A stretch of 43,626 nucleotides of DNA, taken from Clostridiales bacterium. GTDB taxonomy: Bacteria > Bacillota > Clostridia > Christensenellales > Pumilibacteraceae. The stretch is taken from the NCBI GenBank assembly GCA_029070965.1, contig JAIEBI010000050.1:1-43626 (forward strand), in the 5' to 3' direction. Positions 1 through 43,626 of this stretch are shown in pieces. The translations under genes were made by a program, and so were the position numbers. The notes beneath the pieces are model-generated. The model searched no databases. It had not been told where the DNA came from and was given only the letters and a program-made list of their open reading frames with translations. Position 1 is the stretch's first letter; every line of letters starts with the position of its first letter.

Positions 1-1
1 C

Positions 2-502
2 AACTTTAACCCCACCACCAATACCATATCGCTGTCCGACAGCGTGCGTAATTCCTCGGCAATCGGCGCGATAGGCGTTGCGTGCCACGAGGCGGGACAC
101 GCAATACAACACGCAAAAAAATATTTCTTTTCGTCGGCGCGGTTAAAGCTTGTACCCATAGTCAACTTTGCCAGCACGCTTATGTGGCCGATATTTATTG
201 TAGGGTATATTCTCGGTTTTGCATCAAGCTACGGCAAGATAGGCGAAATACTGCTGATTGTCGGCTTGGTGGTTTTTGGACTGTCGCTGCTGTTCTCGCT
301 TGTAACGCTGCCGACCGAGTTCAATGCCAGCCGCAGGGCGTACAAGTACCTAAAAGGCTGCATGCTCAAAGAAGAAGCGGCGGGTGTAAAAAAGGTGCTT
401 ACCGCCGCGGCAATGACTTACGTTGCGTCGTTTATGATGACGGCGTTGCAGTTTTTGCGCCTGCTTGCGCTGCTGCTTATGCGCAGAAACAACAACAGAT
501 AA
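2..502 (+). CDS. Zinc metallopeptidase, YugP-like (3' part)
   Basis: The gene begins left of the window; the open frame runs from base 2 to the TAA at 500-502. The visible part opens with a segment ending in SVRNSSAIGAIGVACHEAGHAIQ, whose HEAGH is the HExxH zinc-binding helix of the membrane-embedded YugP family (Zn_peptidase_2). Long hydrophobic segments follow, as expected for that family, and the C-terminus carries another hydrophobic stretch ending LLLMRRNNNR. About 167 residues are visible, and the N-terminal segment is missing. An internal GTG at 44 is not the true start because the family-typical sequence continues upstream of it. Substrates are unknown. A terminator follows directly. 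Confidence 0.85.
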   Translation, partial: NFNPTTNTISLSDSVRNSSAIGAIGVACHEAGHAIQHAKKYFFSSARLKLVPIVNFASTLMWPIFIVGYILGFASSYGKIGEILLIVGLVVFGLSLLFSLVTLPTEFNASRRAYKYLKGCMLKEEAAGVKKVLTAAAMTYVASFMMTALQFLRLLALLLMRRNNNR

Positions 503-518
503 GCGTTATTATCGGAAT

Positions 519-550
519 AAAAGCAAGGGCTAAAAAGTCCTTGCTTTTTT
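519..550 (+). terminator. Rho-independent terminator after the YugP-like gene
   Basis: Arms AAAGCAAGG and CCTTGCTTT flank a 10-base loop and run into a T tract, 17 bases after the stop codon. Confidence 0.85.
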
Positions 551-637
551 AACGGGGATTTATCCTAAAAAACAAAAGCAACCGGAAGTTTACAAAAAGA
601 AATTGTAAGTTGGTTGAATTATTTTCCTATGTATGCT

Positions 638-653
638 ATCCTATCGGTAGGAT
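638..653. promoter_or_regulatory. Palindrome upstream of the HTH regulator
   Basis: ATCCTATCGGTAGGAT is a palindrome with 6-base arms, extended imperfectly outward by TAT/ATA. It ends 23 bases before the GTG start at 677, a position suited to an autoregulatory operator. No protein binding is shown. Confidence 0.4.
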
Positions 654-676
654 ACGATAAAGGAGAAATCGGTATA

Positions 677-1456
677 GTGACGTTAGGCGATAAACTTGCA
701 AAACTGCGAAAAGAAAATAATTATACGCAAGAACAGCTTGCGGATATTTTAGACGTGTCGCGCCAATCGGTGAGCAAATGGGAATCCGATCTTGCTTATC
801 CCGAAACAGACAAATTGATTAAGCTGGGTGAGCTGTATAATTGCTCTATGGACTATCTGTTGAAAGACGGCGTAGAAATGAAAGACGGTGTTGAGAAAAA
901 ACAGCGCACGACCGTTGTTTTCGATTTTAAAAACTTTTATTTCGAGCGGAAAAGTTCAAGGACTGTGCATGGCGTACCGTTGTGGCATATCAATATAGGC
1001 TGGGGCAGAACGGCAAAGGGGATCATAGCTATCGGGTTTAAAGCGAAGGGCATAATTTCGTTTGGTCTCTTGTCGTTAGGCGTGCTGTCTTTCGGTTTGC
1101 TGTCGTTAGGTTTAATTTCGCTGGGCGTATTTGCATTGGGGCTGATAGGCTTAGGTTCGATATCAGCGGGGTTCATAGCATTGGGGGCAATATGCTTTGG
1201 CATTCTTGCCATAGGCGCAGTTGCCGTAGGTGAATTTTCTGTCGGGGCACTGGCTGTCGGTAAATATTTTGCTATGGGCGACCATGCGTACGCTATGATT
1301 GCCATAGGCAAAACAAAAGCCGTCGGCTCGGTTTATCAAGCCAACGCCATAACAAAGGCGAATTATGCCGAAGTGATTTCTTTGTTAAAAGCAAAAGTCC
1401 CCGAAATATTGTCATGGCTAACCGCATTGATTAAACCGCTTTTAAGAACAGGTTGA
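677..1456 (+). CDS. XRE-family HTH regulator with pentad-repeat tail
   Basis: The 259-aa protein starts with a Cro/C1-type helix-turn-helix (about residues 1-60, including YTQEQLADILDVSRQSVSKWE), so it probably binds DNA. A 40-residue linker leads to residues about 110-200, where at least 16 consecutive five-residue units of the form [hydrophobic]-x-[AS]-[hydrophobic]-G occur, for example LLSLG, VLSFG, LISLG and VFALG. Such a repeat resembles a pentapeptide-type beta-solenoid or a tightly packed membrane-associated sheet; the structure is inferred. GTG at 677 is preferred because AAAGGAGA (659-666) precedes it by 10 bases; the upstream TTG at 614 has no such site. A palindrome at 638-653 suggests autoregulation. 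The role of the repeat tail, whether sensing, oligomerisation or membrane attachment, is unknown. Confidence 0.8.
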   Translation: MTLGDKLAKLRKENNYTQEQLADILDVSRQSVSKWESDLAYPETDKLIKLGELYNCSMDYLLKDGVEMKDGVEKKQRTTVVFDFKNFYFERKSSRTVHGVPLWHINIGWGRTAKGIIAIGFKAKGIISFGLLSLGVLSFGLLSLGLISLGVFALGLIGLGSISAGFIALGAICFGILAIGAVAVGEFSVGALAVGKYFAMGDHAYAMIAIGKTKAVGSVYQANAITKANYAEVISLLKAKVPEILSWLTALIKPLLRTG

Positions 1457-1474
1457 GCAATAAGTGCAAAACAA

Positions 1475-1512
1475 AAGCCCTCTGTCTTCGAAACGAAGAT
1501 AGAGGGCTATTT
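1475..1512. terminator. Terminator hairpin, possibly bidirectional
   Basis: Arms AGCCCTCTGTCTTCG and CGAAGATAGAGGGCT with an AAA loop form a 15-base stem with one G-T pair. It has A-rich and T-rich flanks and lies between the convergent ends of the HTH gene and the gene at 1551. Confidence 0.8.
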
Positions 1513-1550
1513 GCTTATCCGCAATATAAAATTCCTATGGCAAGCTAATA

Positions 1551-2090
1551 TCAGTCGCATTCGCTAATGTCGTCTATAAACTCGTTTTTGAGCGTGTACG
1601 CGTGCAAGCGTGCGGCGTTGTTTTTGTCTACCAAAAAGAACTTGTTGCCTTTTTCCCAGTTGCATTCTATCAGCTTTTCGTACTCGGCAAAGAAGGCAGT
1701 CAGCGTGTCCTTGCTTATTCCGGCTTTAAGCTCGTCGGACAGCATTGCGTACGCCGCTTGCGTTTCGCCCGATTTGATAAGCGAAAACAGTCGCGCGATA
1801 TGACTCTTTGGCGGTGCGGGCTTAGGCGCTGCGCTGTACACCGTCATGTATCGCGGCGAAAGCGACAGCAGGTAGTGATCGGGCGACAGCCGCAGTCCGA
1901 GCGCAAGCTCGCTGCTTACGTTTTCCGCGCCGCACAGCTTGACGGTGTACGGCAGCAGCGAGAGTTTTAGCGGCAGTACCGTAACGTACACCACGTCGTA
2001 TTCGGACATGTTTACGCAGTCGGCGTATTCGTAAAACTCGCCGTTTATCATATATATACAGTCGAATTCGCTTTGTATGTGCAATTCCAT
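1551..2090 (-). CDS. Hypothetical protein, 179 aa
   Basis: I do not recognise a family. The ATG at 2088-2090 opens a 179-aa soluble protein with no signal peptide or membrane span. The N-terminal 90 residues look beta-rich. A proline-rich joint (KPAPPKS) leads to a helical C-terminal part (from about LFSLIKSGETQAAYAMLSDEL to FFAEYEKL), which could be a small NTF2-like or helical domain. Codon use matches neighbouring genes, and the overlapping plus-strand frames look like shadows. No clear Shine-Dalgarno sequence is visible; TATAGGGT lies next to the start. It is divergent from the Myb-like gene at 2465 across a palindromic element. Confidence 0.6.
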   Translation of the reverse strand: MELHIQSEFDCIYMINGEFYEYADCVNMSEYDVVYVTVLPLKLSLLPYTVKLCGAENVSSELALGLRLSPDHYLLSLSPRYMTVYSAAPKPAPPKSHIARLFSLIKSGETQAAYAMLSDELKAGISKDTLTAFFAEYEKLIECNWEKGNKFFLVDKNNAARLHAYTLKNEFIDDISECD

Positions 2091-2159
2091 ACCCTATAAT
2101 TATGATATTTATATTTGCGATATGTATATTATTTGACCGACAAGGCAATTATTTGTACA

Positions 2160-2446
2160 ACGGGTGTTCAACTCCCAGTAGACACACCTCAAGCGGGTTC
2201 TTTTGCGCTCTATCGGCGTTAAACTCGCTCGACGTAGTACAAAGACTACGACTTCACTCGTTTGCCTTGATATAGCTGCAAAATAACCTCGCTTGGGGCG
2301 CTTGCGTTTTTACGGAATGCAATCGTGAGGATAGACGACCGAAACGGAGTGAAGTCGTACCCGACTGCGGTACGTCGAACGACGCTTCGGTCGTATAGAC
2401 CACGAGTGCGCCCGTAAAAATGTATCTATCGGGGTTGGACACCCGT
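2160..2446. repeat. MITE-like palindromic element with terminal inverted repeats
   Basis: The left end ACGGGTGTTCAACTCCC (2160-2176) matches the reverse complement of the right end, ACGGGTGTCCAACCCCG. The match continues inward with TAGA-C/T-ACA. A second, internal inverted repeat (CGACGTA...CGACTTCACTCG near 2230-2260 against its complement near 2344-2378) makes most of the 287 bp foldable. It encodes no protein I would defend. No clear target-site duplication is visible. It separates the divergent genes at 2090 and 2465 and ends 7 bases before the ribosome binding site of the latter. Confidence 0.6.
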
Positions 2447-2464
2447 AAAACAAGGAGATTTTGT

Positions 2465-3031
2465 ATGAACAACAATAACTGGACGGTGGAACAGACCAAA
2501 GAGCTGTTCAAAAGTTGCGAAGCCGCGCGTAAAAGCGGCAAGAGCCTATCGGCGGCATTCCGCGATATTTCTACCCGCACGGGGCGGTCGGTCAATTCCG
2601 TGCGCAACTATTACTACGGTCAGGCAAAGACATTCGAGCTTGTGCCCGAGGTTGCGGCAAAGCTGGGTATCAAGGTAAACGGCACGATGCACGACAGGTT
2701 TGTGCCCTTTTCGGAGGCGGAAACGGACGAGCTTATACGTAACGTTTTAATCGCCAAAGGGCGGGGCATAAGCGTGCGCAAGGCGATACTAAATCTTTCG
2801 GGAGGCGATCCCAAAAAGGCGCTACGCCTGCAAAACAAATACCGCTCTTGCCTTAAATCGCACCGCGACAAGGTGGAACGCATAGTGAGCGAGCTCACGG
2901 CCAAGCACATGCCTTGCCAAAACCCGTACGGCGACAGCTCGGACAACTTTGCTCGGCTTACAGAATATATCGCGTCGCTTGACGAGCGCGGTGCGCACAA
3001 GTTTTTGAACTTGATTGAAAAACTTACCTGA
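2465..3031 (+). CDS. Putative Myb/SANT-like DNA-binding protein with two repeats
   Basis: The 188-aa protein appears to hold two related helical repeats: WTVEQTKELFKSC...GRSVNSVRNYYY (about residues 6-52) and FSEAETDELIRNVL...ALRLQNKYRSCL (about 81-130). Each pairs an acidic first helix with a basic last helix, as in Myb/SANT-like or RsfA-like prespore regulators. The family assignment is by pattern only. The C-terminus is short and helical. ATG at 2465 is preceded by AAGGAG at ideal spacing; an in-frame upstream ATG at 2420 lies inside the palindromic element and is rejected. A hairpin terminator follows at 3052. The target genes are unknown. Confidence 0.6.
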   Translation: MNNNNWTVEQTKELFKSCEAARKSGKSLSAAFRDISTRTGRSVNSVRNYYYGQAKTFELVPEVAAKLGIKVNGTMHDRFVPFSEAETDELIRNVLIAKGRGISVRKAILNLSGGDPKKALRLQNKYRSCLKSHRDKVERIVSELTAKHMPCQNPYGDSSDNFARLTEYIASLDERGAHKFLNLIEKLT

Positions 3032-3051
3032 TTTGGAATTAGCAATGAAAT

Positions 3052-3101
3052 AAGGTTGAGATTTCTCGGAGGGCAGAAAATGCTCGAAATCTCAACCTTT
3101 T
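3052..3101. terminator. Terminator-like hairpin made by an AAGGTTGAGA repeat
   Basis: AAGGTTGAGATTTC pairs perfectly with GAAATCTCAACCTT around a 22-base loop and is followed by TTT. Related sequence occurs at 4720 and 36282-36364, so this is probably a dispersed repeat serving as a terminator. Confidence 0.65.
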
Positions 3102-3122
3102 AAATTATACGGACAAATTCAC

Positions 3123-3151
3123 TTGATATTTATTCGGCGGTATGGTATAAT
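3123..3151 (+). promoter_or_regulatory. Promoter of the Nudix-asparaginase operon
   Basis: -35 TTGATA, 17-base spacer with TGG before the -10, -10 TATAAT; 37 bases before the ATG at 3189. Confidence 0.8.
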
Positions 3152-3188
3152 CTTTTCAGCTGTCAATCGACATAGGGAGAAGTGCATC

Positions 3189-3794
3189 ATGGATTTGGCA
3201 AGGGACAAAAACGGAAAGACCGAAGCGGAGTTTTTGCGTGATTATGACATTCGCCAATATTTTTGTCCGTCGGTGACGGTGGACGCAGTGCTTTACCGCG
3301 TGCTTGGCGATAGCGCACTGCGCGTTCTTATGATTAAGCGCGGCGGGCATCCGTTTATCGGTATGTATGCGTTCCCCGGGGGATTTGTGGAAAAGGACGA
3401 GTCGTGCGAAACGGCAGTCGCGCGCGAGCTTGAAGAAGAAACGGGCGTCAAAAATTTACCGTTGTGCCAACTGACCGCAGTGTCCACGCCCGACCGCGAT
3501 CCGCGCTGGCGCAACATAACGGTTGTGTACGCCGCCGAGGTGGACGATAATATCCGCTTTGCCGCGGGCGACGATGCCGCAGACGCCAAGTGGTTTGACG
3601 TGCGCTTGTCGGGTAACTCGCTTACGTTTACGTCGGGCGATGAAAAATTCGGCTGCACCTTAGACATTGCTTTTGACGGGTTCGGGCATGTCGATATTAA
3701 CAATACAAAAATCGTGGAGCGCGGGCTTGTCGCCTTCGACCACGCTAAGGTTATCTGCTATCTGTTAAACGAGCTTAAAAGGAGAGTAAAGTAA
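3189..3794 (+). CDS. Nudix hydrolase
   Basis: The 201-aa protein has a complete Nudix box, GGFVEKDESCETAVARELEEETGV (about residues 62-85, matching GX5EX7REUXEEXGU), which binds Mg2+ and cleaves nucleoside diphosphate-X compounds. The C-terminal LVAFDHAKVICYLLNELKRRV resembles the end of the Nudix domain in ADP-ribose-type enzymes and NrtR regulators, but no winged helix follows, so an enzyme is more likely than a regulator. ATG at 3189 follows AGGGAGA at 8 bases; the in-frame TTG at 3123 lies in the promoter. The stop codon overlaps the start of the asparaginase gene by one base, so the two are translationally coupled. Confidence 0.85.
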   Translation: MDLARDKNGKTEAEFLRDYDIRQYFCPSVTVDAVLYRVLGDSALRVLMIKRGGHPFIGMYAFPGGFVEKDESCETAVARELEEETGVKNLPLCQLTAVSTPDRDPRWRNITVVYAAEVDDNIRFAAGDDAADAKWFDVRLSGNSLTFTSGDEKFGCTLDIAFDGFGHVDINNTKIVERGLVAFDHAKVICYLLNELKRRVK

Positions 3795-4684
3795 TGAAAA
3801 TCAATTTGGTTGCAACGGGCGGTACGATAGGCAGTCGCTACGTAAAGGGCGAGCTTGTCATTTCGGACGCCGCGACTAAGCAAATCGCTTCGGTTATCGG
3901 CGCGAACAAGGTGTTCGGCGATTTTAAGATACATAGCGCCGGCGTTGTGTTTGACGACCTTAACACATTGCGCTTGACGATAGAAAAGGCGATAGAGGGC
4001 GCGGACGGCGTTGTTGTTACGCACGGCACGGATACGCTTGCCTTTACCGCGTCGTACTTGGCTTACGCGTTTGCGTCCGCCAAAATACCCATTGTTATGT
4101 GCGCGGCGGACAAACCGCTTACCGACGTTGACAGCAACGGTTTTGACGTGCTGACCGCGACAAAGAGCTTTATTGCGCGCGGCGAGCGCGGCGTGTACGT
4201 CTTGTACAAAAACCCCGGGGAGGTAGTGCGCATACACCACGGCGCGCGGCTTATCCCTGCGCATATGCACGAAAACTTTTACTTCTCGCTGGGTGGCAGT
4301 ACGTTTACCGACAGCGGACTTATGCGCGGCATGAACTTCGAGCTGGAAATGGGCAAGGTGCTGTGCATCGTTCCGTATATGGGCTTGGACTACGACGTTT
4401 ACGACCTTAAAGGCTATTCGGCGGTGGTGCAGGTGGCGTACCATTCGGGCAGGATAAACACAGGAACCTTTAACAAATTTGCCGAAAAAAATCCCGACGT
4501 GCCTATATTCCTGCTGTCGGGCGACAAAAAGTACGCACCCGACGCATTCCCCAAAAACGTGGTGCAGTGTCCCGCAATAACCCAAACCGCGCTGTATATG
4601 AAACTGCTTATAGCCATCAAGAACAACGTTAAGGATTTGCCCGCGTTTGTCAAAAAGAACGCGGTAGGGGAAATAGCGGAATAA
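3794..4684 (+). CDS. ansA: Type I L-asparaginase
   Basis: The 296-aa protein carries both asparaginase threonine motifs: TGGTIGS near residue 8 (first catalytic Thr) and VVVTHGTDTLAFTA near residue 75 (second Thr with Asp). It would hydrolyse L-asparagine to aspartate and ammonia in the cytosol; there is no signal peptide, which fits the type I group. The protein is slightly shorter than the usual 320-340 residues. ATG at 3794 overlaps the Nudix TAA, with AAAAGGAGAG just upstream. A glutaminase-asparaginase or related amidohydrolase remains possible. The stop codon abuts an AATTAAGAATT repeat. Confidence 0.88.
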   Translation: MKINLVATGGTIGSRYVKGELVISDAATKQIASVIGANKVFGDFKIHSAGVVFDDLNTLRLTIEKAIEGADGVVVTHGTDTLAFTASYLAYAFASAKIPIVMCAADKPLTDVDSNGFDVLTATKSFIARGERGVYVLYKNPGEVVRIHHGARLIPAHMHENFYFSLGGSTFTDSGLMRGMNFELEMGKVLCIVPYMGLDYDVYDLKGYSAVVQVAYHSGRINTGTFNKFAEKNPDVPIFLLSGDKKYAPDAFPKNVVQCPAITQTALYMKLLIAIKNNVKDLPAFVKKNAVGEIAE

Positions 4685-4735
4685 TTAAGAATTAAGAATG
4701 CAGAATTAAGAATTATAATAAGGTTGAGAATCCTC
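4683..4735. repeat. AATTAAGAATT repeat joined to an AAGGTTGAGA fragment
   Basis: Tandem AATTAAGAATT-type units with one GCAGAATT variant start at the stop codon of the asparaginase gene. They continue into AAGGTTGAGAATCCTCG, the left part of the repeat seen complete at 3052 and 36282. The same composite order recurs at 36245-36364. Confidence 0.75.
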
Positions 4736-4764
4736 GCTACGCTCGGATTGACAAAAGAAATAAA

Positions 4765-4796
4765 AAAATCGCACAGTTGTTAGCTGTGCGATTTTG
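4765..4796. terminator. Bidirectional terminator between convergent genes
   Basis: AAAATCGCACAG and CTGTGCGATTTT form a 12-base perfect stem with a 7-base loop and A/T flanks, between the plus-strand asparaginase and the minus-strand giant gene. Confidence 0.8.
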
Positions 4797-4810
4797 ATTT
4801 GATTCGAGGA

Positions 4811-4938
4811 GTATTTTTGCTTGCTTGCAAGGGCAAAAATACGACGACAACAAATTTGGTGTAATACCCCGCTGATTACAGCGGACTGTGCGCTTTGCGC
4901 ACAGATACAGGGCTTGCCCTGTGGTATAAACCAAATTT
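4811..4938. repeat. Cloverleaf-forming hairpin element
   Basis: A first hairpin pairs GTATTTTTGC (4811-4820) with GCAAAAATAC (4833-4842). Next, an outer stem pairs AAATTTGGT-GTA-ATACC (4852-4868) with GGTAT-AA-ACCAAATTT (4923-4938). It encloses three hairpins almost without gaps: CCGCTG/CAGCGG (4869-4884), CTGTGCGC/GCGCACAG (4886-4904) and ACAGGGC/GCCCTGT (4907-4922). The element lies 11 bases beyond the stop codon of the giant minus-strand gene, so it would be in that gene's 3' untranslated region. No open frame is credible here. Confidence 0.75.
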
Positions 4939-4948
4939 ATTGATTTTG

Positions 4949-7900
4949 TTACGCCGCTAACGAAGCTTCGTATGCCGCTTGCCACGGGCGCGTCCACTGT
5001 ATGCCGCCCTCGCGGTTTATAACGGCTGTGATTTTTCCGGCTTTGTCGCGTGTAACATTTGCCAGTATAGTGTTTATCAGTGATTTTACGTCGCTATCCT
5101 TTCCTGTCGGGGTTCTATTGCTATACACGGTTGCAGTCGATCCGTCAATCGTGTACTTTGTGCCGTTTATCGTAGTAGAGGACAGTCCTGTCGATTCAAG
5201 CTCTTGGCGTTTGAATTCGGTAGCGATATTATTGGGCGAGGGCTGTTTGAGAGCCTTGTCGGTGTAGTAGACAGTAGGTGTGGAGACGTTGCGCAACGAA
5301 ACATCCATCGATACGTCTATCAGGCCTACCATCGACGTCGCCAGAGTGAGCCTTTGTATGTAGTTGTCCAAAATGTTTTTATCGCCGTCGTTTGCGCCTA
5401 TAAGCGACAGTGACACATCACTGAGTGCGGTGCTTCCGGCAAGCTCCGCAAGCCCTATGACGATGTCGTGACTGCCGTTGTTGTATTGATAGCTTTTGAA
5501 TATTTGTGCCAAAGTATTTTGGGTATTATTGTTCGTGTCTTCCTTTGTAACGTTGTCTATAATAGTTTGCTGAACGTCCATGTCCCCGATAGAGTTAACG
5601 CATCGAGATAGCGGTAACAAACGGAATACAAATTCGTTAAGGAATTTTTCTATATCGTTGCTCATCATGTAACCAAGCTCGGATACCGTAAATGCCGCCT
5701 GTACCTCCTCGGTTTTCCAGTATATGCCATTGATAAGGCTATTATAGCTTCTGGTTATGTTGTCTTTTTTGGTACCGTGTTGCCAATCACGACCGACAAT
5801 GTATATCACGTCGTCGTAGAAGAATAGCCTTGTTGTACATTCGGGAAGTACGATGCCGTTTAATATTGCTGTGGATAATACCGTCATTTTTGGAATTTGC
5901 AGCTCTATATCCGCCGCTGTCGAATAACGAGGAGATGCGTCCTTACCGTTATCGAGAATTTTTACCTTAGCGTCAATTTTGATTTTTACATTTTCAAGCT
6001 GCAGTTTGCCTATGTGTAGGTTCAGGCTTATGCCATCGTCGGTGTCCAATCCGCCGATTTCGAATTCCAGCATATTCGCGGTGTTCATTACGTCGAACAG
6101 CAAGTGCTTTATGTTGGCAAAGTCGGAGTAGGCGGTTTTGCTGTCGGTGGTGAATTCGGACGTAGGCACCGTTATATCAAGCTCTTGACCGGCGGTGAAC
6201 TGCATGTCGAACGTGTTAAGCTTGGCTTTGTTGACGTCGAGATTGTCCACGCCGATGCTGTTTATTTTGTCACCGCTGCTCGCTACCTCTACCGTAGCCC
6301 AGCCTTCCGTGCCGGTGGCTACCGCGTTGTCCACGTATGCCGACAGCGCCGAATTCGCGCTTTGGAAATACACGGCGTTTACTACCTTGCCGAACAGTGC
6401 GCCGTTTATTTGTCCGTCCTCGTTGTTTTGTTCGTCGTCTTCGCCGTCGTCCGTTTTGAATAGGGCAATAGCCGCTTTAATGTGAGATATAGTGCTGTCC
6501 AAAAGCGTCTTGATAGTGCTTTCGGTAACGGTTTCGCCCTCGACCGACTTTTCGTCGTTCATCATTTCGTAGATAAGTGCGTCGATGCTGCCGGCGTTTT
6601 GCATTCTGCTCCAAGCGGCTTTGGCGTCGCCGAGCGCAAGCTTGGCTTCGTCAACCGCCTTTATAAGATTGTTGAGCAGGTCTTTTATGCTGTCCAAGCC
6701 CGCTATCGCCATTGACTCGAACACCGTTTTGTCGATATCCAGTCGGTACTTGCCGAGCAGCGATTCCACAGTTGCGTCGTCAACGCTGAGTATGTCGAGC
6801 GCAGCCGCAACGATTTCCATTATGGAGTTGTAGTCGAGCGAAATCTTTTCGCCGTAGCCGTTTGCTTCCTCGTAATGTAGGTACGCCAGCCCGTCGGGGT
6901 ATTGCTCGGTGGGTGCAACGTACAGGTTGAGCTTGATGGGGAAGCCCAGCTTACTTGCCGTGCTTTGCGTAACGCCGTCGTCCGACTCCTTTATGTCGAG
7001 CTTGATATGCGCTTCGATAAATATCTTGGACGATTTGGTGTCTACGCCGTCTATTGTTTGCGTCGTCGTAACGTACTTGAATTTAAGCGCCTGATTGCCT
7101 TCTATATTGTTTACGTCGATATGCTGCTTGACAACCTTGTTGCCGGCTTCGTCGGTTACTATTGCAGGGCGGCCCGCTTCGTCTTGGACCTCGACGATTT
7201 CGCCGTTTTCGTCCACTGTTGTCAGGATTTTGAATATGTCGTAGTCAAACGCAAATGTGTCTACCGAGAACGCGATTTGCGACACCGTTGTAGTGTTGCC
7301 GTCCTCGTCCGTAGTTACTTGGTCGGGAACCTTGGCGGTAATAGTGTTGACAGCATTGATTACCGCGTTGACAAACTCCACGACAGGTGTGTAGTTCGCC
7401 GCGTCGGTCGGCGTTATTGCGCCGAGCGGGGAGTCGGAGAATATAAGCTTGGCGGTAAGATTGAGGTTGAGCAGGTTGGACGCCGCTACGCCCAGCTTGA
7501 AATCGACCTTGCCGTCGGATATTATCGGCGTTACGTCGAGCGTGACGGTGAACGGCGAATCCATTACTATTACGCTTGCCGTAACGGCGTCGTTGAACTT
7601 GCCTATGCGGATCATATCCAAAGCCTGCACGATCATGCTCTTGCCGTACGCGTTGTCTTGGCTGAACATGATGCCGAGTATTTCCTCTGCGCCGTCAGCT
7701 GCCGCAATGTTCTTTATATCCTTGATAAGCGAGGATATGGACGACATCATTGATCCGATATCTTTAAGGCTGAGATATTCGGGTAAGTACTTAGCCATCG
7801 CGTCGTTTATGACCGCCATGTCGGTGGCGACGTTAAAGCTGAGTTTAATCTTGCCGATTTCTACGTATACAACGTTATTTTCGTATATCACGGTAACGGC

Positions 7901-10900
7901 AAGCGCGTCGTCGGTGCCGTAGAACAGCGTAAGCCGTACGCTGACGGCAATCGGGTCTAACGACAGGTCGATTACGCCGCTTATTGCCATTTCCTTGCCG
8001 CCGACGGTCAGCACAAAGTCGGAAACGTTTACCGTTATCGTCTTTGCTGTTTGGGCGCAATCTATCATATCCATAATCGGCGAGATGAACGGAATGAGCT
8101 CGCTTATTTCCATATAGACGCCGTCGGGGGCTACTGCACGTTTTTCGGCGGGCGTGACCGTCAAGTCAAGTCCGAAGCCTATGCCCATTATATCGGCGTT
8201 TGTGGTTTGTACACCGCAAAGCACGCCGTCAGCCGTTTGGACGTTAAGCGCAATCGCCATTTGCTTTCCGTCGATATTGCAATTCACGTTAATTGCGCTA
8301 AGAACGTTGTCCGCTATTACGATATCCGCATTGACGGTGGTTTTGCCGAACGTAGCGGCAAGCGCCATGCCGTTTTGAGTGGGGGACAGCGTTATGTTGT
8401 TAAGTATATCCGATATAGATATCTCTTTGTTCAACGAATTAAGTAACGACGTGACTTTGTCGTTAAGTCCGAGTTCGGGCAGCGCCCCGTCTATTTGCGC
8501 CAAAAGGTCTTTTATCGCGTTCTTGCTAAGCGGCTGGACAAGCCTTACTGAGCCGTTGTTGATATCGAGGTACAAGGTCTTGTTTACCACCGATACGGTG
8601 ACGGGTGCGCCCGCTACGTCGAGCCGCGCTTTTACGGCTACGGTGTCAAGTGTGTATTCGCCGAGGTCGATATAAACGTTGCCGGTAATCGTTTGACCGT
8701 ATACCGTTACGCTCACGCCGAGGTCGAACGCGTTTTGCTTAACGAGCGGCAGTATGCAGTCTATTGCCGTAAGTATGTCGCTTGCCTTAACGTATTCCGC
8801 GGTATTTACCGCAGGTACTGTTACATTGCTTGCGGTTATGCCTTTCAAGCTGAAATCGAACGCCATTTGATAGTGGTCGCCGAACGGTCCGCCAATGCCG
8901 TCAAAGGTGAGCGTTACGTCGCCGCTCATATAGGATAAGTCGGTAGCCATGCAAAGCGTAGCCGACAAGGCGCCGCGCGATATGCCGATATTAATTTGTT
9001 CACCGTCGATGGAAAGCGAAGTGAGCATTGCAAATATCGTGTCTATTGTTTTCGTTATATCCGTTTTGCCGTCGGTTGTCAGCTCGTCCTGCGACGGGAT
9101 GATACCCAGCATAATATCGGTCATCTTGACTATGTACGGGCGTATGGGATCGGGCAGATTGGGGATAACGGCGTCCATAATTTCGTTAATGTCCTTTAAC
9201 TGTCCGCTGACCTTTATGCCGCCGACCTCAATATACGCCGTATCGCCTAGCAGTATGACCGTAAGACCAAGCGAATCTTCCCTGACGATTGCTTTGAGCA
9301 TTCCGTCTTCTATTGTGCAGTCAATAGCCGCGTTTAGCGTTACGTCGCCTATAACAACGTTGGCTACCGTATGTATGCCGCCCGCTTCAATCATTTGCGT
9401 AGCGGCGGACGCCAAAGCCGAAAGCGCGGAAATATCCATATATTCGTTCGCGTCGGTAGGCGCGGTTATGGCGTGGCTCTTTTGGGCGGCGGTAATATTG
9501 ATATTAAGCTCGACGTTTACGCCGTTTATTGTGGCGGCAACAGCGATATTGCCCAATTTAAGATTAATGGCAACAGCTATATCGTAGCCCTCTACGTTAA
9601 GCGCAACGTTAAGTGTGCCGTCCGTCATTGTCAAGGACTTGATTGCACCGCTCATAGCTTCGGTCAAGTTTATTTCGGGCATTTCGTAATCGCCTGCAAT
9701 CAGCCCAACAAGCTGCATTATCGAGGATATAAATGAATTATCCGCCGTATCGAGCTTGGCTTTTATGTCGTTTATGCCGACGTATGCCGTGCCGTCTACG
9801 TACGTTACGGTTATATCCTGACCGAGCGCGCTAAGTCCGCCCGTTGCCGCTATGCCGACGGTGTTCTTGTCATTGTCGGTAAGTTTGTCTAATGCAAAGC
9901 TGCCGCTTATATCGTTACGTGTTCCGTCAATCTCAGCATAACCGTCTATTTCGGCGGTGTAGTAATCCGCGTCGAGGTAGGGTTTAGCTTGCTTGATCAG
10001 CGTGGCAAGGTCGGCAAAGGTGAGTGCGTCGTTTGTTTCGGGTGCTATCACTTCGCGCAACGCGGGCTCGCTTATATTAAGGTCGGCGGCTATATCGGCC
10101 TTTACGCCGAACAAATCGACGTTTACGCCGAGCGCGAGCGAACTGAGCTTGCCGTCAGCGCGAGTGAGCGTTAAGTTAATAGGCATGCCTATAAAGTTAA
10201 GACCGAGGTCGAGCGAATTGTCGTTTACCGAAACGGTGTCCAGCATTTCCGCTATTTCGTTGACCGACGACGGCAACATCGCTTTGAACAGTTTTTCGTA
10301 CTTGTTAAATCCGGTAACGTCGAGCAGTGCGGTCAAAAGCTGAGGAAGCTCCTCGATAGTGCCGCGTACGGTCACGCCGAGCGCAGTCGCGTAAACAGTT
10401 CCGTCGACGTACGTGACGAGCACGTCAATGCCAGCGACGTTGAGCGTTGCTTCCGCTTTGACGCCTTCCGTTCTATCGACGTACGCGGAAAGCCCGACAG
10501 TCGTATCGTTAAGGGTGAGCGTACCGTCTATGCCGTAAGTTTTTTGCATTGCGGTGGCGGCAATGTCGGGAACAAAGTCGAGCAAGCCCGACAAATCCTT
10601 TGCGCCGTCCAAAGGCGGGAAGGCGGGAGAGGTTTTAAGCGGTTCGACGTTGATTTCTATTATGGTATCGCCGATAGTCACGTTGCCCGTTATGGAGTCG
10701 AGCGATTTATCCTCGCTGTTAATAAAGATAGACGCGACAACTTGAACGTTGTTAAGCGCGGGGATAATATCGGACAGGTCGAGCGAGAACGACATGGGAA
10801 TTTCGGTTATGCCGTCCTCCTCGGTCATTTCGCAGTCCTTGAATATGACGTCCAGCATGTCGCCGCCGAATATCTTGTTTGTGTCAAGCTCGCCAAAGCT

Positions 10901-12238
10901 CAAAAGTCCTTTGAGTAAGGGATCCTCGGTAAGCTTTTTGGCGTCCTCGGTGGAAACGTAGCCGTTTATGTCGTTGTTCTTAACGTAAACCTTGTCGCCC
11001 GCATACTTGACGTATAAGCCGTTGCCGAGCATAGCCTGTATTTCGAGCGTGTCGAGGTTGACCGAAAGGTTAAGGTCGTACGCCGACAAATCGCCCAAAA
11101 GCGGAATGCCGTTGACATTTATGTCCGCGGTAAGGTCGAGGTTTTTCTCGCCCGAAAGATAGTCGGCAAACGCCGCGGCAAGATAGTCGGACGCCGAAAG
11201 GGGACCGCTTTGATCGATTTCGGGCGGCTTGTAGTCGGGATGAGCTTTGGCTTGATCGACGTACGGCTGGAAAAAGTCCTTTTCGGGGATTTCGCCGTTT
11301 TCGTCGTCAATCATAGTGAACGTTTCAAGGTTGTCGCCGCTGCAACGCATTGCGCCGAGCACGGGAATCTCTATATCGTATTCTTCCAGCGTGCGCGTGG
11401 AAATGGGGTTCCACTGCGAATCGACGGTTACGGTAATCTTGACCGAGTAGAATTTGGGGTTTTGGTCGGCGCCGCCCAGTGTGCGCACCTCGTTGCGGTA
11501 GTACAGCGACGATTCGGTGGGGTCGAGGGTGAGCGTGAACACGTAGTTGCCGTCGGCATCGGGCACGAGACTTTCGGGAACGTCAAAGCTCACATCGGCA
11601 TCGTCGCTGCCGTTGCTGTTAAGCCGAGGCGCCGTGGACGCGTTTTCATCCTTGACTGACAGTATTGTGTTCTTGTTGATTATGTATTTGCTAAGCTGGT
11701 TGGGAACCGCGCCGTAGTTTCGGCTGTACTGCTCGTACGACATTTGCGAGGCCGTTTTGGAAAAAGTGACCTTTTTGCCGTCTACCTTGGCATCGCGGTA
11801 AATGATTACGCCGTTGTCGATATATTTTTGTTCGGCTAAGCTTTTAAGACTGGACGTGGAAATCGTTTCGGTAAAAACTATGTTTTGGTCGTATACCACG
11901 CGGGTGTTGGTAAGGTATTGAGTGTAGTTGCCTACGCCTATGTCAGCCGAAACCTTGCCGTCGGTGTAGCCCTTGAAATACTTGGCATGGTGGATTTTGT
12001 ACGCGGTGTATTGAAGATTGGACAACAAGTCGTAATCGGCAGGGGAGCCCGTGGTCGGCGGCTGCGATTCCATGACAATCGTTTCGCCCCACTTTGCCGC
12101 GAACCTGCGGTTGTCGGTGTGAAATACGTTGGTAAATCCGGCAACTATGCCCAAAATAAGAATGGTTGCTATTATGTAAATTATGACGTTACGCCGAGAA
12201 ATCAGCGAGGATCTTTTGGATAAGAGAGAATTTGACAT
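4949..12238 (-). CDS. Giant membrane-anchored protein of repeated beta-rich modules
   Basis: At 2,429 residues this is by far the longest gene here. A short basic N-terminus (ending SRRN) precedes one hydrophobic helix (about residues 18-37), giving a signal-anchor with the rest outside the cell. Residues about 350-1,550 contain roughly six modules spaced 180-230 residues apart. Each is marked by two beta strands around a turn such as TYVDGTVYATALGV, TYVDGTAYVGINDIK or LLGDTAYIEVGGIK, then an amphipathic helix such as IEELPQLLTALLD. Weaker copies occur near residues 1,778 and 2,137. The strand-turn-Y-strand-helix pattern recalls LolA/LppX/LprG lipoprotein-carrier folds; this is inference. There is no LPXTG signal. 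Promoter and GGAG site precede the ATG. Function is unknown; lipid handling or an envelope-spanning scaffold are guesses. Confidence 0.85.
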   Translation of the reverse strand: MSNSLLSKRSSLISRRNVIIYIIATILILGIVAGFTNVFHTDNRRFAAKWGETIVMESQPPTTGSPADYDLLSNLQYTAYKIHHAKYFKGYTDGKVSADIGVGNYTQYLTNTRVVYDQNIVFTETISTSSLKSLAEQKYIDNGVIIYRDAKVDGKKVTFSKTASQMSYEQYSRNYGAVPNQLSKYIINKNTILSVKDENASTAPRLNSNGSDDADVSFDVPESLVPDADGNYVFTLTLDPTESSLYYRNEVRTLGGADQNPKFYSVKITVTVDSQWNPISTRTLEEYDIEIPVLGAMRCSGDNLETFTMIDDENGEIPEKDFFQPYVDQAKAHPDYKPPEIDQSGPLSASDYLAAAFADYLSGEKNLDLTADINVNGIPLLGDLSAYDLNLSVNLDTLEIQAMLGNGLYVKYAGDKVYVKNNDINGYVSTEDAKKLTEDPLLKGLLSFGELDTNKIFGGDMLDVIFKDCEMTEEDGITEIPMSFSLDLSDIIPALNNVQVVASIFINSEDKSLDSITGNVTIGDTIIEINVEPLKTSPAFPPLDGAKDLSGLLDFVPDIAATAMQKTYGIDGTLTLNDTTVGLSAYVDRTEGVKAEATLNVAGIDVLVTYVDGTVYATALGVTVRGTIEELPQLLTALLDVTGFNKYEKLFKAMLPSSVNEIAEMLDTVSVNDNSLDLGLNFIGMPINLTLTRADGKLSSLALGVNVDLFGVKADIAADLNISEPALREVIAPETNDALTFADLATLIKQAKPYLDADYYTAEIDGYAEIDGTRNDISGSFALDKLTDNDKNTVGIAATGGLSALGQDITVTYVDGTAYVGINDIKAKLDTADNSFISSIMQLVGLIAGDYEMPEINLTEAMSGAIKSLTMTDGTLNVALNVEGYDIAVAINLKLGNIAVAATINGVNVELNINITAAQKSHAITAPTDANEYMDISALSALASAATQMIEAGGIHTVANVVIGDVTLNAAIDCTIEDGMLKAIVREDSLGLTVILLGDTAYIEVGGIKVSGQLKDINEIMDAVIPNLPDPIRPYIVKMTDIMLGIIPSQDELTTDGKTDITKTIDTIFAMLTSLSIDGEQINIGISRGALSATLCMATDLSYMSGDVTLTFDGIGGPFGDHYQMAFDFSLKGITASNVTVPAVNTAEYVKASDILTAIDCILPLVKQNAFDLGVSVTVYGQTITGNVYIDLGEYTLDTVAVKARLDVAGAPVTVSVVNKTLYLDINNGSVRLVQPLSKNAIKDLLAQIDGALPELGLNDKVTSLLNSLNKEISISDILNNITLSPTQNGMALAATFGKTTVNADIVIADNVLSAINVNCNIDGKQMAIALNVQTADGVLCGVQTTNADIMGIGFGLDLTVTPAEKRAVAPDGVYMEISELIPFISPIMDMIDCAQTAKTITVNVSDFVLTVGGKEMAISGVIDLSLDPIAVSVRLTLFYGTDDALAVTVIYENNVVYVEIGKIKLSFNVATDMAVINDAMAKYLPEYLSLKDIGSMMSSISSLIKDIKNIAAADGAEEILGIMFSQDNAYGKSMIVQALDMIRIGKFNDAVTASVIVMDSPFTVTLDVTPIISDGKVDFKLGVAASNLLNLNLTAKLIFSDSPLGAITPTDAANYTPVVEFVNAVINAVNTITAKVPDQVTTDEDGNTTTVSQIAFSVDTFAFDYDIFKILTTVDENGEIVEVQDEAGRPAIVTDEAGNKVVKQHIDVNNIEGNQALKFKYVTTTQTIDGVDTKSSKIFIEAHIKLDIKESDDGVTQSTASKLGFPIKLNLYVAPTEQYPDGLAYLHYEEANGYGEKISLDYNSIMEIVAAALDILSVDDATVESLLGKYRLDIDKTVFESMAIAGLDSIKDLLNNLIKAVDEAKLALGDAKAAWSRMQNAGSIDALIYEMMNDEKSVEGETVTESTIKTLLDSTISHIKAAIALFKTDDGEDDEQNNEDGQINGALFGKVVNAVYFQSANSALSAYVDNAVATGTEGWATVEVASSGDKINSIGVDNLDVNKAKLNTFDMQFTAGQELDITVPTSEFTTDSKTAYSDFANIKHLLFDVMNTANMLEFEIGGLDTDDGISLNLHIGKLQLENVKIKIDAKVKILDNGKDASPRYSTAADIELQIPKMTVLSTAILNGIVLPECTTRLFFYDDVIYIVGRDWQHGTKKDNITRSYNSLINGIYWKTEEVQAAFTVSELGYMMSNDIEKFLNEFVFRLLPLSRCVNSIGDMDVQQTIIDNVTKEDTNNNTQNTLAQIFKSYQYNNGSHDIVIGLAELAGSTALSDVSLSLIGANDGDKNILDNYIQRLTLATSMVGLIDVSMDVSLRNVSTPTVYYTDKALKQPSPNNIATEFKRQELESTGLSSTTINGTKYTIDGSTATVYSNRTPTGKDSDVKSLINTILANVTRDKAGKITAVINREGGIQWTRPWQAAYEASLAA

Positions 12239-12282
12239 TATGTCTCCGATGTTATCGAAAAATTACACATTTTATAGTGATT

Positions 12283-12311
12283 ATTTTAACATTTTTACTT
12301 ATTTTTGTCAA
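12283..12311 (-). promoter_or_regulatory. Promoter of the giant gene
   Basis: Minus-strand -35 TTGACA, 17-base spacer, -10 TAAAAT, about 45 bases before the ATG at 12238, with CGGAGAC as ribosome binding site. Confidence 0.8.
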
Positions 12312-12319
12312 GAACAATT

Positions 12320-12455
12320 TAGACACTTTCATATATTTATGTATAAATTGCCCCCAAATTGCCCGTTTTTGGGTCAAAAACGTGTAAATATCGTGAAATC
12401 GCAAAAAATAATTTTTTGAGGTAACAAAAACGGGATTTTGTTACCTTTTTTCGCT
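12320..12455 (+). ncRNA. Candidate small RNA transcription unit
   Basis: A plausible plus-strand promoter (TTAGAC, 17 bases, TATAAA near 12320-12348) is followed by about 70 bases without a credible open frame. Then comes a strong terminator: GGTAACAAAA, six-base loop, TTTTGTTACC and TTTTTT (about 12420-12452). No known RNA family is recognised. The call rests only on the promoter-terminator arrangement. Confidence 0.3.
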
Positions 12456-12566
12456 ATATACAATATACGGAACTTTTTGTCGAAATATGTCTATATGTTG
12501 TGTGTATGATACAATTGTGTAATGTCGGCGAAAATCAATCGTAAGTATCGACAAAATCCGCAAGCT

Positions 12567-12619
12567 AAAACGACACACACAAAGTGTATGTCGTTTTTTG
12601 TGGTAGCGGGGGCGGGGTT
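12567..12619. repeat. Direct-repeat copy of tRNA 3' end and terminator (copy 1)
   Basis: These 53 bases repeat 12779-12832 with a single-base length difference. On the minus strand they hold the last about 20 bases of the initiator tRNA (T-stem 3' half, acceptor 3' strand and CCA), then the CGACATACAC-GTGTGTGTCG terminator hairpin. The rest of the tRNA is absent, so this copy is a remnant, not a gene. Confidence 0.8.
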
Positions 12620-12778
12620 GCCCGCGGACTGCGCGAGCGGGCTTTGCGCAAGCGCAAGCGCCTAGCGAACATGCACCGTCAGGCTTATTGTTTGATAGGC
12701 TCGGTTATTCTTTTTATATCAAATAATAAACATTATTGTCTACGCGGTGCATTCTCACCGCCTAGTCCACCGCATAAA
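12620..12778. repeat. Hairpin-rich segment between duplicated tRNA ends
   Basis: The segment contains GCCCGC/GCGGGC (12620-12642), a GCGCAAGCGC-rich hairpin, and an outer pair ATGCACCG (12671-12678)/CGGTGCAT (12745-12752). That pair encloses TTATTGTTTGATA/TATCAAATAATAA (12685-12729). It encodes nothing credible and resembles the other nested-hairpin elements of the window. Confidence 0.6.
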
Positions 12779-12811
12779 AAAACGACACACACAAAAGTGT
12801 ATGTCGTTTTT
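12779..12811 (-). terminator. Terminator of the initiator tRNA gene
   Basis: On the minus strand, AACGACATACAC, a TTTT loop and GTGTGTGTCGTT followed by TTTTT lie directly after the tRNA CCA end. Confidence 0.85.
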
Positions 12812-12813
12812 TG

Positions 12814-12890
<77 letters not shown>

Positions 12891-12902
12891 TCAAGTGTTG
12901 TT

Positions 12903-12931
12903 ATTATACTACATAAGATTATGCTTGTCAA
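12903..12931 (-). promoter_or_regulatory. Promoter of the tRNA-fMet gene
   Basis: Minus-strand consensus: TTGACA, 17 bases, TATAAT, 12 bases before the mature 5' end. Confidence 0.9.
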
Positions 12932-12997
12932 CCGTTTTTTGCTATACTTTTTAAGTGGATTTTGTCGATTTTACTACCGAGCTATTAAATTTCACTA

Positions 12998-13026
12998 TTG
13001 ACAAGGTATTGTTTGTAGTGTATAAT
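12998..13026 (+). promoter_or_regulatory. Promoter of rtcB
   Basis: TTGACA, 17 bases, TATAAT; divergent from the tRNA promoter, with the -35 boxes about 66 bases apart. Confidence 0.85.
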
Positions 13027-13075
13027 AACCGTATAAGGAAAAATGCGGGTTTACGTAAAAGGGGAATAGCATTTT

Positions 13076-14260
13076 ATGAATGACAATCTTAAAATATTTA
13101 CCGACAACGTCGAGCCGGAAGCGGTCAATCAAGTTTACAATTTGATTGCACAACCGCCGTTTAGCGGTTCGCAGGTGCGTATTATGCCCGACGTCCACGT
13201 GGGAATGAACTGCGTGGTCGGGTTTACCTCTACATATTCGGACAAGATAATACCCAACGTTTTGGGTAGCGATTTGGGTTGCGGTATGCTTACCGTATAC
13301 CTCGGCGACGGGGATATATCGCTCAAAGCGTTGGACGACTTTATCCGCGCCAAAATTCCGTGCGGCAGTAATTACCGCAAGGAGGTGAACGGCGAGGCGC
13401 ACGTTAAAAAGCTGGATTGCTTTTCCGATCTGCGCGACTTCGACAGGCTGTACGGCTCGCTCGGCACGCTGGGCGGCGGCAATCACTTTATCGAGGTGGA
13501 CAAGGACGACGACGGCGGGCTGTATTTGGTTATACACAGCGGCTCGCGTAACCTCGGTTTGCAGGTGGCTAAGATTTACCAAAAGCTTGCCGTGCACGAC
13601 TGCAAGTTTTGCGCCGACGAGGAAAAGGCGGCGGCGTCCGACAGGCTTAAAGCTTGCGGCAAGCAGGCGGAAATTCCCGCCGCGCTAACCGCTATTTCGG
13701 CTAAGTATGCGCACAAAACAAAAATTCCCAACGACTTTTGCTACCTCGACAACGATAACATGGCGGCGTATATTCACGACCTTAAACTGTGCCAAGAGTT
13801 TGCCGTTATGAACAGGCGCAAGATGGCGGACGATATTTTGAAGTTTTTACATATTTCGCGTGCGCAATCGTTCGAGACGGTGCATAACTTTATAGATACC
13901 GACAACATTATCCGCAAGGGCGCCATACCCGCGCACAAAGGTCAGCGCGTAATTATCCCTATGAATATGCGCGACGGCTGCCTTATCGCCGTAGGTAAGG
14001 GCAACCCCGACTGGAACAATTCCGCACCGCACGGCGCGGGAAGACTGCTCAAACGCAGTGAAGCCAAGGACTACTTTACCGTGGACGAGTTCAAGCAGCA
14101 AATGCAGGGCATATACACGACAACCGTCGGTATGTCAACGCTTGATGAATCGCCTATGGTATATAAGCCTATGGACGAAATCGTGCGGTTAATAGAACCT
14201 ACGGTGGAAATCGAAAAGATAGTAAAGCCCATTTACAACTTTAAGGCTGGTGAGCAGTAA
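13076..14260 (+). CDS. rtcB: RNA-splicing ligase RtcB
   Basis: The 394-aa protein has the RtcB metal and guanylylation signatures in order: MPDVHVG (about residue 37), GSDLGCG with the Mn2+-binding Cys69, GGGNHFIE with His137, HSGSRNLG with His154, and SAPHGAGR with His319 as the expected GMP-accepting histidine. It would join RNA 2',3'-cyclic phosphate (or 3'-phosphate) ends to 5'-OH ends with GTP in the cytosol. The length fits the short bacterial form. ATG at 13076 follows AAAAGGGG. It is divergent from the initiator tRNA gene. In bacteria RtcB is associated with repair of cleaved tRNA or rRNA; its substrate here is unknown. Confidence 0.95.
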   Translation: MNDNLKIFTDNVEPEAVNQVYNLIAQPPFSGSQVRIMPDVHVGMNCVVGFTSTYSDKIIPNVLGSDLGCGMLTVYLGDGDISLKALDDFIRAKIPCGSNYRKEVNGEAHVKKLDCFSDLRDFDRLYGSLGTLGGGNHFIEVDKDDDGGLYLVIHSGSRNLGLQVAKIYQKLAVHDCKFCADEEKAAASDRLKACGKQAEIPAALTAISAKYAHKTKIPNDFCYLDNDNMAAYIHDLKLCQEFAVMNRRKMADDILKFLHISRAQSFETVHNFIDTDNIIRKGAIPAHKGQRVIIPMNMRDGCLIAVGKGNPDWNNSAPHGAGRLLKRSEAKDYFTVDEFKQQMQGIYTTTVGMSTLDESPMVYKPMDEIVRLIEPTVEIEKIVKPIYNFKAGEQ

Positions 14261-14305
14261 TTTATCAATCAAGCTACGGCTAACTAAATATCGGGAGGGA
14301 AATTT

Positions 14306-14686
14306 ATGCAACTGCAACTGTCCGAATACACGGAGAGCATGGGACGGATCAACATTGACGGTGAAATGCTTATGGAGCTTATGGGACTGCCTATCGACGA
14401 GCAGCTGACGCGGTTCGCGGTGGAAACCATAAAATCGGTCAACGGCGCGCAGGGCGCGAGCAGTACATCCAAAATGGAACCGCCCGATAAATGCTATGCG
14501 GTTAAAAGCATAATAACAAAAGGCGGCGTCGTAGTGGGCGTGGAGTTTGCCGGCAGGTTCGGCAGGGTGTACGGCTTTTTGGACGAGTATTGCAACATAG
14601 AATACAGCACGTACTACGACAGCCAAAACAGCCAAACGCACAGCACCGACTGCGTGCTGCGCTGGGTGGGCGAGAAGAATAATTAA
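14306..14686 (+). CDS. Hypothetical protein, 126 aa, downstream of rtcB
   Basis: I do not recognise a family. ATG at 14306 is well placed behind GGGAGGG. The 126-aa soluble protein has a helical N-terminus (residues 1-45) and a C-terminal half of alternating hydrophobic strands (VKSIITKGGVVVGVEFAG and a following VYGFLDEY). There is no signal peptide. It lies 45 bases after rtcB in the same direction with no terminator between, so cotranscription is likely. The stop codon lies inside an AATTAAGAATT repeat. Confidence 0.65.
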   Translation: MQLQLSEYTESMGRINIDGEMLMELMGLPIDEQLTRFAVETIKSVNGAQGASSTSKMEPPDKCYAVKSIITKGGVVVGVEFAGRFGRVYGFLDEYCNIEYSTYYDSQNSQTHSTDCVLRWVGEKNN

Positions 14687-14714
14687 GAATTAAGAATGTA
14701 GAATTAAGAATTAT
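14681..14714. repeat. AATTAAGAATT repeat
   Basis: Three near-identical units with one GTAGAATT variant overlap the stop codon of the preceding gene. Confidence 0.75.
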
Positions 14715-14816
14715 TGTACAATAAACCGTAATTTAGCGGGACAAAGGCCTATTTTAATTGGTTATAATAGTGAGTAAAATTAATGCCCACTTCGTTTAAT
14801 ACATAGGAGGGTCTTT

Positions 14817-15359
14817 ATGAAAATCAAGAAGTTGCTGATATCGCTGTTGCTATTGATAAGCTGTATGTTTGCTCTGGCAGGGTGTGGGAATCAATATAAC
14901 GCCACTTTGACTTACACGCGATATGATGGCCTTAAAGGGTATATCAATGAGGGCTTTTTAGAAGAAAATAAAATTTACGGCGCTTGTTATGAAACTTATT
15001 CCGAAGAAAATGGCACGGAATATGTTAGATTAAAGGACGAAACGTTTCCGCGTACTCGAACTTTTATTATTAAATCTAAAAAAGAATTTGACAATATCTT
15101 TATTGAAAAACCGCAGGAACTGAATATTGATTTTGAAAATCAAATACTCATAATTCATACTGATACAACTCTTTATAACCGACCGATTAAGCTACAAACC
15201 GTGAAAGCAGATGACAATATTTTAACGATCAAAATGAAAATGAACGATGGTAAACACGGAGTGGGCAGCGCGAGTATGCCTTGTCAAATATATTTATTTG
15301 TCGTTATGGATAAGGTAGATATAACAACGGCTAACTGCGAACTATTGAACGCAGGATAA
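14817..15359 (+). CDS. Putative lipoprotein (paralogue 1)
   Basis: The 180-aa protein opens with a lipoprotein signal peptide (MKIKKLLISLLLLISCMFA followed by lipobox LAGC), so it should be lipid-anchored outside the membrane. The mature part is strand-rich, with a segment from IKSKKEFDNIF to a late IYLFVVMDKVDI that parallels the next gene. ATG at 14817 follows AGGAGG. The signal peptide is almost identical to that of the downstream gene, so the two probably arose by tandem duplication and then diverged. Base composition is clearly more AT-rich than the flanking housekeeping genes. Function is unknown. Confidence 0.75.
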   Translation: MKIKKLLISLLLLISCMFALAGCGNQYNATLTYTRYDGLKGYINEGFLEENKIYGACYETYSEENGTEYVRLKDETFPRTRTFIIKSKKEFDNIFIEKPQELNIDFENQILIIHTDTTLYNRPIKLQTVKADDNILTIKMKMNDGKHGVGSASMPCQIYLFVVMDKVDITTANCELLNAG

Positions 15360-15398
15360 ATCGAGTAAACACTAATCCCATTTACATAGGAGGCTTTG

Positions 15399-16235
15399 AT
15401 GAAAGTCAAGAAGTCGCTAATGTCGCTGTTGCTCTTGATAAGTTGTATGTTTGCTTTTTCGGCTTGCTCAAAAGAAGATACTACTTGCTTGAACTTTGAC
15501 GAAAACAGCACTGTAACTTTAACATATAGTTGTGTGGATGAAGAAAAGAATTTTGAAGCCGAACTAAACGCCGAGCAGTCGCGCGATTTGATACTTGCCT
15601 TAAATAAAATCACTTACGTCGAAGTAAAAGAACATATTGATTTCGGTCCTTCATACGACTGTTTGAGAATGGCTATCGGAAACGATAATCTCGCTTTATA
15701 CGACGTTTGGTATAAGATTAATTATGGCGGATATTTCTATTTTAACGGAAAATTTTGCGAAACGAAAGAGAAATTCAAATTTTTAGGTTCTTATATGAAT
15801 GAATACTCTCCCGATTATATTTCGAATAGTGTTTCTTTCGGAGTGCAATATGTAAGACCGGGCGTCGCTACAGAAGATAACTGTCAAATAATTAAAAGCG
15901 TTAGCGAACTTAATGATTATATCGCAGCTAAAACACAAAATACTGATTTGCCCGATTATGTATTGTTCCGAGACGAAGTAATTAGTAAGTATAACGACGA
16001 GTATTTTAAAAATTCTTTTATAGTCATTGTTATGAAAGCAGTCAGTAGCGGTTCATTTGATTTCAGGATAAACGATGTTCTAATAAGCAAAGATAGATTG
16101 ATTATCAATTATGAAATTTCTTTGCCTGCGGGCGAAGACGCCGCAACTTGTGATATGGCATATTGGTATTCTTTTGTTGAATTAAGCAATGAATATAGTA
16201 CAATAAACAATGTGGATTTAATTGGATTAGAATAA
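15399..16235 (+). CDS. Putative lipoprotein (paralogue 2), PrcB-like C-terminus
   Basis: The 278-aa protein starts MKVKKSLMSLLLLISCMFA with lipobox FSAC, a near copy of the previous leader. ATG at 15399 follows TAGGAGG. The C-terminal 100 residues (from IIKSVSELNDYIA through YFKNSFIVIVMKAVSSGS to a CDMAYWYSFVEL end) resemble the PrcB_C-type beta domain found in clostridial lipoproteins. That assignment is by pattern only. The coding sequence is AT-rich. It lies 39 bases after paralogue 1 without a terminator and is followed by a strong hairpin at 16301. Function is unknown. Confidence 0.75.
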   Translation: MKVKKSLMSLLLLISCMFAFSACSKEDTTCLNFDENSTVTLTYSCVDEEKNFEAELNAEQSRDLILALNKITYVEVKEHIDFGPSYDCLRMAIGNDNLALYDVWYKINYGGYFYFNGKFCETKEKFKFLGSYMNEYSPDYISNSVSFGVQYVRPGVATEDNCQIIKSVSELNDYIAAKTQNTDLPDYVLFRDEVISKYNDEYFKNSFIVIVMKAVSSGSFDFRINDVLISKDRLIINYEISLPAGEDAATCDMAYWYSFVELSNEYSTINNVDLIGLE

Positions 16236-16300
16236 ATAGTATTTAGATGTAGCAAAGACGATAAATTGCAATTTAGTCTACTTAATACGCTTAAATATTT

Positions 16301-16340
16301 AAACAGCTCTCGAACAATTTGTCCGAGAGCTGTTTGTTTT
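16301..16340. terminator. Terminator after the lipoprotein pair
   Basis: AAACAGCTCTCG pairs perfectly with CGAGAGCTGTTT around an 11-base loop and is followed by GTTTT. Confidence 0.75.
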
Positions 16341-16457
16341 GCGCAATATTTGCGCACAAATAATTTTTTAATGCGCAAAACTTACGCAAGTATTATGGAA
16401 TAAATGCGCAATATTTGCGCATTTATAGTTGACATAATGCGCAAAATATGTTAGGGT
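16340..16457. promoter_or_regulatory. Operator cluster and promoter of the toxin-antitoxin pair
   Basis: TGCGCAATATTTGCGCA occurs twice as an exact palindrome (16340-16356 and 16405-16421). A degenerate copy, TGCGCAAAACTTACGCA (16372-16388), and a half-site TGCGCAAAATATG (16438-16450) are also present. The half-site lies inside the spacer of a promoter with -35 TTGACA (16429-16434) and -10 TAGGGT (16452-16457). The layout suits cooperative repression by the HTH protein encoded next. Confidence 0.75.
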
Positions 16458-16473
16458 AATATAGAGGTGAATT

Positions 16474-16944
16474 ATGACGCTCAAAGAAAAGCGACTGCAA
16501 ATCGGTCTAACGCAAGACGAATGCGCGGCACTCTTGCAAATATCGCGGCGGACATACCAAAGCTACGAGAACGATAAAAGAAAGCAAAGCAGAGTTATGT
16601 ACGGGTATTTGCTTGATAAGCTGACCGAGCTGACGCGCATAGATGAGAATCGCGGCATTTTAAGCTTGGATAAAATATGCGAGGTTTGTGCGGGCATATT
16701 TAAGGAGTGGAATGTCGAGTACTGTTATTTATTCGGGTCGTATGCCATAGGGGAAGCGAAGCAGAACAGCGACATAGATTTGTTGGTGGCTACGCCGCTT
16801 ACCGGCATGGCGTTTTTCGAGCTTGCCGAAGCTTTGCGTGAGGGATTACAAAAAAAAGTTGACGTTTTGGGATTGGAGCAATTAAACAACAATTCCGAGC
16901 TTTTAGGTCAAATACTTAAACATGGAGTAAAAATATATGGGTGA
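16474..16944 (+). CDS. HTH-MNT fusion antitoxin (MntA-like nucleotidyltransferase)
   Basis: The 156-aa protein joins an XRE helix-turn-helix (residues 1-50, with GLTQDECAALLQISRRTYQSYE) to a minimal nucleotidyltransferase. The latter has the GSYAxGEA motif at residues 88-94 followed by SDIDLLV with Asp100 and Asp102. In known HepT/MntA systems the MNT protein neutralises the HEPN toxin by adding AMP groups to its tyrosine. Here the nucleotidyltransferase probably also represses its own promoter through the attached HTH. The gene overlaps the HEPN gene by 8 bases. Canonical MntA proteins lack the HTH, so this is a fusion variant. Confidence 0.85.
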   Translation: MTLKEKRLQIGLTQDECAALLQISRRTYQSYENDKRKQSRVMYGYLLDKLTELTRIDENRGILSLDKICEVCAGIFKEWNVEYCYLFGSYAIGEAKQNSDIDLLVATPLTGMAFFELAEALREGLQKKVDVLGLEQLNNNSELLGQILKHGVKIYG

Positions 16945-17272
16945 GTGCAAAAACGACAGTTACTATTTGTCCAAAATCGTTACCGATTTGGGGTTCTTGC
17001 TTGAACACACAAAGGGTTTGACAAAGGCGCAAATGCAAAAGGACGAGGTGCTTTTGGACTGTATTATGTTTAGACTTGTGCAAATTTCAGAAAATTCAGA
17101 TAGGCTGACGGACGAGTTTAAGGCGCGTTACAGCGACGTTTCATGGCGTGCGATAAAGGGCTTGCGCAATAGGATTGTTCACGATTACGGCACTGTAGAT
17201 ATATCGATAATATTCGATACGGTTGCGGGCGACATTCCTACATTGTACGATATCCTTGTCGGATTGGTCTAA
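16937..17272 (+). CDS. HEPN-domain toxin (HepT-like)
   Basis: The 111-aa all-helical protein has the HEPN RNase motif Rx4HxY as LRNRIVHDYG: Arg77, His82 and Tyr84. In the HepT family this motif cleaves RNA, and the tyrosine is the residue AMPylated by the partner MNT antitoxin. ATG at 16937 overlaps the antitoxin gene, giving tight coupling. The reading frame is complete with no damage. The RNA target cannot be read from sequence. A bidirectional terminator follows. Confidence 0.87.
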   Translation: MGECKNDSYYLSKIVTDLGFLLEHTKGLTKAQMQKDEVLLDCIMFRLVQISENSDRLTDEFKARYSDVSWRAIKGLRNRIVHDYGTVDISIIFDTVAGDIPTLYDILVGLV

Positions 17273-17295
17273 GTAATAAGAAATGGTTAAAAAGT

Positions 17296-17334
17296 AAAGC
17301 CGCTCGATATATTTCGAGCGGCTTAAACTTTTTT
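17296..17334. terminator. Bidirectional terminator
   Basis: AAGCCGCTCGA and TCGAGCGGCTT form an 11-base stem followed by TTTTTT, between the convergent HEPN gene and the gene at 17337. Confidence 0.85.
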
Positions 17335-17336
17335 AG

Positions 17337-18056
17337 TTACAAATCAAAAATATGTAACCGTTCAGTGATAATTCCGGTAGAAAATACCGGCCACAGTATT
17401 TCGTCGGTTTTGTATTTGTAATCTATGGGCTCCATAGATATTAGGTTGAAAAATTTTCCGTTTTGTTTGACCGCCGGGATTTCGCCGAAACGTCCTTTTT
17501 GTTCTACTGTCAATAAAAACAGTTTTTCATTGAGTACGTTAGCAACTTTATACGGACTGCTGTAATATAAAATAGGCTCGTCGTTTTCGTCGCACTCTAC
17601 CCAGCGTGCGTCTTCGTAAACAAATTCTCGTCCGTTTTCTTCTTTTATATATGCGTATGACCCGATTTCTACCGCATAGCGTACCCAATACATTTTGCTG
17701 CGTGTGCTACGCGCATACATACTGCTGAAAATATTGTTTTTGTGTAGATATACAATCATGTAACCGACGGGTTCGAGTTCGATTAAAAAATATTGCAGTT
17801 TGTCATCTTGGCTATAAATAGGGTAGACTTGCAAATCGGTATAATTGCCGTTTTTAATATATCGTTTTTTTGCCAATTCGGTAACACGTGCCAAATGTTC
17901 TTTTTCCGTAAAGTCGCTTGACTTATCGACTAAAATATTGAATACAATCGCGGCTACTAATATTACCGAAAGAAAAACAACAAAGAATATTCGTAACTTA
18001 CTTATTTTATTCTTTTCGGGTACGGTATCTACCATACCGGTTTCCTGATAGTCCAT
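17337..18056 (-). CDS. Single-span membrane protein, unknown function, 239 aa
   Basis: No family is recognised. A polar N-terminus (about 20 residues) precedes one hydrophobic helix (about residues 23-43), leaving about 195 residues outside the membrane. The outer part is rich in Tyr and charged residues and predicted mixed alpha/beta. ATG at 18056 is preceded by AAAGGTAAG, and a consensus promoter lies upstream. The coding sequence is AT-rich like the nearby lipoproteins, so it may belong to the same accessory block. It has its own terminator and stands alone. Confidence 0.7.
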   Translation of the reverse strand: MDYQETGMVDTVPEKNKISKLRIFFVVFLSVILVAAIVFNILVDKSSDFTEKEHLARVTELAKKRYIKNGNYTDLQVYPIYSQDDKLQYFLIELEPVGYMIVYLHKNNIFSSMYARSTRSKMYWVRYAVEIGSYAYIKEENGREFVYEDARWVECDENDEPILYYSSPYKVANVLNEKLFLLTVEQKGRFGEIPAVKQNGKFFNLISMEPIDYKYKTDEILWPVFSTGIITERLHIFDL

Positions 18057-18097
18057 TAATATCTTACCTTTATTTTTTTGTTATCTTATTACTAATT

Positions 18098-18126
18098 ATA
18101 ATAGCCCTTTTGATTTAGGCTGTCAA
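18098..18126 (-). promoter_or_regulatory. Promoter of the 17337 gene
   Basis: Minus-strand TTGACA, 17 bases, TATTAT. Confidence 0.8.
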
Positions 18127-18168
18127 TAGTATAAGATAATTCTATTACTATGAATTAAGAACGGAATA

Positions 18169-18204
18169 AAAACAGCCGCTCGAAAATTTTCGGGCGGCTG
18201 TTTG
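18169..18204. terminator. Terminator after the M29 peptidase gene
   Basis: AACAGCCGCTCGAAAA and TTTTCGGGCGGCTGTT form a 16-base stem with one mismatch, flanked by A and T runs. Confidence 0.75.
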
Positions 18205-18234
18205 TGTTGTTTACAAATTGTAATCAACTAACAG

Positions 18235-19473
18235 TTATTCAAAGTCTTTGGTAAAATTGCCGTTGACGAACACGGGCACGGTTTTGCCGTCGCGGGTGGT
18301 GGCGGTAATGTTCAAATCTTTGGTGCCGACCATAAAGTCTACGTGTACGTCGGAATAGTTTATGCCGCGCGCGGTAAGTTCTTCTCTTGTCATATCCTTG
18401 CCGCCATCTATGCATGTGGGGTACGCTTCGCCGATGGCAAAGTGACAGCTTGCATTCTCGTCGAACAGCGTTTCGTAGAACAGCGTGCCCAGCTTGCTTA
18501 TAGGCGAGTCGTACGGCACGAGCGCGATTTCGCCGAGGCTGTGGCTGCCTTCGTCCGTTTCGATTATGCCTTTAAGAATATCTAGGTTGGTGTCGGCGGT
18601 GTAGTCGACTATCCGTCCGTCTTTGAGGGTGAGCGACAAGCCCTCTATTATCTTTCCGCCGTAGCACAGCGGCATGGACGCTTTGACAACGCCGTTTATG
18701 TTGCGGCAGTCGGGCGCGGAGAAAACCTCCTCGGTCGGCATGTTCGCGTTGAAGGTTACGCCGCCGCACTCGTCCTCGCCGCCGCCGAATATATAGCCTT
18801 CGGGCAGGCCTACGCGCAGGTCGGTGCCCAGCTTGTTCGTATAGTGCAGTTCCTTTATGTTAAGCTCTTTCAGCTTTTGACTGCGCGTGCGAAGCTCCGC
18901 CGAGTGCGCTTTCCACGCCGCTTGCGGGTCGTCGTTCAACACGCGCGTGGTCTTGCCGATATACTTGCCAAGTTTTTTGTACGCCTCTTTGGGTTTGAGG
19001 TCGGGGAACATGAGTTTAGCCCATTCGGGGTGAGGGTAGGCGATAATCGACCACTTTACCTTGTGCGCCATAGCTTTGTCGTAGTACGGCGTAAGCCCTT
19101 TCATGTCGGCGCGGTGCGCCGCCGAAATTTTACCCCCGTCGGCGTCTTTGAGCCCGTTGGGGTCGGAGCATAATATGTTGATAACGCAGCCGTTTACCTT
19201 GTCGCGCGCAAAATAGTTGCGTTCGGCGTACAAGAATTTGGGCTTGTGCGTGAGCGTTTTTACCGTTTGATATTCGTAATCGAGCTTGGTAAGCTCGTCG
19301 TCGCGGTAGCGCACCAAAACGCGTTTTGCGCCGCGCTCGTAGCACAATTTAACTACCTCGTGCGTAAGCTCGGTGGCGTAAACCGAAGATATTACGTATA
19401 CTTCGTCGCCCTCTTGAACGTTGACGCCCGAATACACAACTGCTTTTGCTAAACCCTTTATAAGTTTTTTCAT
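18235..19473 (-). CDS. M29-family aminopeptidase (AmpS/PepS type)
   Basis: The 412-aa protein matches the usual length of M29 metallo-aminopeptidases and carries their dinuclear metal-site motifs: MPTEEVFSAP (near residue 245), EGSHSLGEIALV (near 305), CHFAIGEAYP (near 340) and HVDFMVGT (near 375). It would release N-terminal residues from peptides in the cytosol. ATG at 19473 follows AAGGAGAT. It lies downstream of the fumarase genes on the same strand but is separated from them by a repeat-rich gap of about 160 bases, so cotranscription is uncertain. Confidence 0.9.
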   Translation of the reverse strand: MKKLIKGLAKAVVYSGVNVQEGDEVYVISSVYATELTHEVVKLCYERGAKRVLVRYRDDELTKLDYEYQTVKTLTHKPKFLYAERNYFARDKVNGCVINILCSDPNGLKDADGGKISAAHRADMKGLTPYYDKAMAHKVKWSIIAYPHPEWAKLMFPDLKPKEAYKKLGKYIGKTTRVLNDDPQAAWKAHSAELRTRSQKLKELNIKELHYTNKLGTDLRVGLPEGYIFGGGEDECGGVTFNANMPTEEVFSAPDCRNINGVVKASMPLCYGGKIIEGLSLTLKDGRIVDYTADTNLDILKGIIETDEGSHSLGEIALVPYDSPISKLGTLFYETLFDENASCHFAIGEAYPTCIDGGKDMTREELTARGINYSDVHVDFMVGTKDLNITATTRDGKTVPVFVNGNFTKDFE

Positions 19474-19511
19474 TGTTATAGTTATCTCCTTAGAGCGATA
19501 TTTACATAATA

Positions 19512-19636
19512 CAAATTCAGAATGTAGAATTCAGAATTCAGAATTGTGGACTGCGCTTCGCGCCCTTATTAAATAAATTTAGAAATGGGTTTATCGTAAT
19601 CCATAATTCTGCATTCTGCATTCTTAATTCTGCATT
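19512..19636. repeat. MITE-like pair of inverted AATTCAGAAT repeats
   Basis: A left array of CAGAATT units (19512-19550) ending in TGGA faces a right array of complementary units (19599-19636) beginning TCCA. The two form about 35-base terminal inverted repeats around a 48-base centre. The right end includes the stop codon of the fumarase beta gene. Confidence 0.7.
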
Positions 19637-20147
19637 ACACTACCGTTACCATTACGGGGAAGTCCTCGACGGTAAGCTTATACACCGCTTCGCAGCCGAG
19701 GTCGGGATAGGCTATAAGCTCGCATGACCGCACCGTGCTTTGGTACAGCGCCGCCGCGCCGCCGATTGCGCTCAGGTACACCGCGCCGTGGTCCTTTATA
19801 GCTTGCGTAACAGCGTCATTTCTTACGCCTTTGCCTATCATCACTTTGAGCCCGTTGTCCAGTAACAGCGGGGTGTACGCGTCCATGCGTGCGCTTGTGG
19901 TCGGGCCGCAGCTGCCGATTATGTGACCCTCGGCGGCGGGAGTGGGCCCGCAATAGTATATTGCGGCATTGTCGAGGGGGAATGGCAGTTCCTTGCCTTC
20001 GTTTATTGCCGCCGCCATTCGCTTGTGCGCTTGATCGCGGGCGGTGTACAACGTGCCGCTAAGCATTACGATTTCGCCTGCGCGTAATTGCTTTATATGC
20101 TCCGCTTCGAGGGGGAGGCGTAATTTTTTCGGGATTATAACGTTCAA
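19635..20147 (-). CDS. Fumarate hydratase class I, beta subunit
   Basis: The 170-aa protein matches the C-terminal (beta) part of class I fumarases: LSGTLYTARDQAHKRM near the N-terminus and IYYCGPTPA followed by GSCGPTTSARMD. With the alpha subunit it would interconvert fumarate and malate using a [4Fe-4S] cluster. The longest frame begins at 20180, but TTG at 20147 is preferred. It directly precedes the NVIIPKK start expected for the family, GGAG lies 9 bases upstream, and TTGA overlaps the alpha stop codon by 4 bases. A tartrate dehydratase role cannot be excluded. Confidence 0.87.
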   Translation of the reverse strand: MNVIIPKKLRLPLEAEHIKQLRAGEIVMLSGTLYTARDQAHKRMAAAINEGKELPFPLDNAAIYYCGPTPAAEGHIIGSCGPTTSARMDAYTPLLLDNGLKVMIGKGVRNDAVTQAIKDHGAVYLSAIGGAAALYQSTVRSCELIAYPDLGCEAVYKLTVEDFPVMVTVV

Positions 20148-20965
20148 AATTTCACGCTCCCGTGCCGCAGGCTGTGACATTGCAGGTTGACCGCCACAGG
20201 CAACATTCCTATATGAGTGGGCGCAGTTTCTATATTTACGGCGAGCGCGGTTAAATTCCCGCCCAGCGCCGCCACGCCTATACCCAGCGCGTTTACCTTT
20301 TGTAAAATCTCTTTTTCGAGCGAAGCGATATCCGCTCTTTGGCTGAATTGTCCGACTGGGCGTAAAGTAGCGCGTTTACTGAGCATGCACGCCGTTTCGG
20401 TAACGCCGCCTATGCCTACGCCTATAATAAGCGGGGGACATGCGTTTTTGCCGCCTTTTTCCACCGCATCCACTACGGCATTAACAATTCCTTTTTCGCC
20501 GTCGGCGGGGGTGAGCATGTACAGCCTTGACATGTTTTCGCTGCCCGCGCCCTTGGCAAGATACGTAATTTCCAGCTCGTCGCCGCTTGTAAGCGTGTAC
20601 TCGATTATGGCGGGCGTGTTGTCGTTTGTATTCTCGCGCGTAATCGGGTCGGCGACGGACTTTCGCGCATTTTTGTACGCGTCCTTTACAGCATTGTTGA
20701 TTGCTTCGTTAAGCCCTTTGCAAACCACTTCGTCGCCCAGCTTGACGAAAAACACCGCTTGTCCGGTGTCCTGACAGCAGTACAGTCGTTGCCGCTCTGC
20801 TATTGTATTGTTTTCGACAATCAGCGCGGCGGCGGTGCGTTCGGGCTTGCTGTCCGTCACTATATGTTTCAGCGCGAGCGTAACAGCCTTGTCGGGTGTG
20901 ATAAGGCAGTCCGTTATGAGCTTTGTCAGCTCGCTTTGAACAATGGCGGCGTCAACTTGTTTCAT
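20144..20965 (-). CDS. Fumarate hydratase class I, alpha subunit
   Basis: The 273-aa protein carries the three cluster-binding cysteines of class I fumarases: CQDTG (Cys64), NACPP (about Cys183) and NLQCHS (about Cys263). It also has KGAGSEN and GVGIGG. With the beta subunit it hydrates fumarate to L-malate. The ATG at 20965 has no Shine-Dalgarno sequence; a -10 box, TACAAT, ends 6 bases before it, which implies a leaderless transcript. The gene is divergent from yycJ with nearly touching promoters. Confidence 0.9.
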   Translation of the reverse strand: MKQVDAAIVQSELTKLITDCLITPDKAVTLALKHIVTDSKPERTAAALIVENNTIAERQRLYCCQDTGQAVFFVKLGDEVVCKGLNEAINNAVKDAYKNARKSVADPITRENTNDNTPAIIEYTLTSGDELEITYLAKGAGSENMSRLYMLTPADGEKGIVNAVVDAVEKGGKNACPPLIIGVGIGGVTETACMLSKRATLRPVGQFSQRADIASLEKEILQKVNALGIGVAALGGNLTALAVNIETAPTHIGMLPVAVNLQCHSLRHGSVKF

Positions 20966-20971
20966 GTTTAT

Positions 20972-21000
20972 ATTGTATCATAACCCGCCGCCAAACACAA
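20972..21000 (-). promoter_or_regulatory. Leaderless-type promoter of the fumarase operon
   Basis: Minus-strand -35 TTGTGT, 17 bases, -10 TACAAT, then 6 bases to the ATG. Confidence 0.65.
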
Positions 21001-21010
21001 CTGAATTCGC

Positions 21011-21039
21011 TTGCAATCGACGGGGTTTTCTTGTATAAT
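21011..21039 (+). promoter_or_regulatory. Leaderless-type promoter of yycJ
   Basis: -35 TTGCAA, 17 bases, -10 TATAAT, then 6 bases (TGTTGT) to the ATG at 21046; no Shine-Dalgarno sequence. Confidence 0.75.
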
Positions 21040-21045
21040 TGTTGT

Positions 21046-21816
21046 ATGAGCTTACAACTTTGCGTTATTGCCTCGGGGTCTAAGGGTAATTGCTGTTATA
21101 TTTCCGACGGCACGACCGACATACTTATAGATTTGGGCATTTCGGCGACGCGCGCCGAAAAGTGCTTGGGCGTGTTGGGCGTAAACCCCGACAACGTGCG
21201 CATACTCGTTACACATTCGCACTCCGATCATATCGGCGGGCTAAAAATATTTTGCAAAAAACACGCTACGGCTAAGGTCATTTGCCAAAAGGAAGTGATA
21301 GGCGCCGTGGCGGGGGCCGAGGACATAACGCCCCTTGTCGCGCCGCGCAACTTTCGCGTGGGCGGGCTGTACGTTACGGCGTTGCCCGTCAGCCACGACG
21401 TACCGTGCTTCGGCTATATAGTGTCCGACGGCACTCATTCTGTGGCGGTCGTCACCGATATAGGCAACGTGAATATCAGTCAGCTAAACGCGCTGTCCGC
21501 GTGCAGTATCGTTATGCTGGAAAGCAACCACGACGTGAATATGTTAAAGGCTAACCCGCGCTACTCGGCGCAGCTCAAAAGGCGAATACTGTCCGACAAC
21601 GGGCACCTGTCCAACGTCGATTGCGCTTCGGCGTGCGCTTACCTTGCCGGTAACGGCGTAAAGCGGTTTATACTCGCGCATTTGTCCGAAGAAAACAACG
21701 ACCCCGAGCTGGCGGTGAAAACCGTGACTGGCTCGATCGCCGATAGCGGAGTAAGCGATTTTCGCGTTACCGCCGCCAAGCAAGACGCTATGTCGGGACT
21801 GTACGAAGTATGTTAA
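21046..21816 (+). CDS. yycJ: MBL-fold metallohydrolase YycJ/WalJ
   Basis: The 256-aa protein has the YycJ signature: an opening CVIASGSKGNCCYI, the metallo-beta-lactamase motif THSHSDHIGG, LESNHDV, LSDNGHLSN and a closing AHLSEENNDP. It belongs to the group linked with the WalRK cell-wall regulon and DNA repair (5' exonuclease-like). ATG at 21046 is chosen because the promoter -10 box lies 6 bases before it; the longer frame from 20923 would overlap the divergent fumarase gene. It overlaps the next CPBP gene by 7 bases. The order yycJ ... rlmH is conserved in Bacillota. Confidence 0.9.
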   Translation: MSLQLCVIASGSKGNCCYISDGTTDILIDLGISATRAEKCLGVLGVNPDNVRILVTHSHSDHIGGLKIFCKKHATAKVICQKEVIGAVAGAEDITPLVAPRNFRVGGLYVTALPVSHDVPCFGYIVSDGTHSVAVVTDIGNVNISQLNALSACSIVMLESNHDVNMLKANPRYSAQLKRRILSDNGHLSNVDCASACAYLAGNGVKRFILAHLSEENNDPELAVKTVTGSIADSGVSDFRVTAAKQDAMSGLYEVC

Positions 21817-22826
21817 AAACAAGCGGCAACAATATAAAAAAATTCGATTATTGCGGCGCGTGCTCATTCTATCTCGGCGCGATAGTGGTAACGCTCATTT
21901 GCCAAGCGCTGGCGGGCGTTGCGTCTACATTGCTGTCGCAAAGCTTTTCCGATATTGCGACGAACGGCGACTTTTTGACGGCGTTTATGATATTTATTCA
22001 GGCCGCCAACGCGCTGTTTATATTGCTGTTTTGCAAGCGTAACAAATACAGATTCGACTGTGCGCTCGCGTGCAAGGCGGACAAAAAGGTCGATTACAAG
22101 GACTTTATTATACCGGTCGTCGCCGCAATCGTGCTGCTTTGCGCTATGTATTTGCCCACTTTGTGGTACGGATATTTTACTACCTACGCACTGCATATTT
22201 CGCCGACCGCGGGGAATATAGACCTTAGTACGCCGTCGTCGGTGGTGATGATTGTTATTGCGTCGGTGTTTATGGCGCCCGTGTTTGAGGAAACCATTTA
22301 CCGCGGCGTATTGTTTAACGGACTGAGGAAAAACGGCACAGCCGTAAAAGCTGTTGCTTTGTCTGCGCTCGCGTTTATGCTTATGCATATGAGCCCCATA
22401 CAGGTTGTTTTTCAGTTCTCGCTCGGTGCGTTGTCCGCGGTGATTATGAATAAAACCCGCAGGCTGTTGCCGTGCGTACTATTGCACGCAACCGCCAACG
22501 CCGCGGCGCTTGCCATACAGTTCGAACCGCTTGTAGGGGTAGTCGGCGGCTGTGAAGCATGGCTTGTTGCCAATCCCGTGGCGGCGGCGTTTATTACGCT
22601 TGCGCTGTTAGTGGCGGGCGGGGCGGCGCTGTTCGCGCTCGTGCGGTTCGGCTACGGCAAGCAAAACGCCGAGGTATCGGAAGAAATCGAAGACGAAAAG
22701 GTGACGCCGCAGGCGATAGCGCTTGCCGACGCGCGGAAGAAGGACGGCACTATGCGGTATTTTATCGCTATCGGTATCAGCGGCGTGCTGTTTATTATCA
22801 ACCTTATTACGATGATAGCGGGGTAG
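21810..22826 (+). CDS. CPBP-family intramembrane metalloprotease (1)
   Basis: The 338-aa polytopic protein has about eight hydrophobic segments. It carries the CPBP (CAAX protease/Abi) motifs EETIYRG, MHMSP and LLHATANA, which supply the Glu and His residues of the metal site. The substrate is unknown; the family includes prenyl-protein proteases and bacteriocin self-immunity proteins. It overlaps yycJ by 7 bases and lies 4 bases before a second CPBP gene. A charged cytosolic loop (EVSEEIEDEK) precedes the last helix. Confidence 0.87.
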   Translation: MLKTSGNNIKKFDYCGACSFYLGAIVVTLICQALAGVASTLLSQSFSDIATNGDFLTAFMIFIQAANALFILLFCKRNKYRFDCALACKADKKVDYKDFIIPVVAAIVLLCAMYLPTLWYGYFTTYALHISPTAGNIDLSTPSSVVMIVIASVFMAPVFEETIYRGVLFNGLRKNGTAVKAVALSALAFMLMHMSPIQVVFQFSLGALSAVIMNKTRRLLPCVLLHATANAAALAIQFEPLVGVVGGCEAWLVANPVAAAFITLALLVAGGAALFALVRFGYGKQNAEVSEEIEDEKVTPQAIALADARKKDGTMRYFIAIGISGVLFIINLITMIAG

Positions 22827-22830
22827 AAGT

Positions 22831-23925
22831 ATGTTGCCGTTGTGGTTGAAACGCGATTATAAGGCTGTCGGCTACGCGCTCATGTCGTGCGTGGGCGGGC
22901 TTATACTTATGCGCATTATAGTATACTTTGCCGCCCTTCCGTCCGACACGTACGGACAGTCGCTTGGAAGCTCCGCACTGTTCTCGTTATGCTCACAGCT
23001 TATATTCTTTTTGGCGGTGCCGTTTTGCATATACAAGTTTTACGGCAAGCGCACCGTTAAGCAAACGCTCGAATTCAGCTCTATCGGTAAGTTTAAGCCG
23101 TACTTTTTGCTTGCGTTGCCGCTCGGCTTTGCCGTGTACTTTATGACTGTCGGCGTGTCGTCCGTTTGGACGGCGCTATTGAAACTGACAGGCTACACAG
23201 TGGCTAAATCGGTTGACAATATGCCCGATAAGTTTGTGTTCGGATTTTTTGTTGCCGACGTGCTGCTTACCGCAATCCTGCCCGCTGTATGCGAGGAATT
23301 CGCTATGCGCGGCGGGCTGCTCACTACGGCGAAAAACTCGTTCGGGCGGTGGGCGTGTATCGTGCTGTGCGCGGTGGTGTTCGGGCTGTTCCACCAAAAT
23401 ATTAGGCAGGTGTTTTACACCGCGCTGTTCGGCGCGCTCGCTGCATACCTTACGCTGCGCACAAAAAGCCTGTACCCCGCAATGCTTATGCACTTTACCA
23501 ATAATTTTTGCAGTGTGTTTATCGACTACGCCGACCATTATAAATGGGCGGTCGGCGGCGGGTTTTATACCGTTATCGGCGGGTTGCCCGTTTGGGCGCT
23601 CATGCTCGTATTTTTGGCGGTTGCGGCGTTCGGCATGGCTATGGTCATGCTTATGACTTATATTCGGGACAGGCAGATAATCAAGAAAAAGACCGAAGCA
23701 CTTAAAGACTGCGCGTTTGACGCGACAAACAAGCGCGTCGTTATGCTCGGCGAATTCGACGCCGAAAGGGTGAAGGACTTGGAGATGGAACGCGAGGTAT
23801 ACGGCAGAGGCTACGCCGAAACAAAATATAAGCCGTCTTTGCGCGACCTTGCCATGTTTATCGCACTGGGTGTAGTTACGCTGCTTACAACGATATTTAC
23901 TTACGTGTGGGGATTTTTCTATTGA
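22831..23925 (+). CDS. CPBP-family intramembrane metalloprotease (2)
   Basis: The 364-aa paralogue has motifs CEEFAMRGGL, GLFHQNIRQ and MHFTNNF within about eight membrane segments. A 90-residue charged extension with one more C-terminal helix follows. ATG at 22831 follows the stop of CPBP 1 by 4 bases. Its TGA overlaps the likely TTG start of rlmH. The two CPBP genes share motifs but differ in sequence and length, so any duplication is old. Confidence 0.87.
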   Translation: MLPLWLKRDYKAVGYALMSCVGGLILMRIIVYFAALPSDTYGQSLGSSALFSLCSQLIFFLAVPFCIYKFYGKRTVKQTLEFSSIGKFKPYFLLALPLGFAVYFMTVGVSSVWTALLKLTGYTVAKSVDNMPDKFVFGFFVADVLLTAILPAVCEEFAMRGGLLTTAKNSFGRWACIVLCAVVFGLFHQNIRQVFYTALFGALAAYLTLRTKSLYPAMLMHFTNNFCSVFIDYADHYKWAVGGGFYTVIGGLPVWALMLVFLAVAAFGMAMVMLMTYIRDRQIIKKKTEALKDCAFDATNKRVVMLGEFDAERVKDLEMEREVYGRGYAETKYKPSLRDLAMFIALGVVTLLTTIFTYVWGFFY

Positions 23926-24359
23926 AAAAGATAAAGATAGTATGCGTGGGCAAGCTGAGCAATCCGTTTTGCCGCGACGGCTGCGCCGAGTACGTTAAAA
24001 GGCTAAAATCGAGTTACGATATTACGTTATGTGAAATTCCCGAACAGCCGACGATCAAAAAGGAATGCGATGAAATTTTGAAGCGCGCGGGCGACACCTT
24101 TGTGCTTATGGACATTAACGGTGAGCAACCCGATTCGGAAGGTTTTGCCGATATGCTCAAAAAGGAACACGAACGCCGCGACGAAATAGTTTTTGTAATA
24201 GGCGGCGCCGAGGGCGTGGACGAGCGCGTGCGTTCCGCCGCCAAGCGACGAATATCGTTCGGGCGAGTGACTTACACCCACCAGTTGGCGCGATTATTAT
24301 TGTACGAACAGCTGTATAGAGCGTCCACAATAATCAAAGGAATACCGTACCATAAATAA
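23922..24359 (+). CDS. rlmH: 23S rRNA pseudouridine-1915 N3-methyltransferase RlmH
   Basis: The protein (145 aa from TTG) has the SPOUT-fold signatures FVIGGAEGVD and, at the end, YTHQLARLLLYEQLYRA...GIPYHK. It methylates pseudouridine 1915 of 23S rRNA using S-adenosylmethionine. TTG at 23922 is preferred to GTG at 23907 because the family starts with KKIKIVCVGKL and TTGA overlaps the preceding stop. The stop codon abuts an AATTAAGAATT repeat. Confidence 0.93.
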   Translation: MKKIKIVCVGKLSNPFCRDGCAEYVKRLKSSYDITLCEIPEQPTIKKECDEILKRAGDTFVLMDINGEQPDSEGFADMLKKEHERRDEIVFVIGGAEGVDERVRSAAKRRISFGRVTYTHQLARLLLYEQLYRASTIIKGIPYHK

Positions 24360-24403
24360 TTAAGAATTAAGAATTAAGAATTAAGAATTCAGAATTCAGA
24401 ATT
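24358..24403. repeat. AATTAAGAATT repeat array
   Basis: Six tandem units (TTAAGAA changing to TTCAGAA) begin at the rlmH stop codon. Confidence 0.8.
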
Positions 24404-24429
24404 AGATAATAGCAGCACATTCATATATT
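24402..24429 (+). promoter_or_regulatory. Leaderless-type promoter of the M14 peptidase gene
   Basis: -35 TTAGAT, 16 bases, -10 TATATT, then 6 bases to the ATG at 24436; no Shine-Dalgarno sequence. The -35 lies at the repeat edge. Confidence 0.5.
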
Positions 24430-24435
24430 GTATAT

Positions 24436-25245
24436 ATGGGTATTATAGAGACGGTGGAGCAGGGGCTGAAAAGCAGCGGCGCGGATATTACTTCTATCGG
24501 CAAAAGCGTTTGCGGCAACAATATTTTGTGCGCGCACCGCGGCGCGTACAGCGGCAAGCAAATAATTATTACCGCAGCCATTCATGCGCGGGAGTGCTAT
24601 ACGGCGCTCGTTGTGTTAAAGCAAATTCGGGATTTTCGTGTTGGACGCGGCGGCGTGTATTTCGTTCCGCTGGTCAATCCCGACGGGGCGGCGTTCTTTG
24701 AAAGCGGCAATACCTTCGGACATGAGTTTTTGCGTACAAATGCGCATATGCGCAAGGCGTGGAAGGCGAACGCCGACGGCGTGGATCTTAATTGCAACTT
24801 TGACGCGAATTTCGGGACGGGCGCGCAGCAATCACAGGTAGCGCCCGCCGCGCACGGTTACGTAGGCGAATATCCGCTTTCCGCGCCCGAAACCAAAGCG
24901 CTTGCCGCATTCACCTTATCCGTAATTCCAGCCGCCACGGTAAGCTATCATTGTATGGGCGGGGAGCTGTACTGGCAGTTTTTTCAGGACGAAGCGCGGC
25001 GGCAACGTGACAGTAAATTCGCCGCGGCTATCGCAAAGCATATCGGCGTGAAAAAGGTGGACGGCGAGCTCAATTCGGCAGGCGGATACAAGGACTTTTG
25101 CGTGCAAAAGCTGGGCATTCCCGCCGTCACTATCGAGCTTATCAAGCGCGGCACGCACCCCTTTGCGCCGTCCGATTACGATGACGATATTATGGCGAAC
25201 GCCGATCTGCCTACATTTATATTAGATTACATTTACGGAGAGTAA
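24436..25245 (+). CDS. M14-family zinc carboxypeptidase
   Basis: The 269-aa protein has the M14 zinc ligands HARE (His50, Glu53) and His172 in VSYHCMG. It also has substrate-site sequences NPDG and the later ADGVDLNCNFD, and catalytic Glu234 in VTIELI. The DGVDLNxNF pattern is typical of enzymes that trim peptidoglycan peptides (gamma-D-glutamyl-diaminopimelate type). No signal peptide is visible, so it may act on recycled muropeptides in the cytosol. ATG at 24436 sits 6 bases after a -10 box. It forms an operon with tadA, one base after its own stop. Confidence 0.88.
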   Translation: MGIIETVEQGLKSSGADITSIGKSVCGNNILCAHRGAYSGKQIIITAAIHARECYTALVVLKQIRDFRVGRGGVYFVPLVNPDGAAFFESGNTFGHEFLRTNAHMRKAWKANADGVDLNCNFDANFGTGAQQSQVAPAAHGYVGEYPLSAPETKALAAFTLSVIPAATVSYHCMGGELYWQFFQDEARRQRDSKFAAAIAKHIGVKKVDGELNSAGGYKDFCVQKLGIPAVTIELIKRGTHPFAPSDYDDDIMANADLPTFILDYIYGE

Positions 25246-25246
25246 T

Positions 25247-25750
25247 ATGTGTGAACAAACAAACGAAAACACCGCACAGCAATATACCGAACGCGATATA
25301 AAGTTTATGCGCGTCGCTTTGGATGTGCTTAAAACCTGTCCGATAGAGGAAGTGCCCGTCGCCGCCATTGTCGTTTTGGGCGACGAGGTGATAGGGACAG
25401 GAGTGAACGGACGGAACACCGACAACGACCCGACGGCGCACGCCGAGGTGGTGGCCATCCGCGACGCGGCAAAGCGTTTGGGTAGGTGGAACTTGTCCGA
25501 CTGCGAACTGTACGTCACGCTCGAGCCATGCGTAATGTGCGCGGGTGCGGTGGTGTATTCGCGCATAAAACGGGTTGTATTCGGCGCGTACGATTTGCGG
25601 TTCGGCGCGTGCGGCACGGCGCTCAACGTCGCGCAAAACGAAAAGTTAAATCACCGCGCGGAAATAATCGGCGGCGTACTGGAAACCGAGTGCTTACAGC
25701 CCATTCAGCAATTTTTCAAGGCAAGACGAAAAAAGCATGACGAAGATTAA
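25247..25750 (+). CDS. tadA: tRNA-specific adenosine deaminase TadA
   Basis: The 167-aa protein has the zinc deaminase motifs HAE (His65, catalytic Glu67) and PCVMC (Cys95, Cys98), with RxxFGAYD and GACGT following as in TadA. It converts the wobble adenosine of tRNA-Arg to inosine. A guanine or other nucleobase deaminase is less likely given these motifs. ATG at 25247 follows ACGGAGAG. No SRP RNA gene was found in the following 100 bases. Confidence 0.92.
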   Translation: MCEQTNENTAQQYTERDIKFMRVALDVLKTCPIEEVPVAAIVVLGDEVIGTGVNGRNTDNDPTAHAEVVAIRDAAKRLGRWNLSDCELYVTLEPCVMCAGAVVYSRIKRVVFGAYDLRFGACGTALNVAQNEKLNHRAEIIGGVLETECLQPIQQFFKARRKKHDED

Positions 25751-25798
25751 AGGCAGATTAGAATTGCATTAAAACTTGCCGTATACGCTTAATCGGCG

Positions 25799-25827
25799 TT
25801 GACAAAACTATTTTTGAGCTATATACT
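25799..25827 (+). promoter_or_regulatory. Promoter of the 25857 gene
   Basis: TTGACA, 17 bases, TATACT. Confidence 0.8.
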
Positions 25828-25856
25828 TAATACTAAGATAAAAAGGAGAAACCGCT

Positions 25857-26147
25857 ATGATAGTCGGAAGAGTTTTGAATAAGTTTATCAACGTGTTTAC
25901 GGGGTTGTTCGGTATAGCCACCGTCGTTGTTATGCTTTTAATTTATCTTAACAATATGTTGCCATTTTTGGGCGATAAGGCGAATACGCTCGGGCTTTGG
26001 AGAACGTACTTGACGCTTGCCACCGTGTTTTGCGCGGGGCTTGAATTCACGCTTAAACGCAACATTATTTTGGCGGTGATTTTTGCCGCAATCATAGTTG
26101 CCGTAGCGGCGTTTATGCTTTATAGCGATTTCGGATTGCAGGGCTAA
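25857..26147 (+). CDS. Small membrane protein, three spans, 96 aa
   Basis: Unrecognised. Three hydrophobic helices are visible (about residues 13-33, 47-63 and 69-88). ATG at 25857 follows AAAAAGGAGA at good spacing, and a consensus promoter lies 30 bases upstream, so the gene is very likely real. Its end lies 13 bases from the end of the convergent murC with no terminator between, so the two transcripts probably overlap. Confidence 0.75.
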   Translation: MIVGRVLNKFINVFTGLFGIATVVVMLLIYLNNMLPFLGDKANTLGLWRTYLTLATVFCAGLEFTLKRNIILAVIFAAIIVAVAAFMLYSDFGLQG

Positions 26148-26160
26148 AAACACTGTCCGC

Positions 26161-27423
26161 TTATTGCGGCATATCGACGTCCGCTTGAATGAACTTGTCG
26201 GCGACGGTGTTTATGTCGCCGGCGCCCATAAATATTACCGCCTTATCGCGTACCGTTTTGGTATGTTCCACTATTTCCGCGAACGTATCAAAGCAGTACG
26301 CTTTTTCTTTGCTTTCCACAATTTTGCGGCACAGCGCGTGCGAGGTCACGCCCGCTATCGGCGCTTCGCGTGCGGCGAATATGGGCGCGAGTATGACGGT
26401 GTCCGCCTTAGATAGCGCGGCGGCAAAGTCGTCCATAAGACTTTGGGTACGCGAATACGTGTGCGGTTGGAACACCACCGTCACCGACGGAAAAATTTCC
26501 TTTGCCGTATTTATAGTTGCGGCGATTTCGGCGGGGTGGTGGGCGTAGTCGGTGAATACCGATTTGCCGAACGCGATGCCTTTTCGCTCGAACCTGCGCG
26601 GTATGCCCGTGTACTTGGATATGCGCGGCAGCGCCTCGGCAAGCTTTATGCCGCATGCGTCGGCGGCAGCTATGGTCGCCAAGGCGTTGTACACGTTGTG
26701 CTCGCCGGCGATAGAAAGTCGCACGAACGCCTGTTTTTTTCCGACCAGACTAAACGTGCGGTAGCCGTTTTCGTTTTTTATATCCACGGCGCGGTAATCG
26801 CAACGCTCGTTAGTTCCGAAGGTAATCGGGTTTTTACACAGCGACATACAAATTTCATCGTCGCCGTTTACTATTACCGTTTTGCTTTTGGCGCAAAAAT
26901 GACGATACGCGTCGATTAACTGCGCTTCGGTTTTGTAGTAATCGGGGTGGTCGTATTCCACGTTGAGTACCACGCCCACGTCGGGCGAGAGGTGCAAAAA
27001 GTTGGCTTTGTATTCGCACGCCTCGGTTATGAAAAACCTGTCCGACCCGACGGTCGAGCCGTTTGCAACGCCCACGTGAACGGTAGGCGAGTGCCCGCCG
27101 AACGCCGCGCCCGTCATTGCGGTGGTGGTGCTTTTGCCGTGACAGCCGGCGATAGCAATCACCTTGCCGTATGTAGCCGCAAGCTCGCCTAAGTACACGG
27201 CGCGCTCTATCATTGGGATTTTAAGCTCGCGTGCGCGAACAAGCTCGCAGTTGGACATAGGCACGGCGCAGGTGTACACCACAAGATCTACGCCCTCCAC
27301 GTTTTTTGGGTCGTGACCGTTCAGTGAGTTGTCCGAGCCGGTAACGGTATGCCCGCGCGCTGCCGCCGCTACCGACAGCGCCTGCATAGACACGCCCGAT
27401 ATTCCTACAAAATGAATTCTCAT
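26161..27423 (-). CDS. murC: UDP-N-acetylmuramate--L-alanine ligase MurC
   Basis: The 420-aa Mur ligase has an N-terminal FVGISGVSMQAL nucleotide-binding fold, the ATP-binding loop AGCHGKSTTTAM, EACEYKANFL, a DHPDYY segment, GEHNVYNALA, DYAHHPAEI and FQPHTYSRT. It adds L-alanine to UDP-MurNAc in the cytosol. The N-terminal motif and the TDYAHHP sequence favour MurC over MurD/E/F or Mpl. It is shorter than the common 450-460 residues. No Shine-Dalgarno sequence precedes the ATG at 27423. Confidence 0.93.
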   Translation of the reverse strand: MRIHFVGISGVSMQALSVAAAARGHTVTGSDNSLNGHDPKNVEGVDLVVYTCAVPMSNCELVRARELKIPMIERAVYLGELAATYGKVIAIAGCHGKSTTTAMTGAAFGGHSPTVHVGVANGSTVGSDRFFITEACEYKANFLHLSPDVGVVLNVEYDHPDYYKTEAQLIDAYRHFCAKSKTVIVNGDDEICMSLCKNPITFGTNERCDYRAVDIKNENGYRTFSLVGKKQAFVRLSIAGEHNVYNALATIAAADACGIKLAEALPRISKYTGIPRRFERKGIAFGKSVFTDYAHHPAEIAATINTAKEIFPSVTVVFQPHTYSRTQSLMDDFAAALSKADTVILAPIFAAREAPIAGVTSHALCRKIVESKEKAYCFDTFAEIVEHTKTVRDKAVIFMGAGDINTVADKFIQADVDMPQ

Positions 27424-27540
27424 ACAAGTTAAATATGATTTTTCGGGCGTTCGTGTGCGTTATTCGTCATGTAATTATTTGAGGAATTTACTTTAAACTT
27501 TGTTTTAGTCGGCGGATTTTTGGGCAAAATTTATAATAAC

Positions 27541-27690
27541 ATTGCACAAGCCGCTTGCGCGTCTTATTTGAGAGCAAGCTCTCAAAGCAAAATGCAGGCA
27601 TTTTGCGTGTCGCTATTGTTACACGGCGCAAAAATGCCATTGCAAGCAAGCATTTTTTGCTTGTTATATGATAGTAAAAAAATTTTTACT
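27541..27690. repeat. Multi-hairpin element upstream of spoVG
   Basis: Consecutive hairpins are visible: CAAG/CTTG, TTTGAGAG/CTCTCAAA, GCAAAATGC/GCATTTTGC, GTGT/ACAC and GCAAAAATGC/GCATTTTTTGC. An outer ACAAGC/GCTTGT pair surrounds them and AGTAAAAA/TTTTTACT follows. A 67-aa frame here (27520-27723) is not credible. The remainder of the 336-base gap between murC and spoVG (27424-27540) shows nothing definite. Confidence 0.6.
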
Positions 27691-27697
27691 AAACCTA

Positions 27698-27726
27698 TTG
27701 ATTTATGTTGCAACTTATGTTAAAAT
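27698..27726 (+). promoter_or_regulatory. Promoter of spoVG
   Basis: TTGATT, 17 bases, TAAAAT; followed by GGAGGAG and the GTG at 27761. Confidence 0.75.
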
Positions 27727-27760
27727 ACACATGGTCGCAATTTAATTTTGGAGGAGAATT

Positions 27761-28039
27761 GTGGAAATCACCGAGGTAAGACTCCGCCTCGTTAAAGAAC
27801 CCGGCAAGCTCAAAGCCGCAGCATCAATCACCATCGACGATTGCTTTGTGGTGCATGACTTGCGCGTGGTAGAAGCCGAGGGCGGTCTTTTTGTCGCAAT
27901 GCCCAATAAGAGATTGGGCACAGGAGAGTTCCGCGACATCGCGCACCCCATAAACAACGAAACACGCGATTATATAGCCAAATTGGTAATCGAAAAGTAC
28001 AAAGAAGAATCCGACCGCGCTAATTCTGCTCCCCAATAA
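27761..28039 (+). CDS. spoVG: SpoVG, septation/RNA-binding regulator
   Basis: The 92-aa protein matches SpoVG along its length: an N-terminal EITEVRLRLV, SITIDDCFVVHDLRVVE, GLFVAMPNKR and FRDIAHPIN. SpoVG binds nucleic acids and affects septation and envelope functions in Bacillota. GTG at 27761 is preceded by GGAGGAG. It is flanked by hairpin-rich elements on both sides. Confidence 0.95.
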   Translation: MEITEVRLRLVKEPGKLKAAASITIDDCFVVHDLRVVEAEGGLFVAMPNKRLGTGEFRDIAHPINNETRDYIAKLVIEKYKEESDRANSAPQ

Positions 28040-28080
28040 TATTTTCTAAGTATTTAACCTCAAGAGGAACACCCGAAAAC

Positions 28081-28200
28081 CAAGTGTTTTGACTCTATCG
28101 TCGTTATGCCGTTTCCGTAGCTCGGTTGCGGTCGCTTTTGCTTTTCGATAAATTTACGCGGCGCGTTAAATTTCTTTATATAATTGCCCCAAAACACTTG
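28081..28200. repeat. Inverted-repeat element between spoVG and secG
   Basis: CAAGTGTTTTG (28081-28091) pairs perfectly with CAAAACACTTG (28190-28200). Inside, AAATTTA/TAAATTT (28150-28173) frames a CGCG-rich centre. The right arm supplies the first three bases of the secG -35 box. No open frame is present. Confidence 0.6.
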
Positions 28201-28226
28201 CAATTTGGGTTTTGCTATGGTATAAT
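28198..28226 (+). promoter_or_regulatory. Promoter of secG
   Basis: TTGCAA, 17 bases with TGG, TATAAT. Confidence 0.8.
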
Positions 28227-28252
28227 GTTTAGGCTGTAAATAGGAGATTGTT

Positions 28253-28516
28253 ATGTATTCCGCATTAGCTTACGTAAGAATAGTCATTATCTCGCTCATG
28301 GTGCTTGTTGCACTTGGGTTGATTGTAGTTATTTTGTTCCAGCCCTCGTCTTCGTCGGGCATGGGAGCGCTCACGGGTCAGCGCGACACGTTCTACGCCA
28401 AGGACAAATCCAAATCGCTCGAATCGGTTATGAAAAAAATCACCGTTATACTCGGGATAATCGAGGGTGTGCTTGCGGTAGGGTTCTTTGTGACGTTGCT
28501 GTTCGCACAATGGTAA
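28253..28516 (+). CDS. secG: Preprotein translocase subunit SecG
   Basis: The 87-aa protein has two membrane helices (about residues 8-29 and 62-84). Between them lies the typical SecG loop ILFQPSSSSGMGALTGQ. It assists SecYEG protein export. ATG at 28253 follows TAGGAGA, and a strong terminator follows the stop. It is upstream of rnr, the usual order in Bacillota. Confidence 0.95.
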   Translation: MYSALAYVRIVIISLMVLVALGLIVVILFQPSSSSGMGALTGQRDTFYAKDKSKSLESVMKKITVILGIIEGVLAVGFFVTLLFAQW

Positions 28517-28525
28517 AACATTTAC

Positions 28526-28551
28526 GTGGGGCGTTGGCCCCACTTTTTTTT
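28526..28551 (+). terminator. Terminator of secG
   Basis: GTGGGGC, GTTG loop, GCCCCAC and eight T residues. Confidence 0.92.
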
Positions 28552-28553
28552 GC

Positions 28554-28680
28554 TCGACGGCGCATGCATCGCCGGATACGGACTACGTGCGGCAACCCGC
28601 CTCGGTCACGTAGGAGGGTCTACGCTCCCTTCGGTCGGCTCGCCGCCTGTTGCCCGTCTGCGGCGCGCCTGCACCGTCGA
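28554..28680. repeat. GC-rich nested-hairpin element between secG and rnr
   Basis: TCGACGG (28554-28560) and CCGTCGA (28674-28680) form an outer stem. Inside are CTACGTG/CACGTAG (28583-28613) around GCGG-CAAC-CCGC, then GGAG/CTCC, and a possible crossing pair GGCAAC/GTTGCC. No credible coding frame is present. Confidence 0.6.
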
Positions 28681-28743
28681 AGATGGCTTTGATAATGTTA
28701 CATTATTTGTTTTTAAAGATAGGGAATAATATTAGGAAGAACT

Positions 28744-30675
28744 ATGAAATACAATAAGCATTACAAATCCCCGCGCGGAATATTCGACGGCGGGCTTGAT
28801 ATAGTTACGGGCGTTATCGATTGCAAGGGCGATAGGTTCGGATTTATTTCCACGCCTGACGGCGACGTGTTTGTCGGCGGCAACAGCCTTTTCGGCGCGC
28901 GGCATGGCGACACCGTGCGTGCGCTCATTATGGGCGATAGGTCTACGCGCGACGGCGGCAGGCGGCGTGAAGGGCGGGTTATCGAGATTTTGGAAAAGAA
29001 CCCCATGGGTATTGTCGGCACGGTAGTCTACCGTGACAATACCTATTACGTGCTGCCCGACGACAGGCATTACGGCGAAAAGCTGCCGCTTGTTGCGTCG
29101 GGCGGGGCGAGCCTGCACGACAAGGTTGTCGTGCAGCTTGTTCAAACCACTACTTGCGACAAAGCCAAAGTTGTATCCGTTTTGGGGCGCGCGGACGAAA
29201 TAGGCATGGACGTAAAAAGCGTTATTGCCTCGCACAATCTTCGCACCGAGTTTCCCAAGGACGTAATAGACCAAGCCGAAGGCTACGGCAAGGTTATTGA
29301 CGAGCAGGAAGCTTGTAAGTCGTACCGTCGCGATTTTCGGGACAAGATTATATTCACCATAGACGGCGTGGACAGCAAGGACTTTGACGACGCCGTGTCT
29401 ATTGAAAAGACCGAAAGCGGTTATACCCTCGGCGTGTACATTGCCGACGTGGCGCAGTACGTTACGGATAGGTCGCCGCTGGACAGGGAAGCGATGCTGC
29501 GCGGCACGAGCGTTTACCTTGCCGACCGAGTTATTCCCATGCTGCCCGAGGCGCTGTCCAACGAGCTGTGTTCGCTCAATATGGGCGAGGACAGACTGGT
29601 GCTTGCCGCGATAATCGAGCTGGGCAACGACGGCAACCGCCTAAGCTCGGAAATTTGCGAGGGCGTTATTAGGTCGTCGGCGCGGCTGACGTACGACGGT
29701 GTTCAGGCGGCGCTGGACGGTCAAATGCAAAACGAGTTATACGATATCGTTTTGCCGTCGCTGACTATAATGAAAGAGCTTGCTCAAAAGCGCATAGCGA
29801 TTAGGAAACAGCGCGGCTCGATAGATTTTGATTTGACCGAAACGGAAATAAAGTTCGACGAGTTCGGGCGGGTTAGCGACATAGCCAAAAAACAGCGGCT
29901 GTTCAGTATGCAAATAATCGAGGAGTTTATGATTCTCGCAAACTGTGCCGTCGCCGAAACTTTTAACAAGATATCCAAAATGCCGTTTGTATACCGCGTT
30001 CACGAGCGCCCGTCGGCGGAGAAGCTTGTGGCGCTAAACGAGTATTTGGACGCTGTGGGCGTGCGAATGAGCTGTCCCATGCGCCCGTCGCCGTCGCAGG
30101 TTGCGGGACTGCTTGCCGGCGTTCCCAAAGACATTTCCGCGGCGGTGGCAAAGGTTACGCTGCGCGCTATGCAAAAGGCCGATTACCAGCCTATCAACAA
30201 GGGGCATTTCGGTTTGGCGGAGGAATATTACTGCCACTTCACTTCGCCCATACGCCGCTATCCCGATCTTGCCATTCACCGCATTATCAAAGCGTATTTG
30301 CGCGGCGGAATGAAAGCCGTTACCAAATACAGGGATTTCGCCGACGAAGCCGCAAAAAAGAGCTCCAAAGCCGAGCGTATAGCTCAGGACTGCGAACGCA
30401 AGGTGGACGACTTTAAAAAAGCGGAATATATGTCACACCACATAGGCGAAAGGTACAGCGGCAATATTAGCTCGGTAACCGAATTCGGCTTTTTTGTAGA
30501 GCTGGACAATTCCGCCGAAGGTTTGGTGCGCATGGGCAATCTTCCGCCCGCCGCAATGTTCGACGCCAAACGCATGTGCATAACATGCGGCAGAGCGGCG
30601 TTTCGTCTTGGCGACAAAGTGAACATTATCGTCGACAAAGTGGAAGGCGATAGGATTGACTTTTTGTTGGGATAA
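28744..30675 (+). CDS. rnr: Ribonuclease R
   Basis: The 643-aa protein carries the RNB catalytic motif around TIDGVDSKDFDDAVS (near residue 208), whose aspartates bind Mg2+. Further signatures are PMLPEALSNELCSL, VYRVHERPS and HFTSPIRRYPDLAIHR. A C-terminal S1 domain follows (from about residue 570, GNISSVTEFGFFVELDNSAEG). It degrades structured RNA from the 3' end. At 643 residues it is clearly shorter than E. coli or Bacillus RNase R because the N-terminal helical and part of the cold-shock region are reduced. The smpB gene that often follows rnr in Bacillota is absent here. Confidence 0.93.
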   Translation: MKYNKHYKSPRGIFDGGLDIVTGVIDCKGDRFGFISTPDGDVFVGGNSLFGARHGDTVRALIMGDRSTRDGGRRREGRVIEILEKNPMGIVGTVVYRDNTYYVLPDDRHYGEKLPLVASGGASLHDKVVVQLVQTTTCDKAKVVSVLGRADEIGMDVKSVIASHNLRTEFPKDVIDQAEGYGKVIDEQEACKSYRRDFRDKIIFTIDGVDSKDFDDAVSIEKTESGYTLGVYIADVAQYVTDRSPLDREAMLRGTSVYLADRVIPMLPEALSNELCSLNMGEDRLVLAAIIELGNDGNRLSSEICEGVIRSSARLTYDGVQAALDGQMQNELYDIVLPSLTIMKELAQKRIAIRKQRGSIDFDLTETEIKFDEFGRVSDIAKKQRLFSMQIIEEFMILANCAVAETFNKISKMPFVYRVHERPSAEKLVALNEYLDAVGVRMSCPMRPSPSQVAGLLAGVPKDISAAVAKVTLRAMQKADYQPINKGHFGLAEEYYCHFTSPIRRYPDLAIHRIIKAYLRGGMKAVTKYRDFADEAAKKSSKAERIAQDCERKVDDFKKAEYMSHHIGERYSGNISSVTEFGFFVELDNSAEGLVRMGNLPPAAMFDAKRMCITCGRAAFRLGDKVNIIVDKVEGDRIDFLLG

Positions 30676-30685
30676 AAAGTGTATC

Positions 30686-30857
30686 GTTCCGATAACTGCT
30701 AAAATATGTCCTATATTATTCCGATATCGGAATAATACCAAATATTTGCGCCTAAAAATTAATTTGCGCCTAAAATGAGTGAAATTTAGGCGCAAATTAA
30801 TTATTGTTCCGATAAATGACCCAAAAACGCTTGACATTATTCCGATAACGGAATAAT
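30686..30857. promoter_or_regulatory. Palindromic operators upstream of the Fic gene
   Basis: ATTATTCCGAT is followed by its exact inverse at 30715-30736, a perfect 22-base palindrome. A second copy with one changed base pair lies at 30836-30857. Half-sites with TTCCGATAA occur near 30687 and 30807. The second palindrome overlaps the promoter spacer, so a bound repressor would block transcription. Confidence 0.7.
30757..30802. terminator. Perfect 18-base-pair hairpin after rnr
   Basis: Arms AATTAATTTGCGCCTAAA and its exact complement surround a 10-base loop. The motif TTTGCGCCTAAAA is also directly repeated just upstream (30745-30757). No T tract follows, so it could be a terminator or another binding site. 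Confidence 0.5.
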
Positions 30858-30859
30858 AT
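30831..30859 (+). promoter_or_regulatory. Promoter of the Fic gene
   Basis: TTGACA, 17-base spacer filled by an operator palindrome, TAATAT. Confidence 0.8.
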
Positions 30860-30894
30860 AAATATAAGCAGCATTTAATCATGAGGTAATTATT

Positions 30895-31791
30895 GTGTAT
30901 ATAACCACAAAGCAAGCCGCCGAAAAGTGGGGTATATCCGAGCGGCGAGTTCGCGTACTGTGTGCGGAAGGCAAAATACAAGGAGCCATGCAAGTGGGAC
31001 GCGGTTGGAATATCCCCGCCGACGCCGTTAAACCGTTTGACGGACGAGTTAAGAATACGTCTGTAATACTCGCGCAAATCGAAGCTAAAAAGACTGAGCT
31101 TAGCGCATTAAGACCGTTGTCGAAGGGCGAGCTTATTCGGTTGAACGACGAGTTCATGGTGGAGTACACTTACAACTCCAACGCCATAGAGGGCAATACG
31201 CTGACCTTGCGCGAAACAAGTCTTGTTTTGCAGGGTGTGACCGTAGATAAAAAGCCGTTAAACGATCATTTGGAAGCGATAGGGCATAAGGAAGCGTTTG
31301 AATTTGTTTGCGTGCTTGTCGAGGAAAACAAGCCGTTAACGGAGAGCGTGATTAAACAAATACATTCGCTTGTGTTGTCGGATAAGCCGCAGGACCGCGG
31401 CATATACCGTCGTATTCCCGTGCGTATTTTGGGCGCAAAGCATGAACCGCCGCAGCCGTTTTCCATTGCGCCGCTGATGGAAAAGCTGCTGTACGAGTAT
31501 AACGAAGATGCGACGAATATCATTACCAAGTTGGCTAAGTTCCATATCGAGTTTGAGGCAATCCACCCGTTTATCGACGGTAACGGTAGGACGGGACGGC
31601 TATTGGTTAATCTGGAATTGATGAAAGCCGGATATCCGCCCATCGATATAAAGTACACGGATAGATATAGATATTATGGCGCATTCGACAGTTATCACGG
31701 TAAAGGCGACTTGATGCCGATGCAAACGCTTTTTGCCGAATATATGCTTGAACGGCTCGATACTTATTTGCGTGTGTTAAAAGAGAATTGA
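30895..31791 (+). CDS. Fic-domain AMP-transferase with N-terminal HTH
   Basis: The 298-aa protein begins with an excisionase/MerR-like helix-turn-helix (residues 1-47, with TTKQAAEKWGISERRVRVLCAEGKI). A Fic N-terminal region follows with inhibitory motif SNAIEG (Ser95, Glu99, Gly100), then the complete catalytic motif HPFIDGNGRTGR (His224 to Arg235). It would attach AMP, or a related nucleotide, to hydroxyl groups of proteins, held in check by its own inhibitory helix. GTG at 30895 has AGGT close upstream. The HTH and the adjacent palindromes suggest autoregulation. The target protein is unknown. Confidence 0.9.
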   Translation: MYITTKQAAEKWGISERRVRVLCAEGKIQGAMQVGRGWNIPADAVKPFDGRVKNTSVILAQIEAKKTELSALRPLSKGELIRLNDEFMVEYTYNSNAIEGNTLTLRETSLVLQGVTVDKKPLNDHLEAIGHKEAFEFVCVLVEENKPLTESVIKQIHSLVLSDKPQDRGIYRRIPVRILGAKHEPPQPFSIAPLMEKLLYEYNEDATNIITKLAKFHIEFEAIHPFIDGNGRTGRLLVNLELMKAGYPPIDIKYTDRYRYYGAFDSYHGKGDLMPMQTLFAEYMLERLDTYLRVLKEN

Positions 31792-31828
31792 CAGATAATT
31801 ATAAAGCCTGTTCACTGTTACCTATTGC

Positions 31829-31858
31829 TTGACACAAGGGCGGGATATATAGTAAAAT
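31829..31858 (+). promoter_or_regulatory. Promoter of ychF
   Basis: TTGACA, 18 bases, TAAAAT. Confidence 0.75.
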
Positions 31859-31884
31859 TAGAGTAATAATTTTTTGGAGCGATT

Positions 31885-32973
31885 ATGAAAATCGGAGTTG
31901 TAGGATTGCCTAACGTGGGTAAAAGCACGCTGTTCAACGCCATAACCGAGGCGGGAGCGGAGTGCGCTAATTATCCGTTTTGCACTATCGAGCCCAACGT
32001 AGGCGTTGTGGCTGTTCCAGACGAGCGACTTGCCGTTCTGGAAAAAATGTATTCGTCTAAGCGCGTCGTGCCCGCCGTAATAGAGTTTGTGGACATTGCG
32101 GGCTTGGTTAAGGGCGCGTCGCATGGCGAGGGTTTGGGCAACAAGTTCCTTTCGCACATACGCGAATGCGACGCCATTATCGAGGTTGTGCGCTGCTTTG
32201 ACGACGAGAATATAATAAACGTGTCGGACACCGTCAACCCCGTGCGCGACGCAGACACCATAAACACCGAGCTCATGCTTGCCGATTTGGAAAGCATAGA
32301 AAAACGGCGCGCGCGGTTTGAAAAAACCGTAAAGAGCGGCGACAAAAAAGCCGCAGAAGCGTTGGAGCTACTTGCGCGCATGACCGAGTGCATAAACGCG
32401 GGTAAGTCGTTACGCTCGCTACACCTCGATTACGAAACGCTGTCTTTGGTTGACGGACAGTTTTTGCTGTCGGTCAAGCCTATAATATATTGCGCCAACA
32501 TTTCCGAAAACGACATAGGGACGTCTAACGCTTACGTGGACGCTATACGCGAGTACGCCAAAGCGGATGGTGCGGCGGTTATAGATATTTGCGCCAAGGT
32601 GGAAAACGAAATTTCGCAGCTGCCCATAGAAGAGCGCGCCGAATACCTTGACGCGCTGGGACTTACCAAATCCGGTCTTGAACGGGTTATCACGTCAGGC
32701 TACGAACTGTTGGGACTTATGAGCTATCTTACAGCGGGCGAAAAGGAAGTGCGCGCGTGGACTATCGAAAAGGGAACTACCGCACCCAAAGCTGCCGGCA
32801 AAATTCACTCCGACTTCGAGCGCGGATTTATTCGCGCAGAAATCGTGTCCTACGACGATCTTGTTTCTTGCGGGTCGCTCGCCGCAGTCAAAGCCGCGGG
32901 CAAGCTTCGCAGCGAGGGTAAGGACTACGTTATGAAAGACGGAGACGTCGTGGAGTTTAAATTCAACGTTTAA
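31885..32973 (+). CDS. ychF: Redox/ribosome-associated ATPase YchF
   Basis: The 362-aa Obg-type P-loop protein starts MKIGVVGLPNVGKSTLFNAIT (G1 loop, residues 7-15), followed by the G3-region FVDIAGLVKGASHGEGLGNKFL. It has a central helical domain and a C-terminal TGS domain ending near YVMKDGDVVEFKFNV. YchF binds ATP rather than GTP and associates with ribosomes. The length is standard. ATG at 31885 follows TTGGAGC. argS follows 33 bases later without a visible terminator, so the two may be cotranscribed. Confidence 0.95.
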   Translation: MKIGVVGLPNVGKSTLFNAITEAGAECANYPFCTIEPNVGVVAVPDERLAVLEKMYSSKRVVPAVIEFVDIAGLVKGASHGEGLGNKFLSHIRECDAIIEVVRCFDDENIINVSDTVNPVRDADTINTELMLADLESIEKRRARFEKTVKSGDKKAAEALELLARMTECINAGKSLRSLHLDYETLSLVDGQFLLSVKPIIYCANISENDIGTSNAYVDAIREYAKADGAAVIDICAKVENEISQLPIEERAEYLDALGLTKSGLERVITSGYELLGLMSYLTAGEKEVRAWTIEKGTTAPKAAGKIHSDFERGFIRAEIVSYDDLVSCGSLAAVKAAGKLRSEGKDYVMKDGDVVEFKFNV

Positions 32974-33006
32974 TTCTTAATTATCTACATATATACAGGT
33001 GAACAT

Positions 33007-34656
33007 ATGTTCGATTATAAGACTTTAATATACGATTCGGCAAAAAACGTGCTTAATGGCCTTGAACCGAGCGACGTAACTGCCGCGGACGCGTTTTGCG
33101 ACTATTGCGTTCCGTGCTTTAAGTTCGCAAAAATCTTGCGCAAAAGTCCCGCCGCAATCGCCGCCGAGGCCGCCGCGCAATTAACAATAGACGGAATAAA
33201 GGTAGAGGCGCTTAACGGTTACCTCAACTTTACTATCGAGCGCGAGTCGTTTATTCGCCACGCGTTCGGGAAAACTGCCGCCTATAAGCCGCTCGACGGC
33301 AAGACGGTATGTCTTGATTATTCGTCTGTAAACATTGCAAAGCCTTTCCATATCGGGCATCTTATGACTACCGTTATCGGCGGGTCGCTGTGCAACATTT
33401 ACCGCGAGCTGGGCGCGAACGTGGTCGGCATCAATCACTTGGGCGACTGGGGCACGCAGTTCGGCGGACTCATTTCGGCATACCGCCGTTGGGGCGACGA
33501 GGCGCGTTTGAACGAGCGAGGATTGGACGAGCTGCTCGAATTGTACGTGCGTTATCATAACGAGTCCGAAAAGGACGAGGCAGTCGCCGCCGAAGCGCGC
33601 GAGTGGTCAAAAAAGATAGAGAGCGGCGATCCGTACGCCGTCGGGCTGTTTGAAAAGTTTAAGGCGATAACGCTCGAACAGGCGAAAAAGGTATACAGGC
33701 GGCTTAACATAGAATTTGACAGCTATCTCGGCGAAAGCTTTTACGTGGACAAGGTGCCCGCTGTCGAGAAAACACTGCAAGATAAAGGTTTGCTCAAAAT
33801 GAGCGACGGCGCGGAAATAGTCGAGCTTACGGACGATATGCCGCCCGCGCTTATACGGCGCAGCGACGGCGCGTCGTTGTACATTGCGCGCGACCTTGCT
33901 GCGGCGTACTACCGCAAAGCAAATTACAACTTTGATAAATGCCTATACGTGGTGGCGAGCCATCAGGCGTTGCACTTTAAACAGTTATTTAAGGTGTTGG
34001 AATTGCTTGGCGAGCCGTGGGCGCAGGATATGGTGCACGTAAGCTACGGCATGGTGTCGGTGGAGGGCATGTCGCTGTCGACGCGGCGGGGCAACGTTTT
34101 GTACCTAAGCGACGTACTCGATTCGGCTGTGGAAAAAGCCGCCGCTATTATAGCCGAGCGCAATCCCGACTTGCAGGATAAAACGCGGGTTGCGGAAAGC
34201 GTAGGCGTGGGCGCGGTTGTGTTCGGTGCGCTGTACGACGGCAAGCTTAAAGACAAAAATTTCTCGCTGGAAAGTGCTCTCAACTTTGACGGCGAAACCG
34301 GTCCGTACGTGCAGTATACCCATGCACGCTGCCGATCGGTGTTAAGTAAGGCGGGGTATAAGCCGTCACAGAAAATTGACTGGGCGCAACTTACCGACGA
34401 CGAGGCGTACGAGGTGGTCAAACTTCTTGCCGACTTTGACGAGGTTGTTTATACCGCCGCCGTCAAGTACGAGCCGTCGGTTGTGTCGCGCAGGCTGGTC
34501 AAGATTTGCCAAGCGTTTAACAGGTTCTACAACGCCGACAGGATTATGTGCGGCGGGGAAACGGAAAAGGCGAGGTTGGAGCTTACGTTGCGCGTAGCCG
34601 ACGTGCTAGCGCGCGGACTGTCGTTGGTGTTGCTCGATGCACCCGAAAAAATGTAA
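33007..34656 (+). CDS. argS: Arginyl-tRNA synthetase
   Basis: The 549-aa class I synthetase has an N-terminal Add-1-type domain, SVNIAKPFHIGHLMTT (HIGH motif at 115-118), GDWGTQFG, and GMVSVEGMSLSTRRG as the KMSKS-equivalent. A C-terminal DALR anticodon-binding domain follows (from about residue 440, YVQYTHARCRSVL). It charges tRNA-Arg. ATG at 33007 follows AGGTG. The end abuts an AATTCAGAATT repeat. Confidence 0.95.
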   Translation: MFDYKTLIYDSAKNVLNGLEPSDVTAADAFCDYCVPCFKFAKILRKSPAAIAAEAAAQLTIDGIKVEALNGYLNFTIERESFIRHAFGKTAAYKPLDGKTVCLDYSSVNIAKPFHIGHLMTTVIGGSLCNIYRELGANVVGINHLGDWGTQFGGLISAYRRWGDEARLNERGLDELLELYVRYHNESEKDEAVAAEAREWSKKIESGDPYAVGLFEKFKAITLEQAKKVYRRLNIEFDSYLGESFYVDKVPAVEKTLQDKGLLKMSDGAEIVELTDDMPPALIRRSDGASLYIARDLAAAYYRKANYNFDKCLYVVASHQALHFKQLFKVLELLGEPWAQDMVHVSYGMVSVEGMSLSTRRGNVLYLSDVLDSAVEKAAAIIAERNPDLQDKTRVAESVGVGAVVFGALYDGKLKDKNFSLESALNFDGETGPYVQYTHARCRSVLSKAGYKPSQKIDWAQLTDDEAYEVVKLLADFDEVVYTAAVKYEPSVVSRRLVKICQAFNRFYNADRIMCGGETEKARLELTLRVADVLARGLSLVLLDAPEKM

Positions 34657-34657
34657 C

Positions 34658-34822
34658 GAATTCAGAATTAAGAATTAAGAATTAAGAATTGAAAATAAGG
34701 ATAAAATTTAAAAATTTAAATTATCCGCGCAGTCTATAACTGTGTGGATAGTTTTATTTATAATAGAAGATAGGTCGTACTACCATTCATTCTGAATTCT
34801 GCATTCTTAATTCTTAATTAAA
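34658..34822. repeat. MITE-like pair of inverted AATTAAGAATT repeats
   Basis: A left array (34658-34691) and an inverted right array (34787-34821) flank a 95-base AT-rich centre that contains GGATAA/TTATCC. The right array includes the stop codon of the small minus-strand gene, and the left begins just after the argS stop. Confidence 0.7.
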
Positions 34823-35012
34823 AAGTAAACCCGTCCTCGCGGCCGCAGTTATTGCAGCAACGCGACGACTGCCGCTCGTTTAATTCGTTGTTGCGGTTCT
34901 GTTGGGAGTTCATCATCAAAAACGTTATCATCAGCTGGTTTATGCTTTGCGCGCCACCGCCGTTTTCCAGCATCAATATCATTAGCAATAAATTGAATAT
35001 ACTGTCTTGCAT
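34818..35012 (-). CDS. Small hydrophobic protein with Cys-rich tail, 64 aa
   Basis: Unrecognised. ATG at 35012 is preceded by GGAGGCGGTT; the longer frame from 35027 would start before this site. A hydrophobic N-terminal half (about 33 residues, with a GGG break) may be one or two membrane helices. The polar second half is rich in Asn and Gln and ends with a CCNNC cluster that could bind metal or form disulfides. The good ribosome binding site supports a real gene. Confidence 0.5.
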   Translation of the reverse strand: MQDSIFNLLLMILMLENGGGAQSINQLMITFLMMNSQQNRNNELNERQSSRCCNNCGREDGFTF

Positions 35013-35122
35013 AACCGCCTCCATCATTGCACAAAAATATTTATGCGAAATTTGTCGAACGTGTTACATATCTATTCGCCAATACTTGATAATAGTTGTA
35101 ATGTAATCGACTTTTTTCGGCG

Positions 35123-35151
35123 TTGACAAATGCCGATATATATGTTAATAT
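35123..35151 (+). promoter_or_regulatory. Leaderless-type promoter of the ArsR-like gene
   Basis: TTGACA, 17 bases, TAATAT, then 6 bases to the ATG at 35158. Confidence 0.8.
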
Positions 35152-35157
35152 TTGCAT

Positions 35158-35502
35158 ATGAACACACTGCTTCTTGACAGTATTACAGCCGCTAAGGTTG
35201 AGGACAGCTTGCCGTCACGGTCGGGACTTACCGCGCTGGCGTCATTTTTTGACGCGCTGTCCGACGTTACGCGGCTCAAAATACTTTCGGCGCTTACCGT
35301 GTCCAAAATGTGCGTAAGCGATATTGCCGCAGTCACCGGTCTCAACCAGACCACCGTGTCCCACCAACTGCGCATACTGAAAGGCGCACACATTGTGGAC
35401 GGAACACGCCAAGGCAAGGTCATATTTTACGGCGTTGAAAGTCGTGAAATCCCCACCGTTATGAACACCGCCGTTCGCGCGGTTATGAATGACGAATTTT
35501 AG
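35158..35502 (+). CDS. ArsR/SmtB-family winged-helix regulator
   Basis: The 114-aa protein has the ArsR core: FDALSDVTRLKILSALT, SDIAAVTGLNQTTVSHQLRIL as the recognition helix, and a wing at GTRQGKVIFYGV. The ELCVCDL metal site of classical ArsR is reduced to KMCVSDI with a single Cys, so metal sensing at that site is doubtful. ATG at 35158 is chosen because the -10 box ends 6 bases before it; TTG at 35152 adjoins the -10. ung follows 22 bases later. Confidence 0.85.
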   Translation: MNTLLLDSITAAKVEDSLPSRSGLTALASFFDALSDVTRLKILSALTVSKMCVSDIAAVTGLNQTTVSHQLRILKGAHIVDGTRQGKVIFYGVESREIPTVMNTAVRAVMNDEF

Positions 35503-35524
35503 CGAATAGCAAAGGATAACCGTT

Positions 35525-36241
35525 ATGATTATTACCGAAAAATGGGACGAACAATTAGCCGCCGAATTCGATAAGCCGTACTTTAAAACGCTTATGGAAT
35601 CGGTTGACCGCGAATACTCGCGCTACACGGTGTACCCGCCGCGCGACCGTATTTACGCCGCTATGCAGCTTGTCGACTACGACGCCGTGCGTGTGGTCAT
35701 ACTCGGTCAAGACCCCTACCACGGTGCAGGTCAGGCAAACGGACTTGCCTTTGCCGTCAACAAGGGCGTCGAGCCGCCCCCGTCGCTTGTCAATATATTT
35801 GCCGAGTTAAAGTCGGATTTGAACGTCTCCCCGAGCGATGATACAACTCTTGTCGGCTGGGCTAATCAAGGCGTACTGCTGCTTAACGCGTCGCTTACCG
35901 TGCGCGCCGGCGAAGCGCAATCACATGCGTCGCTGGGCTGGCACAATCTTACCGACGCCGTTATCCGCTCGCTCAACAACCGCAAAACGCCCGTCGCGTA
36001 TATCCTTTGGGGAATGAGCGCGCGCGAAAAAATGTCGCTTATCGGTGACCGCAATTTTATTGTGACCTCGGCGCACCCAAGTCCGCTTTCCGCATACCGC
36101 GGCTTTTTCGGGTCCAAGCCCTTTTCCAAGGTGAATAGCTGGCTTGTCGCCAACGGTATGCAGCCCGTGCATTGGCAAATGACGGGCAGGTACGAACCCG
36201 CCTCATACTACAAAAACGCGCACAAAATAAACCGCATATAA
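35525..36241 (+). CDS. ung: Uracil-DNA glycosylase
   Basis: The 238-aa protein has GQDPYHG (catalytic Asp63), GVLLLNASLTV (uracil-binding strand) and the DNA-intercalation loop HPSPLSAYRGFFGSKPFS. It removes uracil from DNA in base-excision repair. ATG at 35525 has AAAGGATAAC upstream. It probably shares a transcript with the ArsR-like gene, an unusual pairing with no obvious meaning. Confidence 0.95.
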   Translation: MIITEKWDEQLAAEFDKPYFKTLMESVDREYSRYTVYPPRDRIYAAMQLVDYDAVRVVILGQDPYHGAGQANGLAFAVNKGVEPPPSLVNIFAELKSDLNVSPSDDTTLVGWANQGVLLLNASLTVRAGEAQSHASLGWHNLTDAVIRSLNNRKTPVAYILWGMSAREKMSLIGDRNFIVTSAHPSPLSAYRGFFGSKPFSKVNSWLVANGMQPVHWQMTGRYEPASYYKNAHKINRI

Positions 36242-36244
36242 TTT

Positions 36245-36364
36245 AATTAAGAATTAAGAATGCAGAATTAAGAATTATAATAAGGTTGAGATTCCTCGGT
36301 AGGCAAAAAATGCTCGGAATGACAAGAAAGTTTTGTCACTTTGAGTCCGAAGAGTCTCAACCTT
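36245..36364. repeat. Composite AATTAAGAATT plus AAGGTTGAGA repeat
   Basis: AATTAAGAATT units (36245-36277) run into a complete AAGGTTGAGA...TCTCAACCTT element (36282-36364) with inverted ends, just after the ung stop codon. It may also act as terminator. Confidence 0.75.
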
Positions 36365-36406
36365 CTATTTTGCGTGTTTTTGACGAAAAAGGCGAGTATT
36401 ATAGCC

Positions 36407-36500
36407 TTTCGACATACTGCATGGTATGATGTCGAAAAGGGTTAGTATTCGGCTTTTTCGCGCGTTGTCGAATAGTTTGATTAATCGGACGTTTCGACAA
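36407..36500. promoter_or_regulatory. Repeated TTTCGACA/TGTCGAA motifs upstream of the HtrA-like gene
   Basis: TTTCGACA occurs at 36407 and 36492, and its complement TGTCGAA at 36430 and 36466. The first two form an inverted repeat (36405-36440). The last lies 11 bases before the -35 box. Confidence 0.4.
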
Positions 36501-36510
36501 AACATTAATG

Positions 36511-36540
36511 TTGACAACTCTCTTCCGTTTATGGTACAAT
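36511..36540 (+). promoter_or_regulatory. Leaderless-type promoter of the HtrA-like gene
   Basis: TTGACA, 18 bases with TGG, TACAAT, then 6 bases to the ATG at 36547. A palindrome AACATTAATGTT (36501-36512) abuts the -35. Confidence 0.75.
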
Positions 36541-36546
36541 ACCGTT

Positions 36547-37950
36547 ATGGACGAACAGGAAAAAATAAATGAGGATAATTTGAACGTACCCGCGCCTATC
36601 GAGGACGGGTCGTCGTCCGACGAGCTTATGCTTGTGTCTGACGGCGAATTGCCCGCCGATAACATTGATACGTCGCCCGCCGAGTCCGCTTCCGTTACAA
36701 CGTACGAAGCGCAACAGGAGGACGAAAGCATGCGCGGCGGATATGCTTCGGTCAAAGGCAGTACGGTAAACAAGCGCGATAACAAGCTCGTTTGGATTGT
36801 TATAATCGTCATGACGGTTATGTGCATTGCAGTCGGTATTTGCTCGGCTGTTATTACCGCGCGTTTGGTGCAAAAGGGTATTAAGCCCGCCGAAATCAAT
36901 ACCAACGGTGTCGTTCAGCAAAATATTTCCGCCGTCGTCACCGCGCGCAAACGCAGTATTGTGGAGGTGCGGTGCGGCTCGCTCACGTCCAGCGGAATAG
37001 CAATGAAGCGCGACGGCAAAAAGGCGATAGTGCTTACCAATGCGCATGCCATTGCGCAGTACGTTTCCAACACAATGACTACGCCGCGCGTGCGGTTTTA
37101 CGGCTACGACGATTACTTTGCCGACGTGGGCGTTTTGGGCTACGACGGACATTACGACATAGCGGTATTAAGCGTCGCAGTGGACGACGAGCTTGCAGTG
37201 TACGATATTGACGGCAGCGACGTCCTTTCGCCCGACGTAGAGTTTATAGACGGCGATTACGTTGTTTCCATAGGCAACGCAATGAGCATGGGAATAGCCG
37301 CGTACGACGGCATAATTTCGCGCAAGAGCGAGCTGCTCGAATGTGACGAGATATTAGGCGTAAGCGGCAAGAAGACTGTGCCCGTGTTCCGCACGACGGC
37401 GGTTATCAACGCCGGCATGAGCGGCGGCGGCGTGTTCGATATGCAGGGACGGCTTGTCGGGCTGGGCACGTACAGAATGAGCAATACTGCAGGCGTAGAT
37501 ACCGAAGGCGGCACGGCGACCGATGTGGAAAACACCGGCTTTGCAACGCCCATATCCATTGTCTATCCCGTGTATAAGCGCATACTTTCGTCTACCGGCG
37601 GCGAGGTGGGACTGTTTACCGTAAACGTGGCAAAGACAACCTCCGCCGTAGGCAGAATGGAAATGCCTATGCTTGACATAGCTTGCGAATACAAAGGCTT
37701 TAATCTCACTGTAAAAAACGTGTACGACTCTTCCAGCAAAATCAAAGTGGGCGATATTATAACAAAGATAGGCGATTACACCGTAACTAAAAAAATAGAC
37801 AGCTACAACGTTACGTCCGATATTTGCGGAGTGACGGGGCAGCTGCTTAGATATCACCGTCAAGGCACGGGCAAGCCGCTTACAATAACCGTTGCACGCG
37901 GCGATACAACGCTTACCGTCACCTTTGACGGATTGTGCTATGCGGTTTAA
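36547..37950 (+). CDS. HtrA/DegP-like membrane-anchored serine protease
   Basis: The 467-aa protein has an acidic cytosolic N-terminus (residues 1-80) and one membrane helix (81-103). The trypsin-like domain has a visible triad: His167 in LTNAHAI, Asp204 in HYDIAVL and Ser292 in NAGMSGGGVFD. A degenerate PDZ-like domain (about 385-467, with IKVGDIITKIGDYTV) closes it. It would degrade or process proteins outside the membrane. ATG at 36547 sits 6 bases after the -10 box and there is no Shine-Dalgarno sequence. Its end overlaps the next gene by 11 bases. Confidence 0.88.
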   Translation: MDEQEKINEDNLNVPAPIEDGSSSDELMLVSDGELPADNIDTSPAESASVTTYEAQQEDESMRGGYASVKGSTVNKRDNKLVWIVIIVMTVMCIAVGICSAVITARLVQKGIKPAEINTNGVVQQNISAVVTARKRSIVEVRCGSLTSSGIAMKRDGKKAIVLTNAHAIAQYVSNTMTTPRVRFYGYDDYFADVGVLGYDGHYDIAVLSVAVDDELAVYDIDGSDVLSPDVEFIDGDYVVSIGNAMSMGIAAYDGIISRKSELLECDEILGVSGKKTVPVFRTTAVINAGMSGGGVFDMQGRLVGLGTYRMSNTAGVDTEGGTATDVENTGFATPISIVYPVYKRILSSTGGEVGLFTVNVAKTTSAVGRMEMPMLDIACEYKGFNLTVKNVYDSSSKIKVGDIITKIGDYTVTKKIDSYNVTSDICGVTGQLLRYHRQGTGKPLTITVARGDTTLTVTFDGLCYAV

Positions 37951-39040
37951 CCGAAAGCTTATAATAATCGTCGTCGCTGCAATAGCGGCGGCGTTTATGC
38001 TGTGCGGCTGCGGCGGGGATATAACCTCGCCTAATATAAAGCCGCACATTGTCGCTGCAAAAACAGAGCAAACAGTGGCTATCGACGGCTTTGAGCAGTT
38101 TCAAATGCCAGCCGTTGTTCAAAGCGAGCTTACGACCGCGCAGTACCGCGAGCGCGTAAAGCTATTGTACGACACGGTGGTGTACGACGGCAAAAAGCCG
38201 ATATTTGTAGATAACGACCCCGTGCAGCCCATATATGCCGCGGCACACAAGTTTTTGTCCACGTATATTCACGACGATTGGGTGGGTTATGAGCGCGAGG
38301 TGAACACCATTCACGCCATTCACGACTGGCTTATTTACACGACCGATTACGATTTTGATTTGTATAATTCGTATCAGGCGGGCAATACCGACTACGCCGA
38401 CGATCCCGCGTTCTTTATTGACGGCGTGCTGCTTAACGGCAAGGCTGTTTGCGACGGACTTGCGCGCACGTTCAACTTTTTGTGCGCGATGGAGGGCATG
38501 CAAAGCATGCGTGTTACAGGCTCGTTTTCTTCCGCGCTGCACGCTTGGAATAAGGTAAAGGTAGGCGGGCAGTGGTACAACGTGGACGTTACCGCCGACG
38601 CCGTGCATTACACGGTCGGTAGCAAAAGCTACAAGCAAATAGCGCACGGCTTTATGCTGATATGCGACGAAACGTTGGCGAGCTTCAAGCCCGACGGTCA
38701 CGACTTTGTACAAACGCAGTTCACCGCCGACGCCGATTACGATTACTTTTCGGACAACAAGATTAAGATAGGTAGCAAAAGCTATTCGCGCGTTATCAAG
38801 AGCCAAGCGGAATTGAACGCGGTGTTTTCCGCCGTATCCGACAATAAGGGCGGTATCGGCAAGATAGAGCTTAAGCTGGACTTTGCAAGCAAAACGCAGG
38901 TGAACAGCGCCGATATGTACCGTGACGAAATTCGCAAGGCGTACGAAAAGGTGGACAACGTTGGCTTTAACATGTCAAGCGGCACAATACCGTATTTTCG
39001 CTTTCCAAACGGCGTATATTTATTTTTGATTTACAAGTAA
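37940..39040 (+). CDS. Transglutaminase-like lipoprotein
   Basis: The 366-aa protein begins with a signal peptide ending in lipobox LCGC (lipidated Cys24). A transglutaminase-like fold follows with triad Cys171 in KAVCDGLART, His201 in LHAWNKV and Asp216 in YNVDVTAD. Such domains act as cysteine proteases, peptidases or cross-linking enzymes on proteins or peptidoglycan; the substrate is unknown. A C-terminal 100-residue part lacks recognised motifs. ATG at 37940 lies inside the end of the HtrA-like gene, which implies translational coupling and a shared task on the outer surface. Confidence 0.87.
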   Translation: MRFNRKLIIIVVAAIAAAFMLCGCGGDITSPNIKPHIVAAKTEQTVAIDGFEQFQMPAVVQSELTTAQYRERVKLLYDTVVYDGKKPIFVDNDPVQPIYAAAHKFLSTYIHDDWVGYEREVNTIHAIHDWLIYTTDYDFDLYNSYQAGNTDYADDPAFFIDGVLLNGKAVCDGLARTFNFLCAMEGMQSMRVTGSFSSALHAWNKVKVGGQWYNVDVTADAVHYTVGSKSYKQIAHGFMLICDETLASFKPDGHDFVQTQFTADADYDYFSDNKIKIGSKSYSRVIKSQAELNAVFSAVSDNKGGIGKIELKLDFASKTQVNSADMYRDEIRKAYEKVDNVGFNMSSGTIPYFRFPNGVYLFLIYK

Positions 39041-39049
39041 TTACCGCAC

Positions 39050-39082
39050 AAAAAAACCGCGCCGATGAGCGCGGATTTTTTT
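39050..39082. terminator. Bidirectional terminator
   Basis: CCGCGC, CGATGA loop, GCGCGG flanked by seven A and seven T residues, between the convergent lipoprotein and ACP genes. Confidence 0.85.
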
Positions 39083-39094
39083 GTTGCTCTTAGA

Positions 39095-39313
39095 TTATTT
39101 TTCCAACAGGTCGCAAAGGTCGCCGACTGTCTTTACCTTGTCTATTACGTCGTCGTCGAGGGTTTTGCCAGTTTCCGATTCCAAGCTGAACATAAGCTCC
39201 ATGAGCGCGAGCGAGTCCGCTTTAAGGTCGTTCGCAAACGTGGTGTCGCGTGTGATTGTGCTTGCGTCTATGCCGAAATATTCGGCAAGCTCTTGTTGAA
39301 TTTTTTCAAACAT
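39095..39313 (-). CDS. acpP: Acyl carrier protein
   Basis: The 72-aa acidic four-helix protein carries the phosphopantetheine attachment site DSL (Ser34) in ADSLALMELMFSLE. It would carry acyl chains as thioesters. ATG at 39313 follows AAGGAGA. It lies 59 bases after the IlvD-like gene on the same strand with no terminator between, so both are probably on one mRNA. No fatty-acid synthesis genes are near, so this may be a specialised second ACP rather than the main one. Confidence 0.9.
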   Translation of the reverse strand: MFEKIQQELAEYFGIDASTITRDTTFANDLKADSLALMELMFSLESETGKTLDDDVIDKVKTVGDLCDLLEK

Positions 39314-39372
39314 TGTTTATTCTCCTTATTGATTTTTTGATTTTTTCGGGCATTGCACCCGATATTGACAAA

Positions 39373-41028
39373 TTAAAATTTCTTTTTGAGTACGGCGCCT
39401 TCCGCGGCGGTGGTGACTAAGTTTTGGTATCTCAAAAGCCAGCCCGTAGCGGTCGAGTCCTTGGGACGAAGCTTCTTTTGCCGCGCTTGCAATTCCTTTG
39501 CGGGGACGTCAAGCGTTATCCTGCCGTTTGCTATGTCTATCTTGATAGCGTCGCCATCCTTGACAAGCGCTATCTTGCCGCCGTCAGCCGCTTCAGGACA
39601 AACGTGTCCGACAACTATGCCGCGCGACGCGCTCGATATCCGTCCGTCGGTGATTATAGGAACGTCGTTTTCAAGCCCCATGCCGACAACCGCCGCCGTC
39701 GAGGGGAGCATTTCGCGCATGCCGGGGCCGCCCTTGGGTCCCTCGTAGCGAATGACCACTACGTCGCCCTTTTTGATTCTGCCCGAATATATTGCCTCCA
39801 CCGCTTCTTCCTCGCGTTCGAAGCATTTGGCTTTGCCGTTTATCGCCGCCTTGGACGAGGTGTTGCGCACTGCTATTGCGCCGACCTCTGCAAGGTTGCC
39901 CTTGACAACCGTTATGCCGCCGACGGGGGATACGGGGTTATCGATTTTGTGTATTACCGTTTCGTCGTTGATTTGCGCGTGCTCATAGGTTATGGCAAGC
40001 GAGCAGCCCGCGACGGTGCGAAGCGCGCCGTCTATAAGGTTCTTTTTGGCAAGCTCGTTAAGCACGGCTTGAACGCCGCCCGCGCGGTGAAAGTCCGACA
40101 TGTCCGCTTTGCCGTACGGCATAAGCTCGACAAGCTCGGGCGTGGTGTTGGATATATTTTGAACGTAGTCGAGATCGATGGGAATATTGTATTCGGCCGC
40201 GAGCGCCATAACGTGCAGTACGGTATTGGGCGAACCGCCGAGCGCCATGTCAAGCCTTAACGCGTTGGTGAGCGAGCGTTTGTTTATTATCATTTTGGGG
40301 GTGTCGGCGTTGCGAACAAGCTCACACACGCACAGTCCGCTGTTTTTGGCTATGCGTATGCGTTCGCTACCAAGCGCGGGCGCAGTGCCGTTGCCGGCGA
40401 GCGCCAAGCCGAGCGCTTCCAATACGCAACCGAGCGGGTTTGCCGCGTACATTCCGCTTGCACTGCCTGCGGAAGGACATGCAACCGTTTCCGCTTGCGT
40501 TAGCTCGTCTAAGCTCATCGAGCCGCACTTTACCTTGCCTACGCCCTCGTACATAGACGCAAGCCCTATCTTTTTGTCGCCGAACCTTCCGCTGTCCATA
40601 GGTCCGCCCGTGACGAACACCGACGGTACGTTGGCGCGCGCCGCGCCCATAAGCATGCCGGCGATAGCCGTATCCGTGTTGGGTACGAACACCGCGCCGT
40701 CAAAGCCGTGCGCATTCAGCATTGTTTCTACGCTGTCGGCTATAAGCTCGCGCGAGGGCAGAGCATACTTAAACCCTACGCCGCCCGCGGCAATGCCGTC
40801 CGACACCGCGATAGAGGGGAGAACCACAGGGGTGCAGCCGCCCGCGTATATGCCTATCTTGACCGCTTGGACGATTTCGTCCAAATGCATGTGCGCGGGT
40901 GAGATTTCCGAGCGCGCGGTTATTACGGCGACAAGCGGTTTTTCCAGCTCGTCGTCAGTCAGTCCCAACGCTTTAAGCGTGGCGCGCTGCGGTGCTTTTT
41001 CCATTGCCGTGTAAAGTTCCTTGGACAT
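39373..41028 (-). CDS. IlvD/Edd-family dehydratase homologue lacking Fe-S ligands
   Basis: The 551-aa protein aligns by eye with dihydroxy-acid dehydratases over its full length (SRELIADSVETM, GMLMGAARANVPSVFVTGGPM, YEGPKGGPGMREM, GHVCPEAADGG). However, the cluster-binding cysteines are replaced. The PNCDK motif reads PNTDT (Thr118, and Thr120 in place of the metal-binding Lys). CGSCSGM reads AGSASGM (Ala187, Ala190), and the position of the mycobacterial PCN cysteine reads PAH (Ala45). The Ser of the DGRFSG loop is kept in DGRISS. Known family members need the cluster, so activity as IlvD is doubtful. No other branched-chain amino acid genes are nearby. It is cotranscribed with an ACP gene. 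Confidence 0.85.
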   Translation of the reverse strand: MSKELYTAMEKAPQRATLKALGLTDDELEKPLVAVITARSEISPAHMHLDEIVQAVKIGIYAGGCTPVVLPSIAVSDGIAAGGVGFKYALPSRELIADSVETMLNAHGFDGAVFVPNTDTAIAGMLMGAARANVPSVFVTGGPMDSGRFGDKKIGLASMYEGVGKVKCGSMSLDELTQAETVACPSAGSASGMYAANPLGCVLEALGLALAGNGTAPALGSERIRIAKNSGLCVCELVRNADTPKMIINKRSLTNALRLDMALGGSPNTVLHVMALAAEYNIPIDLDYVQNISNTTPELVELMPYGKADMSDFHRAGGVQAVLNELAKKNLIDGALRTVAGCSLAITYEHAQINDETVIHKIDNPVSPVGGITVVKGNLAEVGAIAVRNTSSKAAINGKAKCFEREEEAVEAIYSGRIKKGDVVVIRYEGPKGGPGMREMLPSTAAVVGMGLENDVPIITDGRISSASRGIVVGHVCPEAADGGKIALVKDGDAIKIDIANGRITLDVPAKELQARQKKLRPKDSTATGWLLRYQNLVTTAAEGAVLKKKF

Positions 41029-41075
41029 AAATGCTTCCTTTTTCGTTTTTGAGCTTGATAATCAATATATGCTCT

Positions 41076-41104
41076 ATTCTATCACGTTCGGCGGTGCTTG
41101 TCAA
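41076..41104 (-). promoter_or_regulatory. Promoter of the IlvD-like/ACP operon
   Basis: Minus-strand TTGACA, 17 bases, TAGAAT. A leader of about 40 bases includes the palindrome TTGATTATCAA. Confidence 0.8.
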
Positions 41105-41117
41105 TTTTTATACAACA

Positions 41118-41152
41118 AAAAAGGACGAAAACAATGCGTTTAAGTCCTTTTT
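41118..41152 (-). terminator. Terminator of the 41183 gene
   Basis: AAAAAGGAC and GTCCTTTTT form a 9-base stem with a 17-base loop, readable on both strands. Confidence 0.65.
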
Positions 41153-41182
41153 GCGCCTATATTTCTGTGTAAAACTCGTTTT

Positions 41183-41497
41183 TTAGACCATCAGCGGGAT
41201 GCCGTACTTACCAAAAATGTAGGTGTACACTTCGGGTACTTGTATCGCTATCGCGCTGGCTATAAGGAACAGCGCAAGCCCGATGAATACTATGCGCAGT
41301 ATCCAGTTTTCCGTCCAGCCCAGCGCATTGTACAGCACTACCACGTACATCAGGCACAGCACCACCGTGCGCGTTATCGCCATTCCGGTTATTACGCCTG
41401 CCGGCACAGAGGTATACGCCATTATCCACGATATGACCCACAGCACCGCGTACGCGACCAAGATTATTACCGATAAGCTTTTGTCAAGTTTTTTCAT
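41183..41497 (-). CDS. Small membrane protein, three spans, 104 aa
   Basis: Unrecognised. Hydrophobic helices lie at about residues 8-28, 35-57 and 66-87. ATG at 41497 follows AAGGAGG and a promoter lies 27 bases upstream, so the gene is well supported. It stands alone between the IlvD-like operon and a divergent thioesterase gene. Confidence 0.75.
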   Translation of the reverse strand: MKKLDKSLSVIILVAYAVLWVISWIMAYTSVPAGVITGMAITRTVVLCLMYVVVLYNALGWTENWILRIVFIGLALFLIASAIAIQVPEVYTYIFGKYGIPLMV

Positions 41498-41523
41498 GAT
41501 ATCCTCCTTGTGATTACGATATC

Positions 41524-41551
41524 ATTATAGCACACAATTCTTAGAATTCAA
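41524..41551 (-). promoter_or_regulatory. Promoter of the 41183 gene
   Basis: Minus-strand TTGAAT, 16 bases, TATAAT. Confidence 0.65.
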
Positions 41552-41657
41552 CATGAGAAAGATTAGAAATTGATTAGAAAATTGTTTTGTGCGCTATACC
41601 GTATTTGACAAAAACGTTATCGAGGTTTATAATTGCCGTATATCAAGAGGTAAAATT

Positions 41658-42149
41658 ATGAAGGTAGTTTCCAAACAAAACAATTCGCATATGTGTCTTA
41701 TTTGCGGCATGGAAAACACCGCGGGAGTGCGCGGGCAGTTTTACAATATGGAGGACGGTTCGGTGGGCGGGCTGTTCACATTCCGCGCCGAACATCAAAG
41801 CTATCCCGGGCGGGTGCACGGCGGCATGCTTGCCACTATGATAGACGAGCTGGCGGGCAGGGTGCTATGGACGGATTGTCCCGACAAGATCGCAGTTACT
41901 ATGGATATTAACGTAAAGTACCGCAAGCCCGTGCCGTATGACGTACCGCTTAAAGGCAGGGGCGTTTACGCGCAAAAGCTGTCCCGCGCGTACTCGGCAA
42001 AGTGCTACATAATGAACATGGACGGCGAGGTGCTTGCCGAGGGCGAAGCCAAGTATTTGATTATGCCCAATGACAAAATTACCGACGCGGATGTAGACAA
42101 GGAGCTGGACATCTATATCCCCGACGACGTGACCGAAATAGATTTTTAG
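41658..42149 (+). CDS. PaaI-type hotdog thioesterase with N-terminal CxxC
   Basis: The 163-aa protein begins with a short CLICGMEN segment (Cys13, Cys16). The hotdog fold follows with YPGRVHGGMLATMIDELAGRV, the usual PaaI active-site region containing HGG and a helix Asp/Glu. It would hydrolyse acyl-CoA or acyl-ACP thioesters; the substrate is unknown. ATG at 41658 follows AGAGGT, while the in-frame GTG at 41589 has no ribosome binding site. The CxxC form is common in clostridial members. Confidence 0.85.
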   Translation: MKVVSKQNNSHMCLICGMENTAGVRGQFYNMEDGSVGGLFTFRAEHQSYPGRVHGGMLATMIDELAGRVLWTDCPDKIAVTMDINVKYRKPVPYDVPLKGRGVYAQKLSRAYSAKCYIMNMDGEVLAEGEAKYLIMPNDKITDADVDKELDIYIPDDVTEIDF

Positions 42150-42197
42150 CTATTTGCATATACTACGAAATATACGTGCGGTAATTTTGAAAAAGTA

Positions 42198-42226
42198 TTG
42201 ACAAATATAAAATTATACTATATACT
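42198..42226 (+). promoter_or_regulatory. Promoter of the SHOCT-protein gene
   Basis: TTGACA, 17 bases, TATACT. Confidence 0.85.
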
Positions 42227-42263
42227 TTTCTTAGCCGACAATCTATTATAAAAGGAAAAAAGA

Positions 42264-43259
42264 ATGGGGCTCTTTAATCGCTACGACGGGTCGATGAACG
42301 ACGACATGGCTATTGCGCCTAAGGCGGGCGACGGAAAGATTTACAGGCTGGTGCAGCTTTTGGCGATATCCGCTTTTCTCATCGCCGTTGTGCTTGTAAT
42401 ACTCGAAATCTTCCAAATACTGCCGATGTCCGCTAACACCAACGGCGTTGTATTTTCTATCGGCGTTTTGGGTGCGGGCGGCATGATTGCGTTGCCGTGG
42501 GTGCGCGTTTTCGAGGTTTTTAAAGAAAAACCTTACAAGATTACCGCAATAGTGTTTTTGGTATTGGCAGGAGTGTGCGTTATACTGTGGATTATTTGCG
42601 TATGGCTCATTATCGGGCTGATAAAGAAAGCCATAATGAACGACGTAGATATCTCGATTATTAACAGCCTTGTAAACTCGCTCAACGCCATACGCGCGTC
42701 GCTTATAGTATCGTTGCAGTTTGTAGTTGCGTCGTACGTCGCAAAGAACGTAATCAAGTACAAAAAGACGCTGTTGCCGTATCAAATCATGGCGGGATTG
42801 TCGCAGCTTTTTATCGACGCCTTTCTTTGCATTGTACTCACCGCATTGACTATTACTACCGAGGGTGTGGAATTCAGCAAGACGGCAATACTTTTGACAA
42901 ACAGATGGACGTGGGCATTGTTTGTCATAGCGGTTGTGCTCGGCATATTCCCCAACGTAGTGTTTAGGCGTACGGACAGGAGAAACATTCTTAGAGCAAG
43001 ATCGGAAGGAACACACGAAACCTTCGACGCTCAGCCCGATGATACCGATAATGCGCCCGCCGCCGACACGGGTACTGCCAATGCAAATACCGCCAATATC
43101 GATCCTTTCGATATGGATCCTTTCTATTCAACCACCACCGCAAGCTCTGGTCCTTCCGTAGACGAAAAGCTGCGGAAAATAAAAGACCTACTCGACAAAG
43201 GCTTGATCACTCAGGAAGAGTACGACAAAAAGCGCGAGGATATAATCAACAGCATTTAG
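42264..43259 (+). CDS. Multi-span membrane protein with C-terminal SHOCT domain
   Basis: The 331-aa protein has about five or six hydrophobic segments between residues 28 and 240. A low-complexity linker rich in Asp, Thr, Ala and Asn follows (about 250-295). It closes with a SHOCT domain (about 299-331, from DEKLRKIKDLLDKGLITQEEYDKKR), a short helical hairpin often at the ends of membrane proteins. ATG at 42264 follows AAAAGGAAAA. Function is unknown; SHOCT domains are thought to mediate oligomerisation or membrane-protein contacts. Confidence 0.8.
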   Translation: MGLFNRYDGSMNDDMAIAPKAGDGKIYRLVQLLAISAFLIAVVLVILEIFQILPMSANTNGVVFSIGVLGAGGMIALPWVRVFEVFKEKPYKITAIVFLVLAGVCVILWIICVWLIIGLIKKAIMNDVDISIINSLVNSLNAIRASLIVSLQFVVASYVAKNVIKYKKTLLPYQIMAGLSQLFIDAFLCIVLTALTITTEGVEFSKTAILLTNRWTWALFVIAVVLGIFPNVVFRRTDRRNILRARSEGTHETFDAQPDDTDNAPAADTGTANANTANIDPFDMDPFYSTTTASSGPSVDEKLRKIKDLLDKGLITQEEYDKKREDIINSI

Positions 43260-43283
43260 CGCTGTAAAATATTAACGCAATAC

Positions 43284-43314
43284 AAAAGAGGATAGGCGAG
43301 TGCCTATCCTTTTT
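43284..43314 (+). terminator. Terminator after the SHOCT gene
   Basis: AGGATAGGC, GAGT loop, GCCTATCCT and TTTT. Confidence 0.85.
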
Positions 43315-43424
43315 ACATTCCGATTATTGTTTGACTTGTTTGCTGATTAAAGTGATAATACATTACCCACTGAAAGTATTTGACTTCGTGGATCGGCATT
43401 TTATCGCGTCGTAATTAGCTTTAA

Positions 43425-43626
43425 TTAAATTGTGATGTTTTCCCGATATAAAAAATCATTAGTCCATATAATAGATTGATTATATATGTATTGCAACGAT
43501 GCTTCCTCGTCCTGTTGTGTATCTGTTATATGATACGTTTGCAGTCTACTATATCCATTATTTGTATTAGGTGTAAATTCTATTGTGGCTGTATTTTTAT
43601 CATGACTAATTGTCTTAATATTATAT
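43425..43626 (-). CDS. Partial gene at the right edge, C-terminal 66 residues
   Basis: On the minus strand one frame stays open from the window edge (codon at 43623-43625) to TAA at 43425-43427. It encodes a 66-residue C-terminus running from YNIKTISHDKNTATIEFTP to a final WTNDFLYRENITI. Regular charged and aromatic composition and the lack of stops in this AT-rich stretch argue for coding; the other two minus frames are interrupted. The start lies beyond the window. No family is recognised. The region 43315-43424 shows no gene. Confidence 0.55.
   Translation of the reverse strand, partial: YNIKTISHDKNTATIEFTPNTNNGYSRLQTYHITDTQQDEEASLQYIYNQSIIWTNDFLYRENITI

Follow-up and report, generated by a model that had tools for sequence, protein, structure and literature searches.

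What is the strongly folded stretch at positions 4852-4938 of the window, by which we mean the whole 43,626-nucleotide piece of Clostridiales bacterium DNA analysed here: a structure serving the host's own RNAs, or a piece of DNA that moves? Folded alone, it reaches a minimum free energy (MFE) of -44.4 kcal/mol, as compared with -20.6 +/- 3.05 for shuffled sequences (z of -7.8, with 0/200 shuffles as good), and its shape is that of a four-way junction, in which an outer stem of 9+5 pairs (4852-4860 with 4930-4938 and 4864-4868 with 4923-4927) surrounds three abutting hairpins of 6, 8 and 6 pairs (4869-4884, 4886-4904 and 4907-4922, all on the plus strand). The original prediction, namely that such a shape is far from chance, is borne out by these values, and so are its 14 pairs in the outer stem and its 6 and 8 pairs in the first two hairpins; the third hairpin, to which it gave 7 pairs, has 6. 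It had also held that the structure is not a tRNA. Indeed, ARAGORN finds no tRNA at 4852-4938 and Rfam 15 has no match at gathering score to the window cloverleaf, which together rule out a tRNA or a known RNA as its identity. At 14 loci holding relatives of the element, Rfam 15 likewise gives nothing at gathering score, its four matches all falling below it.

Location and extent of the element

The cloverleaf is intergenic, lying between an asparaginase-like open reading frame (ORF) at 3794-4684 on the plus strand, with a match to PF00710, and a giant ORF at 4949-12238 on the minus strand, the two being convergent. The original prediction's placement of it in the giant gene's 3' region is right only if the 3' flank is meant: a location inside the gene is ruled out by the ORF map, and 8 bases separate the end of the element from the stop codon. 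The giant ORF itself encodes 2,429 amino acids and has no Pfam match at E 0.01. What is more, the cloverleaf is the larger, 3' part of a 137-base element at 4804-4940 on the plus strand (TCGAGGAG...CCAAATTTAT), whose ends were set by homology among copies and by empty sites in relatives. In other words, the structure had been seen correctly, while its extent and its character as a mobile repeat had been missed.

The element opens with a 5' subterminal hairpin of its own (4811-4842, plus strand), which in the window copy has 12 pairs, 4811-4822 with 4831-4842, is supported by its fold and by covariation, and has GAGGA before its foot, as in most copies; it closes with the tetranucleotide TTAT at 4937-4940. 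The end signatures are TCGAGGAG followed by the hairpin on the left, and CCTAATTTAT on the right. Directly 5' of the element stands the target flank TTGAT (4799-4803), and just 5' of the insertion there is a host terminator-like hairpin with a T tract (4769-4795), both on the plus strand; the hairpin is also present at the empty sites, and hence lies outside the element. A separate dispersed repeat, which recurs in the window and in genomes of the genus, is found just upstream, at 4682-4759 (AATTAAGAATTAAGAATGCAG... and then GAGAATCCTCG...).

Copies and distribution

Searching the own genome at the DNA level gave 15 matches; 11 have E <= 4e-6, and the other four are 14-15 nt long, with E from 0.6 to 2.1. 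In the 11 copies, homology starts upstream of the cloverleaf, at the hairpin preceded by GAGGA, and stops at AATTTA(T). R1, a covariance model built from these copies, gives 28 matches in the same genome: 13 full-length ones (at least 128.8 bits), 11 opposite-strand echoes, in which the same palindromic places are matched again, and 4 weaker distinct places. The original prediction had proposed scanning the genome and its relatives in just this way, and such a scan finds a match in 19/20 genomes of the genus at E <= 0.001 and in 30/74 genomes of the family, from 10/18 genera, at E <= 1e-6. The exact 5'-end pattern occurs in 62 stretches of the genome collection, all titled as MAGs, which bear the names uncultured Clostridia or Clostridiales bacterium or, in the case of one isolate, the label Roseburia sp. 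The same pattern was found in 0 viral contigs, and we reject carriage of the element by phages on this ground.

The length ranges from 73 to 345 nt over 83 elements, too short to encode a transposase, in a set of 82-83 copies that was chosen by end patterns including the outermost left T and the right AATTTA and that consequently favours conserved ends; the window copy is outside this set, its 3' end having failed the pattern. A second, diverged family with the same architecture and other end sequences is represented in the window at 27533-27669 on the minus strand (33.2 bits, E 3.1e-5), where a 5' hairpin, an outer stem and inner hairpins can be recognised, as well as at L286, L285 and L039. 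By eye, all four copies have TTAT at the right end or within one base of it.

Covariation and variable interiors

The element keeps its fold while its paired interior is hypervariable. Namely, in a structure that we specified, the 11 own copies carry two-sided changes at 23/51 pairs, amounting to 56 cells as opposed to 16.0 +/- 3.4 in shuffles; sliding the structure along the same copies leaves 3-8 pairs with two-sided changes, a control that is biased since the structure was derived from these very sequences. Moreover, given 34 copies (32 from the genus; the remaining 2, in G051 and G023, belong to different genera of the family), RNAalifold independently predicts 32 pairs, of which 21 have two-sided changes. 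Inner hairpins 1 and 3 covary both in the own copies and in this larger set; inner hairpin 2, where the alignment is poor, is missed by RNAalifold and is supported by its fold and by covariation in the own copies. The compensatory changes that the original prediction had suggested looking for are thus abundant, and with 13 full-length copies in its own genome the element is not unique to this locus.

Do such paired changes reflect selection for a structure in RNA or single-stranded DNA? They could instead stem from correction of DNA palindromes, i.e., from template switching at replication hairpins, a process that concerns covariation only and is compatible with mobility. In particular, the inner hairpins have very small loops and are palindromic almost throughout, G-T makes up only 3.8% of their pairs, and entire hairpins and domains vary between copies, all as this process would have it. 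However, over the counted columns the plus strand has 27 G-T pairs and 9 A-C mismatches, counts taken from related sequences and hence non-independent, and this excess, which suggests that one strand carries the structure, would not arise from a symmetric process. What is more, the 5' hairpin and the outer stem covary too. For part of the signal, palindrome correction is still an alternative, and we treat it as a real possibility, albeit one that we would on balance bet against.

The ends are conserved; the inner hairpins vary in sequence, number and content, and forms of about 74, 90, 133-150, 209 and 270-345 nt occur with ends common to all. Judging from its sequence, the 74-nt form looks like the outcome of a loss of the three-hairpin core between the near-direct repeats GGTGTAATACC and GGTATAATACC. 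At one insertion site, G013 and G015 have a similar shortened core and different 5' domains, a simple hairpin versus a complex domain with roughly 70 nt more. The long forms, mostly from G009, contain a pair of related modules that have GTAAGCAATG..TCGYGCARCATTYGGYTGCC in common; the module of the 5' hairpin is represented by 14 distinct sequences and that of hairpin 3 by 19. When 396 genomes sampled from the order, a sample without G009, G013 and G014, were searched for the core of this module, two had it, G011 and G015, which both belong to the window's genus; the own genome has none. In G015 the module core also occurs in two other, larger structured intergenic stretches, L288 and L289, the latter between ORFs read as rpmJ and rpsM.

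Insertion sites and ends

The window locus can be aligned in three relatives, G015, G014 and G013, all of which lack the element and have the upstream terminator-like hairpin. The empty sites of G014 and G015 read ATTGAT-TGA and the filled site of the window reads TTGAT-[TCGAGG...AATTTAT]-TGATTTTG, so that TTGAT is present in both; in G013 the element is absent, but the target itself also differs. Compared with G014 and G015, the junction shows no target duplication beyond a possible AT, i.e., a 2-bp AT duplication at junctions is possible. For six copies of G014, the joined flanks were searched against the genus for empty sites: three of them (L129, L097 and L099) have precise junctions relative to their relatives, L063 is left out of the precise ones, given its difference of about 10 nt at the target, and for L212 and L240 no empty relative was found in the genus. 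Together with the window site, this makes four precise empty-site comparisons in all. Comparisons between G009 and G005 were discarded as junction evidence, their alignment being too poor to define junctions. At L097, comparison with L269 shows that the element breaks up the final codons of a reading frame which G015 has intact. It should be noted that presence and absence alone fit insertion as well as precise excision.

Of 82 copies, 45 have TTAT as their left flank, 9 have CTAT and 8 have TGAT; at the right end, 71 have TTAT. Since 32/37 copies whose left flank is not TTAT still end in TTAT, the right tetranucleotide belongs to the element. Terminal inverted repeats are absent from the 83 elements, with a mean of 4.1/15 matches and a maximum of 6. 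As for terminators, a lax test is positive for 37/81 left flanks, 12/81 right flanks and 66/405 background cases, and a strict one for 5/81 left flanks, 1/81 right flanks and 207/46,436 background positions, the latter taken from whole loci and so mostly coding; the folding energies of the flanks are weaker than that of the background (-7.6 left, -7.2 right, -10.0 background). On the lax and strict tests, we reject insertion behind terminators as a general rule; the window copy does follow a terminator, but it is outside the 81-flank set.

Would these observations not be explained equally well by an immobile, functional RNA, namely a cis-regulatory or terminator structure of the host genes? 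The stable fold, the covariation and the intergenic position would all be at home in such an explanation. However, the copies are dispersed and their orientation to neighbouring ORFs is varied (14, 13, 12 and only 2 convergent in a crude survey around 41 copies), the orthologous locus lacks the element in three relatives in which the host terminator is still there, and the L097 copy breaks into the end of its reading frame. The empty sites already contradict a fixed RNA, and we give it hardly any credence.

How the element may move

The element comes in dispersed copies with fixed asymmetric ends and a conserved fold, and has filled and empty sites with a precise junction. The window copy is one of a non-autonomous mobile element, and by analogy this would move like PATEs and members of IS200/IS605, an account that we favour tentatively, at slightly less than an even chance. 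It is from the anatomy of the element only that we infer a Y1-like mover. Namely, the subterminal hairpins of a single DNA strand would be recognised by a Y1-type (HUH tyrosine) transposase that is provided in trans. The enzyme would cut the element at the TTAT of its right end and the target at a tetranucleotide resembling TTAT (TGAT at the window); the element would be joined immediately 3' of this target tetranucleotide, and the target would not be duplicated. The accessible part of PMC6006769 gives the end cleavage logic of IS200/IS605 in such terms, with a target tetranucleotide at the left end and a right end that finishes in a tetranucleotide. The inner hairpins would be altered by repeat-mediated deletion and exchange, changes that the element would tolerate since its mobility would depend on nothing but the ends and the folded shape. 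In transcribed copies, the hairpins may act on host transcripts in the manner of other small structured repeats.

A search for PF01797 (Y1_Tnp) at E 0.001 gave no match in the element-rich genus genomes G000, G007, G009, G013 and G014, and the own genome has no such match; the domain is found in only 4/20 genomes of the genus and in 31/74 of the family, 27 over the cut-off. R1 detects no element in 20 loci fetched around the family's Y1_Tnp matches, some of which are below Pfam's cut-off, and two Y1 loci inspected, L112 and L113, have ends that differ from those of the element. In G009, a RAYT-like HMM and tblastn gave nothing credible in 1,196,185 bases (1.196 Mb) of about 1.8 Mb, the best tblastn match (E 0.008) lying in a 438-aa ORF that is read as MiaB-like and being rejected as false. 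In the pattern lists of the genus, hand-checked for G009 only, no pair of a 5' and a 3' end enclosing a gene, i.e., no autonomous copy, was seen.

It may therefore be asked whether the same mobile element is moved by something other than a Y1 transposase, be it a recombinase, a nuclease, or host replication or repair acting on hairpins, possibly with the 2-bp AT duplication. Apart from the failure to find Y1 in the element-rich genomes of the genus, such a mover would agree with the local GC skew, which is positive in 30/66 cases and shows no strand bias, a weak proxy in draft genomes, and with the self-comparison of 1.196 Mb of G009, where none of the 40 longest among 2,180 self-matches exceeds 76% identity and no recent multi-copy transposon stands out in these 40. 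That said, the insertion geometry and the asymmetric hairpin ends match those of Y1 elements, and with Y1_Tnp in 31/74 family genomes, supply in trans or recent loss is possible. We take another mover to be a serious contender, if a somewhat improbable one; if true, it would amount to a novel mechanism for mobilising short structured DNA.

Movement through RNA, in which a transcript would be reverse transcribed from its 3' end into the target and leave 5'-truncated, SINE-like copies behind, seems quite improbable to us. Its appeal lies in the G009 copies, paired by hand, seven of which keep only the 3' part (L146, L147, L149, L150, L152, L153 and L154) and two only the 5' part (L159 and a second place in L165), with 5/7 of the truncations at the base of hairpin 3; the G-T excess on the plus strand and the position of some copies directly behind terminators would fit as well. 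However, the imbalance of 7 vs 2 is not significant, RVT_1 occurs in only 3/20 genomes of the genus and in none of G000, G007, G013 and G014, and six reverse transcriptase (RT) loci lack a group II intron match at gathering score, on which grounds we reject both a group II intron and SINE-like retrotransposition. Two RT loci of equal score, L167 and L170, are present in G009, and the ORFs adjoining the RT of L167 suggest a diversity-generating retroelement, which is a further point against the RNA route.

In a more sweeping version, which we consider unlikely, the element would belong to a superfamily within one clostridial family, with fixed ends and a fixed branched shape, whose interior helices can be rewritten in a base-paired way. 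Its mover, not a known transposase in these hosts, would read the shape and a TTAT-like target, and its large forms would use a conserved structured module of 60-95 nt twice.

Relation to known elements

The architecture of the element is of the PATE type, related to IS200/IS605, with a BOX-like modular interior. The PATEs of Haloquadratum walsbyi, as portrayed in the accessible part of PMC3119063, have ends that resemble IS605-type transposons, and their terminal-only forms are ascribed to repeat-mediated core deletion. In keeping with that part of the source, the present element has no terminal inverted repeats, carries palindromes near its termini, shows no target duplication in its junctions apart from the possible 2-bp AT, is too short for a transposase and has short terminal-only forms, here of 74 nt. 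Unlike the PATEs of the same partial account, it has no IS605-type transposon with these ends in the loci examined, and its right-hand palindrome encloses a covarying interior of three or more hairpins (PMC3119063).

With IS200/IS605 and REP/RAYT, as far as the available portion of PMC6006769 describes them, the element shares subterminal hairpins, a left target tetranucleotide, a right-end tetranucleotide and precise junctions. In particular, it resembles IS200/IS605 in being inserted 3' of a fixed tetranucleotide, with a TTAT-like preference and four precise empty-site comparisons; it differs in that no transposase with these ends was found, the own genome having no PF01797 match. A lagging-strand orientation bias is not seen by local GC skew, which is a weak proxy. 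Canonical REPs, in that same portion, differ from our copies, which are longer, branched and without GTAG or GTGG (PMC6006769). BOX elements of Streptococcus pneumoniae and S. suis, in the accessible part of PMC3049150, are thought to be non-autonomous mobile elements, with end modules around variable interior modules and predicted stem-loops, which is also the plan of our element, and a similarity of their terminal inverted repeats to a transposon has been proposed; unlike BOX, the element is without inverted repeats, and the likeness described here is one of plan. Finally, classic MITEs, according to the part of PMC10969869 available, are similarly short, dispersed, folded and largely intergenic, but the element does not have their terminal inverted repeats or target duplication. 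No description of the cloverleaf element was found in the open-licence papers covered.

With many copies per genome, and filled and empty sites in close relatives, the element provides a natural library of shape-preserving variants, with which one can ask which features of a folded end are read by a transposase and how both sides of a stem come to change. It is also a warning that covarying, RNA-like intergenic structures can be mobile DNA.

Other repeats

Several repeats of other kinds were encountered. In G009, L382:13463-14335 is taken up by a hairpin-rich tandem repeat (GTCATTTCGACC...GAGAAATCC) that has no long ORF and has many diverged matches in that genome. In the window, an exact 39-nt repeat is found at 12581-12619 and, overlapping the gene for tRNA-Met (12814-12890), again at 12794-12832, and two neighbouring ORF starts, at 14814-14873 and 15396-15455, have a 60-nt stretch in common at 88% identity.

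Follow-up and report, generated by a model that had tools for sequence, protein, structure and literature searches.

A membrane-anchored array of predicted LolA-like β-clam modules in a Clostridia bacterium

Here we describe a 2,429-residue protein, encoded in a 43,626-nucleotide window (the whole stretch of DNA analysed), that is best explained as a tethered string of LolA-type pockets, each with its own lid, for hydrophobic ligands in a single-membrane Clostridia bacterium. This reading draws on predicted structural models, and we consider it about evenly balanced between right and wrong. The fold of the repeated unit stands much more firmly: going by the models, the modules almost certainly share the β-clam fold of LolA, LppX and LprG.

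Repeat architecture of the array protein

The gene corresponds exactly to the 4949–12238 open reading frame picked out by an earlier sequence-only reading (ATG start, 2,429 residues plus stop), to which we add its strand, minus. Its features are as follows.

4949..12238, minus strand: whole gene, 2,429 residues; single copy in the genome, no close co-directional neighbour
12283..12311, minus strand: TTGACA-17-TAAAAT, a match to a sigma-A type promoter, 73 bases upstream of the ATG; conserved in the genus
12131..12190, minus strand: N-terminal signal-anchor, residues 17–36 (RR then VIIYIIATILILGIVAGF); hydrophobic segment
11219..12091, minus strand: N-terminal domain, residues 50–340; most conserved part of the protein
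10607..11209, minus strand: module R1, residues 344–544; profile self-comparison
10028..10606, minus strand: module R2, residues 545–737; AlphaFold2 mean pLDDT 78, LolA-like
9452..10027, minus strand: module R3, residues 738–929; AlphaFold2 pLDDT mostly 70–84, LolA-like
8792..9451, minus strand: module R4, residues 930–1149; profile self-comparison
8099..8791, minus strand: module R5, residues 1150–1380; profile self-comparison
7385..8098, minus strand: module R6, residues 1381–1618; profile self-comparison
6074..6961, minus strand: possible degenerate module R7, residues 1760–2055; probability 35%, E 4e-4, weak and suggestive
5249..5926, minus strand: possible degenerate module R8, residues 2105–2330; 9 bits, E 0.015, weak
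4952..5134, minus strand: conserved C-terminal tail, residues 2369–2429; tryptophan-containing, closing with GGIQWTRPWQAAYEAS...

Profile self-comparison divides residues 344–1618 into six diverged tandem modules of ~190–240 residues each with a period of ~206, which bears out the modules of about 200 residues proposed earlier. We find the strand-turn-strand marks at residues 410, 609, 812, 995, 1216 and 1451, within 0–7 residues of the positions given in the earlier reading (403, 607, 811, 993, 1216 and 1449). Off-diagonal BLASTP window matches at E<=0.01 numbered 69, against 0, 0 and 0 in three shuffles, so the repeats go beyond chance. Modules 2–6 match one another with pairwise E values of ~1e-8 to 1e-17, and module 1 is weaker (E ~1e-3 to 1e-5). 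Where BLAST aligns them, the modules are only ~22–30% identical, which indicates that they are old. Each is very acidic (net charge −10 to −23). The further copies that had been suggested near residues 1778 and 2137 have only weak support (E ~4e-4 for residues 1760–2055; module-profile scores of 5–9 bits at 1867–2056 and 2170–2329, similarly placed in several orthologues).

Predicted fold of the modules

Sequence searches with the whole protein, 55 single modules and the module profile gave no match in Pfam, NCBIfam or the PDB. The profile search proposed by the earlier reading likewise returned no family of the LolA type from Pfam or NCBIfam in scans up to E 1. Weak Pfam matches such as HlyE each came from a single member of the 55 and were put down to chance.

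We modelled module 2 alone (residues 541–739, with 15 module rows) and a tandem pair (residues 735–1172, with other pairs as alignment rows) using AlphaFold2, from shallow alignments composed of the window and related loci only. Module 2 reached a mean pLDDT of 77.9 and a pTM of 0.66, and module 3 a pLDDT mostly of 70–84. Module 4 was modelled poorly, and the pair model therefore does not resolve how modules are oriented relative to each other. The module 2 model is an 11-stranded clam running α1, β1–6, three short lid helices and β7–11, and the module 3 model has the same strand order. LolA-fold proteins are β-clams with an apolar pocket in a curved sheet and a variable lid, which in LprG and LolB consists of three short helices (PMC6363788).

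Fold searches placed the very families named in the sequence-only reading at the top. Foldseek against the PDB returned LolA and RseB first for module 2 (probability 1.00) and again for module 3 (LolA E 2.9e-6), where LolB, LprG and LprF ranked high as well. With VIA-align, module 2 matched LppX (Z 11.4; r.m.s.d. 3.3 over 148 residues), LprF (10.8), LprG (10.7) and LolB (9.6), with RseB and MucB among its nearest folds (Z 8–9), and module 3 matched LolA-fold proteins with Z up to 9.9. Matches to solved LolA-fold members thus span ~140–160 residues, most of the domain, at Z 8–11.4; TM-scores to PDB entries are modest (0.4–0.5). The predicted models show these traits of the superfamily (CATH 2.50.20 β-clam): a strongly curved antiparallel sheet of ~11 strands, a helical lid and the structural match itself. 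In module 2 the strands alternate apolar and polar faces (the observed mean was not reached in any of 2000 within-strand shuffles), a pattern that packed β-sheet cores give likewise.

Immunoglobulin-like or adhesin modules, which had been named as the outcome that would speak against a LolA-like fold, did not appear; Ig-like folds are absent among the best fold matches listed. Sliding clamps were returned by Foldseek with low TM-score and probability and were rejected as generic β matches, and a viral fold library gave no convincing relative.

Anchor, flanking domains and cell envelope

The protein has a single strong hydrophobic segment, at about residues 17–36 and preceded by two arginines, and no second one. 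A hydrophobic segment is present in 39 of 39 homologous N-termini which, together with the varying number of modules, supports the earlier proposal of a module chain on one anchor. No lipobox, and hence no LppX/LprG-type lipoprotein signal peptide, was found in the array protein; plausible lipoboxes occur in the relatives L048, L049 (LSAGAAGC), L078 and L087.

Within the N-terminal domain, residues 229–309 match a stand-alone 272-residue paralogue (L002:1495-2313, G000:C29). This paralogue is a single-pass protein found in many genomes of the genus, and its gene adjoins a collagen-like gene with GPTG repeats. Profile comparison gave no link between the N-terminal domain and the modules (E ~0.5), and its interpretation as a further LolA module was dropped. 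Evolution has been quicker in the module region than in the N-terminal domain. No second copy of the C-terminal tail was found in the genome. In families f15 and f29, relatives append Listeria-Bacteroides repeats after the array.

The host genome (1.81 Mb, 71 contigs, 94.5% complete) contains Spo0A and gave no match to Omp85, for which seven control genomes were positive. We infer a Gram-positive type envelope, with the protein facing outward from the membrane. Sortase anchoring was rejected, as the genome gave no sortase match and controls were positive as expected.

Promoter and gene neighbourhood

The sigma-A type promoter match is conserved across the genus: each of the 18 sequences examined from the genus has, upstream of the gene, TTGACA, a spacing of 17 and a −10 hexamer matching at 5/6 or 6/6 positions, at 71–85 bases from the start in 16 and at 120–124 in the remaining two. 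On this sequence evidence, the array gene is probably transcribed on its own in vegetative cells. Its neighbours in most genus members are genes for an asparaginase, a NUDIX protein and a Myb-like protein; RtcB and others also lie nearby. Transporter and lipid genes are absent among these neighbours, which offer no functional link, and no anti-sigma gene was recognised beside the array gene within the window. In two other genera (L044:2051-4711 and L046:2307-5090), the gene directly upstream is divergent and encodes a P-type (E1-E2) ATPase, and in a sister species a subtilase with Listeria-Bacteroides repeats lies near the array gene (L033:3351-5858).

Elsewhere in the window, the 3' end of tRNA-Met (12814–12890) and the hairpin-like stretch of ~50 bases that follows it recur ~180 bases downstream (12565–12830, minus strand), much as if an integration or duplication at the tRNA had left a remnant behind. 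Beside RtcB (13076–14260), a stretch of low GC content carries an MNT-type nucleotidyltransferase and HepT-like pair of the toxin-antitoxin type (16474–17272), and a Fic/DOC-domain protein with a helix-turn-helix is encoded at 30895–31791.

Distribution and array growth

The survey of related genomes suggested by the earlier reading found the array throughout the genus (20 of 20 genomes) and in other families of the order. The module profile matches 41 of 74 family genomes at E<=1e-3 and 47 of 297 order genomes at E<=1e-6 (families f1, f13, f15, f20 and f29); at the sensitivity of this profile, a further 397 genomes sampled from the phylum gave no match. No copies were found on plasmids, phages or viral contigs.

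Within the genus, most arrays have six modules, with four in L042, five in L036 and L041, and eight in L037–L040. The L033 protein lacks residues 731–924, one clean module loss; over the rest of its length it is ~70% identical to the sister sequences. In other families, frames of ~3,250–3,440 residues hold 12–15 modules, and one of ~6,200 residues (L075) holds at least 18. Near-identical modules occur in several relatives: four in L078 are 92–96% identical, nine in L076 are 67–89% identical, and in L082 modules 7 and 11 (98%) and 8 and 12 (92%) pair up, hinting at an alternating two-module pattern. Together with L075, these arrays bear signs of recent whole-module amplification (identity up to 98%). 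Arrays thus grow by duplication of whole modules, which then diverge. The near-identical arrays come from draft genomes, in which assembly error is possible; the diverged arrays of the window's genus are free of that doubt.

Comparison with known systems

The closest structural relatives are LppX, LprG and LprF (Z 10.7–11.4), which share the module's fold and size (~200 residues, 11 strands, helical lid) and an N-terminal membrane tether on the outer face. They have one module, a lipid anchor and a mycobacterial envelope, whereas the array protein has six or more modules, a protein anchor and no Pfam match, in a single-membrane bacterium. LprG is encoded with an MFS transporter (PMC10576003); the array gene adjoins asparaginase, NUDIX, RtcB and other genes instead of such a partner.

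LolA and LolB share the predicted fold (Foldseek probability 1.00) but are single soluble or lipidated domains that serve the outer membrane via LolCDE. LolA's own role, lipoprotein delivery to the outer membrane with LolCDE and LolB, does not fit the host, as judged solely from the missing Omp85 match. RseB and MucB have a LolA-like domain and respond to hydrophobic signals; they differ in having just one such domain plus a C-terminal domain, in regulating a sigma factor and in forming no array. In the RBG bridge proteins (VPS13, ATG2, SHIP164, Hobbit and Tweek), the number of repeated β-units also sets length, and the idea of a hydrophobic groove is common to both. This likeness is one of description, not sequence, and their groove is open and continuous, whereas the array modules each appear lidded in the models.

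Discussion

The tethered chain of pockets that we favour would comprise a signal-anchor, a conserved N-terminal domain and then six (perhaps eight) β-clam modules on the wall side of the membrane. Judging from the fold, each module would form a pocket with a lid of its own that takes up a hydrophobic ligand (a lipid, a lipopeptide or another apolar molecule). Such a chain would set many pockets alongside or across the peptidoglycan and may capture ligands at the surface or pass them between membrane and surface, with module number setting reach or capacity. A first helix and a lid recur in every module modelled, which points to separate pockets rather than a continuous groove. Several observations weigh against the pocket chain: apolar inner strand faces are expected of any packed β-sheet core, neither a linked transporter or lipid gene nor a sequence-level link to any LolA-type family was found, TM-scores are modest and module 4 modelled poorly. 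More doubtful is a wall-spanning relay or store, in which anchored tandem LolA-type carriers would hand hydrophobic molecules from pocket to pocket through the peptidoglycan, duplication tuning module number to its thickness.

The strongest competing explanation is a surface stalk or adhesin shaft, whose LolA-like modules would be rigid spacer beads without bound ligand that carry the C-terminal region off the membrane or contact host or neighbours. We give it a real but minority likelihood. The number of modules ranges freely between 4 and at least 18, duplication copies entire modules that later diverge, and the module region outpaces the N-terminal domain in evolution, all as a shaft would have it; the strong acidity of the modules and the Listeria-Bacteroides repeats added in relatives, known from surface proteins, point the same way. 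Yet lid helices and apolar strand faces, as in a clam that binds ligands, are retained in the modelled modules, and common spacer repeats are usually small (~60–100 residues), whereas the unit here is complex and has ~200.

Sensing of the RseB/MucB type, with modules binding a lipid or misfolded ligand and signalling via a membrane partner, seems improbable. Its appeal lies in the structural nearness of RseB and MucB and in the finding that lipids antagonise MucA–MucB binding (PMC7400510); RseB, however, has one LolA-like domain rather than an array, and an anti-sigma gene was not recognised beside the array gene in the window. The continuous hydrophobic groove raised by the sequence-only reading fared worst. 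Half-barrels of consecutive modules would join into one groove along which lipids slide, in the manner of VPS13/ATG2 or TamB. A single chain does carry tandem LolA-type half-barrels, and rod-shaped hydrophobic grooves are an established route for moving lipids (PMC7613979). In the models, however, the first helix of each module and the helices between strands 6 and 7 appear to close the pockets off from one another, and the genome, with no Omp85 match, gives no sign of a second membrane to bridge to; we regard such a bridge as very unlikely.

The LolA-type fold itself is already known; for its multi-copy anchored arrangement, no description of tandem LolA-type arrays was found in the literature searched, with most subscription journals outside its coverage. 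LolA-type proteins are known as carriers that shuttle as single units, for the most part where a bacterium has an outer membrane to supply. Here, 4 to at least 18 LolA-type units are strung on one anchored chain, in a family restricted to one order, and the window's genome shows no marker of an outer membrane. A complex 200-residue fold has been amplified in the manner of a spacer repeat, and the array suggests an undescribed way of handling lipids or other hydrophobic molecules at a single-membrane cell surface.
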